A DNA stretch of 49,758 nt from an uncultured Clostridia bacterium. GTDB taxonomy: Bacteria > Bacillota > Clostridia > Oscillospirales > Ruminococcaceae. Below, piece after piece: positions 1-49,758 of the stretch (the stretch's first letter is position 1; every line of letters begins with the position of its first letter). The notes below the pieces were generated by a model. It was not told the origin of the DNA. It ran no database searches and worked only from the letters and a program-made list of their open reading frames with translations. The stretch covers positions 88,108 to 137,865 of the forward strand of contig CANQYD010000003.1 in the NCBI GenBank assembly GCA_947627985.1, read 5' to 3'. Position numbers and translations under genes: made by a program.

Positions 1-3000
1 GCGGCTCGAACCTCTTTGAGCGCTCGAGAGCCCTGACAGCGGGCTTTCTCACCCATGCTATCGCCGCGACGCTGATCCTTGAGACTATAGCGGATTTTAA
101 CGACGCCCCCAAAAATTCATGCTTATACTCGGCGTTGTAGACGGAGTAGTTCATGAAGTCCATTAAATCGGGGACGACCGCTTCCGCTCCCTCCGATTCG
201 AGTAGCTCCACAAGGTGGTTGTTCGCAAGGGGCATATATTTCACCAAAATCTCCCCGACGACCCCTACCCGAGGCTTCTTTAAGCCGTCCACAAGAGGCA
301 GTTCGTCAAATTCTTTAACGATTCCTTCGCAGACCTTTTTGTAGCTCATTCTGTTCTTGCCGGTGAGCTGGTCGGTGCATATTTTCAGCCATTTTTCATG
401 CAGAGCGTCCGCCGAACCGAATACCTTCTCATAGGGTCGCGTGCGGTAAAGGCAGCGCATAAAGAGATCGCCGTAAACTACGCCCTTGCCCGCCGCAACA
501 AGAAGCGACGGGGTGATCTTAAACCCCTCGGCTTTTTCCATGCCGTTTGCATTCAGGGAGATGACGGGTATCTGCGACAGTCCCGCCTTATCAAGAGCCC
601 TGCGAATGAAGCCGACGTAGTTTGAAGCGCGGCAGCAGCCTCCCGTCTGGGTCATGATTATCGCGAGGCGGTTGACGTCGTATCTGCCGGACAAAACAGC
701 TTCCATGACCTGTCCCACAGCCGTGATGGAGGGGAAGCAGGCGTCGTTATTTACAAATCTCAGACCCGTGTCGATGGCACTTCTGTTGTCGTTTGTCAGG
801 ACCTCGATATTGAACCCGTGGTGCTTAAATACCGGCTCCAAGACCTCGAAGTGTATCGGGCTCATCTGCGGCGCAAGGATAGTATAGCCCTCTTTGAACA
901 TCTCCTTTGTGAAGCGGGTGCTGTGATATGTAATCGGCTTCGGCTCGGCGGTAATGTTCTTTTCACGGCGCTGATTCATCGCCGCGATGAGGCTCCTTAT
1001 CCTGATCCTTACAGCTCCCAAGTTGTTGACCTCATCTATTTTCAGAACGGTATAGAGCTTGTTTGAACCTTCTAAAATTTCGGAGACCTGATCCGTCGTC
1101 ACCGCGTCGAGACCGCAGCCGAAGGAATTGAGCTGGATAAGCTCCATATCGTCGCGCGATCTCACAAATTCCGCGGCGGAGTAAAGTCTTGAATGATACA
1201 CCCACTGATCTACGACCCGAACGGGTCTTTCGGGGTCGAAATCTATCGGCAGGCTGTCCTCGGAAAAGACGTCAAGACCGTAGGAAGCGATGAGCTCGGG
1301 TATTCCGTGATTTATCTCGGGGTCGATGTGATAGGGTCTGCCGGCTAAGACGATCCCCCTGCCGCCTCTTTTTTCCATCTCTTCAAGGACGCGCTTGCCC
1401 TCGGCTCTTATATCGGCTTTTGCGTTCAACTGCTCCTGCCAAGCCTTCTGCGCTGCCGCTCTGACCTCGTTTTCGGGGACGGAGAACTGCTTCACAAACA
1501 TTCTCACGAGCCTGTTTTCGGCGGTCTTTTCGTCGGTCATCGCGATAAACGGTCGGACATATCTCACGCTGCCGTTTGATATCTCCTCGATGTTGTTTTT
1601 GAGATTTTCCGGGTATGCCGCGACGATCGGGCAGTTGTAGTGATTCTGAGCCTGCCGGGTCTCCTGATGTTCATAAAATACGCAGGGGTGGAAGATGATC
1701 TTGATCCCCTGATCTATGAGCCACTGCACATGCCCGTGCGAGAGCTTAGCCGGATAGCACTCCGATTCCGAGGGGATCGACTCCATGCCCCGCTCATAGA
1801 GTTTTCTGTCCGAAAGCGGAGACAGCACTACCCTGAACCCGAGCTCCTTAAAGAATGTAGCCCAGTAGGGGTAGTTTTCGTAGATATTTAAAACCCTCGG
1901 GATTCCGATGACCCCTCTCGGAGCATTTTCCTCCGCAAGCGGTTCATAGTCAAAGAGCCGTTTGCGCTTGTACTCGATGACGTTCTCCCCCTTGGGTCCC
2001 GTGTGATCCGACCCAAGACCCCTCTCGCAGCGGTTTCCGGTGATATGCTTCCTGCCTCCCGAGAACTGCGAGACGGTCAGCATGCAGTTATTTGTGCATC
2101 TGCCGCAGCGGGCTGTGGTGGTCTTTGATGTCAGATTTATGATCTCATCAAGGCTGAGCATCTCCGACTTTTTGCCCTTGCACCTCTGCTGTGCGATCAG
2201 CGCGGCGCCGAAAGCCCCCATGATTCCCGAGATGTCGGGGCAGGTCGCATTGACCCCGGCGATGCGCTCAAACGCCCGAAGCACCGCTTTATTGTAAAAT
2301 GTCCCGCCTTGGACGACGATATGCTCCCCCAATTCTTTAGGATCGGCAAGCTTGATGACCTTATACAAAGCGTTTTTGATGACGGAATATGCAAGCCCTG
2401 CCGAGATGTCGGACACCGGCGCGCCCTCTTTCTGAGCCTGCTTGACGTTTGAATTCATGAATACGGTGCAGCGCGTGCCGAGATCGACCGGATTTTTGGC
2501 AAAAAGAGCCTCTTTTGCAAAATCTTCGGCGGAATATCCGAGAGAATTCGCAAAGCTCTCGATGAAGCTTCCGCAGCCCGACGAACATGCTTCATTAAGT
2601 AAAACATTGTCCACCGAGCCGTTTTTGAGCTTGATGCACTTCATGTCCTGCCCGCCGATGTCCAAAACGCAGTCCACTTCGGGGTCGAAGAAGGAGGCGG
2701 CGGTGGTGTGGGCGACGGTCTCGACCTCCGAGCAGTCGAGCTTGAACGCGGATTTTAAGAGCCCTTCGCCGTAGCCGGTCGAGCAGGAATATGCGATCTC
2801 GGCGCCCTCGGGGAGTTTGTCCCTGAGGTCTTTAATAGCCGCCTGAGCCGCTGCAACGGGGTTTCCGCGGTTGTTTGAATAGTGGGAATATATGAGCCGC
2901 CCGTCCTCGGATATGAGGGCAAGCTTTGTGGTGGTGGAGCCGGCGTCGATTCCCAAATAGCATTTGCCGCGGTAATCGGATAAATCCGCCTTTTCCACGA

Positions 3001-3913
3001 CAGCGGCGCTGTGCCGCTTCAAAAACGCCCTATACTCCTGCTCGCTCGCAAAGAGCGGGGGCAGCCTTTTTATCTCAAACTTCATCTCGACGCCGTCCGT
3101 GAGCCTGTCGATGAGGGAGCTCAGGCGCATGCCCCCGCCGTTTTCGGTCTCAAGCGCCGCGCCCGTCGCGGCAAAGAGATGGCTGTTCTCGGGGTCGACC
3201 GTGGTCTCGGGAGTGAGCCGCAGCGTGCGGATAAAAGCCTTTTTGAGCTCGGTCAGAAAGTGCAGAGGTCCGCCCAAAAACGCCACGCAGCCCCTGATCG
3301 GCTTTCCGCAGGCAAGACCCGAGATGGTCTGGTTGACGACTGCCTGAAAGATGGAAGCCGCAAGATCGGCTTTTGTGGCACCCTCGTTGATGAGGGGCTG
3401 AATATCCGTCTTTGCGAAAACCCCGCAGCGAGCGGCTATGGGATATATTTCCTTATAATTCTTTGCTTCATTGTTCAAGCCCTCGGCGTCGGTCTGCAAC
3501 AGCGCCGCCATCTGATCGATGAACGACCCTGTGCCGCCTGCGCATACGCCGTTCATTCTCTCGTCAAGTCCGCCGCGGAAGTAGATGATCTTGGCGTCCT
3601 CGCCTCCGAGCTCTATCGCGACGTCGGTCTGCGGCGCTATCATCTCAAGAGCGGACGCGACGGCAGATACCTCCTGAACAAAAGGTATCCCCAAAGCTTT
3701 TCCGAGATTTATCGATCCCGAACCCGTGATCCCGAAGCTCGGCTCGATGTCTCCGAGTTCCTCCCTCGCCTCTTTCAGAAGGTCGCAGAGCGTCTCCTGA
3801 ATGTGAGCGCAGTGGCGGGTGTATCTGCCGAAAACGAGCTTATTTTCGGCGTCGAGGACGGCTAACTTGACCGTCGTCGAGCCGACGTCAATTCCGGCTT
3901 TGTATAAACTCAT
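1..3913 (-). CDS. 2-hydroxyacyl-CoA dehydratase / activase fusion protein (3' end outside window)
   Basis: About 1304 residues are visible and the frame stays open to the window edge. Two BadF/BadG/HgdC-type ATPase domains lie in tandem (about residues 5-260 and 318-570). Each has an ASKHA phosphate loop (IDVGSTTVKLA near 8, IDAGSTTTKLA near 318) and the cysteine motifs that hold the shared [4Fe-4S] cluster in HgdC (VCAGGTGSF plus RCGVF; ACSSGCGSF plus RCTVF). A DUF2229-like region follows (about 660-880) and then an HgdB-like dehydratase region. In the family the activase uses ATP to inject an electron into the dehydratase for radical removal of water from 2-hydroxyacyl-CoA; such large fusions are common in anaerobic Clostridia, but their substrate is usually unknown. 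The ATG is preceded by AGGGGGC. It lies 16 bp after the upstream membrane-protein gene, so the two probably form one transcript. Confidence 0.93.
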   Translation of the reverse strand, partial: MSLYKAGIDVGSTTVKLAVLDAENKLVFGRYTRHCAHIQETLCDLLKEAREELGDIEPSFGITGSGSINLGKALGIPFVQEVSAVASALEMIAPQTDVAIELGGEDAKIIYFRGGLDERMNGVCAGGTGSFIDQMAALLQTDAEGLNNEAKNYKEIYPIAARCGVFAKTDIQPLINEGATKADLAASIFQAVVNQTISGLACGKPIRGCVAFLGGPLHFLTELKKAFIRTLRLTPETTVDPENSHLFAATGAALETENGGGMRLSSLIDRLTDGVEMKFEIKRLPPLFASEQEYRAFLKRHSAAVVEKADLSDYRGKCYLGIDAGSTTTKLALISEDGRLIYSHYSNNRGNPVAAAQAAIKDLRDKLPEGAEIAYSCSTGYGEGLLKSAFKLDCSEVETVAHTTAASFFDPEVDCVLDIGGQDMKCIKLKNGSVDNVLLNEACSSGCGSFIESFANSLGYSAEDFAKEALFAKNPVDLGTRCTVFMNSNVKQAQKEGAPVSDISAGLAYSVIKNALYKVIKLADPKELGEHIVVQGGTFYNKAVLRAFERIAGVNATCPDISGIMGAFGAALIAQQRCKGKKSEMLSLDEIINLTSKTTTARCGRCTNNCMLTVSQFSGGRKHITGNRCERGLGSDHTGPKGENVIEYKRKRLFDYEPLAEENAPRGVIGIPRVLNIYENYPYWATFFKELGFRVVLSPLSDRKLYERGMESIPSESECYPAKLSHGHVQWLIDQGIKIIFHPCVFYEHQETRQAQNHYNCPIVAAYPENLKNNIEEISNGSVRYVRPFIAMTDEKTAENRLVRMFVKQFSVPENEVRAAAQKAWQEQLNAKADIRAEGKRVLEEMEKRGGRGIVLAGRPYHIDPEINHGIPELIASYGLDVFSEDSLPIDFDPERPVRVVDQWVYHSRLYSAAEFVRSRDDMELIQLNSFGCGLDAVTTDQVSEILEGSNKLYTVLKIDEVNNLGAVRIRIRSLIAAMNQRREKNITAEPKPITYHSTRFTKEMFKEGYTILAPQMSPIHFEVLEPVFKHHGFNIEVLTNDNRSAIDTGLRFVNNDACFPSITAVGQVMEAVLSGRYDVNRLAIIMTQTGGCCRASNYVGFIRRALDKAGLSQIPVISLNANGMEKAEGFKITPSLLVAAGKGVVYGDLFMRCLYRTRPYEKVFGSADALHEKWLKICTDQLTGKNRMSYKKVCEGIVKEFDELPLVDGLKKPRVGVVGEILVKYMPLANNHLVELLESEGAEAVVPDLMDFMNYSVYNAEYKHEFLGASLKSAIVSRISVAAIAWVRKPAVRALERSKRFEP

Positions 3914-3929
3914 CTCTAAGCCCCCTGTG

Positions 3930-4661
3930 TTACTTCTTTTTTCTCGTCTCAAGCTCTCCGATGAGGTCCTTGATATGCTCGGAGAGGCTTCTGTCCGACT
4001 TCAGCGGCAGGAAGAAGCGCACCTTCTGATTCGTCTTTTCATGGACCTCGGTGATGTGCGCCTTGAGCTGCTCATATTTTACTATTATGTCGTTTTCCTC
4101 GGCATATTGCCTGATCTTGATGACAAGATGTGAGGAGTAGACGACGTCGATGATAAATACCCCGAAAAACAGCCCGATAAAGAAGCTGAAAGCTAAATTA
4201 TCCGACAGCCAGAAAAGAGCGCCAAGAATATGCGGATGAATCAAAAAATAGTAAGCGGCGCCCATCATCGCCCAAATCAGAGAGAATTTGGGACAGATGA
4301 TGCCCTGGATATTCCCCCACTGATTTCGATAATCCCAAAGGCGGAGGTTGAAGTATTTCAGGCTGACAAATCCCGCGATATATTCTATTACGGTCATCAT
4401 CACCGCCATGAACAAAAAGAGGAGGATTTTTTTGAGGATCGGGTTCATGTCGGGAAGATGATCTTCTGCGAGCGCGGTCAGAAAGAGAATGCAGAGCCCC
4501 GAACCGTAGAGCGGGAGGTAGGGTCCGACGCAGAAGCCGGGGTTTATCCATCTCCGCTCGGGGTTTGCGGCGGAAAAGAACCGGCGGTAAAACAGTTCCA
4601 GCACCCAGCCGAAAACCGAGCCGATGAAGAATAAAAACGCAAGCGCTAAAAGTATTGACAT
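3930..4661 (-). CDS. PF06541-type membrane protein (putative ABC transporter permease family)
   Basis: A 243-residue protein with about five hydrophobic segments in the first 175 residues and a charged C-terminal tail (about 180-243) ending in a Lys/Arg cluster. Motifs typical of the family are visible: an N-terminal GWVLE, then RRWINPGFCVGPYLPLYG, and later WDYRNQWGNIQG. The family is annotated as a putative permease, but its substrate is unknown and no ATPase gene is next to it. The ATG at 4661 is chosen over an upstream in-frame ATG because GGAGG sits at the proper distance before it. It is followed after 16 bp by the dehydratase/activase gene on the same strand. Confidence 0.85.
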   Translation of the reverse strand: MSILLALAFLFFIGSVFGWVLELFYRRFFSAANPERRWINPGFCVGPYLPLYGSGLCILFLTALAEDHLPDMNPILKKILLFLFMAVMMTVIEYIAGFVSLKYFNLRLWDYRNQWGNIQGIICPKFSLIWAMMGAAYYFLIHPHILGALFWLSDNLAFSFFIGLFFGVFIIDVVYSSHLVIKIRQYAEENDIIVKYEQLKAHITEVHEKTNQKVRFFLPLKSDRSLSEHIKDLIGELETRKKK

Positions 4662-4737
4662 ATAAGCCTCCGAAAAATGTCGGTATATAGTATATGATAG
4701 CACTTTGCGGCGGATTTGTCAAATGGGAGATAATGAA

Positions 4738-4849
4738 GGGAGTGTCCATTTCGACCACATTTAAATTAAATGTGGAAAATGGAAAGCGTTTAGTAACGGC
4801 GAATCACCAAGAAAAAAATTATTATAATGTGGTCGTTTGGGACACTCCC
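4738..4849. mobile_element. MITE-like 112-bp element with target duplication
   Basis: Both ends begin GGGAGTGTCC and continue to ACCACATT at the same distance, forming terminal inverted repeats of about 24 bp with a few mismatches. The element is bracketed by an exact 8-bp direct repeat, ATAATGAA (4730-4737 and 4850-4857), as expected for a target-site duplication. It has no coding capacity. Its ends resemble those of the adjacent IS (GGGAGCGTCC...CCCACA), so mobilisation in trans by an IS1-family transposase is a reasonable inference. Confidence 0.8.
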
Positions 4850-4879
4850 ATAATGAAGGGAGCGTCCAACCCGCCCACA

Positions 4880-5389
4880 TCAAAGAAAATCCACCAGTCC
4901 GAAAGGAACCTCGCCTTTAGGATACTTCTCACGATACATCAATTTTGCGATTCCGAATTTGTTGTAGGCGTCAACAAAAACTTCAACGACAGCTCTCAGG
5001 GTTTCAATGCTTCTCGCAAAGCATCTGCTTCTTCTGCGAAGCAACGGTATATAATCACGAAAGTCCGCATTAACGCTTTCGACTGTGAAAGTATCGCTTT
5101 TGTCATGGCAGTTGTAGATATGCTTTCCGGGATAGATAACGCTCAGATACCCGAAATACCCGTCGGTACAGTAGAAATCCGCATACGGAGCACCGTCGAC
5201 TATCTCCTGAATCCTGTTCGCAGATTTGTCTTCTGCAACCTGATGACCCGCTATAATGCGCGGTTTGCGGGCAACCATCGACATCAAATAAACATTTTCC
5301 TTTGTGTCGGTTTTCGGCTTTTTACCGATAAACCAGTAAAGCTCGTCGAGCTCATAAAGTTTAGGCTTGTTATTGAATTTTTTTAAATT
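4880..5389 (-). pseudogene. IS1 InsB-like DDE transposase segment without intact start
   Basis: The open frame reads about 169 codons. It contains the DDE-type landmarks of IS1 InsB: YELDELYWFIGKK (first Asp), FYCTDGYFGY (second Asp), and a downstream RDYIPLLRRRSRCFARSIET segment with the Glu. It is in the same frame as the InsA-like segment but separated from it by in-frame stops. The residues that should connect the two (QQLVENPSKISE) are read only in the +1 frame. Two compensating shifts would be needed for a full transposase, so this copy is probably dead, unless recoding is unusual. Confidence 0.7.
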
Positions 5390-5425
5390 TCAGAAATTTT
5401 TGACGGATTTTCAACGAGCTGTTGA

Positions 5426-5710
5426 TTATTTATTTCGGTTTTTTATCCAATTATAGACGTTGGATTTGTTGAAATTGTTCAAAAGCCCCACCTTTCGACC
5501 GCTCACTCCGGAATAGTATGTTTTGATTGCCTGCTCGCGGACTTCCTCGCTGTACTGCCACGGGCGCGGCTCGGGGGTATAGTCTATGTTGCAGTCGTTG
5601 CAATGATACTTCTGTGACCCCGACTTGTTTTTGCCGTGTTTGACCTGATGCTCGTGCTTGCCGCATTTTGGGCAATATATGTTTTCATCAATTTTTGCTA
5701 CTCTCGACAT
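5426..5710 (-). CDS. IS1 InsA-like transposase N-terminal protein
   Basis: A 94-residue frame with a CPKC...CNDC zinc-finger pattern (about residues 11-38), followed by a helix-turn-helix segment ending NVYNWIKNRNK, as in InsA proteins of IS1 elements. The ATG at 5710 is preferred because GAGGTG lies 6 nt upstream. In IS1 this protein binds the ends and is joined to InsB by -1 frameshifting. An A6C run (AAAAAAC, complement of 5438-5444) lies near the 3' end in the usual slippery position, but the -1 frame meets a stop within three codons, so the classical fusion would fail here. Confidence 0.75.
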   Translation of the reverse strand: MSRVAKIDENIYCPKCGKHEHQVKHGKNKSGSQKYHCNDCNIDYTPEPRPWQYSEEVREQAIKTYYSGVSGRKVGLLNNFNKSNVYNWIKNRNK

Positions 5711-5762
5711 TTTCATCACCTCGATCTTAGTATAACATATTGTGGGCGAGTTGGACACTCCC

Positions 5763-6149
5763 CTGAAAACTTACGCTCCTTTTCCCCTAAGTTTCCAGTC
5801 AAAGCGGATTTCATCGCTGAAATCCCGCTGTGTAACGACCGTGTAACGCAAAAAGGCAAACACAGCCGAAAAAAATATCTTTGTAACGGCGGATATAACG
5901 CGCCGTATAACCCCTGTTCGGTAAAATAGTCCCGTAATCGCGGGACGAAAACGCCGGACAGGGGCTTTTTTGTTCTGCGGCAAAATTCAACGTATAATCA
6001 ATCTCCGAGTTGCAATAGGAGCAGAGGATACACAAACGCACGAGCTCTAACATAAGCTCGCGGCGAGTGGAATCCCGCTTTTGCTGCGCTCTTTTTTTGA
6101 CGGTCTGCGGGTATTTCCCACAGGCTGTTTTTTATATATAGACAGCCGT
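5763..6149. other. Intergenic stretch after the IS, no convincing gene
   Basis: About 390 bp with only short overlapping frames that lack ribosome binding sites or recognisable motifs. It contains one good intrinsic terminator (5911-5971) and a smaller hairpin, GGCTGT...ACAGCC, near 6123-6146. It may be the tail of a locus interrupted by the IS. Confidence 0.5.
5911..5971 (+). terminator. Intrinsic terminator with nested stem
   Basis: The outer stem CCCCTGTTCGG/CCGGACAGGGG encloses an inner stem GTCCCG/CGGGAC, followed by C then six T. No intact gene on the plus strand lies directly before it, so it may serve a lost or small transcript from the IS flank. Confidence 0.75.
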
Positions 6150-6193
6150 GTCTCTGCTCCGGCGATTGGAGAACAATCGAAAGGAGCAGAGAC
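6150..6193 (+). promoter_or_regulatory. Hairpin sequestering the ribosome binding site of the sigma-like gene
   Basis: GTCTCTGCTCC (6150-6160) pairs perfectly with GGAGCAGAGAC (6183-6193), which includes the GGAG of the ribosome binding site and ends one base before the ATG at 6195. Inside it CGATTG (6163-6168) pairs with CAATCG (6174-6179) around a GAGAA loop. The total is 17 pairs, so translation should be blocked unless the hairpin is opened. The trigger is unknown. Confidence 0.7.
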
Positions 6194-6194
6194 A

Positions 6195-6806
6195 ATGACT
6201 CTCAAAGAATTACAAAGCATCGTCGAAAGGACGGAGGGAAAGGAGCTGCCGACAGCCGCGAAGCTGCGCGCGGGAGAAAGTCCTGTCGCCGCCTTTTGCG
6301 AATTTGGCGGCGGAACAGAGCTTACCGTATACCAAAGCGGTTTTGCCCTATACGAGACGGAGAGAGGCAGCACCGTATTCCGCGTTGACCGCTGCGGCGG
6401 CTATACATACTTCGGCAGGTGCGAGAAAACCGAACTGCCCGAGGACTTTTTCGCGGAAAGCGACTGGACGGTGCGCCTCATGATGGAGGACGAGGACAGA
6501 CTGACACATAACAGAAACGTGATGTGTGAGAAATATGAAAGCTTCTATGAAAACGGCTCCGACGAATTTTGCGGCATACGCGACACCGAGCTTTCCCCAC
6601 AGGATGCGCTTGTGCAAAGCGAGCTTCTGAAAGAGGTATTCGGAATGATGACCGAGCGGCAAAGAGAGGTCGTGACGATGTACTATCTCGAAGGAATGCG
6701 CGTAAAGGAGATCGCCGCCGTGTACGGCATATCTCATCAGGCGGTGTCTGTCACGCTGTCGGACGTCAGAAAGAAATTCCGCAAAAACAGAAAAATGTTT
6801 GAGTGA
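6195..6806 (+). CDS. Sigma-70 family-like HTH regulator (mobile-element type)
   Basis: A 203-residue protein. The C-terminal half carries a sigma region 4-like helix-turn-helix: a helix around MTERQREVVTMYYLEGMRVK, then EIAAVYGISHQAVSVTLSDV as the recognition part. The first 120 residues are not a standard sigma region 2; they contain a beta-rich stretch with YTYFGRCE. Proteins of this shape often accompany integrative elements in Clostridia and probably act as transcriptional regulators rather than full sigma factors. The ATG at 6195 follows AAAGGAG, which is locked in a hairpin. The neighbours are an IS and small ORFs, which suggests an accessory island remnant. Confidence 0.75.
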   Translation: MTLKELQSIVERTEGKELPTAAKLRAGESPVAAFCEFGGGTELTVYQSGFALYETERGSTVFRVDRCGGYTYFGRCEKTELPEDFFAESDWTVRLMMEDEDRLTHNRNVMCEKYESFYENGSDEFCGIRDTELSPQDALVQSELLKEVFGMMTERQREVVTMYYLEGMRVKEIAAVYGISHQAVSVTLSDVRKKFRKNRKMFE

Positions 6807-6885
6807 CTGCCTTGCAAAAATGCTTTCCCACACTGAGTTGGGTGGAGGCGCAAGCCTTACATCTGACGATTCGGAGGAAAACACA

Positions 6886-7101
6886 ATGACGGGAAAAGTT
6901 CCGAAAGAACGGGAACACTATGCTTGTTTGAAAGATGATTCTTTCCTGTCTTATATTATACCATCTTCTGTGCAAAATCTACCCCCCTACGTGTACGATT
7001 TTAGGATAGCACTACAGTCCCCACATTCCCATCCCCACCCTCCCCAATACAGGAAAACAGCCGGTCTTGCGACCGGCTGCCTTCCGAGAGGGAAAAAATG
7101 A
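6886..7101 (+). CDS. Small ORF of unknown function, possibly a gene remnant
   Basis: A 71-residue frame begins with ATG 8 nt after GGAGG. The first 35 residues look protein-like (MTGKVPKEREHYACLKDDSF at the start); the rest is rich in Pro, His and Arg and runs through a hairpin (CAGCCGGTC/GACCGGCTG near 7060), which argues that the true product was truncated. No family is recognised. It may be the beginning of a lost mobile-element gene. Confidence 0.3.
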   Translation: MTGKVPKEREHYACLKDDSFLSYIIPSSVQNLPPYVYDFRIALQSPHSHPHPPQYRKTAGLATGCLPRGKK

Positions 7102-7192
7102 AAACAGCGCACTAAAAAATGCTGGAAGAGGGCTGAGGGAGTTGCCGCACCCGAGCCGGGAGTCCGACCCGGGTGCGTAGAAAGGGAAAAAT

Positions 7193-7258
7193 ATGAAAAA
7201 GCGTGATGATGGCAAATGTTGGTGCCGAATCCTCGGCTTGTCCTGTTTCGGGCGATGA
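7193..7258 (+). CDS. Possible 21-residue cysteine-containing micropeptide
   Basis: ATG at 7193 follows AAAGGGA at 6-7 nt spacing. The short product has a basic start (MKKRDDGK) and a CWC...SC pattern with three cysteines. A hairpin (CGCACCCG/CGGGTGCG near 7148-7178) precedes it and an intrinsic terminator follows 12 bp after the stop. A five-codon frame (MKTAH, from about 7098) also precedes it. No family is recognised; it could be chance. Confidence 0.25.
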   Translation: MKKRDDGKCWCRILGLSCFGR

Positions 7259-7270
7259 TTTTTCTCACCC

Positions 7271-7297
7271 CGGGAAACTGCGTTCCCGTTTATTTTT
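7271..7297 (+). terminator. Intrinsic terminator
   Basis: CGGGAA-ACTGCG-TTCCCG followed by TTTATTTTT. It closes the plus-strand micro-ORF region. A near copy of the hairpin (CGGGAA...TTCCCG at 7408-7427) lies directly after the htrA stop without a clear T-run. Confidence 0.7.
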
Positions 7298-7428
7298 CGG
7301 ACATTTCGGGCGAGCGCGGTATCAATATCAATATAAAAATCAATAACCCGCTTTACCGTTTTTGTCCGTAGATTTTAGATGAGGGACTTCGGGCGCCCTC
7401 CTGCCCTCGGGAAACTTTCGCTTCCCGT

Positions 7429-9066
7429 TTACTGCGGATCGGGGGAAGCCTCGCCGAGGACGACCTCGACGTCGAAGCTTTCGCCCTTCTGCGAGCTCCA
7501 TTCGCTGATGATCGGGCGATAGATCGTTACCGTGACGGTGTCGCCGACCTTGTGCCGGTTCTTGACGGCGTTCAGCTCGTTCATTCCGGTGACGGTCTCG
7601 CCGTCGATGCCGATGATGACGTCGCCCGGCATTATCCCCGCCTTTTGAGCTCCGGAGCCTTCGGTGATTGTGTAAACCTGAATTCCTTGCGGCAGACCGT
7701 AAAGCATCGAGGTGAGCTCGGTGATGTCCTTGCCGGAGATGCCGATTGACGGTCTTCCGGTGACGTATCCGTATTCGATTAAGTTTGTGATGATCGGCAG
7801 CGCTTCGTCAATCGGTATCGCAAAACCGAGACTTTCGCCGTAGACCGAATTGATCTTAGCCGATGTGATACCTACGACTCTCCCGTATGCGTCGATAAGG
7901 GGACCGCCCGAGTTGCCGTTGTTGATTGCGGCGCTGGTCTGCATAAGGGTCATCGTGTTGTCGTCTATCGTGACGGTCCTGTTGAGACCGGAGATTATGC
8001 CTGTAGTCATGGTTCCGTAGAGCTCGAAACCGAGCGGATTGCCGATCGCGATCGCAAGCTCGCCTATTCTTAAATCGGAAGATTTTCCGAACTCGACGGG
8101 GGTCAGGTCAAACTGCGACGGGTCGATCTTTAGGACCGCGATATCCGACTGCTCGTCGCTTCCGATGACCTCGGCTTCGTATTCGTTCATGCCGCCGTCA
8201 ACCACCGTCACCGAGGAGATGTAGCCGTCGATGACATGCGCGTTTGTGACGACATATCCGTTGTCGCTGATTATAAAGCCGCTTCCGAGCTGAGTGCCCC
8301 TCGAGACCTTGGCGGAGATTCCCACCACCGACGGGCTGACCTTATCGTAGATATCCGGGATCGACATGGCGTCGTCGGGAGTGGCAAGCTGCTCAAGCGT
8401 CGGATAATCCCGAAGCGGAGTTTTAATGCTTTCGACCGCGTTGTCGCCGAATTCCTCTACTTCCTCGTCAACCTCTTCGTTTTCGGGCTCATAATCCTCA
8501 ATGACATTTTCTTCCTCGGCTTTATTGGTGAACTGGTGCTGCTCGATCGGCACCTTGGATTTCAATGAATCCTCGGGAGGATTGGATATTCTCTGGAATA
8601 GCGTATATCCGCCTATCGATCCCACAGCCACGATAAAGACGGTCAGAACGGCGGTTATCGCGATCAAAACCGCCTTTCCGGCGTTCTTTTTCTTTTTGGG
8701 AGCCGCGGGCTGAGGCGCATAAACGTACTCGTTTGTCTGCGGACGGTAATAGCCCTGCGACATGTTCTGATAGGGCTGGTACTGATATGACGGCTGGGTG
8801 GCTTTTTGCTCCTGTTCGGGGACAAATACCTGCTCGGCGGGCTCGTGATGATCTTCCTCGGCGGCAATTTCTTCCACCTCGGGAGCCTCGTCGGCGTCGG
8901 CATCAACATCATTATTATCATTATTATCGGCAGCCGAAGAATCTTCCGAAACGGCTTCTTCGGGGATATTTTCAGCCTTTTCTTCCGGCTGCTTCACCGG
9001 CTTGGCGCTTTCCTCGGTGGAGATTTCCTCAGCACCGTGCTGATCCTGCATATCGAATTCATTCAT
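7429..9066 (-). CDS. HtrA/DegP-type membrane-anchored serine protease with PDZ domain
   Basis: A 545-residue protein. Residues 1-125 are acidic and low-complexity, followed by a KKKK motif and one membrane segment (about 133-155). A trypsin-like domain spans about 235-430, with catalytic His277 (VTNAHVID), Asp308 (SDIAVLKI) and Ser386 (GNSGGPL). A C-terminal PDZ domain (about 440-535) has GVQVYTI-like and AGIMPGDVI motifs. The family degrades or refolds damaged exported proteins at the cell surface. The long acidic N-terminal tail lies on the cytoplasmic side, as in several Firmicute HtrA proteins. The ATG is preceded by GGAGG. A -10-like TATAAT lies on the minus strand at 9181-9186 without a good -35. 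The exact gene symbol (htrA, htrB or degP) cannot be decided. Confidence 0.95.
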   Translation of the reverse strand: MNEFDMQDQHGAEEISTEESAKPVKQPEEKAENIPEEAVSEDSSAADNNDNNDVDADADEAPEVEEIAAEEDHHEPAEQVFVPEQEQKATQPSYQYQPYQNMSQGYYRPQTNEYVYAPQPAAPKKKKNAGKAVLIAITAVLTVFIVAVGSIGGYTLFQRISNPPEDSLKSKVPIEQHQFTNKAEEENVIEDYEPENEEVDEEVEEFGDNAVESIKTPLRDYPTLEQLATPDDAMSIPDIYDKVSPSVVGISAKVSRGTQLGSGFIISDNGYVVTNAHVIDGYISSVTVVDGGMNEYEAEVIGSDEQSDIAVLKIDPSQFDLTPVEFGKSSDLRIGELAIAIGNPLGFELYGTMTTGIISGLNRTVTIDDNTMTLMQTSAAINNGNSGGPLIDAYGRVVGITSAKINSVYGESLGFAIPIDEALPIITNLIEYGYVTGRPSIGISGKDITELTSMLYGLPQGIQVYTITEGSGAQKAGIMPGDVIIGIDGETVTGMNELNAVKNRHKVGDTVTVTIYRPIISEWSSQKGESFDVEVVLGEASPDPQ

Positions 9067-9359
9067 TGTTTCAGCCTCCGATTCGTATCCGCAACCGTCA
9101 ACAGGAGTGTGAGTGGGTTTCCGATCGATTATATGATCTCCCGGCAGAATTTATCCGCCTCGGGATATGTTCTATCTATTATTATACCGGGAAGTGTGAA
9201 AACTGTATGAAGATATGCGGAATATTTGACGTTGCGGAAGGTGAAATTTTCTGCGGAAGGGGAATTTTTGGAAGGATTTGGGGGATAATCGGGGCTGGGA
9301 GCACTTCAGAGGATAGAAGGTAGAGGGTAGAAGGTAGATTCTTATCTTATACTTTCAGC
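9067..9359. other. Upstream region of htrA
   Basis: About 290 bp without a gene. It holds the htrA ribosome binding site, a minus-strand TATAAT (complement of 9181-9186), and near 9316-9345 a run of AGAAGGTAGAGGGTAGAAGG-type purine repeats. Confidence 0.4.
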
Positions 9360-9490
9360 GCCTATCAAGCTTCGGCAGGGGCACCCAACCTGTGCCCAGC
9401 CTCCTGCTCCTGATTTTACCTCTTAAGAGGCACCCAGCCCTGCCACCGGGCTTTCGCATATCACCGCACCTTGGTAGGAGCAGGGGACAC

Positions 9491-9576
9491 GGGCGAAGCC
9501 CGACCGCGCGCAAGCGCGCGGTCGCTGCCGCGGCTCCGCCGCGGCAGCCGGCGCCTTCGGCGCCGGGGCTTCGCCC
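9491..9576. repeat. Cloverleaf core, copy A1
   Basis: The outer stem GGGCGAAGCCC (9491-9501) pairs with GGGCTTCGCCC (9566-9576). Three hairpins abut without any linker: GACCGCGCGC around AA (9502-9523), GCTGCCGCGGC around TCC (9524-9548), and CGGCGCC around TTC (9549-9565). Confidence 0.85.
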
Positions 9577-9780
9577 TGCGTGCACCCTCCGGCTGCACAG
9601 AAAACAGACGTTAGAAGTCAGAGGACAGATTTTCATCTTCCACCCTCAGCTCCTATCAGTCTCCGGCATAGGCACCGACCCCGTCCCCACCCTTCAGCTC
9701 CTGCTTTTTCCCGTAAGAGGCACCCAGCCTTGCCACCGGGCTTGCACATATCACCGAACCTCGGTAGGAGCAGGGGGCAC

Positions 9781-9866
9781 GGGCGAAGCCCGACCGCGCG
9801 CAAGCGCGCGGTCGCTGCCGCGGCTCTGCCGCGGCAGCCGGCGCCTTCGGCGCCGGGGCTTCGCCC
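9781..9866. repeat. Cloverleaf core, copy A2
   Basis: Same structure as A1, shifted by 290 bp. The only difference is the middle hairpin loop, TCT instead of TCC, so every stem is preserved. Confidence 0.85.
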
Positions 9867-9971
9867 TGCGTGCACCCTCCGGCTGCACAGAGTACAGAAA
9901 TCAGAAGTCAGAGGTCAGATCCTCATCTTCCCCATCCCTCACCCCAAAATCACAATCTTCCACAAAACCCC

Positions 9972-10000
9972 TTGCCAATTTTCCAAACCTGTGCTATACT
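9972..10000 (+). promoter_or_regulatory. Sigma-A type promoter for the MBOAT-like gene
   Basis: TTGCCA, 17-bp spacer, TATACT. It lies about 50 bp upstream of the TTG start at 10051. Confidence 0.7.
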
Positions 10001-10050
10001 TACACTATATATTCCTTCGCGGACCTTCCGCACGAAAGGGGACCCCGAAC

Positions 10051-11343
10051 TTGCTTTTCACCGACCCTGTCTTCGTCTTCGCATTCCTGCCTATATATCT
10101 GATTTTGCTATACTGCTCCGGCGAGAGCGGCTCGAAAAACCTTATCTCTGCGCTTGCCGGGCTGATATTCATCGCCTTCGGTCGCAGCATTTATTATGCG
10201 CTGATCCTTCCTGCTGTATTCCTGATCTGGCTTTCGGGGATTCTGACCCGCAGATTTCCCCGTCCCGCCGTCGTCGTCGGCACGCTCGTTTCCGCGGTTT
10301 TTGCGATCATCGCGACCCTATCCCTGAGCGAACCCTCGTCTCTTGAGAGTATCATGCTGACCTCGGGGCTGATGATTTTCGTGATCAAGACTGCGGGATA
10401 TCTCAAATACTGCTGCCGTGAGGAGCCGGAGCGCAATTTTTTGAGGATTTGCGCATATTTCATCTCCCCCGAAAACTTTCTGATCCCGCCGCTTTGCGGC
10501 TACGGCGAGATGAAAAAGCAGCTTACGGATCGCAAATTCACACTTTATAAATCCTCCGCAGGGCTTGCGATGTTCATCGAAAATTTGGCGATCGCCTCCG
10601 TCTGCGGGCTTTCCTGCGACATAGTCAGGCAGGCTGCGACCGAGTACGAGGCATTTCCGTGGGCTAATGCGGTAACGCTTTACATCATCACAATAATCGA
10701 AATGTACGTCACGGTATCGGCATATGCCGGAATGTCCCGTGGCATAGGGCTTCTCAGCGGCTTCTGCAAAGCGGTTCCCGAGCCGGCGTTTATGCCCGCA
10801 AAGTCGCTTCATAAGCACGCCGACAGCCTCTATCACGGCTTCTCCGAGACCTGCGCCGAGGCGTTTTACGGTCCCGGCTTCGAGTTCTGGACATTTGCCG
10901 GGGCATTCCTGATCGCCTCCGCCGCCATGTTTGCGATGGGAAACGGCGCCGCCGCCTTCGTCCTGCTGATGATATCAGCCGCCGCGATCTCCAAAAAATC
11001 CGGCAGGGGAGGCATACCCGGGATAATCTTTGCAACAGCTGTTATTATAATAGGTATGCTGACGCTGACCTGCTCCTCGCCCGACGGCGTTGCGAAGCTG
11101 TTCGGGGCGCTGAACATCTCAAAATACGATTACGACGTCACATATATACTCAATCTTGAACTTAAAAACCGCCTCCCGTGGATAATTTTAGGCGTGATAC
11201 TGGTCTCGCCGATAAGGAGGATCGCTGCGGAGTTTATCCGCCGAAAAGCCTCGGAGGACGACAGGATTTTCATGGCTCTTCGGGTCGCCGAGACGGTTTG
11301 CTGCATGGGGCTTTTGGTGATCTGCGCCGCCGCAGCGCTTTAA
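10051..11343 (+). CDS. MBOAT/AlgI-like membrane protein lacking the catalytic motif
   Basis: A 430-residue protein with about ten membrane segments. The start, LFTDPVFVFAFLPIYLILLY, matches the N-terminus of AlgI-like membrane-bound O-acyltransferases. The segment SAYAGMSRGIGLLSGF..PEPAF (near residues 225-250) aligns by eye with their conserved SGYSDMAIGLARLFGF..P..F. Immediately after, where active enzymes have an SFWRRWHIS-like segment with the catalytic His, this protein has SLHKHADSLYHGF. It may be inactive, or use one of the other His residues. The TTG start is chosen because GAAAGGGGA precedes it and a promoter ends at 10000; the longer open frame upstream runs through the cloverleaf repeats. 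The next gene follows after 12 bp and looks like a partner. Confidence 0.7.
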   Translation: MLFTDPVFVFAFLPIYLILLYCSGESGSKNLISALAGLIFIAFGRSIYYALILPAVFLIWLSGILTRRFPRPAVVVGTLVSAVFAIIATLSLSEPSSLESIMLTSGLMIFVIKTAGYLKYCCREEPERNFLRICAYFISPENFLIPPLCGYGEMKKQLTDRKFTLYKSSAGLAMFIENLAIASVCGLSCDIVRQAATEYEAFPWANAVTLYIITIIEMYVTVSAYAGMSRGIGLLSGFCKAVPEPAFMPAKSLHKHADSLYHGFSETCAEAFYGPGFEFWTFAGAFLIASAAMFAMGNGAAAFVLLMISAAAISKKSGRGGIPGIIFATAVIIIGMLTLTCSSPDGVAKLFGALNISKYDYDVTYILNLELKNRLPWIILGVILVSPIRRIAAEFIRRKASEDDRIFMALRVAETVCCMGLLVICAAAAL

Positions 11344-11355
11344 GGAGGGAAAATC

Positions 11356-12456
11356 ATGGCGAAAAAAAGGAAAAAAAGACCTCAGCAGCCCGCCGAGAAG
11401 GTCGAAGAAGCCGTCAGGACGGTTCCCAAGTTCGAGATCGGCGTCAAGGGAGACGAGTTCGACATCGCCTACACCCGTGCCGCCGCGAGGGATTCAGCCC
11501 GTGCGGAAGCCCTTTTCAGGCACATTTCCCGCGAATCGGACCGCAGAATCCCCGAGCTGATACGTTTTGCCGCTTTAGCGCTTTTCCTGATCATTATGTC
11601 CCTGAGCTTTGCGCTTCTTTCCCGCGAAGGCAAGCCCCCGCACTTCACCCTACAAAAGCTCGCGAGCGGTCAGTATGCCTCGGAATTTAAGGATTATTAT
11701 GCCGCCGCCCTGCCTTTCGGCGGTCAGCTCCGGGCGATGGGCGACGCACTTCACTTGGGCTTTGACAATAATTCCGACATCATCGTCACCGAGCCCGAAC
11801 CCGAGCCGGAGGAACCGCCTGAGCCCGTCGTTACCGAAGCCACCACCGAGCCCGCGGTCACTCTTCCTCCCGAGACGACTTCGACCCCGATAACGACCGT
11901 TCCGACCACATCCGAAACCGAGACCGAGACGGTCACAGCCGAGCCGGTCGAGAAGCCGGACACCTTCAGAATGTACGCTCACGGCACCGCCAATATCCGA
12001 CTTGAGCCGGACGGAAACTCCATGATTATGGGATATTTTTACAATAATGAGCGCGTCGACGTCGTCGAGATAAGAGACGACGGCTGGGCTGCGATATGGT
12101 TCGGCGGGGCGATCTTATACACCCATTCCGACAGCCTGAGCGATCACCGAACAGCCGTCACCGCCGAAGCCGTCACCACCGAGGAGACCCTGCCCGAGGA
12201 GACGACGGAGGAGGTAACGACCGAGACGCTCCCCGAGATCACCGAGACCGAACCCGAGACGGAGCCCGAGATCACCCTCCCGCCCGAGTGGATCACCGAG
12301 CCAGAGACCACGACCTACACGACGGTGGATCACAGACTCTTAGACCCCGAAATGTCGGCGTATCTTGCGATCCAGTCCCGCAAAAAGGCTTCCGAAGCGG
12401 CTGCAAGAGCCGAAGAGGAGGCTGAGGGGCAGGTTACGGCAAGTCCCGAGGGCTGA
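11356..12456 (+). CDS. Single-pass membrane protein with SH3-like domain (DHHW-like N-terminal part)
   Basis: A 366-residue protein with a basic N-terminus (MAKKRKKRPQQ) and one membrane segment at about 77-95. Then comes FTLQKLASGQYASEFKDYYA..LPFGGQL, which resembles the N-terminal segment of DHHW/AlgX-like proteins that partner MBOAT acyltransferases. After a Thr/Glu/Pro-rich linker (about 133-200) an SH3b-like domain follows (about 203-260: GTANIRLEPDGNSMIMGYFY..VDVVE). A second Thr/Glu-rich tail and an Ala/Glu-rich end complete it. The catalytic DHHW part itself is absent. The gene starts 12 bp after the MBOAT-like gene with GGAGGG, so the pair is co-transcribed. Role: unknown; an envelope-associated complex is inferred. 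Confidence 0.6.
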   Translation: MAKKRKKRPQQPAEKVEEAVRTVPKFEIGVKGDEFDIAYTRAAARDSARAEALFRHISRESDRRIPELIRFAALALFLIIMSLSFALLSREGKPPHFTLQKLASGQYASEFKDYYAAALPFGGQLRAMGDALHLGFDNNSDIIVTEPEPEPEEPPEPVVTEATTEPAVTLPPETTSTPITTVPTTSETETETVTAEPVEKPDTFRMYAHGTANIRLEPDGNSMIMGYFYNNERVDVVEIRDDGWAAIWFGGAILYTHSDSLSDHRTAVTAEAVTTEETLPEETTEEVTTETLPEITETEPETEPEITLPPEWITEPETTTYTTVDHRLLDPEMSAYLAIQSRKKASEAAARAEEEAEGQVTASPEG

Positions 12457-12535
12457 CATTGACTTATAATCCGCAGGATTTTGATATTATGTATTATGTA
12501 CAAAATTAACAGCGTAAATTTGTCATCAATTTTAG

Positions 12536-12564
12536 TTGCGGAAAGCGCGGACGGGTGCTATAAT
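12536..12564 (+). promoter_or_regulatory. Strong sigma-A promoter for first solute-binding lipoprotein
   Basis: TTGCGG, 17-bp spacer, TATAAT, about 48 bp before the ATG at 12612. Confidence 0.8.
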
Positions 12565-12611
12565 ATATCTGTAAGTTTTTGCGCTTAGGCGCATGAAATG
12601 GAGGTCAACCA

Positions 12612-14114
12612 ATGAAAATCAAAAAGATATTGGCGCTGGCTCTGGTCGCGCTGATGATCGTCGCCCTCGTGGGCTGCGGAGGAGCAAGACGTAAAGTCGT
12701 CGAGCTGACTCTCTCCACCGAGGACAGCATGGCGATCCTTAACGCTGCCGGAATCCGTCTGCCCGAGGCTGACGAAGCTGCCGGCGCAAACTCCACTGTC
12801 AAGTGGTGCGCGCATTACGATCCTTTCCAGAACTACAGCGACGATGAAATCGTCAACACCGGTTTTTACACCTTTAAAGAGAAATACGGCGGAAGCCTTG
12901 AGTGGGTCCAGGTAGAGTGGGGCGAGCGTTGGAACGATCTTGCCCGTTATCTTCTTGCCGGCACCCCCCCGGATTTGTTCCCGGGCGAGTCCGCCATCTT
13001 CCCCTACTATGTCATGAAGGGCATGTTTGCCCCCGTCAACGACTACATAAACTTCGACGAGCCCCTCTGGGCTGACATGAAGGACTACGCCTACGACTTC
13101 TTCGGCATGGGCGACAACGTATATGCCGCGGTAGTCAGCGCCTCTTACGGCGAGGTCGTGCCTTACAACCGCAGAGTTATAAACGAGTGGGGATTTGACG
13201 ATCCCGCCGAGCTCTACGCCAACGATCAGTGGACTTGGGATAAGTTCTACGATATGTGCGTCGAGTTCTCCGATCCCGATGAGGACCGCTACGCTCTCGA
13301 CGGCTGGTACTTCTCCGCTTCCTTCTACAACTCCGTAGGTAAGGCTTTGGTGCCGTGGGATCCCGAGACCAACACCTTCTCCTCAAATCTTGACGACCCC
13401 GGCTTTGAAAGAGCCGCCGGATACCTCTACGATCTCAACAAGAACGAGTGCACCTATCCTTGGTGGAACACCTGGGCTTGCAGAGACGACTCCGCCAACG
13501 GAGCCGGCGTAAAGGACAGCAAGTGCCTCTTCTGGATCGTTGCTCCTTGGGGCTTCACCGCGACCGTTGCCGAGAACGCCAACACTTGGGGCGATACCAC
13601 CACCGAGCTGATGTTCGTTCCGCTTCCCCGTGATCCTCAGGGCGACGGCAAGTACTACATTCAGTCCTCGCCGACGGCTTACTGCATCATCAACGGCGCC
13701 ACCAACGGCGACGGCGCGGCTCTGATCATCACCTGCGACCGCTTCAAGGCGATCGACCCGACCGTCAGAGCCATCGATGAAAAGCAGCTCAGAGAGACCT
13801 ACGGCTGGACCGACGAGCTCATCGAGATGGATAAGCACTGCTACGATCTTGCCAACACCGGCAGCCCGATCGTCAACTACAACGACGGCTACGGCATCGA
13901 GCTCGACGGAATCGTCGGCTATGAGGGCGCTATCGGCGCTTCGGGACATGCAACTTCCCGCGACGCGGCTCAGACTTGGGCACAGCTCAAGGAGACCTAC
14001 TCCGATAACGTGGATTACTACATCGAGCAGCTCAACGCGGACGTCGCAGAGTTCATCGCAAGCGGCGGCAAGGCTGACGTAAGCGACCTCGCGGCTGAGA
14101 CGCCTACCGAGTAA
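12612..14114 (+). CDS. Extracellular solute-binding lipoprotein, copy 1
   Basis: A 500-residue protein with a lipoprotein signal peptide and lipobox ALVGC (Cys22). After it comes ELTLSTEDSMAILNAAGIRL, a stretch shared with the next gene. The body has the shape of a family 1 (sugar-type) ABC solute-binding protein: LLAGTPPDLFPG, then NRRVINEWGFDDPAEL, then WTWDKFYDMC. It would capture a solute at the outer face of the membrane. No permease or ATPase gene is adjacent, so it either supplies a transporter encoded elsewhere or is a sensor or scavenger. The start has GGAGG before the ATG. It has its own promoter and terminator, making it monocistronic. Confidence 0.9.
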   Translation: MKIKKILALALVALMIVALVGCGGARRKVVELTLSTEDSMAILNAAGIRLPEADEAAGANSTVKWCAHYDPFQNYSDDEIVNTGFYTFKEKYGGSLEWVQVEWGERWNDLARYLLAGTPPDLFPGESAIFPYYVMKGMFAPVNDYINFDEPLWADMKDYAYDFFGMGDNVYAAVVSASYGEVVPYNRRVINEWGFDDPAELYANDQWTWDKFYDMCVEFSDPDEDRYALDGWYFSASFYNSVGKALVPWDPETNTFSSNLDDPGFERAAGYLYDLNKNECTYPWWNTWACRDDSANGAGVKDSKCLFWIVAPWGFTATVAENANTWGDTTTELMFVPLPRDPQGDGKYYIQSSPTAYCIINGATNGDGAALIITCDRFKAIDPTVRAIDEKQLRETYGWTDELIEMDKHCYDLANTGSPIVNYNDGYGIELDGIVGYEGAIGASGHATSRDAAQTWAQLKETYSDNVDYYIEQLNADVAEFIASGGKADVSDLAAETPTE

Positions 14115-14146
14115 ATTGAAATTTCCCGTCATATGTTCATAGGGTT

Positions 14147-14181
14147 CGGGCAGGATAGAGATATCCTGCCCGCCTCTTTTT
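14147..14181 (+). terminator. Intrinsic terminator after solute-binding lipoprotein copy 1
   Basis: CGGGCAGGATA-GAGA-TATCCTGCCCG, a perfect 11-bp stem, then CCTCTTTTT. Confidence 0.92.
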
Positions 14182-14227
14182 GTCTGAATTGTAAAATGTC
14201 GGCGCAAGTTTTTGTGAAGTATGATAA

Positions 14228-14256
14228 TTGAAATCGACCCCGCCTGTGTGTTAAAA
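14228..14256 (+). promoter_or_regulatory. Probable promoter for solute-binding lipoprotein copy 2
   Basis: TTGAAA, 17-bp spacer, TTAAAA, 65 bp before the ATG at 14321. The -10 is weaker than that of copy 1. Confidence 0.5.
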
Positions 14257-14320
14257 TGATTACGGCTGATTATTTTTTTATATCGGTTTTTGCAGAAAAA
14301 TTTACTTGGAGGTACGAAAA

Positions 14321-15775
14321 ATGCTTAAAAGAACGATTGCTCTTTTACTTGCGGCTGTGCTGATTCTGGCGCTTGTCGGCTGCGGAGGCAAAAAGAGAGT
14401 TCCTATCGAGCTGACGCTTTCGACGGAGGATTCCGAGGCTATCCTTAATGCCGCGGGTATCTATCTTCCCACCGTCGAGGATACGGCAGCCGCCGGAACT
14501 ACCATCAACTGGTATGCTTGGTTTGACGATTTCCACAACTATTCCGAGGGAGAAGTCGTAAACACCGGATACTTCACATTCAAGAACAGATACGGCTGCG
14601 ACATTGAGTGGACGGAATGCGTCTGGGACGAGAGATTCTCACAGCTTGCGAATCTCATGCTCGCCGGCACTTCCCCCGACTTCTACAACGCCGAGACGGA
14701 GAATTTCCCCTACTACGCTCTCCACGGCACTTTCCAGCCCATCAACCCCTACATAGACCTTGACGACCCGCTCTGGGACGGCATTTCCGACTATATGCGG
14801 ACCTACTTCTCGCTCGGCGACGACGTTTATCTTCTCTGCACCGACCTCTATTTCGGCAGCATTTTGGCATATAACCGCCGCGTCATCGACGAATGGGGCT
14901 TTGACGATCCCGCAGAGCTCTTCTACAACAACGAATGGACTTGGGACGAATTCTATGAGATGTGCGAAGACTTCTCGGACGACGACGACGAGCGCTATGC
15001 TCTCGACGGCTGGGTCTATTCAAGGGCGCTTCAGCGTTCCTGCGGCACCACCATCATCTCCTACGATCCCGAGACCGACAAGTTCATCTCCAACATGGAC
15101 GACGTCGCACTTGAGCGCGCCGGCAATCTGCTTTACGATCTCAACAAGAACCAGTGCGTCTGGCCCTACTATGAGCACGGCTACAAGGTGAGAAATCAGG
15201 GCGCTTCGGGCGCTGCCGACTTCGGCGACGGTCTTAAGGAAGGCGATCTCCTCTTCAGCTGCGGCGGTCCTTACCACATCACCGGTCCGGTTGAAGACAT
15301 CTCCGCCGACTATGCCGACGTCACCGCGAACGAGCTGATGTTCGTTCCGCTTCCGCGCGATCCTCAGGGCAACGGTCAGCAGCTTGTCGAGTCCGACCCG
15401 ATGGGTTACTGCATCGTCAAGAATGCTCCGAACCCCGAAGGAGTTGCGCTTCTTGCCATGTGCGACCGCTTCAAGGCGATCGATCCCACCGTCATGAGCG
15501 TCGACAGAAAGCAGAAGGTCGAGAAATATCTCTGGACCGACGAGATGCTCGACATGTACGACAAGTGCATCGAGCTTGCCAACGGCGATGACGTAATTCT
15601 TGCATACGAAGAGAACGCTCTCGGCTCGACCTTGGGAGTCATCTGCACCGACATCGAGAGAAACGGCATGCAGGCTGACGCCAAGACATGGGCTCAGATC
15701 AAGGAGGAGAACGAGGAGAGAATCCAGTATTACCTCGACGATCTGAACAACGAAGTCGCAAACTTCGTTCCCTGA
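14321..15775 (+). CDS. Extracellular solute-binding lipoprotein, copy 2
   Basis: A 484-residue paralogue of the preceding gene, with lipobox ALVGC (Cys21) and the shared post-signal stretch ELTLSTEDSEAILNAAGIYL. It has near-identical blocks such as NRRVIDEWGFDDPAEL, WTWDEFYEMC and RYALDGW, while the ligand-facing parts differ. This suggests an old tandem duplication with changed specificity. The ATG at 14321 is chosen because GGAGGT lies 7 nt upstream. It is followed after 18 bp by a small membrane-protein gene with its own ribosome binding site, so it may be bicistronic. No transporter membrane components are seen. Confidence 0.9.
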   Translation: MLKRTIALLLAAVLILALVGCGGKKRVPIELTLSTEDSEAILNAAGIYLPTVEDTAAAGTTINWYAWFDDFHNYSEGEVVNTGYFTFKNRYGCDIEWTECVWDERFSQLANLMLAGTSPDFYNAETENFPYYALHGTFQPINPYIDLDDPLWDGISDYMRTYFSLGDDVYLLCTDLYFGSILAYNRRVIDEWGFDDPAELFYNNEWTWDEFYEMCEDFSDDDDERYALDGWVYSRALQRSCGTTIISYDPETDKFISNMDDVALERAGNLLYDLNKNQCVWPYYEHGYKVRNQGASGAADFGDGLKEGDLLFSCGGPYHITGPVEDISADYADVTANELMFVPLPRDPQGNGQQLVESDPMGYCIVKNAPNPEGVALLAMCDRFKAIDPTVMSVDRKQKVEKYLWTDEMLDMYDKCIELANGDDVILAYEENALGSTLGVICTDIERNGMQADAKTWAQIKEENEERIQYYLDDLNNEVANFVP

Positions 15776-15793
15776 TTCTGAAAGGAGACCGGC

Positions 15794-16231
15794 ATGAAAA
15801 AGAGAAGCTTTTGGCTGATGATGACGGGAATATCGCTATTTAACGGGCTGATGTTCTTCCTCACGTCGCTTTCGGCGATGAAAAAGGGGGTCGACGGAGT
15901 CGATAATCAGGCGGGACTTATTTTCATTCCGCTTTTATGGGTCATGGCTGCTGGATTTCTGCTGGTTATGACGGCATTCACGCTTATGATCGGCATTGCG
16001 ATCAAAAAGGACAGGAAGATCGGTTTTTCGGAGATTTTTAAATTCCGCGGGCTGAGCGTTCCGGCTAAGGTCGGGAGGATATGCTTTATCGGCTTCTCCG
16101 GGGTGCTGATGATCTTCGGGATGATGCTCTTCACGGGGGAACTCTTGGGGGCGGTTATGTACTCCTTATCCGGCGGGGTGCTGCTTATAAGCCTTTGGAC
16201 ATGGCTTCGTGCCGCTGTCGTAAGGGCGTGA
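15794..16231 (+). CDS. Small four-segment membrane protein of unknown function
   Basis: A 145-residue protein with four hydrophobic segments (about 8-28, 42-66, 92-111 and 117-137) separated by short basic loops. A GAAAGGAG ribosome binding site lies in the 18-bp gap after the lipoprotein gene, so it is probably co-transcribed with it. No family is recognised. It is too short and lacks the EAA-type loop of an ABC permease, so it is not a disguised transporter subunit. Confidence 0.7.
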   Translation: MKKRSFWLMMTGISLFNGLMFFLTSLSAMKKGVDGVDNQAGLIFIPLLWVMAAGFLLVMTAFTLMIGIAIKKDRKIGFSEIFKFRGLSVPAKVGRICFIGFSGVLMIFGMMLFTGELLGAVMYSLSGGVLLISLWTWLRAAVVRA

Positions 16232-16302
16232 AAACTTAAAGCTTTGCAGGCACGGGTAAACACCGTGTCTGCTTCTTTTTTGGGCGAGTGCCGGAAGAGG
16301 GT

Positions 16303-16392
16303 TCCCGGGCGAAGCCCCCGCCGGCTGAAAGCCGGCGGACCCGCGCCTTCGGCGCGGGTCGGTACGCTTTGCGTACCGGGCTTCGCCCGGGA
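16303..16392. repeat. Cloverleaf core, copy C (single)
   Basis: The outer stem TCCCGGGCGAAGCCC (16303-16317) pairs with its complement at 16378-16392. There is a one-base linker, then three abutting hairpins: CGCCGGCT around GAA (16319-16337), GACCCGCGCC around TTC (16338-16360), and GGTACGC around TTT (16361-16377). The arm sequences differ from those of copies A and B, but the architecture is the same. It lies in the 284-bp gap before yabP. Confidence 0.85.
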
Positions 16393-16515
16393 CCCCTCTT
16401 CCTCCGCACCCACCCTCCTTCCCGCACCAATGCCCAAGCCCTCCTCCCGCACCCACCCCTTCTAAAACCCGCCCGCCCGGCATATCATATACAAAAACCC
16501 CAAAGGAGCAGCGAC

Positions 16516-16788
16516 ATGGAAGAAATGACAGCGCATCACAGCGCGATTTTGCAGGACCGTCAAACCTTGGAGCTTTCCGGCGTCACCGACGTGGACAGCT
16601 TCGATGAGAACGAGATTTCCCTCTACACGACCTTGGGCGAGATGGTGATCCGCGGGAGGGCTTTGCACGTCAACGCGATGAACGTCGACACCGGGGATAT
16701 GCAGATCGACGGGGATATCCGCTCGGTCGTCTACGGTGACAAAGAGCGCAAGAAAAAGACCGGGCTCTTCGGCAAGCTGACAAGATGA
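16516..16788 (+). CDS. yabP: Sporulation protein YabP
   Basis: A 90-residue protein matching the YabP/YqfC-type sporulation family: LELSGVTDVDSFDENEISLY..LGEMVIRGRALHV. In Bacillus, YabP works with YabQ in mother-cell assembly of the spore cortex. The ATG follows AAAGGAG. CATATACA at 16486-16493 resembles a sigma-E -10 element, but no clear -35 is seen. It overlaps yabQ by 4 bp (ATGA), implying translational coupling. Confidence 0.9.
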   Translation: MEEMTAHHSAILQDRQTLELSGVTDVDSFDENEISLYTTLGEMVIRGRALHVNAMNVDTGDMQIDGDIRSVVYGDKERKKKTGLFGKLTR

Positions 16789-17249
16789 GTAAGTCCGACG
16801 TCTACTCCCTCCACTTTTTCGGAACGGCTCTGGAGCTTCGTCTTTTTTTGGGTTCGCTTGTTTTGGGTATGTTGATGGGCGCGCTTTTTGACATATTCCG
16901 GGCGATCAGAATAAGCGTCCGCCACCCGGCTTTGGCTGTTTTTTGTGAGGACGTACTCTATGCGGTTCTCTTCGGGCTGTCCTATTACACATACTGCACG
17001 GCTCTCTGCCGAGGCGAGATCAGGGGCTTCGTACTTATCGGAATGCTCCTAGGCTTTTTTACATATATCGTCACCCTCGGACGGATTCTCTGCGGCTTCG
17101 TCGCGAAAGCGGTTAATTTTGTAAAAATCGCGTTGAAAAAGTTCGGCAGATTGCTTAAAAATGCGCTTTCCGTTTTGTTCGGAATAACGTATTTTAGTAA
17201 AAACACGAAAAAATTTCAAGAAAATCCTTGCACAAAGCCCCCCGATTGA
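16785..17249 (+). CDS. yabQ: Spore cortex biosynthesis protein YabQ
   Basis: A 154-residue protein with about four membrane segments in the first 110 residues and a basic tail. The layout is that of YabQ, a forespore outer-membrane protein needed for cortex formation. The motif GMLMGALFDIFRAIR is typical of the family. It overlaps yabP by 4 bp and is followed by a promoter for the divIC-like gene, the same order as the yabP-yabQ-divIC-yabR block of Bacillus. Confidence 0.9.
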   Translation: MSKSDVYSLHFFGTALELRLFLGSLVLGMLMGALFDIFRAIRISVRHPALAVFCEDVLYAVLFGLSYYTYCTALCRGEIRGFVLIGMLLGFFTYIVTLGRILCGFVAKAVNFVKIALKKFGRLLKNALSVLFGITYFSKNTKKFQENPCTKPPD

Positions 17250-17257
17250 TGTATAAT
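17228..17257 (+). promoter_or_regulatory. Promoter for the divIC-like gene
   Basis: TTGCAC, 18-bp spacer, TATAAT, overlapping the end of yabQ. It separates vegetative divIC expression from the sporulation genes. Confidence 0.7.
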
Positions 17258-17302
17258 AATTACTGTGTAATATTTTAGCTCAAAGCCGGGGGAGGCGCAA
17301 AA

Positions 17303-17602
17303 ATGTCAGAACCTCATAAAAGACGCAGGTCGCATCTTGCCGACCTGTTCAAGCTGACCCTTTTTGTGCTGATCCTCGTATACTCCGTCGGCGTCATCAT
17401 CCGCACTCAGGCTGACATAGCCGAGCAGAGAATGCAGATCGAAAAACTCAATCAGGAGATCACCGAGACCCGTCAGGAAAACGACGAGTACCAGCGAATC
17501 CTAAAGACCACCGACGAAGAGGAGTACATGTTCACCGTCGCGGTCGAGAAATTGGGTTATGCATATCCCCGCGAGCGGAGATTCTACGCCAAGGCTAAAT
17601 AA
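17303..17602 (+). CDS. divIC: Septum formation initiator, DivIC/FtsB-like
   Basis: A 99-residue protein with a short basic cytoplasmic start, one membrane segment (about 17-33), a coiled coil (about 38-67; EQRMQIEKLNQEITETRQEN) and a short C-terminal domain with EKLGYAYPRERRFY. This is the DivIC/FtsB/FtsL plan; such proteins stabilise the divisome at the septum. The position after yabQ and before an S1-domain gene matches Bacillus divIC and yabR. GGGGGAGG precedes the ATG. Confidence 0.88.
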   Translation: MSEPHKRRRSHLADLFKLTLFVLILVYSVGVIIRTQADIAEQRMQIEKLNQEITETRQENDEYQRILKTTDEEEYMFTVAVEKLGYAYPRERRFYAKAK

Positions 17603-17640
17603 AAGCACGACAGCACATATCACCAAGGAAGAGGAAAAAT

Positions 17641-18150
17641 TTGCAAATGCAGCTCGAAATCGGTTCAATCTTAGAGGGAAAAGTCACAGGCGTCAAAAAT
17701 TTCGGAGCTTTTGTTGACCTCGGCGGCGGAAAATCCGGCATGGTTCACATTTCGGAAATCGCCTCCAGCTATGTAAACGACATTCACGAACACGTCAAGG
17801 AAGGGCAGACCGTCAAGGTCAAGATCATCGGCATCTCGGAGGACGGCAAGATCAGCCTCTCCATCAAGCGCGCGGAGGACCGTCCGCAGAGACAAAGCCG
17901 TCCGCGACCCGACCAATCCGGCAAGGACAAGGACTCCGATCAGCCCCGTCCCCAGCATCACGCTCCGAAAAAGCCCGTCAAGAAAGAGATTTTCTCTCCC
18001 GAGGACTATGAGTATGCCTACGAGCCGAAATCGACCGTCACCGACGCCGGCTTTGAAGATATGCTCTCGAAGTTTAAGATGTCGAGTGAGGACCGCATGT
18101 CCGGTCTTAAAAACATGGACGTCAAAAAGCGCGGCCGCAGAAGCAAATAG
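17641..18150 (+). CDS. S1-domain RNA-binding protein (YabR-like)
   Basis: A 169-residue protein. One S1 domain spans about 4-75 (GSILEGKVTGVKNFGAFVDL..GMVHISEIASSYVNDI..GQTVKVKI). A charged Pro/Arg/Lys linker follows, and then a C-terminal motif FEDMLSKFKMSSEDRMSGLK seen in YabR/general stress protein 13-like proteins. It probably binds RNA or ribosomes. The TTG start at 17641 has the better spacing from GGAAGAGG; ATG at 17647 is the alternative and would give two fewer residues. It follows divIC on the same strand. Confidence 0.88.
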   Translation: MQMQLEIGSILEGKVTGVKNFGAFVDLGGGKSGMVHISEIASSYVNDIHEHVKEGQTVKVKIIGISEDGKISLSIKRAEDRPQRQSRPRPDQSGKDKDSDQPRPQHHAPKKPVKKEIFSPEDYEYAYEPKSTVTDAGFEDMLSKFKMSSEDRMSGLKNMDVKKRGRRSK

Positions 18151-18159
18151 TACATAACT

Positions 18160-18182
18160 GCCCCCGGTCGGGGGCTTTTCTG
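18160..18182 (+). terminator. Intrinsic terminator after S1-domain gene
   Basis: GCCCCC-GGTC-GGGGGC then TTTTCT. It lies 9 bp after the stop codon. Confidence 0.85.
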
Positions 18183-18195
18183 TCGGGAGGATTTT

Positions 18196-18906
18196 ATGAT
18201 GAAAAGGGCGGTTTTTTCGCTCATTCTGATGATTTTTACGATATCTTTCGCGGGCTGCTCGGGCATGAAGCCCTTGCCCGGGGAGGAGCTGATCCTGTCG
18301 GCGAGGGATAATTATGCCTCGCTCGATTCGGCTCGCGTCGAAGTCAGAAACGACGTCACCGGCGAGGTCGAGCAGACGTTCACATTCAAATATGACGAAA
18401 AGGACGTCATGATCTACTCCTACATCGGCGACTCCGAGGGCGTCCATCTCCGGCAGTACAACAACGGTCGAGAGCAGTTCACCGACGAAAACGGCGTTAT
18501 CACCGCTCTCACCGTCACCGACCGCGACTTCACCGCCTACTCCCGCGACGTCAAGTACCCGATGGCTGACAAGGGCATGATACTGTTTTATAAGGCGGGA
18601 GTCATCGCCGAGCAGTCGTCGGTTCAGGAGATGAATTTTTTGTATCACCCGGGTCCCGTAACCTGGGTGCACCACGAGTACGACGTCTCAAAGATCGCCT
18701 CCGAATATTCGGGAGCAGGGGAGCTGACCGCATTTTCGGTGGATTATCATTTTGATTCCGACGGCAACCTGCTCGACTTTTCCGAAAACGCAGATGTTAC
18801 GGAAGACGGCAAAGCCGTATCATATCGATATTTGATAAGCATTTCCGACATAAACTCCGTTAAAAAGGTAGAAAATGTTGTGGATATTTCCAACCTTGGT
18901 AGCTGA
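18196..18906 (+). CDS. Lipoprotein of unknown function, LolA-like outline
   Basis: A 236-residue protein with a lipoprotein signal and lipobox SFAGC (Cys21 from the first Met). The rest alternates short beta strands (ARVEVRNDVTGEVEQTFTFKYDE and similar), which suggests a LolA/outer-membrane-sorting-like half-barrel; that assignment is only by general appearance. GGGAGG precedes two consecutive ATG codons and the first is used. A terminator directly precedes it, so it may depend on read-through or on a promoter inside the upstream gene. Confidence 0.7.
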   Translation: MMKRAVFSLILMIFTISFAGCSGMKPLPGEELILSARDNYASLDSARVEVRNDVTGEVEQTFTFKYDEKDVMIYSYIGDSEGVHLRQYNNGREQFTDENGVITALTVTDRDFTAYSRDVKYPMADKGMILFYKAGVIAEQSSVQEMNFLYHPGPVTWVHHEYDVSKIASEYSGAGELTAFSVDYHFDSDGNLLDFSENADVTEDGKAVSYRYLISISDINSVKKVENVVDISNLGS

Positions 18907-18986
18907 ATCTTGTGCTTTTGTAGATTTTGCATAAAAATCAGGTAAAAAATCGTAAAAATTTCTACACGGGAATTTTTCGCAAAAAC

Positions 18987-19016
18987 TTGACTATTGGGGC
19001 TGTTTAGTGCTATATT
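18987..19016 (+). promoter_or_regulatory. Promoter of the ribosomal-protein super-operon
   Basis: TTGACT, 18-bp spacer, TATATT. It is the only strong promoter found before rpsJ and gives a leader of about 340 nt. Confidence 0.75.
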
Positions 19017-19019
19017 ATA

Positions 19020-19359
19020 GCTTGCGTGACTGCGTAAAGATATGCGAAGAAGCCGAAGGTTGCTGACGGCGCAAAACCCGTCAGGTAATTTCGGCAGAGT
19101 ATGTCCGATTTAAAACCGGGCGACTGTAACAACGAACACGGAAGCTTTGGCGCCTCTTGCGGACGGTAAAACGTCAGCGCAAAAGCATCTGACCCCTTTT
19201 TGGTGTGAGTTCTCAGGTCCTCCGAAAATCGCTTTTTATGAGCGCAATTTTCGGCGTTTTTTATGAGGATATGAAGAAACACACGGGAGCGTGTTACGAT
19301 ACAGAACAGTCTGCACGAGCAGGCTGAGCCCCCAAAACACTTACTAAGGAGGCAATTAT
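19020..19359 (+). promoter_or_regulatory. Structured leader of the S10 operon (probable autogenous attenuator)
   Basis: A long 5' leader with clear pairings. CTGACGG/CCGTCAG is nested in GCCGAA/TTCGGC near 19050-19100, and GACG/CGTC is nested in TTGCG/CGCAA near 19160-19190. A complete intrinsic terminator follows (19222-19262) about 100 nt before rpsJ. S10 operons of several bacteria are controlled by an r-protein (L4 in the best-known cases) acting on the leader. That this leader is bound by L4 is inference. Confidence 0.65.
19222..19262 (+). terminator. Leader terminator before rpsJ (attenuator)
   Basis: CCGAAAAT plus CGC pairs with GCG plus ATTTTCGG with a two-base bulge; then CG and six T. 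It lies inside the leader with rpsJ downstream, so it must be bypassed for operon expression. Confidence 0.8.
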
Positions 19360-19674
19360 ATGGCAGTCAATGAAAAAATCAGAATCAAGATCAAGGGCTA
19401 TGAGCACTCCAATGTCGACGCGGCGGCGGCAAAGATCGTCGAAGCCGCCAAAAGAAGCGGCGCCAAGGTCTCGGGACCCGTCCCGCTTCCCACCGACAAA
19501 GAAGTCGTCACCATTCTGCGGGCCGTCTTTATATATAAGGACAGCCGCGAGCAGTTTGAGCTTCGGACCCATAAGAGGCTCATCGACGTGCTCCACCCGA
19601 CTGCGGAGACCACCTCGGCTCTTCAGAATCTTGAGCTCCCTGCCGGCGTAGAGATCGTAATGGAGATCATGTAA
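19360..19674 (+). CDS. rpsJ: 30S ribosomal protein S10
   Basis: 104 residues, full length. Family motifs are [15 protein letters not shown] at the start and [18 protein letters not shown] in the middle. S10 sits in the 30S head and, with NusB, supports antitermination. A small oddity: the stretch before KDSRE reads RAVFIY, where many Firmicute S10 proteins have a His in this loop. First gene of the operon, with AAGGAGG before the ATG. The 97-bp gap to rplC holds two small hairpins (GAAGCC/GGCTTC and GTCGG/CCGAC). Confidence 0.97.
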
Positions 19675-19771
19675 TCTCCCAAAGAAGCCGATAATAAAGG
19701 CTTCCAAGCGAATACGCGCCAAGGGTCATGTCGGAATTTCCGACCAATAACCGAATAGGAGGAAAACTAAA

Positions 19772-20407
19772 ATGCAAAAAGGAATCATCGGCAAGAAGAT
19801 CGGCATGACGCAGATCTTCACCGAGACCGGCAAGGTCATTCCGGTCTCCGTCATTGAGGCAGGTCCCTGCGTCGTCGTACAGAAGAAGACGACCGAGAAC
19901 GACGGCTACGAAGCCGTGCAGCTCGGCTACGGCGACACCACGGCAAAGAGCCTCAAGAAGCCTTTGACCGGTCACTTCAAGAAGGCTGACGTAGCCCTCA
20001 AGAAGCACCTCAGAGAATTCAGGCTTGACGACATCTCCGGCGTAAACGTCGGCGACATTGTCAAGGCGGACACCTTCGCGGTCGGCGATATCGTCGATGT
20101 CTGCGGCACTTCAAAGGGTAAGGGCTTCGCCGGCACCATCAAGCGCTGGAACAATCACAGATTAAAGGAAACACACGGTACCGGTCCCGTACACCGCCAC
20201 GCAGGTTCAATGGGCGCATGCTCGTCGCCTTCAAGAATCTTCAAGGGCAAGGGAATGCCGGGTCACTTGGGCGCCGAGAGAGTAACGATCTTAAATCTTG
20301 AGGTCGTGAAGGTAGACGCCGAAAACAATCTTATCGCTGTAAAGGGCGCAATTCCGGGTCCTAAAAACGGCATCGTAACCGTTCGTGACAGCGTTAAGAA
20401 GGCTTAA
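19772..20407 (+). CDS. rplC: 50S ribosomal protein L3
   Basis: 211 residues. The start [16 protein letters not shown] and the central loop [26 protein letters not shown], which reaches toward the peptidyl-transferase centre, are diagnostic. It helps nucleate 50S assembly. TAGGAGG precedes the ATG and rplD follows after 18 bp. No anomaly. Confidence 0.97.
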
Positions 20408-20425
20408 TCGGAAGGAGGATAACAT

Positions 20426-21049
20426 ATGTCTAAGATTTCTGTATTTGACGTTAAGGGCACTAAGGTATCCGAAACCGAGCTCAACGACGCAGTCTGGGGC
20501 ATCGAGCCCAATGTACCCGTCATGCACGCGATGGTCGTAAACTATCTCGCGAATCAGAGACAGGGCACGCAGTCAACTCTCACAAGAACCGAGGTCTCCG
20601 GCGGCGGAAGAAAACCGTGGAGACAAAAGGGCACAGGTCACGCAAGACAGGGTTCTACCCGCTCTCCTCAGTGGACTCACGGCGGAGTCGCTTTGGGACC
20701 CAAGCCGAGAAGCTACCGCTACACCGTCAACAAGAAGGTCAGAAGGCTCGCGATGAAATCCGCTTTGTCCTCAAAGCTTGCCGAGGGAGACGTCATCGTC
20801 CTCAACGCCATCGACTTTGAAGGCATCAAGACTAAAAACGTCGCCGAGATGTTAAAGGCTTTGGGAGCCGACAAGAAGGCTCTTATCGTCAAGACCGACG
20901 TCGATGAAAAGCTCGTCAAGAGCGCAAGAAATATCCCCGGCGTCAAGACCGCACTTGTCAGCACTCTTAACGTCTACGACATCTTAAATTACGATAAGTT
21001 CATCGTAGTCGCCGACGCCGTAGCCAAGATCGAGGAGGTATACTGCTAA
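20426..21049 (+). CDS. rplD: 50S ribosomal protein L4
   Basis: 207 residues, with the extended-loop signature [20 protein letters not shown] followed by [14 protein letters not shown], which lines the exit tunnel. In several bacteria L4 is the feedback repressor of this operon, so it is the likely ligand of the leader at 19020-19359. Its last base overlaps the start of rplW by one base (TAATG), indicating coupled translation. Confidence 0.97.
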
Positions 21050-21345
21050 TGGTTAAGACCGCTCACGATATTATCATCAAGCCCGTCGTCACCGAGGCTT
21101 CCATGGAGGCTTTAAGACACGGCAAATACACCTTCAGGGTCATGAAGGACGCCAACAAGTTTGAGATCAAGTCTGCCGTCGAGCAGGCGTTCGGCGTCAA
21201 GGTTGCCAAGGTCAACACCGTCTCCGTCCGCGGAAAGACCCGCAGGATGGGAAGATATGAGGGAACTACCCCCTCTTGGAAGAAGGCAGTCGTCACCCTC
21301 GCCGAGGGCTCAAAGACCATCTCCTTCTTCGACGGCATGATTTAA
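21049..21345 (+). CDS. rplW: 50S ribosomal protein L23
   Basis: 98 residues with [16 protein letters not shown] at the start and [17 protein letters not shown] in the loop. It forms the docking site for trigger factor and SRP at the tunnel exit. It starts on the last base of rplD. The gap to rplB (179 bp) is the longest between the early genes of the operon and contains purine/pyrimidine TCTGA-type repeats. Confidence 0.97.
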
Positions 21346-21524
21346 TCAGAAGACGGAACGCTAAAACATTTCTGATTTCTAACGCTCTAACTTCTGACTA
21401 CGGTCGGTATTCGGCAGAAGGCAATAGTTACAGAAAAGGTATCTGATTATCTGTCTGTCTGAATTCTGACCTCTATATGGGAATGGGCTCCCGATAAACC
21501 TATAATCTTTAAGGAGAGATAAAA

Positions 21525-22358
21525 ATGGCTATAAAAAGCTACAAGCCGACTACGAACGGACGCCGCGGAATGACAGTCACGGACTACAGCGTCCTTTCCA
21601 AAGTCGAGCCCGAAAAGAGCCTGCTGAGACCCCTGAAGAAGACTTCGGGCAGAAACAGCTACGGCAGGATCACCGTCCGTCACCACGGCGGCGGAGAGAG
21701 AAAGAAATACCGCGTGATCGATTTCAAGCGCAACAAGCTCGACATGAACGCGACCGTTATGACGCTTGAGTACGATCCCAACCGCTCCGCTCACATCGCC
21801 CTCGTTCAGTATGAGGACGGAGAGAAGCGCTATATCATCGCACCGAACGGTCTTAAGGTAGGAGATACCGTCTGCGCGGGGGCTTCAGCCGACATCAAGC
21901 CCGGCAACGCACTGCCGCTCATCAACATTCCGGTCGGCACATTCATTCACAACATCGAGCTCTACCCCGGCAAGGGCGCTCAGCTCGTCCGCTCGGCAGG
22001 AAACATGGCTCAGCTGATGGGTCGTGAAGAGGGCAAGGTCCTTATAAGACTTCCTTCCGGCGAGATGAGATACGTCCCCGCCGACTGCATGGCTACAATA
22101 GGACAGGTCGGAAATATCGATCACGAAAACGTCCACTTAGGTAAAGCCGGCAGAAAGCGCCACATGGGCGTAAGACCCACCGTCAGAGGTTCGGTCATGA
22201 ACCCCTGCGATCACCCGCACGGCGGCGGTGAAGGAAAATCCCCCGTCGGTCATCCGTCACCGGTCACTCCTTGGGGCAAGCCCGCTTTAGGTTACAAGAC
22301 GAGAGCCAAGAAGAACCGCTCCGACAAGTATATCGTAAAGCGTCGCAACGCCAAGTAA
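21525..22358 (+). CDS. rplB: 50S ribosomal protein L2
   Basis: 277 residues. The C-terminal [17 protein letters not shown] motif includes the conserved His near the peptidyl-transferase centre. The N-terminal [14 protein letters not shown] and [15 protein letters not shown] motifs are also typical. It binds 23S rRNA and is needed for subunit joining. AAGGAGAG precedes the ATG. It follows an unusually long spacer after rplW. Confidence 0.97.
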
Positions 22359-22378
22359 TGAAGGGAGGCAAATGAACA

Positions 22379-22660
22379 ATGGGTAGAAGTGTTAAAAAAG
22401 GACCGTATGTACAGGAGTCCCTCTACAAGAAGGTCATCGCTATGAACGAATCGGGAGAGAAGAAGGCTATCAAGACATGGAGCAGAGCTTCCGTTATCTT
22501 CCCTGATTTCGTAGGTCATACATTTGCCGTTCATGACGGACGCAAGCATATCCCGGTCTACATTACCGAGGACATGGTCGGTCACCGTTTAGGAGAGTTT
22601 GCACCGACGAGGACCTTTAAGGGTCACGCCGGCTCGAAGACCTCCAACAACGGCAAGTGA
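22379..22660 (+). CDS. rpsS: 30S ribosomal protein S19
   Basis: 93 residues, with [17 protein letters not shown] at the start and [13 protein letters not shown]-like ending ([12 protein letters not shown]). It forms a complex with S13 in the 30S head. AGGGAGG precedes the ATG; it is 20 bp after rplB and 21 bp before rplV. Confidence 0.97.
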
Positions 22661-22681
22661 TGCCGAAAGGAGGAAAGGTAA

Positions 22682-23017
22682 ATGCAAGCAAAAGCAATAC
22701 TTCGAGGCGCTCGTATTGCTCCGCGTAAGGTGGAGATCGTTCTCAACCTTATAAGAGGCAAGGATTATGAGACGGCGCTCGCGATTTTAAAGCACACTCC
22801 GAAGTCCGCGTGCGAATATCTCATCAAGCTCTTGAATTCGGCAGCCGCAAATGCGGAAAACAATTTCCAGATGGACAAGACAAACCTCTTTGTTTCCGAG
22901 TGCTTCGTCTGCCCGGGTCCTACGATCAAGAGATATCAGGCAAGAGCAAAGGGCAGCGGCGCCCGCATCTTAAAGAGAACTTCGCATGTCACGGTTGTTC
23001 TCGCCGAGAAAGAATAA
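22682..23017 (+). CDS. rplV: 50S ribosomal protein L22
   Basis: 111 residues with ARIAPRKVEIVLNLIRGKDY at the start and the tunnel-loop region PTIKRYQARAKGSGARILKR. This loop forms part of the exit tunnel and is where macrolide-resistance changes occur in other bacteria; here it looks normal. AAAGGAGG precedes the ATG. Confidence 0.97.
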   Translation: MQAKAILRGARIAPRKVEIVLNLIRGKDYETALAILKHTPKSACEYLIKLLNSAAANAENNFQMDKTNLFVSECFVCPGPTIKRYQARAKGSGARILKRTSHVTVVLAEKE

Positions 23018-23036
23018 TTGCTGAAGGAGGTAAACT

Positions 23037-23831
23037 ATGGGACAAAAAGTTAATCCGCACGGACTCCGTGTGGGCATAATCAAAGATTGGGATTCCCGCT
23101 GGTTTGCAGATAAGTCGACCTTCGGCGATACCCTTGTCGAGGACTATAATATCCGCAACTACATCAAAAAGACCCTCTATTCCGCGGGAGTGCCCCGCAT
23201 CGAAATCGAAAGATTCGCAGATAAGGTCAAGATCAATATCCACTGCGCCAAGCCCGGTTATGTGATCGGCAGAGGCGGAGAGGCTGTCGAGAAGCTCAAA
23301 GCAGACCTTGAGAAGATGATCGGCAAGACCGTTTCCATCAACATCTTCGAGGTCAAGTCTCCCGACCTCAACGCACAGCTCGTCGCCGAGAAGATCGCTT
23401 CCGACCTTGAGGCGAGAATCGCTTTCAGACGCGCCATGAAGGGCGCCATCGGAAGAGCCATGAAGCTCGGAGCTAAGGGTATCAAGACCAAGGCTTCCGG
23501 ACGTCTGGGCGGAGCCGAGATCGCAAGAAGCGAGACTTATCACGAGGGAACAATTCCTCTTCAGACGATAAGAGCCGACATCGACTACGGCACAGCCGAA
23601 GCCGCTACCACCTACGGCAGGATCGGCGTCAAGGTCTGGATCTACAAGGGCGAAGTCTTAAAGGGCGAAGCAGCAGCGAAGGAAGAGCGTCCCGAGCGCC
23701 GCAACCGCCGTCCCCGTAACGGCGACGACAGACCGAGACGTCCCCGCGAGCAAAGAGACGGTCAGGGTCAGAGACCCCGCCAGCCCAGAGGCGACAGACC
23801 GGATAACAGAAGAGAAGGAGGTACTAAATAA
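23037..23831 (+). CDS. rpsC: 30S ribosomal protein S3
   Basis: 264 residues. It has [20 protein letters not shown] at the start, a KH domain ([13 protein letters not shown]) and the C-terminal S3 domain ([17 protein letters not shown]). The last ~50 residues are an Arg/Pro/Asp-rich disordered tail ([20 protein letters not shown] and onward), longer than the common ~220-residue core. S3 is at the mRNA entry tunnel. Its final base overlaps the ATG of rplP (TAATG). Confidence 0.97.
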
Positions 23832-24259
23832 TGTTACTTCCAAAGAGAGTTAAACACCGCAAACAGCACCGCGGCAGAATGAAAGGTCAGGCAACGAGGG
23901 GTAATTACGTCGCCTACGGAGATTACGGTCTTCAGGCTCTGGAGCCCTCGTGGATCACTTCGGCTCAGATCGAAGCAGCCCGTATCGCTATGACCCGTTA
24001 TATCAAGAGAGGCGGACAGGTCTGGATCAAGATCTTCCCCGACAAGCCGGTTACCACTAAAGCTTTGGGTACCCGTATGGGTTCCGGTAAAGGTACTCCG
24101 GAGTTCTGGGTAGCGGTCGTCAAGCCGGGCAGAGTGATGTTCGAGATCGCGGGAGTCAGCGAGGACGTCGCAAGAGAGGCTATGCGTCTTGCGGCTCACA
24201 AGCTCCCGATCAAGTGCAAGTTTGTCAAGAAGAACGCAGCAGAAACGGATGGTGAGTGA
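23831..24259 (+). CDS. rplP: 50S ribosomal protein L16
   Basis: 142 residues, with [18 protein letters not shown] at the start and [19 protein letters not shown] in the centre. It contacts the A-site tRNA and is needed for late 50S assembly. It overlaps rpsC by one base and is followed almost directly by rpmC, so all three are translationally coupled. Confidence 0.97.
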
Positions 24260-24261
24260 GT

Positions 24262-24453
24262 ATGAAAACAAGTGAAATCAAGGAAATGACTCTTAACGAA
24301 ATGCAGTCAAAGCTCGCCGACTTAAGAGAAGAGCTTTTCAACCTTCGTTTCCAGCACACTGTCAACCAGCTCGACAACCCGATGAGGATAAAACAGGTCA
24401 AGAAAGACATCGCCAGAGTTATGACCTTTATCACTCAGAACGAGTCGAAGTGA
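24262..24453 (+). CDS. rpmC: 50S ribosomal protein L29
   Basis: 63 residues, with EIKEMTLNEMQSKLADLREE then LFNLRFQHTVNQLDNPMRIK, the two-helix pattern of L29. It lies near the tunnel exit. The ATG at 24262 is 2 bp after the rplP stop; a GTG at 24256 is a possible alternative that overlaps rplP. No strong ribosome binding site is seen, so coupling to rplP is likely. Confidence 0.96.
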   Translation: MKTSEIKEMTLNEMQSKLADLREELFNLRFQHTVNQLDNPMRIKQVKKDIARVMTFITQNESK

Positions 24454-24472
24454 TTGAGAGGAGGATCGTAAG

Positions 24473-24730
24473 ATGAGCGAAAGAAAGCTTAGAAAGACAA
24501 GAGTGGGCACCGTCGTCTCCGACAAGATGGATAAGACCATCGTGGTCGCCATCGCCGACAACGTCATGCACCCTCTTTACAAGAAGATCATCAAGAGAAC
24601 CGTTAAGTTCAAGGCTCACGACGAGGACAACACCGCCCATATCGGCGACAAGGTCGAAATCATGGAGACCCGTCCTCTTTCCAAGGATAAGAGATGGCGC
24701 CTTGTCAGGGTCCTCGAACAGTCGAAGTAA
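24473..24730 (+). CDS. rpsQ: 30S ribosomal protein S17
   Basis: 85 residues. The OB-fold motifs are [20 protein letters not shown] and the ending [16 protein letters not shown]. It is an early-binding 16S rRNA protein. GAGGAGG lies before the ATG. Confidence 0.97.
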
Positions 24731-24763
24731 GCCATATTTAATTATTGAAAGGAGGAACTTGCT

Positions 24764-25132
24764 GTGATACAGATGCAGACCAGACTCAAAGTTGCAGACA
24801 ACACGGGCGCGAAAGAGCTCATGTGCATAAGAGTTTTGGGCGGCACGCGCCGCAAGTATGCCAACATCGGCGACGTCGTCGTGGCTTCCGTTAAAAAAGC
24901 GGCTCCCGGCGGCATGGTCAAGAAGGGCGATGTTGTTAAAGCAGTAATCGTTCGTTCAGCAAAGGGCTTGCGCCGAGACGACGGAACTTATATCCGCTTC
25001 GATGAGAACGCAGCCGTTATAATCAAGGAAGACAAAACACCGAGAGGGACCCGTATCTTCGGGCTCGTCGCAAGAGAGCTCAGGGATCATGATTTTGTCA
25101 AGATCATGTCTCTGGCGCCCGAGGTACTTTAA
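24764..25132 (+). CDS. rplN: 50S ribosomal protein L14
   Basis: 122 residues with [20 protein letters not shown] at the start and [19 protein letters not shown] in the middle. It forms an inter-subunit bridge with 16S rRNA. GTG start; AAAGGAGG is 9 nt upstream and supports it. Confidence 0.97.
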
Positions 25133-25147
25133 GGAGGAACCGAGAAT

Positions 25148-25468
25148 ATGAACAAAATCCATGTTAAAACCGGCGACTCCGTTGTAATTCTCAGCGGTAA
25201 GGACAAGGGCAAAAAGGGCAAGGTTCTTGCCGTTTCCCCGAAGGAAGGAAAACTTATCGTTGAGGGCGCCAACATCGCCACAAAGTCGGTAAGACCCCGC
25301 AGACAGGGAGATCAGGGCGGAATCGTAAAGGCTGAAGCCGCCATGTATTCCTCTAAGGTCGCGCTCTTCTGCTCCAAATGCGGAAGAGGAGTCAGATACG
25401 GCGTAAAGACCGACGGCGACGGCAACAAGGTCAGAGTTTGCAAGCGCTGCGGCGCCGAGTTAAAGTAA
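25148..25468 (+). CDS. rplX: 50S ribosomal protein L24
   Basis: 106 residues. A KOW motif near the N-terminus (VVILSGKDKGKKGKVL) is followed by a C-terminal zinc-ribbon-like pattern, CSKCGRG (Cys75, Cys78) and CKRCGAE (Cys98, Cys101). L24 starts 50S assembly. AAGGAGG precedes the ATG. Confidence 0.97.
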   Translation: MNKIHVKTGDSVVILSGKDKGKKGKVLAVSPKEGKLIVEGANIATKSVRPRRQGDQGGIVKAEAAMYSSKVALFCSKCGRGVRYGVKTDGDGNKVRVCKRCGAELK

Positions 25469-25481
25469 GGAGGATATGTAA

Positions 25482-26021
25482 ATGGCAAGACTTAAAGATC
25501 AGTATGTCAAGGAAATCGCTCCCGCTTTAATGAAGAAATTCGGATATAAAAACGTCATGCAGATCCCGAAGCTCGACAAGGTCGTCATCAATGTCGGCTG
25601 CGGCGAAGCCAAGGAGAATTCAAAGGTCGTGGACGCCGTCATCACCGATCTCTCGGCGATCACCGGTCAGAAACCGATCGTCTGCAAGGCGAAAAAGTCC
25701 GTCGCGAACTTCAAACTCCGCGAGGGAATGCCGATCGGCGTGAAGGTCACTCTTCGCTCCGACAAGATGTACGAATTCATCGACAGGCTCTTCAACGTCG
25801 CTTTCCCGCGCGTAAGAGACTTCAAGGGAATCAATCCCAACTCCTTTGACGGCAGGGGAAATTACTCCACCGGAATCAAGGAGCAGCTCATCTTCCCCGA
25901 GATCGAGTTCGACAAGATAGACAAAGTCCGCGGTATGGATATCAATTTCATCACCACCGCCAAGACTGACGAAGAAGCAAAGGAGCTGCTTTCAATGCTG
26001 GGCGCTCCGTTCGCTAAGTAA
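25482..26021 (+). CDS. rplE: 50S ribosomal protein L5
   Basis: 179 residues, with [19 protein letters not shown] at the start and [20 protein letters not shown] near the C-terminal third. It binds 5S rRNA and P-site tRNA. AAGGAGG precedes the ATG. Confidence 0.97.
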
Positions 26022-26036
26022 TGAGGAGGAAATATC

Positions 26037-26222
26037 ATGGCTAAGAAATCAATGATTTTGAAGCAGCAGGCGAAGCCTAAGTTCTCGACTCGTGCTTACA
26101 ACAGGTGCAAGATCTGCGGGAGACCCCACGCATATCTGAGAAAATTCGGCATCTGCCGCATCTGCTTCAGAGAGCTTGCACACGACGGACAGATCCCCGG
26201 CGTCAAGAAGGCAAGCTGGTAA
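26037..26222 (+). CDS. rpsN: 30S ribosomal protein S14, zinc-binding type
   Basis: 61 residues with four zinc cysteines, Cys24-Cys27 (CKIC) and Cys40-Cys43 (CRIC). This is the short C+ form that is usual in this operon of Firmicutes; a zinc-free paralogue may exist elsewhere. It is an assembly protein of the 30S head. GAGGAGG precedes the ATG. Confidence 0.97.
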
Positions 26223-26247
26223 ATTTACCGTAAGGAGGCAAAACAGT

Positions 26248-26646
26248 ATGCAGATTACCGATACTATAGCGGATCTTTTGACGAGAATTCGCAACGCGAG
26301 CTCCGCAAGACACGCTACTGTTGACATCCCCGCTTCAAATGTCAAGAAGGCGATCACCGAGATTTTGATGAATGAGGGCTACATCAAGTCCTATCAGATC
26401 GTCGAAGACGGCAAGCAGGGAATCATCAGGATCACACTCAAATATGACGAGAATAAAGCCTCGGTCATCTCCGGAATCAGAAGAGTATCCAAGCCCGGTC
26501 TTAGGATTTACTCAAGCTGCGAGGACATGCCGAAGGTCATGAAGGGACTCGGCGTCGCGATCGTTTCCACCTCGAAGGGTATCGTAACCGATAAAAAGGC
26601 GAGAGAACTCGGAGTAGGCGGCGAAATCTTAGCGTTCGTCTGGTAA
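26248..26646 (+). CDS. rpsH: 30S ribosomal protein S8
   Basis: 132 residues with [20 protein letters not shown] at the start and [24 protein letters not shown] at the end. It is a primary 16S rRNA binder and in E. coli is the spc-operon repressor. ATG at 26248 is chosen because AAGGAGG lies just upstream; longer readings enter rpsN. Confidence 0.97.
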
Positions 26647-26656
26647 GGAGGAAGTT

Positions 26657-27208
26657 ATGTCAAGAATAGGATTAAAGCCCATAACTGTCCCTGCCGGCGT
26701 CGAGATCAGCGTTGCAGAAGGCAACGTCGTCACCGTTAAGGGACCTAAGGGTACTCTTACCAAGACCTTCAGCCCGATGCTGAAGATCGAGGTCGAAAAC
26801 AATGAAATCAAAGTTGCGCGTCCTAATGACGAGCAGCTCACCAAATCGCTCCACGGTCTCACAAGGACCCTTGTGCACAACATGGTCGAAGGCGTTGTCA
26901 ACGGCTACCAGAAGCTCCTCATCATCGAGGGAACCGGTTACCGTGCTGCCAAGCAGGGCAAGGACGTCATCTTAAACCTCGGCTACTCCCATCAGGTCAC
27001 CGTATCCGAGACGGAGAGCATAAAGCTTGAGGTTCCCCAGCCCAACCAGATTCTTGTCAAGGGCATCGACAAGCAGGAGGTAGGTCAGTTTGCCTGCGAA
27101 GTGAGAGCCAAGCGTCCTCCCGAACCGTATAAGGGCAAGGGAATTCGCTACGACGGAGAAGTCATCGTCCGCAAGGCAGGTAAAGCGGGCAAGGGCGCAA
27201 AGAAGTAA
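26657..27208 (+). CDS. rplF: 50S ribosomal protein L6
   Basis: 183 residues, with [17 protein letters not shown] at the start and the C-terminal signature [16 protein letters not shown]. It lies near the GTPase-associated centre. AAGGAGG precedes the ATG; the gap to rpsH is 10 bp. Confidence 0.97.
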
Positions 27209-27227
27209 TTAAAGGAGAGGTAAAGCT

Positions 27228-27587
27228 ATGGTTAAAACTATTGATCGTGCCAAGGCAAGAGCACACCGCCACGCAAGAGTGCGCTCGAAGGTCAGCGGCA
27301 CCGCTTCGGTTCCTCGCCTCTGCGTATTCCGCTCCGCTAAACATATCTACGCTCAGGTCATCGACGACGCTGCCGGGACGACTATCTGCGCGGCTTCCAG
27401 CATGACTAAGGGCTTTGAAGGAAACGGCGGAAACGTCGAGGGCGCAAAGAAGGTCGGCGAGAAGATCGCTGAGCTCTGCCGCGAAAAGGGCGTCGAAGAA
27501 GTCGTTTTCGACAGAGGCGGTTACGTTTATCACGGACGCGTTGCGGCTCTTGCCGACGGCGCCCGCGAAGGCGGACTCAAGTTCTAA
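27228..27587 (+). CDS. rplR: 50S ribosomal protein L18
   Basis: 119 residues with [34 protein letters not shown] and [20 protein letters not shown]. It binds 5S rRNA together with L5. AAAGGAGAGG precedes the ATG. Confidence 0.97.
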
Positions 27588-27605
27588 GTTAAGGAGGTAA
27601 TCGTT

Positions 27606-28124
27606 TTGGCTATTATAGATGCGTCCAAATTGCAGCTCGATATCGAAAAGCGCGTCGCAATCAACCGCGTATCCAAGACCGTTAAGGGCGGCAGAATCAT
27701 GAAGTTCTCCGCGCTCATGGTCGTGGGCGACGGCAACGGCACCGTCGGCTTCGGGATCGGAAAATCAAGCGAAGTTCCCGACGCCATCAGAAAGGGCATC
27801 GAGGACGCCAAGAAGAATCTTATAACCGTCCCTCTCAAGGGCACTACCATTCCCCATGAGATCGTCGGCATCTATGGCGCGGGAAGAGTTTTGCTGCGTC
27901 CTGCCGCCGAAGGTACGGGAGTTATCGCAGGCGGTCCTGTCCGCGCCGTCATCGAAGCGGCGGGCATTAAGGACATCAGAACGAAATCCCTTCGTTCCAA
28001 CAACCCCTGCAACGTAGTGCGCGCGACCTTCAACGGCTTGGGCTCCTTAAAGAGCGCCGAGGAAGTCGCGGCAAAGAGGGGCAAGACCGTAAAGGAGATA
28101 TTTGCTAAAGGAGGGGACAACTGA
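27606..28124 (+). CDS. rpsE: 30S ribosomal protein S5
   Basis: 172 residues with the double-stranded-RNA-binding motif [20 protein letters not shown] and [20 protein letters not shown]. It helps set decoding fidelity. The TTG start is supported by AAGGAGGT 8 nt upstream and by the position of the conserved N-terminus. Its stop shares an A with the ATG of rpmD. Confidence 0.97.
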
Positions 28125-28300
28125 TGGCTCTTAAAGTCACTTTAACGAAGAGCCTCAACGGAAGACTTAAGGCGCAGATCGCAACCGCAAACGCCTTGGG
28201 ACTTCGCAGAATCGGCGACTCGACTGTTCAACCCGACAACCCTCAGACCAAAGGAAAAATCACTAAGATTAAGCACCTGATCAAAGTGACCGAAGAATAA
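28124..28300 (+). CDS. rpmD: 50S ribosomal protein L30
   Basis: 58 residues beginning [20 protein letters not shown], with the conserved [20 protein letters not shown] stretch and an ending KHLIKVTEE. It starts on the last base of the rpsE stop codon (TGATG), so it is translationally coupled. AAAGGAGG lies just before, inside the rpsE end. Confidence 0.95.
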
Positions 28301-28318
28301 ATTAAGGAGGTGTAGCAT

Positions 28319-28759
28319 ATGAAACTTCAGGATTTGGCTCCCGCCGAGGGTTCTACCCGCGAAGCCAAAAGAGTAGGCAGAGGTCACGGCTCCGGATGGG
28401 GTAAGACTGCTGCTAAGGGTCATAAAGGACAGAACGCCCGTTCGGGCGGCGGCGTCAGACCCGGCTTTGAAGGCGGACAGACAAGGCTTGCAAGAAGGAT
28501 TCCTAAGAGGGGATTCACCAATGTTTTTGCGACCAAATATGCGACCGTCAACGTGTCCAATCTCGACAGATTCGTCGAGGGAACTGTTGTCGACGCCGAG
28601 CTTCTGAAAGCTGCCGGCATGATCAAGAAGGAACTTGACGGCGTCAAGATTCTGGGCAACGGCGAAATCACCCGTAAGCTCACCGTTAAAGCCGCTGCAT
28701 TCTCGGCTTCCGCAAAGGAAAAGATAGAAAAGGTCGGCGGAGAGGCAGAGGTGGTATAA
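28319..28759 (+). CDS. rplO: 50S ribosomal protein L15
   Basis: 146 residues with [20 protein letters not shown], then [20 protein letters not shown], the glycine-rich N-terminal tail that threads into 23S rRNA. AAGGAGGT precedes the ATG, and secY starts 1 bp after the stop. Confidence 0.97.
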
Positions 28760-28760
28760 G

Positions 28761-30056
28761 GTGTTTGAAACTTTAAAAAACGCTTGGAAGGTTGCGGATA
28801 TCCGCAAAAAGATCCTCTTCACCCTCTTTATCGTCATCATTTACAGATTGGGCGGATTTATCCCGGTCCCCTTCTTAAATGCCGACGCTATCGCCGAGAT
28901 GATCGGCGGGGGCAACTCGATCTTCTCCACCCTTAACCTTTTCTCGGGCGGAACCTTCTCAAGAGCAACCCTTATGTGCCTTTCGATCACGCCTTACATC
29001 AACGCGCAGATCATCATTCAGCTTCTGACCTTCGCCATTCCCGCCCTTGAGCGCATGGCTAAGGAAGGCGAGAGCGGCAGAGCAAAGCTTGACAAGATCA
29101 CCAAGTATTCGACCCTTGCGATCGCGGCTTTCCAGTCTTGGGCATACTATCTCACGCTCAAGAATTCCGGCTCGCTGACCTACACCGAGGGCTTCTCGAA
29201 GGTTATGGCAGAGATCGTCATCATCTGCTGCTTCACCGCGGGCGCAATGCTCGTCATCTGGCTCGGCGCGCAGATCGATAAATTCGGAATCGGAAACGGC
29301 ATTTCCATCCTCCTCTTCGCGGGTATCATCGCAAACCTGCCTCCGCAGTTCGGCGAGACCTTCTCGACTTTGGCGCAGACCGGAAATCCCTTCTATATCG
29401 CGCTTATCCCGATCATGATCGTGCTCTTCGTTTTGATGATCGCGTTCATCATCTTCATGGATAACGCCGAGAGAAGAATCCCGATCCAGTACGCCAAGAG
29501 AGTCGTCGGCAGAAAGATCTACGGCGGTCAGGCGACCTATCTTCCCATCAAGATCGCGATGGCGGGCGTTTTGCCGATCATCTTCGCGATGTCCTTCCTC
29601 TCGATCCCGCAGACCATTCAGATGTTCACCGGCGAGCCGGAAGCGGGCACCTTCTGGTACGGCTTCATGAGAGCGTTCAGCCAGACCAGCCCGATCTACG
29701 GCACCATCTACTTCGTACTCATCATCATCTTCTCCTACTTCTATGTGTCGATGCAGTACAACCCCGTCGAGATCGCAAACAACTTAAGACAGAACAACGG
29801 CGGCGTCCCGGGTATCCGTCCCGGCAAGCCGACCTCCGACTACATCACAAGGATTTTGTCCAAGCTGATACTCGTCGGCGCGCTGTTCTTGGGAGTTGTG
29901 GCGCTCTTCCCGATCATCTTCGCTCAGGTGACGAATGTTCAGGCAGTGGCGCTCGGCGGAACTTCAATCCTCATCGTCGTGTCCGTTGCGCTTGAGACCG
30001 TAAGACAGCTCGAGAGCCAGCTGATGATGAGACATCACAAGGGATTCCTTGAATAA
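28761..30056 (+). CDS. secY: Protein translocase channel subunit SecY
   Basis: 431 residues with ten membrane segments. Motifs include the start KNAWKVADIRKKILFTL, GGFIPVP (plug region), ERRIPIQYAKRVVGRKIYGG in the cytoplasmic loop, and NNGGVPGIRPGKPT. It forms the SecYEG pore through which proteins are exported or inserted. The GTG start lies 1 bp after rplO, implying translational coupling. A 69-bp gap with a GGGAAACGG/CCGTTCACCG-type weak hairpin separates it from adk. Confidence 0.97.
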   Translation: MFETLKNAWKVADIRKKILFTLFIVIIYRLGGFIPVPFLNADAIAEMIGGGNSIFSTLNLFSGGTFSRATLMCLSITPYINAQIIIQLLTFAIPALERMAKEGESGRAKLDKITKYSTLAIAAFQSWAYYLTLKNSGSLTYTEGFSKVMAEIVIICCFTAGAMLVIWLGAQIDKFGIGNGISILLFAGIIANLPPQFGETFSTLAQTGNPFYIALIPIMIVLFVLMIAFIIFMDNAERRIPIQYAKRVVGRKIYGGQATYLPIKIAMAGVLPIIFAMSFLSIPQTIQMFTGEPEAGTFWYGFMRAFSQTSPIYGTIYFVLIIIFSYFYVSMQYNPVEIANNLRQNNGGVPGIRPGKPTSDYITRILSKLILVGALFLGVVALFPIIFAQVTNVQAVALGGTSILIVVSVALETVRQLESQLMMRHHKGFLE

Positions 30057-30125
30057 TCAGCGGGAAACGGTGTTCGGGATTTCCCGTTCACCGTACCCCG
30101 AGATATAACAGAAAGGAGCGCAGGC

Positions 30126-30758
30126 ATGAATCTTATTTTACTCGGAGCACCCGGAGCCGGCAAAGGCACTCAGGCGGAGGTAATTTGCGCCACCAAAGGT
30201 ATTCCGGCGATCTCCACCGGCAATATGCTCAGGGAGGCTGTCAAAAACGGCACCGAGAGCGGACTTGCCGCTAAGAAATTTATGGACGCGGGCGAACTTG
30301 TGCCCGACGAGGTGGTCATCGGTATCTTAAAGGACAGGATAGCCGAGCCCGACTGCAAGGACGGCTTTATCCTCGACGGATTCCCGAGAACCGTACCTCA
30401 GGCGGAAGCGCTTGAGAAGATGGGCGTCAACATCGATAAGGTCATCGAGATATATGTTCCCGACGAGAAGATCGCACAGCGCCTCGGCGGCAGAAGAGTA
30501 TGCGAGAAATGCGGCAACTCCTATCACGTTGACTACAAGCCCACTTTGGTCCCGGGAATATGCGATTCCTGCGGGGGAAAGGTCGTCACCCGAAAGGACG
30601 ACGAGCCCGCGACGGTTTTGGAGCGCTTAAAGGTCTATCATGAAAAGACTGCGCCCTTAAAGGACTTCTATCAGGGAAAAGGCAAACTTCGCACTGTCGT
30701 CGGACAGGAAGAAGTCGCCGAGACGAGCAGGCTTGTCCTTGAGGCGATCAACGAATGA
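30126..30758 (+). CDS. adk: Adenylate kinase
   Basis: 210 residues. The P-loop GAPGAGKGTQ (about 7-16), DGFPRTVPQAEAL, and a LID domain with four cysteines (Cys126, Cys129, Cys146, Cys149) indicate the zinc-binding, long form seen in Gram-positive bacteria. It balances ATP, ADP and AMP. GAAAGGAG precedes the ATG. Its end overlaps map by 4 bp. Confidence 0.97.
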   Translation: MNLILLGAPGAGKGTQAEVICATKGIPAISTGNMLREAVKNGTESGLAAKKFMDAGELVPDEVVIGILKDRIAEPDCKDGFILDGFPRTVPQAEALEKMGVNIDKVIEIYVPDEKIAQRLGGRRVCEKCGNSYHVDYKPTLVPGICDSCGGKVVTRKDDEPATVLERLKVYHEKTAPLKDFYQGKGKLRTVVGQEEVAETSRLVLEAINE

Positions 30759-31507
30759 TCAATGTAAAAACTTCAAACGAACTGCTGAAAATGAGAAAAG
30801 CGGGGATAATCACCGGCGGAGCGCTTGTAAAAGCCGGAGAGGTGATTCATGAGGGAATGTCGACATATGAACTTGACCGCATTATTCATGATTACATCGT
30901 CTCCCACGGGGCAAAGCCCTCTTTTCTCCACTATAACGGCTATCCCGCGTCGGCGTGCATTTCGGTGAACGACACCGTTATCCACGGCATTCCGTCAAAG
31001 AGCGAAAAGCTTAAAAAGGGAGATATCGTCTCGGTGGACGTTGGAGCGTATATCGACGGCTACCACGGCGACTCGGCTAAGACATTCGCGGTCGGGGAAA
31101 TATCCGATAAAGCCCAAGCCCTGATGGATTCGACGGAGGGAAGCTTAAAGGCTGCTCTTGAGATTTTAAGACCCGGCATTCGGATCGGGGATATCTCTGC
31201 GCTGATACAGCAGTATAATGAAGATCGGGGATACTCGGTTGTGCGGCAGTTTGTCGGACACGGAGTGGGCAGAAACCTGCATGAGGACCCCGAGGTGCCG
31301 AATTACGGCAGAGCGGGACACGGACCGAGGCTTGTCGCGGGGATGGTCATCGCCATCGAACCGATGATAAACGAGGGCGTGCCCGACGTAAAGATTCTTC
31401 CGGACGGCTGGACGGTCAGGACCGCCGACGGGAAGCTGTCGGCTCACTTTGAGCACACGGCGGCTATAACCCCCGACGGCTGCATGATAATGACCATGCC
31501 GGAATGA
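30755..31507 (+). CDS. map: Methionine aminopeptidase, type I
   Basis: 250 residues. The metal ligands are in VSVDVGAYIDGYHGDSAKTF (Asp, Asp), GHGVGRNLHEDP (His), IEPMINEG (Glu) and HFEHTAAI (Glu). It removes the initiator Met from new proteins. The ATG overlaps the adk stop (ATGA), and its own end overlaps the KOW-domain gene in the same way, so the three are coupled. Confidence 0.97.
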   Translation: MINVKTSNELLKMRKAGIITGGALVKAGEVIHEGMSTYELDRIIHDYIVSHGAKPSFLHYNGYPASACISVNDTVIHGIPSKSEKLKKGDIVSVDVGAYIDGYHGDSAKTFAVGEISDKAQALMDSTEGSLKAALEILRPGIRIGDISALIQQYNEDRGYSVVRQFVGHGVGRNLHEDPEVPNYGRAGHGPRLVAGMVIAIEPMINEGVPDVKILPDGWTVRTADGKLSAHFEHTAAITPDGCMIMTMPE

Positions 31508-31779
31508 GAGGAATCGAAGTGAAGCTTGTCAGAGGTTCCGTCGTAAGAAGCCTCGCCGGAAGGGATAAGGACCGCTTATTCGTTGCTGAAGCGATCCTTG
31601 ACCGCTGCGTTTATATCGCCGACGGCAAAGAGAGAAAGCTCTCAAGCCCTAAGCGAAAAAACGTAAAACACATTTCACCCGCCGGCTGGGAAATCGACAT
31701 GACGGACGTGACAGATAGAAAACTTAGAAGGCTTTTAAAGACTTTTGACCCGGAGTCTTTTAGCCAAAACACTGACTGA
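31504..31779 (+). CDS. KOW-domain RNA-binding protein (L14e/YbxF-neighbour type)
   Basis: 91 residues with an N-terminal KOW-like segment, KLVRGSVVRSLAGRDKDRLF, then CVYIADGKERKLSSPKRKN, as in the small KOW proteins related to eukaryotic/archaeal L14e that lie between map and infA in many Clostridia. It probably binds rRNA or ribosomes; the function is not established. It overlaps map by 4 bp. Confidence 0.88.
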   Translation: MRGIEVKLVRGSVVRSLAGRDKDRLFVAEAILDRCVYIADGKERKLSSPKRKNVKHISPAGWEIDMTDVTDRKLRRLLKTFDPESFSQNTD

Positions 31780-31801
31780 GACCCGATAAGGAGAGAAAGA
31801 A

Positions 31802-32020
31802 ATGTCAAAAGAAGATGTAATCGAACTTGAAGGCACCGTTACCGACGCAAGACCCAACGCAGTTTTTGAGGTCGAGCTCGCCAACGGACACAAAATTCTC
31901 GCCCATATTTCCGGAAAGCTGAGACAGAATTATATCAGGATCGTTCCCGGCGACAAGGTCACGGTCGAGATGTCGCCCTATGATCTGACAAAGGGCAGAA
32001 TAACTTGGAGAACCAAGTAA
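31802..32020 (+). CDS. infA: Translation initiation factor IF-1
   Basis: 72 residues. The OB-fold signature is [40 protein letters not shown] and the end [11 protein letters not shown]. It occupies the A site during initiation. GGAGAG precedes the ATG. Confidence 0.97.
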
Positions 32021-32170
<150 letters not shown>

Positions 32171-32198
32171 AAACACTTAATGGAGGTGCATTAAAAGC

Positions 32199-32567
32199 AT
32201 GGCTCGTATAGCAAGTATCGACCTTCCCAGAGACAAGAGGATCGAAGTCGCCTTAACCTATATCTACGGAATCGGTCAGCCGACCGCTACCAAGATCTGC
32301 AAGGAGACCGGCGTTGATCCCGATTTAAGAGTCAGGGATATGACCGAGGAGGACACCGCTAAGCTCCGTGAATATATCGACCATCACCTTATCGTTGAGG
32401 GAGATAAGAGACGCGAAGTCCAGCTCAATATCAAGAGGCTCATCGAAGTCGGCTGCTACCGCGGAACCCGTCACAGAAGGGGTCTGCCGGTCAGAGGACA
32501 GAGAACCAAGACCAACGCGAGGACCAGAAAGGGTCCCGCCAAGACAATCGCCAACAAGAAGAAGTAA
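32199..32567 (+). CDS. rpsM: 30S ribosomal protein S13
   Basis: 122 residues with [20 protein letters not shown] and the basic C-terminal motif [20 protein letters not shown]. It lies in the 30S head and bridges to the 50S subunit. ATGGAGG is upstream of the start. Confidence 0.97.
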
Positions 32568-32584
32568 AAGGAGGGATATAACCA

Positions 32585-32989
32585 GTGGCTCAGCAAAAAT
32601 CAGCTAAGAAGACGACCATCAGGCGTCGCAGAGAAAGAAAGAACATCGAGATGGGACAGGTTCATATCCAGTCCTCGTTCAACAACACCATCGTCACGAT
32701 CACCGATATGCAGGGCAACGCGATCTCGTGGGCTTCTGCCGGCGGCTTAGGCTTCCGCGGCTCCAAAAAGTCCACCCCGTTCGCGGCTCAGTCCGCCGCC
32801 GAGACTGCCGCAAGAGCAGCTAAGGAGCACGGTCTTAAGATCGTCGAAGTATATGTAAACGGACCCGGTCAGGGAAGAGAAGCCGCCATCAGAGCGCTTC
32901 AGTCGGAGGAGCTTGAAGTCCGCCTCATCAAGGACGTCACCCCGATCCCCCACAACGGCTGCCGTCCGCCTAAACGCCGCAGAGTGTAA
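32585..32989 (+). CDS. rpsK: 30S ribosomal protein S11
   Basis: 134 residues with [34 protein letters not shown] and the ending [16 protein letters not shown]. It lines the platform near the mRNA exit. The GTG start follows AGGAGG. The 93-bp gap to rpsD has two hairpins (CCGAGT/ACTCGG and TCGGGT/ACCCGA). Confidence 0.97.
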
Positions 32990-33082
32990 TTTCACTTTGC
33001 CTAAACCGAGTTAAAGTTTACTCGGCGTCGGGTGCGTAAAATTAAGACCCGATAATCTATCAATAAACGGAGGATTTACCCA

Positions 33083-33679
33083 ATGTCTGTAAACAGAGAA
33101 CCTATTTTAAAGAAATGCAAGTCCTTAGGAATCAGCCCCATGGTAATGGGCGTCGGCAAGGAGACCAAGAGAAATTCTCAGGCGGGATTCAGAAAGATGG
33201 AGTCCGACTACAAGATGCAGCTCAAAGAGAAGCAGAAGCTGAAATTCATCTACGGTCCCGGCGAGAAGCAGTTCAGACACATCTATGAGAGAGCCGAAAA
33301 GATGGAGGGGCAAGCCGGTGCGAACCTGCTCACCCTTTTGGAGTGCAGGCTTGACAACGTAGTGTTCAGAATGGGTCTTGCGCTCACAAGGCGCGAGGCA
33401 AGGCAGCTCGTCTCCCACGGTCACTTCGACGTCAACGGCAAGAGAGTCGATATTCCTTCCTTCCGCGTCAAGGTCGGCGACGTCATCTCCTTAAGAGAAA
33501 ACTCCAAGAAGAGCGTCAAATTCCAGGAGATCGTCGAGGGCACCAACGGCAGACTCGTTCCGTCATGGCTCGACGTCAACAAAGAAAACCTTACTGCGAG
33601 CGTTGTCAGGCTCCCCGTCAAGGAAGACCTTGATTACGAAGTCGAGGAGCACCTCATCGTCGAGCTTTACTCCAAGTAA
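33083..33679 (+). CDS. rpsD: 30S ribosomal protein S4, zinc-free form
   Basis: 198 residues. The S4 RNA-binding domain is LECRLDNVVFRMGLALTRRE then ARQLVSHGHFDVNGKRVDIP. The N-terminus has a single Cys instead of the four zinc cysteines of the C+ form, so this is a C- type. It is a primary assembly protein. Hairpins lie on both sides (33006-33052 and 33712-33751), which may affect processing or S4-based control; that is inference. Confidence 0.97.
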   Translation: MSVNREPILKKCKSLGISPMVMGVGKETKRNSQAGFRKMESDYKMQLKEKQKLKFIYGPGEKQFRHIYERAEKMEGQAGANLLTLLECRLDNVVFRMGLALTRREARQLVSHGHFDVNGKRVDIPSFRVKVGDVISLRENSKKSVKFQEIVEGTNGRLVPSWLDVNKENLTASVVRLPVKEDLDYEVEEHLIVELYSK

Positions 33680-33711
33680 TCCGACTCATTCATTCACCAA
33701 ACATGGGAGGG

Positions 33712-33751
33712 GGCAGTTTTTCCGGATTTATTCCGGAAAAATATGTCTGCC
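33712..33751 (+). promoter_or_regulatory. Large hairpin between rpsD and rpoA
   Basis: GGCAG (33712) pairs with CTGCC (33747-33751). Inside it TTTTTCCGG pairs with CCGGAAAAA around ATTTATT. No T-run follows the stem and rpoA begins 23 bp later, so it is more likely a processing or regulatory hairpin than a terminator. Confidence 0.55.
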
Positions 33752-33774
33752 ACTAAAGAAATGGAGGCTTGCTA

Positions 33775-34731
33775 ATGCTTGAAAAAATTGAAAGACCGAA
33801 CATAGAAATAGCCGAGCTCAAATCAAACGGCACCTACGGAAAATTCGTTCTGGAGCCGCTTGAAAGAGGTTACGGCACTACTATCGGTAACAGTCTCAGA
33901 CGCGTATTGCTTTCATCTCTCCCCGGCGTTGCCGTAACTTCGATCAAGATAGACGGCATACACCATGAACTGTCAACCGTCCCCGGCGTCAAGGAGGACG
34001 TCAGCGAGATCGTCCTGAATCTGAAGGGGCTGACCGCAAAGCTCTTCTGCGACGGACCCAAGACGGTATATATCGAGGCGGAGGGCGAGTGCGAAGTCAC
34101 CGCGGGCGACATCAAGACCGATTCCGAGGTCGAGATTTTAGTCCCGAACATGCACATCGCCACTCTTGACTCAGACGCAAAGCTTTATATGGAAATTGTT
34201 CTTGACCGCGGCAGGGGATATGTCTCCGCCGAAAAGAACAAGGCGCATATGCAGAACGCTCCCATCGGACTTATCGCGATGGACAGCATTTATACCCCGG
34301 TCGTTAAGGTCAACTACACGGTGGAAAACACCCGTGTCGGACAGATCACCGATTATGACAAGCTCACGCTTGAAGTGTGGACGGACGGAGTCATCTCCGC
34401 AAAAGAAGCCGTCAGCATGGCAGCCAAACTCCTCAACGAGCATCTGAACCTCTTCGTCAATCTCTCGGAAGATACCGGCGTTGACAGGATTCTGGCTGAA
34501 AAAGACAACAAGTCCAAGGAGAAAGTCCTTGAGATGACCATTGAGGAACTTGACTTGTCGGTGAGAAGCTTTAACTGCCTTAAGAGAGCGGGTATCAACA
34601 CTGTCAACGACCTGATCGAAAAGTCCGAAGAGGAAATGATGAAGGTCAGAAATCTCGGAAAGAAGTCGTTTGATGAGGTCAAGGAGAAGCTCAAATCCCT
34701 TGGCTACGAAATGTCCTCTTCCGACGAATAA
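33775..34731 (+). CDS. rpoA: RNA polymerase alpha subunit
   Basis: 318 residues. The N-terminal assembly domain has [20 protein letters not shown] then [11 protein letters not shown]. The C-terminal domain (about 245-310) has [19 protein letters not shown] and [19 protein letters not shown], for UP-element and activator contact. The ATG at 33775 is used because GGAGG ends 7 nt before it; the TTG at 33769 would be too close. Confidence 0.97.
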
Positions 34732-34835
34732 ACGCAGAATACGCTTCTGCACGCAAATTTTGAAATGCAGAACGGTCAGCCGGAGATGTTTTCCGGCGTC
34801 CGACCTCTGACTTCGATTAGAAGGAGTTGAATAAC

Positions 34836-35180
34836 ATGCCGGGCACAAGAAAACTTGGCAGGACCACCGACCACAGACGCGCCATGCTTCGCGCGATGGT
34901 CACTTACCTGTTTGAAAACGGCAAGATCGAGACCACGGTCACAAGGGCAAAGGAGGTTTCCGCGATGGCGGAAAAGATGGTCACTTTAGCTAAAGCGGGC
35001 GACCTTCACTCCAAGCGCCAGATTTTTGCCTATGTCACAAAGGAGAGCGTCGCCAAGAAGCTTTCCGATGAGATAGCCCCGAAATATGCCGACCGCAAAG
35101 GCGGCTACACAAGGATCATCAAGACCGGACCCAGACGCGGAGACGCCGCGGAGATGGCGATCATCGAGCTTGTGGACTGA
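34836..35180 (+). CDS. rplQ: 50S ribosomal protein L17
   Basis: 114 residues with [20 protein letters not shown] and the end [17 protein letters not shown]. It lies at the bottom of the 50S subunit near the tunnel exit. ATG at 34836 follows AAGGAG with good spacing. It is the last gene of the operon. The 104-bp gap after rpoA carries small hairpins (GCAGAA/TTCTGC; GCCGGA/TCCGGC). Confidence 0.97.
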
Positions 35181-35189
35181 AAAAATTTC

Positions 35190-35220
35190 CCTCTTCGGAT
35201 TTCCGGAGAGGGATTTTTTT
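35190..35220. terminator. Bidirectional terminator ending the ribosomal operon and spoVAC
   Basis: CCCTCTTCGG/CCGGAGAGGG stem with a run of T on the plus side and A on the other. The spoVAC stop codon (35219-35221, minus strand) touches it, so one hairpin probably serves both convergent transcripts. Confidence 0.88.
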
Positions 35221-35665
35221 ATATTATCATGTTTACCGCCCAGTAGATAAGCCCGTAGAGAACGCTTGCGGCGGTGCCGTAGAGGATCACGGGTCCCGCG
35301 ATCGCGAAAATTTTCGTACCTACTCCCAGCACCCAGCCTTCGGTGCGAAACTCTATCGCCGGGGAGACGACGGCGTTTGCAAATCCCGTGATGGGAACAA
35401 GCGTGCCTGCCCCGCCGTGTTTTGCGACTTTCGGATATAGCCCGACAGCCGTTAAAATCGCCGAAAACAGGACAAGAGTGATTGAGGTGTAGGCTCCCGA
35501 TTCATCCGAGGAAAGACCCGTCGCCTTAAACATCTCTAAAAGTCCCTGACCCGCAAGGCAGATAAGCCCGCCTATTAAAAACGCCTTGGGAATGTTTAAA
35601 TACGCCTTCGAGCGCGCCGCCGCCTCGTCCGCAAGCTCATGATACTGTGAATTTGAAAGCTTCAT
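35219..35665 (-). CDS. spoVAC: Stage V sporulation protein AC, orphan copy
   Basis: 148 residues with four hydrophobic segments and motifs YLNIPKAFLIGGLICLAGQG, LTAVGLYPKVAKHGGAGTLV and PITGFANAVVSPAIEF, typical of SpoVAC. SpoVA proteins form the channel for dipicolinic acid in spores, and SpoVAC itself acts like a mechanosensitive channel. The usual partners spoVAD and spoVAE are not adjacent, because rplQ lies next in the opposite direction. ATG at 35665 follows GGTGG. A sigma-G-like promoter is seen upstream. Confidence 0.92.
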   Translation of the reverse strand: MKLSNSQYHELADEAAARSKAYLNIPKAFLIGGLICLAGQGLLEMFKATGLSSDESGAYTSITLVLFSAILTAVGLYPKVAKHGGAGTLVPITGFANAVVSPAIEFRTEGWVLGVGTKIFAIAGPVILYGTAASVLYGLIYWAVNMII

Positions 35666-35685
35666 AAAAACCACCTTTTTTGTTT

Positions 35686-35714
35686 TATTATGCCGATTTT
35701 CGGGGTATTTATCC
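35686..35714 (-). promoter_or_regulatory. Candidate sigma-G type promoter for spoVAC
   Basis: On the minus strand GGATA, 17-bp spacer, CATAATA. This resembles the sigma-G pattern (GHATR, 17-18 bp, CATNNTA) and lies 21 bp before the ATG. One -35 base departs from the consensus. Confidence 0.45.
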
Positions 35715-35724
35715 CGAAAATTTT

Positions 35725-35752
35725 TGTAACATTTTTGGGACATTTCCGAATC
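35725..35752 (+). promoter_or_regulatory. Candidate ECF-type (autoregulatory) promoter
   Basis: TGTAAC, 16-bp spacer, CGAATC, 23 bp before the sigma-factor start. It resembles the Bacillus sigma-X pattern TGTAAC-N16/17-CGAC, as expected if the sigma factor drives its own gene. Confidence 0.45.
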
Positions 35753-35774
35753 TTAAAAGTGAAGCGGAAAGGAG

Positions 35775-36341
35775 ATGATCGCCTCGGAGGACGATGAAAT
35801 CATCGCGCTTTTTGAAAATCGTGACGAGAGCGCGCTTAGTGAGATCAAAAACGCATACGGCAGTCTTATGGATCGCGTCGCAAAAAACATTTGTCCCACC
35901 CGCGAGGACGCCGAGGAAGCGGTCTCGGACGCGCTGATGGGTCTTTGGAACGCAATACCTCCCGCAAAGCCGGATAATCTTCGGGCATACTGCTGCAAAG
36001 CCGCAAGAAACTCGTCGCTTAAGTGTCTTGAGCGGTGTCTTGCGAAAAAGCGAAATGTCAACGCCTCGGTGCCGCTTGAAGAGCTTGAAGCGGTCATGAG
36101 CGACCTCCCATCAGCCCGGGAAATGGAGGATTTGGAGCTGCGGCTCGTCTTGGAGGACTTTTTGAAGTCCGAACCCGAGCGGCTTCGGGTGATGTTTGTA
36201 AAGCGCTACTTTTTCCTCGACGGCATTTCCGAAATCGCGCATGATATGGGCATGTCCGAGGGAAATGTGCGAACCTCCCTCTGCCGCGTCAGAAAAAGGT
36301 TATGTAAATATCTTGAAAGGAGCAATAAGTATGGAAAATAA
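35775..36341 (+). CDS. ECF-type RNA polymerase sigma factor
   Basis: 188 residues. Region 2-like helices span about 10-80 (AEEAVSDALMGLWNAI, NLRAYCCKAARNSSLKCLER). A region 4 HTH is at about 140-180 (YFFLDGISEIAHDMGMSEGN then VRTSLCRVRKRL). It would redirect RNA polymerase to a small regulon. The GGAAAGGAG ribosome binding site touches the ATG, an unusually short spacing; no other in-frame start exists after the upstream stop at 35760. Its 3' end overlaps the next gene by 11 bp, the usual linkage of an ECF sigma with its control protein. Confidence 0.88.
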   Translation: MIASEDDEIIALFENRDESALSEIKNAYGSLMDRVAKNICPTREDAEEAVSDALMGLWNAIPPAKPDNLRAYCCKAARNSSLKCLERCLAKKRNVNASVPLEELEAVMSDLPSAREMEDLELRLVLEDFLKSEPERLRVMFVKRYFFLDGISEIAHDMGMSEGNVRTSLCRVRKRLCKYLERSNKYGK

Positions 36342-36936
36342 AGAGAAAATGTCAAACGCGGTGGGAAATCTGCCGGACAGCATGATTTCGGAAGCCCTTG
36401 ACTATCAGCCGAAGCGGATTGTTATGACCAAGAGAAAGATGATGACGGTTATTGCGGCTGCGGTTGCACTGGTTGCGCTCGTGATAGTACCGGTCGGAGC
36501 AAAGAGCTATCTCGATTCGCATCGGCTCGGCGTTTTCAATCAACAGAGCTCGGAGATCATAAGCAGCGAGATCATCACGATAACCGCCGAAAAAGCAGGG
36601 GAGAATATCGTGAAATTCACCGCCCAGTCAAATGATCCCGAATACTCCGACGTCTATATTTATTCCTACGAACTTGTAGACTACTACGGAGCGATGTCCA
36701 CGCCATACGGCGACAACTTCGGCAAGCTGGAGGGAAGCTATACCAACGACGAAAAAAATCTCAAAATCAGGGATCATGTTGAGAATTTGGCGCTATATCT
36801 TGAAAAAGAACCTTTCGGCGGGAAGCTGAGAAGGGAGACGGATTACACTTTGAGGGTGGAAGGCATAGCGGCAAAGAAAGCGGACGGAAGCGTGGTCGAG
36901 CTATTGGGTGAATGGACGGTAAAATTCCGCCTCTGA
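36331..36936 (+). CDS. Membrane protein, probable anti-sigma partner
   Basis: 201 residues with a ~30-residue cytoplasmic start (MENKEKMSNAVGNLPDSMIS), a KRK stretch, one membrane segment (about 36-52) and a ~145-residue extracellular domain of beta type, ending VELLGEWTVKFRL. This plan and the 11-bp overlap with the ECF sigma gene suggest an anti-sigma or signal-receiving protein. There is no recognisable zinc anti-sigma motif (HxxxCxxC). AAAGGAG lies 8 nt before the ATG. Confidence 0.7.
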   Translation: MENKEKMSNAVGNLPDSMISEALDYQPKRIVMTKRKMMTVIAAAVALVALVIVPVGAKSYLDSHRLGVFNQQSSEIISSEIITITAEKAGENIVKFTAQSNDPEYSDVYIYSYELVDYYGAMSTPYGDNFGKLEGSYTNDEKNLKIRDHVENLALYLEKEPFGGKLRRETDYTLRVEGIAAKKADGSVVELLGEWTVKFRL

Positions 36937-37075
36937 GTCTATCTCAATTTCCTGTGTACAAACACTCTCATTATAAATCTGTCGCCACCGGTGACACCTT
37001 GAAATTCTGACAATCCGACTTCTGACTTCTGTCCTCTTGAGGCGGTCGATTAGACCGCATTTCCCGTTCTTATTC

Positions 37076-37104
37076 GGTTGACATTCGGCATAAAATGTAC
37101 TATA
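37076..37104 (+). promoter_or_regulatory. Strong sigma-A promoter of glutamine synthetase III
   Basis: TTGACA, 17-bp spacer, TATACT, 41 bp before the ATG at 37145. A GCGGTC/GACCGC hairpin lies just upstream (37040-37055). Confidence 0.85.
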
Positions 37105-37144
37105 CTTTGAGTATCACTTTTTATAACTCATTTGGAGGAAATTT

Positions 37145-39229
37145 ATGCCAAACATCATTACCGAAACCTTCGGCAGCGCCGTCTTTAACGATCGTGTGAT
37201 GCGCGAAAGGCTCCCTGTGGACGCCTATGAGGCTCTTCGCAAGACCATTGAGTCCGGCAAGCCTCTTGACCCGTCGGTCGCCTCGAAAGTTGCCTCAGCC
37301 ATGCGGGACTGGGCGATCGAGCAGGGCGCGACTCACTTCACCCACTGGTTCCAACCGCTGACCGGTATAACAGCCGAAAAGCACGACAGCTTCTTAGCCG
37401 GGGAAAAAGCCGGCGAGCCGATCATGGAATTCAAGGGCAAGGAGCTCATCAAGGGCGAGACCGACGGCTCAAGCTTCCCGTCGGGAGGCTTGCGAGCGAC
37501 CTTTGAAGCCCGCGGCTACACGGCTTGGGACCCGACTTCCTACGCGTTCATCAAGGAGAACACCCTCTGCATTCCGACGGCATTTTGCTCCTACAGCGGC
37601 GAAGCGCTCGACAACAAGACCCCGCTTCTTCGCTCGATGGAGGCTCTCAACCGCTCTGCAAAGCGCATTCTCTCGCTCTTCGGTGTCGAGACCAAAGGCG
37701 TCGTCTCAACATGCGGACCCGAGCAGGAGTATTTTTTGATTGATAGGGATATGTACGCCCGCCGCAAGGACCTGATATTCACCGGCAGAACGCTCTTCGG
37801 CGCAAAGCCTCCTAAGGGTCAGGAGCTTGAAGATCACTATTACGGCATGCTCAGAATGCGGGTAAAGTCCTTTATGCGTGATCTTGACGAGGAACTGTGG
37901 AAATTAGGGGTGATGGCAAAGACCGAGCACAACGAAGTGGCGCCGTCGCAGCATGAGATCGCGCCGATCTACTCCACCGCAAACATCGCCTCTGATCACA
38001 ACCAGCTGACGATGGAGCTTTTAAGAAAGGTCGCACACCGCCACGGCTTTAAGTGCGTGCTGCATGAAAAGCCGTTTGAGGGCATAAACGGCTCCGGAAA
38101 GCACGACAACTGGTCGGTCCAGACCTACGAGGGCGTGAACCTCTTCGAGCCGGGCAAGACCCCGCGTGAAAACGCGCAATTCCTGCTCTTCTTAGTTGCG
38201 GTGATTAAAGGCGTTAATGAATATCAGGACCTTCTGCGGGTGTCCGTAGCCTCTGCCGGCAACGACCACCGCCTCGGCGGAAACGAGGCGCCTCCCGCAA
38301 TCATCTCGATGTTTTTGGGAGATGAGCTGACCGAGATACTTGAATCCATCGTCGAGGGAAGCGAATATGAGGGCAGCAACCGCATCGATATGGAGATCGG
38401 GGTAGATGTTCTTCCACACTTCAAACGCGATACTACGGACCGCAACCGCACCTCGCCCTTTGCGTTCACCGGAAACAAATTTGAATTCCGAAGCCCCGGT
38501 TCATCAAGCTCTATCGCGATCCCGACTACTGTCTTAAACGCCGTCTTGGCAGACGAGCTGGACAGATTTTATGATGAACTGAGCGGTGCCGAAAACTTCA
38601 ACGAGGCGCTTGAGGGACTGATAAAGCGTACCATCACCGAAAACCGGGCGATACTCTTTAACGGCGATGGCTACAGTGAGGAGTGGGTCAAGGAAGCCGA
38701 AAGGCGGGGGCTGCACAATCTCAGAACCACCCCCGACGCGCTTCCGCATATCTTGGATAAAGAAAACGTCGATATGTTCAAGCGGCAGGGGGTATTCTCG
38801 CAGCTTGAGCTCGAGTCGAGGTATCAGATCTATCTTGAAAACTACTGCAAAGTAATAAAGATCGAGGCGCTGACGATGATCGACATGTCTAAAAAAGACA
38901 TTCTCCCGGCGGTGTCTACATACGTTCGGAAGATGTCGGAGGTCGTGTCGGGGCTCAAGGGGATCGCGGACGTCGAGTGCGGGTTCGAGACGGACATGAT
39001 CAAGCGTCTGACGTCGCTCTCGACCGAGATGTACCGCAAAATGCAGAAGCTTGAGCAGCTGAGCGACGCCCTCGGCGCGAACACTCAGGAGACCGCAAAC
39101 CACATGCGCGACGTAATAATTCCCGCGATGCAGGACCTCAGAGCCTCCGCAGACGAGATTGAGACGCTTGTCGGCGAAAAGTATTGGCCCTACCCGACGT
39201 ATGGGAGAATGCTTTTTGCGGTGGAGTGA
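37145..39229 (+). CDS. glnN: Type III glutamine synthetase (GlnN)
   Basis: 694 residues, the length typical of GSIII and much longer than GSI. Motifs include [52 protein letters not shown]-like [35 protein letters not shown] and [20 protein letters not shown]. It makes glutamine from glutamate, ammonia and ATP and is common in Bacteroides and in Clostridia of the gut. It stands alone with its own promoter and a terminator. GGAGG precedes the ATG. No nearby nitrogen regulator is seen. Confidence 0.96.
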
Positions 39230-39240
39230 CGTATAAAAAT

Positions 39241-39275
39241 AAGCTCGCTGATTTAAGATCGGCGAGCTTTTATAT
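39241..39275. terminator. Terminator between glnN and the XRE gene (probably bidirectional)
   Basis: AAGCTCGCTGAT/ATCGGCGAGCTT with loop TTAAG, then TTATATT on the plus side and A-rich sequence on the other. It lies between convergent genes. Confidence 0.85.
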
Positions 39276-39289
39276 TGATTATTTCGGCG

Positions 39290-40195
39290 CTATTTATCTG
39301 TCCTGATCACCAAATGCACGATCGCGCAGATAATGCCGCACACCGGGAAAATTGCCCAAGAGGGGCTCCAGATATTCCAAACGAAGCCGATCAGCAGATA
39401 TACCGCCGTCGCGGTGAGCATGATCACCCCGCAGATACGCCTCACAAGGCTCTTTGCCTTCTTTTGCCTGACGATCTCGGGCGGGTCGGTGTCCTTGATA
39501 CCCTGCTCGAAGTCGCACTCGCGGTTGTAATCCTCGACGTCGAATTTATCATGCGTGATCCCGGCGTAAATAAACAGCCAGACCGCAGCCGCCAAAAGCA
39601 GGAGAAAGAGCGTGTTTCCGATATCGGGGTTAATTATCATAGTAATTATTATTCCGATGAATATAAGCGCCACCCCGCCGGCGATGAGGTACGGAAAGAT
39701 TTTGGTATTGAATTTCTCGCGCTCTTCGGAGGCGTATATGTCGGGAATCACCGGGTTCTCACGTTCAAAACTGCTGTTTTTCAGCCCGAAGACGGTCAGA
39801 AGAGCGATCCCGACTGCAAAAAATATGAACACGATCCCGTTGACCAAAGAATCCATTCCCGCGCCGAAGAATTTTCTGAAATTGAACGACGAGACCGCCA
39901 CGCCGGCTATTATAAGGAATACCCCGGTCGCGATACTTTTGGCGAAAGAGGAGAAGTGGCGGTCGTATTTTTTGCGGATATCCGCCTTATCGACTTCGAC
40001 CTGTCCTTTTATCAGCTCGTCCATCGTGACGTCGAACAGCTCGCAAAGCTGGATAATTTTGTCCATTTCGGGGTACCCGCCGTCGGTCTCCCATTTCGAT
40101 ACCGCCTGTCGCGAGACGTTTAAGCGCTCGGCAAGCTGTTCCTGTGAAATTCCGTGGGATTTGCGCAGTGTCTGTAAATTTTCGCTGAAGCTCAT
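39290..40195 (-). CDS. XRE-family regulator fused to membrane domain
   Basis: 301 residues. Residues 1-62 are a Cro/CI-type helix-turn-helix (LRKSHGISQEQLAERLNVSR then QAVSKWETDGGYPEMDK). The rest has about six hydrophobic segments with a charged loop between them. Proteins of this form are frequent in Firmicutes and probably sense a membrane event and repress nearby genes; the ligand is unknown. AAAGGAG precedes the ATG. A promoter with an inverted repeat across its -10 lies upstream, consistent with autoregulation. Confidence 0.88.
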   Translation of the reverse strand: MSFSENLQTLRKSHGISQEQLAERLNVSRQAVSKWETDGGYPEMDKIIQLCELFDVTMDELIKGQVEVDKADIRKKYDRHFSSFAKSIATGVFLIIAGVAVSSFNFRKFFGAGMDSLVNGIVFIFFAVGIALLTVFGLKNSSFERENPVIPDIYASEEREKFNTKIFPYLIAGGVALIFIGIIITMIINPDIGNTLFLLLLAAAVWLFIYAGITHDKFDVEDYNRECDFEQGIKDTDPPEIVRQKKAKSLVRRICGVIMLTATAVYLLIGFVWNIWSPSWAIFPVCGIICAIVHLVIRTDK

Positions 40196-40244
40196 AATAT
40201 TTCTCCTTTTGATGATTTTTGCGCCTTAAGCACAGTAAAATCAT

Positions 40245-40285
40245 ACCTCGGATACCATTATAGCACCACCAACCCGAGGTTGCAA
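40245..40285 (-). promoter_or_regulatory. Promoter and possible operator of the XRE gene
   Basis: On the minus strand TTGCAA (40285-40280), 17-bp spacer, TATAAT (40262-40257). The inverted repeat ACCTCGG (40245-40251) / CCGAGGT (40274-40280) encloses the -10 and is a plausible binding site for the HTH regulator itself. Confidence 0.7.
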
Positions 40286-40420
40286 CTTATTTTTTCGGTG
40301 CTAAATTTAGTTGCGGGTGGGGGAAACGGGGGATTTTTGGGTATATCGGGGCTTGGAGGGGTGTTAAAACCTTGGCATGGGGCTTGGTGGGTCTTAGGGG
40401 GGTGAGCGGGGGAGGGGGCG

Positions 40421-40508
40421 GGGGCGAAGCCCCCCGGCGCCGAAGGCGCCGGCTGCCTCAGCGAAGCTGAGGCAGAAGCCGTGCTTCGCACGGCTTGGGC
40501 TTCGCCCC
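40421..40508. repeat. Cloverleaf core, copy B1
   Basis: Outer stem GGGGCGAAGCCC (40421-40432) with GGGCTTCGCCCC (40497-40508); a one-base linker, then CCGGCGCC around GAA (40434-40452), CTGCCTCAGC around GAA (40453-40475) and AAGCCGTGC around TTC (40476-40496). The hairpins directly abut. Confidence 0.85.
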
Positions 40509-40697
40509 GAGCCCTCTCACCCCACTCAATGTACGACAGAGGCACCGCACCCCGCGCCAAGCCTTCACATAACACCAAGCCCTGATAGAAGCATCATACT
40601 TCCCTCTGATTCGGCTCTATCGGGACTCGGAGGGGTGTGAAAACCCGGGCACGGGGCTGAGTGGGTCTTAGGGGGAATGGCAGGGGAGGAGACTGCA

Positions 40698-40784
40698 GGG
40701 GCGAAGCCCCCGGCGCCGAAGGCGCCGGCTGCCTCAGCGAAGCTGAGGCAGAAGCCGTGCTTCGCACGGCTTGGGCTTCGCCCC
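40698..40784. repeat. Cloverleaf core, copy B2
   Basis: Same three hairpins as B1 (40710-40728, 40729-40751, 40752-40772), with the outer stem 40698-40709/40773-40784 and no linker base at all. The surrounding sequence has diverged more than the core. Confidence 0.85.
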
Positions 40785-40929
40785 GATCCCTCTCACCCCA
40801 CCACTGTACGACAGGGGCACCACCCCCTGTCCCAAGCCTGCACATACCGCCATCCCCCCGATAGAACCATCACACTTCCCTCCTCCCGCCTCTGCCCTCT
40901 GATTTCTCATTTCTGTTTTCTATAAGCCC

Positions 40930-40958
40930 TTGCATTCCCCGCCCACCTATGCTATACT
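40930..40958 (+). promoter_or_regulatory. Promoter of the GH13 gene
   Basis: TTGCAT, 17-bp spacer, TATACT, 28 bp before the ATG at 40986. Confidence 0.75.
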
Positions 40959-40985
40959 TTAAAAAAACACCCGGGAGGTATCGGC

Positions 40986-42527
40986 ATGAAAAATTCACCC
41001 TCATGGCTCGACGGAGCCGTCTTTTACGAAATCTATCCCCAATCATTTATGGACTCAAACGGCGACGGGATCGGCGACTTTAACGGCATAATCTCAAAGC
41101 TCGACTACATCAAAGACCTCGGCTGCAACGCGATCTGGATGAACCCCTGCTTTGAATCGCCCTTCGGCGACGCGGGTTACGACGTCTCCGACTACTACAC
41201 TGCGGCACCCCGTTACGGCACCAACGAGGATTTAAAACGCCTATTTTCCGAGGTACATAAGCGGGGCATGCATATTCTTTTGGACCTCGTGCCGGGTCAC
41301 ACCTCGGTGGAGCACAGGTGGTTCAAGGAGTCGATGAAGCCGGAGAGAAACGAATTCACCGACCGCTACGTCTGGACCGACTCGATCTGGGAGGAGCCTT
41401 CGGGAATGGCTTCGCTTCGGGGAATTTCGGATCGCGACGGCTCCTGCGCGGTCAATTTCTTCTCACATCAGCCGGCGCTCAACTACGGTTTCTATAAGCC
41501 CGAGCGACCGTGGCAGCAGCCGATGGACGCCGCCGGTCCCATCGCGACAAGAGAGGAGCTTAAGAACATCATGAGGTTCTGGCTTTCCCTCGGCTGCGAC
41601 GGCTTCCGGGTGGACATGGCAGGCTCCCTTGTAAAGCACGACGAGAACGGGCGGGGCACCATCTCCCTATGGAAAAATATCCGCGAATTTTTAGACGAGG
41701 AATTCCCCGAGGCAGCGATGGTCTCGGAGTGGGGCGAGCCGGACAAATCCCTCGAAGGCGGCTTCCACATGGATTTCCTTTTGCACTTTGGTCCGTCGCA
41801 TTATAACGATCTCTTCCGCTGCGAAAAGCCGTTTTTCGGCGGCAAAGGGGACGTCTCGGAGTTCGTGAAGAAGTATATCGAGACATATAAAAGCGCCGGC
41901 GAGAAGGGGCTGATCTGCATTCCCTCCGGCAACCACGATATGGATCGGCTTTCGAGATCGATCAAGGGCGACCGCCTGAAGCTTGCGTTTGCGTTTCTTT
42001 TGTCGATGCCGGGGGCACCGTTCATCTACTACGGCGACGAGATCGGCTTGAGATATGTCGAGAATCACGTCTCGGTCGAAGGCGGATACGGCAGGACCGG
42101 CTCCCGCTCGCCGATGCAGTGGGATAACACAGCCAACGCGGGGTTCAGCTCGGCAGCTCCCGAGAAGCTCTATATCCGTCAGGACCCGGCAAAGGACCGC
42201 CCGACCGTCGAAAATCAGCTCCGCGACGGGAATTCGCTGTTAAACGAGGTCAAGCGCCTGATCAGTATCAGAAAGAGCAGCCCCGCGCTCTCAAACCGCG
42301 GAAAAATCGAATTCCTGCACGCCGAGAAGAACGAGTACCCGCTCGCGTATCTGAGAACAGCGGGCGATGAGAAGATTTTAGTCGTCATCAACCCCTCCGA
42401 CAACCCCGCAAAGTTTGAATGCGGGCTAAAGCCGAGAGAGGCGGTGTACACTTTCGGCGGAGAAATCACATCAAGCGAGGGCTATATCACGGCGCTGGGA
42501 ATCAGCGCGGGATTTTATAGGGTCTGA
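40986..42527 (+). CDS. GH13-family alpha-glucosidase/alpha-amylase-like enzyme
   Basis: 513 residues. The (beta/alpha)8 barrel signatures are YEIYPQSFMDSNGDGIGDFN, DLVPGHTS (region I), GFRVDMAG with nucleophile Asp210 (region II), VSEWGEP with acid/base Glu248 (region III) and GNHDMDR with Asp318 (region IV). A C-terminal beta domain follows (about 430-513). There is no signal peptide, so it is cytoplasmic. The QPxDGIGD-like start and SEWGEP resemble oligo-1,6-glucosidase/trehalose-type members; the exact substrate (isomaltose, maltose, trehalose, sucrose) cannot be fixed by eye. GGGAGG precedes the ATG. No transporter or regulator is adjacent. Confidence 0.92.
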   Translation: MKNSPSWLDGAVFYEIYPQSFMDSNGDGIGDFNGIISKLDYIKDLGCNAIWMNPCFESPFGDAGYDVSDYYTAAPRYGTNEDLKRLFSEVHKRGMHILLDLVPGHTSVEHRWFKESMKPERNEFTDRYVWTDSIWEEPSGMASLRGISDRDGSCAVNFFSHQPALNYGFYKPERPWQQPMDAAGPIATREELKNIMRFWLSLGCDGFRVDMAGSLVKHDENGRGTISLWKNIREFLDEEFPEAAMVSEWGEPDKSLEGGFHMDFLLHFGPSHYNDLFRCEKPFFGGKGDVSEFVKKYIETYKSAGEKGLICIPSGNHDMDRLSRSIKGDRLKLAFAFLLSMPGAPFIYYGDEIGLRYVENHVSVEGGYGRTGSRSPMQWDNTANAGFSSAAPEKLYIRQDPAKDRPTVENQLRDGNSLLNEVKRLISIRKSSPALSNRGKIEFLHAEKNEYPLAYLRTAGDEKILVVINPSDNPAKFECGLKPREAVYTFGGEITSSEGYITALGISAGFYRV

Positions 42528-43485
42528 TAGATGGCGGAAATTGTTAGATCAGATGACATAGGCGGGGACTTTTCCCCTCTGCGTTTTAAAGGGCTTTTAG
42601 GCTTTAGAAGTTAGAATGTCAGAGATTAGAAATCCCGCGCCGAGCCTTAGTTGAGACAAGTCAAAAAGGTTTTGCCCCGCTTTTCCTCAAAAAGCGGGCG
42701 GGTTCCAAGGGCGGAGCCCTTGGTCGCGCTCCGCAGAGCGCGAAATCTCCGCAAAAAGGACAGCGATAGCTGTCCTTTTTGCTTTTATCGTTCAAAAGAG
42801 GGCGACAAAGTCGCCCGAAGCCGGAGGGGTGTGGGGAACCGTGCAACGGTGCCCCACAGCCGGAAAAGGGCTTGGGGAAAACCCCGCAGGGGTTGTCCCC
42901 ACCATAACTATCTGTTGGGCGAGACGCACAGCGAAAACTTATTACAAATTTCGGACGTGAAAGCCGGAGGGGTGTAGGGAACCCCGCAGGGGTGCCCCAC
43001 AGAGCCGAGCGAAGCGAGGCAAAAGCCCCATCTTCCAAGGGAGAGGGGCTGGGGGTGAGGGTATCCCGGAAAGGGGTAAGCAGAAGCTGGTTTTGTTCCT
43101 GCTCAACTGCCCTTGGCAACAACGATTGCCTCGGTTGTTTCGCAGACAAAACCCCGCGTCTGCGGGAAAACCCCGCAGGGGTTGTCCACAACATAGTAGC
43201 AGCGTAGGAAGGAGTTAAATAATTGCTTAAATATAAAATAGCAGCCCCTCCCTTACCTACCCATTGTTAAAAGGTATTCGTTCATTTTCCCGCCGGAAAA
43301 TGAACTCATGCTATTTTAAGCAGACCCTCTCCCCACTGAAGTCTGCACAGACTTATAGTCAAGCGTCGCCTCTCCCCCTAAAAGGGGGAGAGGCGTGAAA
43401 CCCCCGCACGGTTTGTCCCCACCCCAACATAAAAGCAGGCGAATAAGCATTCAAAACATTTTAATAATGAGAATTAACGAAATAA
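42528..43485. other. About 1-kb non-coding region rich in small palindromes
   Basis: No frame here has a credible start and product. It holds two kinds of structure. Near 42675-42810 lies a row of separate palindromes: CCCGCTTTT/AAAAAGCGGG, CCAAGGGC/GCCCTTGG, CGCGCTC/GAGCGCG, AAAAAGGACAGC/GCTGTCCTTTTT and GGGCGAC/GTCGCCC. From 42830 to 43425 there are five related nested hairpins around a GCA loop. A 13-bp palindrome CGCCTCTCCCCCT/AGGGGGAGAGGCG lies near 43369-43396. Confidence 0.7.
42830..43001. repeat. Nested GCA-loop hairpin family (three clustered copies)
   Basis: Copy 1 (42830-42858): TGTGGGG-AA-CCGT-GCA-ACGG-TG-CCCCACA. Copy 2 (42873-42901): TGGGG-AA-ACCCC-GCA-GGGGT-TGT-CCCCA. Copy 3 (about 42975-43001): TAGGG-AA-CCCC-GCA-GGGG-TG-CCCCA. 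The inner stem changes on both sides (CCGT/ACGG versus CCCC/GGGG). Two further partial copies lie near 43163-43188 and 43396-43422. Confidence 0.7.
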
Positions 43486-43515
43486 AAAGAAAAGCCGCCG
43501 GAAAACCGACGGCAA
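43486..43515 (-). terminator. Terminator of the tRNA-Arg gene
   Basis: On the minus strand GCCGTCGG-TTTT-CCGGCGGC followed by TTTTCTTTTT, three bases after the encoded CCA end. Confidence 0.85.
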
Positions 43516-43517
43516 TT

Positions 43518-43594
43518 TGGCGTCCGCGAGGTGACTCGAACACCCGACCTACCGCTTAGGAGGCGGTCGCTCTATCCAACTGAGCTACGCAGAC
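43518..43594 (-). tRNA. tRNA-Arg (anticodon CCU)
   Basis: On the minus strand the acceptor stem GTCTGCG/CGCGGAC closes correctly. The D-arm is AGCTCAGTTGGATAGAGC, the anticodon stem ACCGC/GCGGT holds the loop CTCCTAA (anticodon CCT, reads AGG), and the T-arm is GTCGGGTGTTCGAGTC-like. The CCA end is encoded (43518-43520). It is followed by a strong terminator. Confidence 0.95.
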
Positions 43595-43746
43595 ATGACC
43601 CACAACAGGCAACGAATATTTTATCACGATTTTCCCCCGATGTCAAGCCCTTGGGGGATTATTTTATCGGGATATCGCTTCTGCGGCTGTTCAAACATCC
43701 TCCCCACCCCACCCATAGTGTTTTAAAAAAATATCCCTCCTGCGTC

Positions 43747-43775
43747 TTGACATTGACGCGGTGATGTGGTATGAT
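43747..43775 (+). promoter_or_regulatory. Strong sigma-A promoter of the GGDEF gene
   Basis: TTGACA, 17-bp spacer, TATGAT, about 58 bp before the start codon. Confidence 0.85.
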
Positions 43776-43833
43776 GGGTTGTGACCGCAGAGCGGTTAAT
43801 GCTTAATATACTTAACTATATCCTTATAGGGAA

Positions 43834-45636
43834 GTGACGAGATTGCCGGCTGAAAATAACCGATTGCTTAATTACGCCGAAGAGGCGCTGATGGGCGTCT
43901 TCGCGAAGGTTGCCGTAGTCGATGTGGACACCGGCAGCTATGAATTTGTCAAAATTTCCGACGAACTCGGAGACGCCAAATATATCGACAGCCCCGATAT
44001 CTATACATATATCCGCAGGCAGGTCGCCGACGGGCTTATATACCCCGAATACGCCGCAGATTATCTTCGCTATTCCGACCCCGAGTATGTCAAGAAGATG
44101 GTTAAAGATCAGGGCGGCAGCCCGGTCCTCAGCTATTGCCGAAAGCTTGGCGACAGCTTCAGATGGCTGACTTTCCGCTTGATCACTCCTCCCGCACTTG
44201 AAAACGGCAAAAACGTCGCGCTCTTTACTTGGAGAGAGGCAGATCGGGACACCACGACGATGTTCGACGCCGTATCGGTGCTCTCGGTATTCTACTATAA
44301 AATTTTAAGGATAAATCTCACGACCGACCGGTACGAGACCGTAAAACCCGATCAGTACGAGGTCACAAAGCTCAAAGACGCCGGCACCGAGCCTCCCGAG
44401 GCAATTTCGGGGTGGTTTAAGCAGTTTGCGGAGATGGGCTACGTCCACGAGGACGACATCGCCGCTTATCTTGAATTTACAGATATCGACCGCCTGCGCG
44501 CCGTTTTTAAGGAAGATCAGGCGAGGCGGACTATAAGATACCGCAGACTTTCGCCCAACGGCTTCAGATGGGTGCAGATGTATCTCTTTCCGTCGGTCGA
44601 GTATACCGATAATAATCAGGTTCTGACGCTCTATGTAAGAGACGTCCACGAGGAACACGTCACCGAGCTCAGAAACCGCGAAAAGCTCACGAAAATCCTT
44701 GAAAGAGACGCCCTCACGCTTTTGTTTAACCGGCATAAATATCAGGAGGACGTCGACAACGTAGACAAGGCGAAGTTTACAAGGCTCAGCATCGCATATA
44801 TCGACGTAAACGGGCTTCATGAGGTCAACAACCACCTCGGGCACGACGCCGGGGACAACATGCTCTGCGCCGTCGCCGACGCTCTGAAAAAATATTTCCC
44901 CGACGAGCGGTGCTACCGAATCGGCGGCGACGAATTTGTCGTGCTGTCCGTAAGGCTCGTCAAGAACACCGTCATCAGGACGATGGCTGACGTCCGAAAG
45001 GAACTCCAGAAGGACAACTATGAGATCGCTGTCGGCATAAGCTCGGGTCAGCCCGAAGACAAGGAATCGCTCTTAAACGAAGCCGAGGCCGCCATGAGAG
45101 CGGACAAAGCGGCATACTATCAGCGCCACGGCGACCGCCGCAAGCGCAACCAGATGAATGAAGAGCTCGAGAAGATGATCACCGAGAAAAAGGACGAGGA
45201 ATACTTTCTCAAGATCATCTCCCGCCGCTTCGCAGGGGTATATTTCGTGAACTTAAACGACGGCGGAAAGGATGTTCGGCACATATTCGTGCCGGGAATG
45301 TTCAAGGACCTGCTCGTCGCGAACGATTACGATTACTTCAAGTCCATCAGACTCTATGTGGAAAAATATGTAAGAAAAGAATACCATCACTTCTTCGACG
45401 ACATTCTGAATTTTGATAACCTTGCCGAGGTGCTTAGGGAGCGCGGGGACGTGAGTTTTGAATATGAAAAGACCAACGGCGTGCTGATCCACCTCCATAT
45501 TCTTCGGGTCGATGAAAAGAACCCGACGGGTCCCGCCGACGATTGGGACGGCAACAGTATCTGGGTCTTTGAAGAGGGAGCTTTGGACGCAGGTCCCGGT
45601 GGCTCGCAGTCGGTCCTCGGATTTACTCGGAGATGA
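43834..45636 (+). CDS. GGDEF-domain protein (probable diguanylate cyclase) with unusual flanking domains
   Basis: 600 residues without membrane segments. Residues 18-270 form two similar PAS-like halves; each has an aromatic-rich start, a DxDxYExVK-like strand (VDVDTGSYEFVKI; INLTTDRYETVKP) and a FRWLTFRLI/FRWVQMYLF ending. A GGDEF domain follows (about 300-435) with the intact signature GGDEF at 364-368, so it can probably make c-di-GMP; no RxxD inhibitory site is seen just before it. The last ~150 residues (about 445-600) are a further domain that resembles the PAS-like halves. GTG at 43834 overlaps the AGGGA ribosome binding site, so TTG at 43843 may be the real start. The sirtuin gene begins 4 bp after the stop. 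Confidence 0.88.
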   Translation: MTRLPAENNRLLNYAEEALMGVFAKVAVVDVDTGSYEFVKISDELGDAKYIDSPDIYTYIRRQVADGLIYPEYAADYLRYSDPEYVKKMVKDQGGSPVLSYCRKLGDSFRWLTFRLITPPALENGKNVALFTWREADRDTTTMFDAVSVLSVFYYKILRINLTTDRYETVKPDQYEVTKLKDAGTEPPEAISGWFKQFAEMGYVHEDDIAAYLEFTDIDRLRAVFKEDQARRTIRYRRLSPNGFRWVQMYLFPSVEYTDNNQVLTLYVRDVHEEHVTELRNREKLTKILERDALTLLFNRHKYQEDVDNVDKAKFTRLSIAYIDVNGLHEVNNHLGHDAGDNMLCAVADALKKYFPDERCYRIGGDEFVVLSVRLVKNTVIRTMADVRKELQKDNYEIAVGISSGQPEDKESLLNEAEAAMRADKAAYYQRHGDRRKRNQMNEELEKMITEKKDEEYFLKIISRRFAGVYFVNLNDGGKDVRHIFVPGMFKDLLVANDYDYFKSIRLYVEKYVRKEYHHFFDDILNFDNLAEVLRERGDVSFEYEKTNGVLIHLHILRVDEKNPTGPADDWDGNSIWVFEEGALDAGPGGSQSVLGFTRR

Positions 45637-45640
45637 TCGT

Positions 45641-46387
45641 ATGGAAGATTTTGACAAAAGAATCGCAAAGCTTCGGGAGATGATCGAAAGCTCCCAAAGG
45701 ATCGTATTTTTCGGAGGCGCGGGGGTATCTACCGAGAGCGGGGTCAAGGATTACCGCTCGGAGGACGGAATCTATAACGCCGTCAAGGACTACGGCGTCC
45801 CTCCCGAAAAGATCTTGAGCCGCAGCTTTTTTAAGGCTCATACCGACGTATTCTACGATTTTTATTATAAATATTTCCTCAGCGCTTCGCCGAAGCCCAA
45901 TGCCGCTCATCTTGCTCTTGCAAAACTTGAGCAGATAGGAAAGCTCGAAGCCGTCATCACCCAAAACATCGACGGGCTTCATCAGGCGGCGGGAAGCAGA
46001 AAAGTCTTGGAGCTTCACGGCACCACCTCAAGCTATCACTGCGTAAAATGCGGCGCATGTTACGGCAGGGAGACGGCAGCGGCTGCTAAGGGAAAAATCC
46101 CGCGCTGCACCTGCGGAGGAGTTCTAAAGCCGGATGTCGTCTTATATGAGGAGCCGCTCGGTCAGGCGACTCTGCAAGCCGCCGTAAACGCCGTCGTCGG
46201 TTCCGATCTGATGATCGTCGGGGGCACTTCCCTGACCGTCTATCCCGCTGCCGGGCTTCTGAGATATTTTGAAGGGGACAACATCGTCCTCATCAACAGG
46301 ACCGAGACCCCTTGGGACGGAAGCGCGAAGCTTATCTTCCGGGAGAAAATCGGCGAAGTGCTCAAATCCGCAACAGAAAATATGTGA
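45641..46387 (+). CDS. cobB: NAD-dependent protein deacylase, sirtuin family
   Basis: 248 residues. Sir2 motifs are GGAGVSTESGVKDYRSEDG, TQNIDGLHQ, ELHG with catalytic His126, zinc cysteines in YHCVKCGACY and PRCTCGG, and GTSLTVYPAAGL. It removes acyl groups from lysines using NAD. The common GIPDFRS appears here as GVKDYRS, a variant often seen in Clostridia. It lies 4 bp behind the GGDEF gene, so both come from the same promoter, which is an interesting but unproven link. An intrinsic terminator follows. Confidence 0.93.
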   Translation: MEDFDKRIAKLREMIESSQRIVFFGGAGVSTESGVKDYRSEDGIYNAVKDYGVPPEKILSRSFFKAHTDVFYDFYYKYFLSASPKPNAAHLALAKLEQIGKLEAVITQNIDGLHQAAGSRKVLELHGTTSSYHCVKCGACYGRETAAAAKGKIPRCTCGGVLKPDVVLYEEPLGQATLQAAVNAVVGSDLMIVGGTSLTVYPAAGLLRYFEGDNIVLINRTETPWDGSAKLIFREKIGEVLKSATENM

Positions 46388-46393
46388 AAAATG

Positions 46394-46432
46394 CCGCTTC
46401 GGAGAGATATTTTCCGAGGCGGACGCTTTTTT
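46394..46432 (+). terminator. Intrinsic terminator after the sirtuin gene
   Basis: CCGCTTCGGA/TCCGAGGCGG stem, then ACGC and six T. Confidence 0.85.
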
Positions 46433-46594
46433 GAGGGCTGAAAATCTTAATTTTTTCTTATTTTTAAAAAAACTTTCAAAAACCCCTTTATTTTTTTGAA
46501 GATATGTGTTATAGTATAGATATATATACAATATTTTGTTGCCGTCCCGAATTTTCGATCAACAAGTCGTGCAATCAGAAACGGAGGTTTAAAC

Positions 46595-47749
46595 ATGTCA
46601 GGAACCTATTACAGACCGAAAAAGCGGTATAAGATCAAATATAAAAACCTCGCCCTGCTCTTGGCGATACTGCTCCTGATTATTTTGCTGATATCTCGGG
46701 GCTGCTCGGCTCTCTTTAACAGAAATAAGGAGGATAAGCCGGACGACGCGCTCACGTCGGGAGATCAGACCGAAAATCCCCCCGAAGGCGGTCTTGACAG
46801 CACCCTCACCACCGATCCCACCCTTCAGACGTCTTACTATTTCACCTCGGTGAAGATGTCCGACGCCGATCTCGGAATGGGAGACTTGGCTCTTGTCAAT
46901 AATAAGATCAAGTTCTTGGGCAGCGTCAACGAGGAGGAGCTGCAGGTCGTCAGGGAAAAGAAAAACGACGCTTATTCCGTCTCGAATTATGAAGTAAAGG
47001 TGCTTCCGCAGGCGATGGACGCCTTGAACGAAATGCTCCTTGCATTCTACAACGCCACAGGAAACGACGGAGTGATGGTCAGAGCCGGATACCGCACGGT
47101 CGAGTATCAGCAGGAGCTTTATGATGAAGAGCTTGCGTCTACCGGTCAGGACTTCTCGACGCTTGTGGCGATGCCGGGATTCAGCGAGCACCACACCGGT
47201 CTTGCGGTGGACTTCACGACCTACAGAAACGGGTCGTATAAGGAATTCGACGGCACCGGGGATTATGAGTGGATCATGAACAACTGCTATAAATACGGCT
47301 TCGTGAACCGCTATCCCGCGGGCAAGGAGAGCCTCACCCTCATTGACAACGAGCCGTGGCATTTCAGATATGTCGGAAAAGTCCACGCCAAGATCATGCA
47401 CGATCTCGATTACTGCTTGGAGGAGTATATCGAGTATATCAGGAACTTCACGGTCGGGACCGGCTTCTACAGCGTAAATCTTGACGACGGTTCGCAGTAC
47501 ATCGTCTACTTCGTGCCGAAGTCGAACGCCGAGACCACCGACGTCTATATCCCCGAAAAGGACCACACCACCCATGAGCTCTATCCCTATGAGATTTCGG
47601 GGAATAACGTGGACGGCTGGATCGTGAGCTTCCTCTATAAAGAGGGCAGCGGGATAGTTGTTCCCGAGCCTCTTCCGGAGGACGAGCCCGCAGTTACCGA
47701 GGCTCCCGAGGGCGATGAAGCGGGAGAAACGACAGCTGAGGAAGAATAA
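46595..47749 (+). CDS. D-alanyl-D-alanine carboxypeptidase, VanY/M15B family
   Basis: 384 residues. A basic start (YRPKKRYKIKYK) and one membrane segment (about 24-38) anchor it outside the cell. After an acidic linker, the M15 domain (about 140-285) has VRAGYRTVEYQQELYDE, the zinc motif HHTGLAVDF (His...Asp), and EPWHFRYVG with the third ligand and catalytic Glu. It trims the last D-Ala from peptidoglycan stem peptides. A C-terminal extension of about 100 residues ends in a Glu/Pro-rich tail. No vancomycin-resistance genes are nearby, so a housekeeping wall role is likely. GGAGGT precedes the ATG. Confidence 0.93.
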   Translation: MSGTYYRPKKRYKIKYKNLALLLAILLLIILLISRGCSALFNRNKEDKPDDALTSGDQTENPPEGGLDSTLTTDPTLQTSYYFTSVKMSDADLGMGDLALVNNKIKFLGSVNEEELQVVREKKNDAYSVSNYEVKVLPQAMDALNEMLLAFYNATGNDGVMVRAGYRTVEYQQELYDEELASTGQDFSTLVAMPGFSEHHTGLAVDFTTYRNGSYKEFDGTGDYEWIMNNCYKYGFVNRYPAGKESLTLIDNEPWHFRYVGKVHAKIMHDLDYCLEEYIEYIRNFTVGTGFYSVNLDDGSQYIVYFVPKSNAETTDVYIPEKDHTTHELYPYEISGNNVDGWIVSFLYKEGSGIVVPEPLPEDEPAVTEAPEGDEAGETTAEEE

Positions 47750-47768
47750 TTAAAAAGGAGAAAATATC

Positions 47769-48590
47769 ATGGCAGAATGCACGCATAACTGCTCGGAATG
47801 CGGTGAAAACTGCTCCTCGAGGACTGCTCCTCAGGATTTCAGAGTGCCGCAGAACGAGATGAGCCATATCAAAAAGGTGATCGGAATCGTCAGCGGAAAA
47901 GGCGGAGTAGGTAAATCTTTGGTATCGTCAATGCTCGCCGTCGAGGCTCAGAGAAGGGGTCTTAAGGTCGCGATCTTGGACGCCGACGTCACGGGTCCGT
48001 CGATACCGAAAGCCTTCGGGATCACCCAAAAAGCCCAATCCACCGGGGATTATCTGCTCCCCGCGATCACAAAAAGCGGGATCAAGCTGATGTCGGTGAA
48101 TCTTCTTTTGGAGGAGGACACCCAGCCCGTGGTCTGGCGCGGACCGGTCATCGCCGGGGTCGTCAAGCAGTTCTGGAACGAGGTCATCTGGGAGGACGTC
48201 GATTACATGTTCGTCGACATGCCTCCGGGGACGGGCGACGTGCCGCTGACCGTCTTTCAGAGCCTGCCGCTCGACGGGATCGTCATCGTGACTTCCCCGC
48301 AGGAGCTGGTCGGAATGATCGTCGGCAAGGCGGTAAATATGGCGAAACTGATGAATATCCCGGTGCTCGGGGTGGTCGAGAATATGTCATATTTTACCTG
48401 CCCGGACTGCGGAAAGAGGCATGAGATCTTCGGGCAGAGCCATGCCGAGGAAGTGGCAAAGGAGTACGGGACCAAGCTTTTGGCGAGGCTGCCGTTTGAC
48501 CCCGAGCTTGCGAAGCTGACGGATAAGGGGCTGATCGAGTTGTATGAGACGAGGGCGCTGGAGAGCGCCGCGGAGGAAATTTTGGGGTAA
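47769..48590 (+). CDS. Mrp/NBP35-family ATPase (iron-sulfur carrier)
   Basis: 273 residues. A Cys-rich start (CTHNCSECGENCSS; Cys4, 8, 11, 15) precedes the deviant Walker A SGKGGVGKSLVSSM, a Walker B-like MFVDMPPGTGDVPLT and a C-terminal CxxC (FTCPDCGKR). Family members carry and deliver [4Fe-4S] clusters. The N-terminal cysteines recall eukaryotic/archaeal Nbp35 and are common in anaerobic Clostridia. AAAGGAG precedes the ATG, 19 bp after the VanY gene, so the two are probably co-transcribed. Confidence 0.93.
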   Translation: MAECTHNCSECGENCSSRTAPQDFRVPQNEMSHIKKVIGIVSGKGGVGKSLVSSMLAVEAQRRGLKVAILDADVTGPSIPKAFGITQKAQSTGDYLLPAITKSGIKLMSVNLLLEEDTQPVVWRGPVIAGVVKQFWNEVIWEDVDYMFVDMPPGTGDVPLTVFQSLPLDGIVIVTSPQELVGMIVGKAVNMAKLMNIPVLGVVENMSYFTCPDCGKRHEIFGQSHAEEVAKEYGTKLLARLPFDPELAKLTDKGLIELYETRALESAAEEILG

Positions 48591-48599
48591 TGAGTGAGG

Positions 48600-48627
48600 A
48601 AACCGTGCGGGGGCACGGTTTTCTTTT
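48600..48627 (+). terminator. Intrinsic terminator after the Mrp gene
   Basis: AAACCGTGC (48600-48608) pairs with GCACGGTTT (48613-48621), then TCTTTT. The T-run is broken but the stem is strong. Confidence 0.72.
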
Positions 48628-48700
48628 GGAATTTTTTTGGAAAAAGGGATATTTTGGTGGGCGATGGGGTGGGGGATAAGTTTTTTTGGAAGATGTGTGC

Positions 48701-49384
48701 GCTGCATTAAAGTTTTACGCTTTAGCGCGGAATGCTATATTTATGATAGTTAGATGAATGAAGCAGTAATTCTATCAAAAACGCATCGTGATAAAGTTTT
48801 AAACTTTAATACGGCATATTCTTGCTTTTCGGGATTTTCTTCTTATTCCTAAAGCATAGGGGAGATGATCTCGATATCTGCCTTCTTGAAAGAGCAAGGG
48901 TGGAGCAATGCCAGTTATTTCTTAACAATGCACCGTGCTAAAGCTCTAAACTTTAAATCGGGCTGAGCTTAAATTTGGAGCTTCCAGTTCCCGGCTATTT
49001 TAAAAAGATGATTTCCATATTAGACTTTAAAGATGTATCTAATGAAGTGGAAGATGGTCTTCTTTATTAAGAAGAAGAATGTGCCACATTAAAGTTCTAC
49101 ACTTTAGCGTGGCGCTTATATTTTGAAAACTGGTGATTGCGAAAGTAGTTCGCTTTGGATTGAAAACATATTCCACGCTAAAGTTCTAAACTTTAATGCG
49201 ACACTGTTCATTTAGCTGATGGAGAGTATATGGACGCAATAGTAATTTAATTTGCAAAATATGGCGTGCTAAAGTTCTAAACTTTAACGCGGCTGCTACT
49301 GTTTTATAATGGTAGGCTAATGCAATAGCAATCTCCCTTTGAAAATATCAATGTGTCGCGCTAAAGTTCTAAACTTCATCGCAG
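48701..49384. repeat. Degenerate tandem array of palindrome-bearing units (seven copies)
   Basis: Seven 30-bp palindromes at 48701, 48785, 48932, 49083, 49172, 49263 and 49355. Core: TAAAGTT-CTA-AACTTTA, flanked by a two-by-two mismatch and then an outer arm that varies yet stays partly complementary (CCAC with GTGG in the fourth; CGT with ACG in the second). Spacing between starts is 84, 147, 151, 89, 91 and 92. The AT-rich linkers are also related (TGCAATAGTAAT, TTTGAAAATAT), so the whole ~90-bp unit was amplified. No cas gene, integrase or credible ORF lies here. Confidence 0.85.
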
Positions 49385-49662
49385 CACACATCAACATCAA
49401 TATCAACCCATTTTCTCAACCCTTCCATGCGCCCACAAGGTCTGTCCGACAGGAATCGTAACCTCATCAGAAGCGTTATTTCTTCCCGCTCGACTTCCCT
49501 CGGCGGAAACGCTCGCATCGGTCGTCTTGCGGAGAAATAATCGCTTCTGCGCTCCCAAAGCGCCCTGTCATCTGTGCCGCTTACACAATTTAGCTTGACA
49601 AAGTGCGTCGTTTGCAGTATTCGAGCGCTTTGGAGCAGGTTCTCAGGTCTGCCTAACTAACC
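49385..49662. other. Non-coding or undetermined region after the array
   Basis: About 280 bp. A minus-strand frame (49567 down to 49403) reads protein-like (for example DEVTIPVGQTLWAHGRVEKM before the stop) but has no ATG and no ribosome binding site. A plus-strand TTGACA at 49595 with a weak TATTCG 17 bp later could be a promoter for the leader that precedes the edge ORF. Confidence 0.4.
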
Positions 49663-49698
49663 AAAAATAAAACCACCCTCCGGGTGGCTTTATTTTTG
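49663..49698. terminator. Bidirectional intrinsic terminator
   Basis: AAATAAAACCACCC-TCC-GGGTGGCTTTATTTTT, a long AT/GC stem with T-runs on both strands. It lies 20 bp before a possible start codon, so it could also act as an attenuator. Confidence 0.85.
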
Positions 49699-49717
49699 AG
49701 TTTAAGGAACAAAAAAG

Positions 49718-49758
49718 ATGACAGTTAAACAGATTTATCGTTTTTGCAGCTTTGCCTG
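49718..49758 (+). CDS. Start of a gene cut by the window edge
   Basis: ATG at 49718 follows AAGGA at 9 nt spacing; 13 codons are visible (MTVKQIYRFCSFA). The opening is reminiscent of Nif3-type proteins, but it is far too short to assign. Confidence 0.4.
   Translation, partial: MTVKQIYRFCSFA

Follow-up and report, generated by a model that had tools for sequence, protein, structure and literature searches.

Five cloverleaves in the window and their kin in the genome

The window, by which we mean the whole stretch of 49,758 nucleotides analysed here, carries five copies of a dispersed cloverleaf element, all of them at the positions given in the original prediction (Table 1). Two pairs (A1/A2 and B1/B2) are accompanied by a solo copy, C, and four of the five copies lie between divergent genes. 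Copy C is located 75 nt past the stop of an ORF (15794-16231, +) and 127 nt ahead of a YabP-family gene (16516-16788, +); the protein of that upstream ORF, present in 4/31 genomes, proved useless as an orthology marker. The claimed fold, an outer stem enclosing three abutting hairpins, was reproduced by DNA folding for 5/5 copies, with z = -7.4 to -10.2 and with 0/200 shuffles equally stable for each copy. With RNA parameters, three of the window copies were folded and gave the same kind of structure, at -78 to -94 kcal/mol.

The similarity between A1 and A2, and that between B1 and B2, extends beyond the cloverleaf into a repeated spacer of ~200 nt, the start-to-start spacing being 290 nt for the A pair and 276 nt for the B pair. 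The hairpins of groups A, B and C had been described as completely different, which overstates the case for A and B: once B is read on the opposite strand the two are similar, sharing a CGGCGCC stem at one end and a CTGCC near the start of their middle arms.

Table 1. Positions of the cloverleaf copies and their parts within the window
Feature	Position	Details
Copy A1, outer stem 5' arm	9491..9501	GGGCGAAGCCC; pairs with 3' arm 9566-9576
Copy A1, hairpin 1	9502..9523	
Copy A1, hairpin 2	9524..9548	loop TCC
Copy A1, hairpin 3	9549..9565	stem CGGCGCC, loop TTC
Copy A1, outer stem 3' arm	9566..9576	GGGCTTCGCCC
A1-A2 spacer	9577..9780	~200 nt, repeated, composite tandem unit; repeat 227 nt, 92%
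Copy A2	9781..9866	outer stem 9781-9791/9856-9866; hairpins 9792-9813, 9814-9838 (loop TCT), 9839-9855
Copy C, solo	16307..16388	outer stem 16307-16317/16378-16388; stem extension to 16303-16392
Copy C, hairpins	16318-16338, 16339-16359, 16361-16377	one linker base
Copy B1	40422..40507	outer stem 40422-40432/40497-40507; hairpins 40434-40452, 40453-40475, 40476-40496; one linker base
B1-B2 spacer	40508..40698	repeated
Copy B2	40699..40783	outer stem 40699-40709/40773-40783; hairpins 40710-40728, 40729-40751, 40752-40772

The spacers of both pairs, like those at loci L026, L028 and L035, are a mosaic of repeats, with motifs resembling AGAAGTCAGAGGTCAG and CTTCTATCRGGGTTCGG, and stop at the cloverleaves. 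Other repeats were also observed in the window: a 36 nt unit present six times at 48778-49383, with a palindrome-like TAAAGTTCTAAACTTTA and spacings of 89-151 nt; a further cluster of short hairpin-like units, GGGGTTGTCCCC and GTGCCCCACAG, at 42818-43426; and two tandem paralogous genes (12612-14114 and 14306-15775) with repeats at a spacing of 1706, the first of which has no Pfam match.

The genome from which the window comes (G000; relatives are labelled G0xx and loci Lxxx), 2.16 Mb in size, contains the exact pattern GGGCGAAGCCC-N45..75-GGGCTTCGCCC 190 times; a reversed control contains it 0 times, and 199 occurrences are obtained when the outer mini-loops are relaxed to any three bases. 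Neither outcome named in the original prediction as a refutation, a lack of further copies or a loss of pairing in them, was observed: the genome has 190 copies, and pairing is kept. We examined the anatomy of the element in a sample of 838 kb, 39% of the genome and including the window, which contains 50 loose-pattern copies. The best interior tiling has three arms in 50/50 of these copies, and 1245 of the 1255 arm pairs are Watson-Crick, with 4 GT and 6 mismatches, a perfection slightly overstated because the tiling trims terminal mismatches. Junction linkers measure 0 nt in 171/200 cases, 1 nt in 26 and 2 nt in 3, and all four linkers are zero in 26/50 copies. Arms are 6-11 base pairs long and are capped mainly by TTC or GAA loops and their relatives. 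The parsed elements comprise 71 distinct stems, 21 of which recur in more than one element, and one compensated base pair is the sole difference in nineteen pairs of perfect stems. Arm sequences differ from species to species and do not share the consensus expected of a 20-40 nt REP palindrome.

The three-arm architecture was also recovered by a sequence-agnostic finder defined by an outer stem of at least 6 bp and abutting perfect hairpins: it found 47 three-arm and 6 two-arm chains in the 838 kb and no chain in three Markov-2 copies of that sequence. Among the six two-arm chains, a single different repeat accounts for two, and the remaining four have stems of 5-6 bp. A dispersed two-hairpin repeat at L023 (7576-7630) and L175 (6642-6700) in the same genome combines CGAGGGGC and TCGCCCGTCGCAACGGGCGA inside a short stem, and is possibly a three-way relative of the cloverleaf or possibly a separate repeat. 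At loci outside the 838 kb sample, 119 of 120 tileable matches are three-armed, a set in which only cloverleaf-tiling matches are counted, in which some copies are counted twice (as stretches and as contigs of the same genomes) and in which a weak Streptomyces match is among the 119; a further 28 matches, nearly all from other phyla, are untileable. The sole two-arm match is found in G018 (L101), and the pairs of the 120 matches comprise 3299 Watson-Crick, 15 GT and 54 mismatched.

Copies are of two kinds, solo copies and tandem units of ~275-300 bp with the repeated ~200 nt spacer, and part of the high copy number of the genome arises because the units are composite and tandem. For solo copies the similarity between copies stops ~20 nt beyond the outer stem. 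Families of near-identical copies occupy different sites, 12 of one type in the stretches of this genome. In G004 an extra 15 bp stem, CCCTCATCTTCTGCC, encloses one cloverleaf outside its usual outer stem (L053, 9587-9711).

Distribution and an AT-rich second lineage

The exact pattern is present in 14 of 30 same-genus relatives, or 15/31 with the genome of the window included, and was found in none of 29 genomes of other genera. Counted by the exact outer stem, the 15 carriers have from 1 to 190 copies. A RecA tree of 30 genomes groups 14 carriers in a single clade (support 99/99); the remaining carrier, G026, has one copy and lies at the base of the other side of the tree, the side on which all 15 non-carriers are found. 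The sequence-free finder detected no chain in 283 kb from 8 of the non-carriers. At class level the exact pattern is found in 1/391 genomes, that one being the genome of the window itself, and a loose pattern, GGGCNNNGCCC, has matches in 75/394 order-level genomes; among other genera, the subset of these loose matches inspected by eye lacks the look of a cloverleaf.

The named contigs among the matches listed come mostly from 'uncultured Clostridia' MAGs of a Lapin series, a name that points to rabbit gut, and from the MAG RUG14213. Candidate cloverleaves in Roseomonas, Magnetococcales, Chloroflexi, Pirellulales, Actinomycetota, Ignavibacteria, Saprospiraceae and Panacagrimonas were discarded, as those tiled among the matches listed are not three-armed, and none of those tiled from the 4 viral contigs among the matches listed is a three-arm cloverleaf. 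The lone exception among the tiled other-phylum matches listed is Streptomyces L122, a weak tiling with two imperfect arms, and a rescan of Bacteroides L132 gave no pattern match. Among the genomes examined, the element is restricted to one clade, G026 and RUG14213. A search of the open-access PMC literature found no description of such an element.

RUG14213, a MAG of a rumen series, has ~35% G+C and contains at least six pattern copies with the same outer stem, a sharing that is partly due to the search having used that pattern. Five of the six have AT-rich arms, and the sixth (L144) has a longer interior. In 117 kb of this MAG the sequence-free finder returned 11 three-arm and 3 two-arm chains, compared with 0 three-arm and 0.7 two-arm chains per round in an order-2 Markov control on a slightly larger set. 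The additional three-arm cloverleaves, about one per 10 kb, have differing outer stems, for example CGGCGGCGAGCC, GCGAAAGCC and GGCAAAAACC, several of which look like drift around GGCGAAGCC. These variants led us to reject GGGCGAAGCCC as an invariant recognition sequence. They also carry the predicted principle, that the fold and not the sequence is kept, further than had been claimed, since here the outer stem varies as well as the arms. Four relatives of RUG14213 gave no chain with the sequence-free finder in 207 kb, and the exact pattern is found in 0/59 relatives. Inspected by eye, each of the five homologous pattern copies of RUG14213 is separated by 0-32 nt from the stop codon of an ORF on the list, and their flanks seem unrelated right up to the outer stem. 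At three loci of this MAG (L332, 2576-2697; L309, 498-572; L329, 5745-5808) hairpin chains, three-arm and one two-arm, stand beside a recurring ATAATGTTCGCAGACAAAT or TCCATTGAATGAC, and are perhaps another repeat family.

Conservation in place, genomic position and strand symmetry

Two orthologous sites allowed the element to be followed in place. At the pho site a cloverleaf lies between phoU and the regulator gene (phoB) in six species, within a pst-pho-like cluster of two permeases, an ABC ATPase, PhoU, a response regulator and a histidine kinase (Pfam). In G016, a seventh species with a near-identical regulator, a different gene lies upstream and the cloverleaf is absent. Across the 6 species none of the 74 stem positions varies; in the same species the third codon positions of the regulator differ in 605 of 3360 comparisons (18%) and the next 60 nt in 84/900 (9.3%). 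The third loop is variable, and in G028 the first (A-arm) loop has been flipped from TTC to GAA. The cluster is ~90-91% identical by BLAST among four species (L199, L200, L198 and L197), although their RecA proteins differ clearly, and it was possibly transferred horizontally with its cloverleaf.

At the ilv site the cloverleaf lies ~85 nt upstream of ilvD in 7 of 14 clade genomes and is absent there from the other 7, and in 6 of the 7 ilvC is found within 300 nt before it. Among the 22/30 loci scanned, no cloverleaf was found upstream of ilvD in the 8 genomes from outside the clade. The arms are homologous in 6/7 elements; that of G015 has other arms and was excluded from the difference counts. 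In the six species compared, ilvD third positions differ in 3416/8250 comparisons (41%), the A stem in 0/180, the outer stem in 5/330 (1.5%), the C stem in 35/210 (17%, partly a misparsed G010 row) and the A loop in 25/45 (56%). The B arm, which is outside these counts, varies in length and sequence between species and is paired except for one G-T, an indication that stem sequence is unconstrained in some arms. In G020 the A loop is flipped, TCC for GGA, and in the genome of the window the whole element is inverted relative to the others, with one broken outer pair. An alignment of all seven sequences has both-sided changes in 6 pairs, against 1.1 expected from shuffles, and pairing cells of 94.1% against 90.5%. 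At both sites, then, pairing is kept while loops change, and both loops and a whole element have been inverted in place.

Genes were called with a purpose-made codon-score caller. One of 103 element rows lies inside a called gene; without this row, 10 edge rows and 1 duplicate, 91 placed elements remain, of which 52 lie in tandem, 21 in divergent and 18 in convergent gaps. Solo elements between tandem genes are usually found just downstream of a stop codon: 33/41 are closer to the upstream stop (sign test p 1e-4), with medians of 57 nt to that stop and 154 nt to the next start. The genome of the window alone gives 13/18 (p 0.096). Terminator-like hairpins are found in 5/34 gaps with an element and in 31/103 without, a difference that is not significant (p 0.11) and comes from searched stretches of unequal length.

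Whether the fold is kept as DNA or as RNA had been left open in the original prediction, and the base pairs and loops favour DNA and not RNA. Among 150 distinct elements (identical copies removed and only cloverleaf-tiling matches used), 62 of 4064 pair cells are non-Watson-Crick: AC 18, GT 16, CT 14 and others 14. The G-T share is 0.4%, compared with 5.9% (28/477) in 22 distinct tRNAs from the same sequences, collected with a finder that admits GT and no other mismatches (Fisher p 1.6e-17). In solo elements between tandem genes the sense-strand loops comprise 46 GNA, 46 TNC and 22 other (loop and stem parsing covered 89/103 rows). The balance differs between arms: the arm transcribed first has 23 GNA and 12 TNC, and the other two have 23 and 34. 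The loops of rRNA are strongly one-sided, GAAA occurring 99 times as often as UUUC according to an excerpt of PMC8794818. TTTT is missing from the 8 nt next to the outer stem, on both flanks, in all 88 carrier elements; among the five RUG14213 copies, L310 precedes a TTTTT and two more have T-rich sides. Rfam covariance models run on the window gave only a tRNA at the gathering threshold. Because G-T pairs are scarce and loops are balanced overall, the fold looks to be kept in strand-symmetric DNA, a reading that these counts support short of proof, since G-T intermediates could also be lost through frequent repair by template switching.

A mobile origin linked to IS200, REP or RAYT systems, as also envisaged in the original prediction, found no support. 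The Y1_Tnp family (PF01797) is found in 8/31 genomes of the genus, 7 of them carriers, and is thus missing from 8/15 carriers, including G003 (14 copies, 100% complete), G010 (13 copies, 99%) and G020 (68 copies, only 76% complete). A terminal GTAG was found at 1 of the 178 ends of 89 carrier-clade elements and at 1 of the 40 ends of 20 RUG14213 elements, and CGTC at 0 in either set. The two Y1_Tnp loci in the genome of the window show, by eye in the printed loci, IS200-like ends and no cloverleaf, and we rejected a RAYT or IS200 transposase as a necessary partner. The outer stem is an inverted repeat, and no target-site duplication was seen by eye in the printed flanks.

Interpretation and comparison with known systems

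We propose, with a probability of roughly 0.4, that the element is a REP-like element acting at the DNA level whose four-way-junction shape is selected and perhaps read by a junction-binding factor. When a strand becomes single during replication or transcription, or the DNA is negatively supercoiled, the ~75-100 nt would fold into a four-way junction made of one outer stem and exactly three abutting hairpins. Mini-hairpins of the GCGAAGC type are stable in DNA. Selection would act on the shape of this junction in DNA, and template switching between arms would repair or swap pairs and flip loops. A factor such as HU, a Holliday-junction enzyme or an SMC/topology protein might then read the junction at gene ends, where it would serve as a landmark or a supercoil sink, a weaker step of the proposal; HU, RuvA, RecU/RuvC and SMC are all candidates for reading junctions. 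The requirement of a Holliday-like junction for four linker-free helices would explain why there are three arms. The architecture with its three arms, its Watson-Crick perfection and its dispersal can be read directly from the genomes, as can the restricted occurrence among those examined, the pairing kept at two orthologous sites, the inversions in place and the usual position after a stop codon in tandem gaps. The shape persists while most of the sequence changes, a hint that the cell contains a reader of the form of the DNA that ignores its sequence. Within the clade of the window most outer stems share one sequence, and recognition there may be partly by sequence. Against the proposal, the element is dispensable at a given site, 7/14 clade genomes being without it upstream of ilvD; template switching alone could keep the pairing without any function; the ilv B arm has changed in length and sequence; the loop balance varies with arm position; and the scarcity of G-T pairs would follow from frequent repair of this kind at whatever level selection acts.

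Selfish, non-autonomous mobile DNA (REPIN- or MITE-like), with hairpins that serve only mobilisation in trans by an enzyme acting on single-stranded DNA and a location after genes that is merely the least harmful place to insert, would account for the spread in copy number across the 15 carriers and for near-identical families at different sites, the twelve copies in the genome of the window and the five RUG14213 copies with their unrelated-looking flanks. We consider it rather unlikely: no transposase is associated with the element, Y1_Tnp being missing from more than half of the carriers and the two in the genome of the window looking like ordinary IS200; no target-site duplication was seen by eye; and the pairing, which a dead insertion would not need, is intact in place at pho and ilv. 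It is this retention of pairing over long divergence that disfavours a purely selfish origin. A cloverleaf in the 3' untranslated region of an RNA could instead stabilise the upstream mRNA, stall ribosomes near the stop or end transcription without a U tract. The bias of solo tandem elements towards the upstream stop, the very stable RNA folds and the smaller, non-significant share of terminator-like hairpins in gaps with an element all point that way, and for E. coli an excerpt of PMC12306157 reports ribosome stalling by REPs located no more than 15 nt from a stop codon. An RNA role nevertheless seems unlikely to us, disfavoured by base-pair purity and overall strand symmetry, since G-T is not enriched over A-C and the loops show no overall strand preference, both unlike structured RNA; moreover, 21/91 elements lie between divergent genes, four window copies among them, TTTT is missing beside the carrier elements and the window has no Rfam match to the element.

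Purely mutational palindromes, made and mended by template switching without recognition or function, are in our view very improbable. Loop inversion and arm homogenisation are described as marks of template switching in excerpts of PMC8604942 and PMC8794818, the former including ttc/gaa inversion in yeast hairpins, and loop inversion and compensated pairs are found here, as is an ilv B arm that has changed and yet remains paired. The three-arm rule argues against such an origin, which leaves unexplained the three arms with their short or absent linkers, the limitation, among the genomes examined, to a single clade and one further MAG, and the A and outer stems that are nearly unchanged at 41% third-position divergence.

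A more far-reaching version of the proposed junction element is doubtful, though we find it worth stating: a chromosomal signal of shape only, a Holliday-junction mimic made of an outer stem and exactly three arms with almost no linkers, in at least two Clostridia lineages, that would be read at gene ends by a junction-specific protein, selected in place and tolerant of almost any sequence. Being free in sequence, such a signal would be invisible to homology searches. Searches for repeat and RNA families use sequence, or covariance models that still depend on it in part, whereas what is kept here is a shape, shared by genomes with 35% and with 51-56% G+C. Should a protein read this shape, it would represent a class of chromosomal signals so far invisible to annotation. 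In addition, the many near-copies, together with the flipped loops and the inverted element at orthologous sites, make template-switch palindrome repair measurable in natural populations.

Several known systems share features with the element. The double-hairpin elements of fungal and algal mitochondria have variable stems and a kept fold, and are likewise mobile-looking palindromes, but they are organellar and have two hairpins, whereas here three hairpins and an enclosing stem are found in bacterial chromosomes. Quasipalindrome repair has in common with the element its compensated pairs, few intermediates and loop inversion; it is, however, a mutation process and not an element, and provides no reason for exactly three abutting arms. 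The ends of IS200/IS605 elements and the targets of REP-associated tyrosine transposases are hairpins recognised in single-stranded DNA, as an excerpt of PMC3733652 describes, and the element too would form hairpins in single-stranded DNA, but no such gene tracks it and the IS200-like copies in the genome of the window have other ends. It resembles the REP, BIME and REPIN repeats in being a short palindromic extragenic repeat in high copy and often just 3' of genes, and its composite tandem arrays resemble BIMEs. Unlike these, it has hardly any GTAG and no CGTC tag, no link to RAYT and no arm consensus, and where a REP is a hairpin of 20-40 nt, the element is a four-way junction of ~75-100 nt that, in sequence and predicted fold, has the four helices without unpaired bases of a Holliday-junction-like (4H) structure. 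As judged from its sequence, it is best read as an extragenic repeat, REP-like and new in its architecture.
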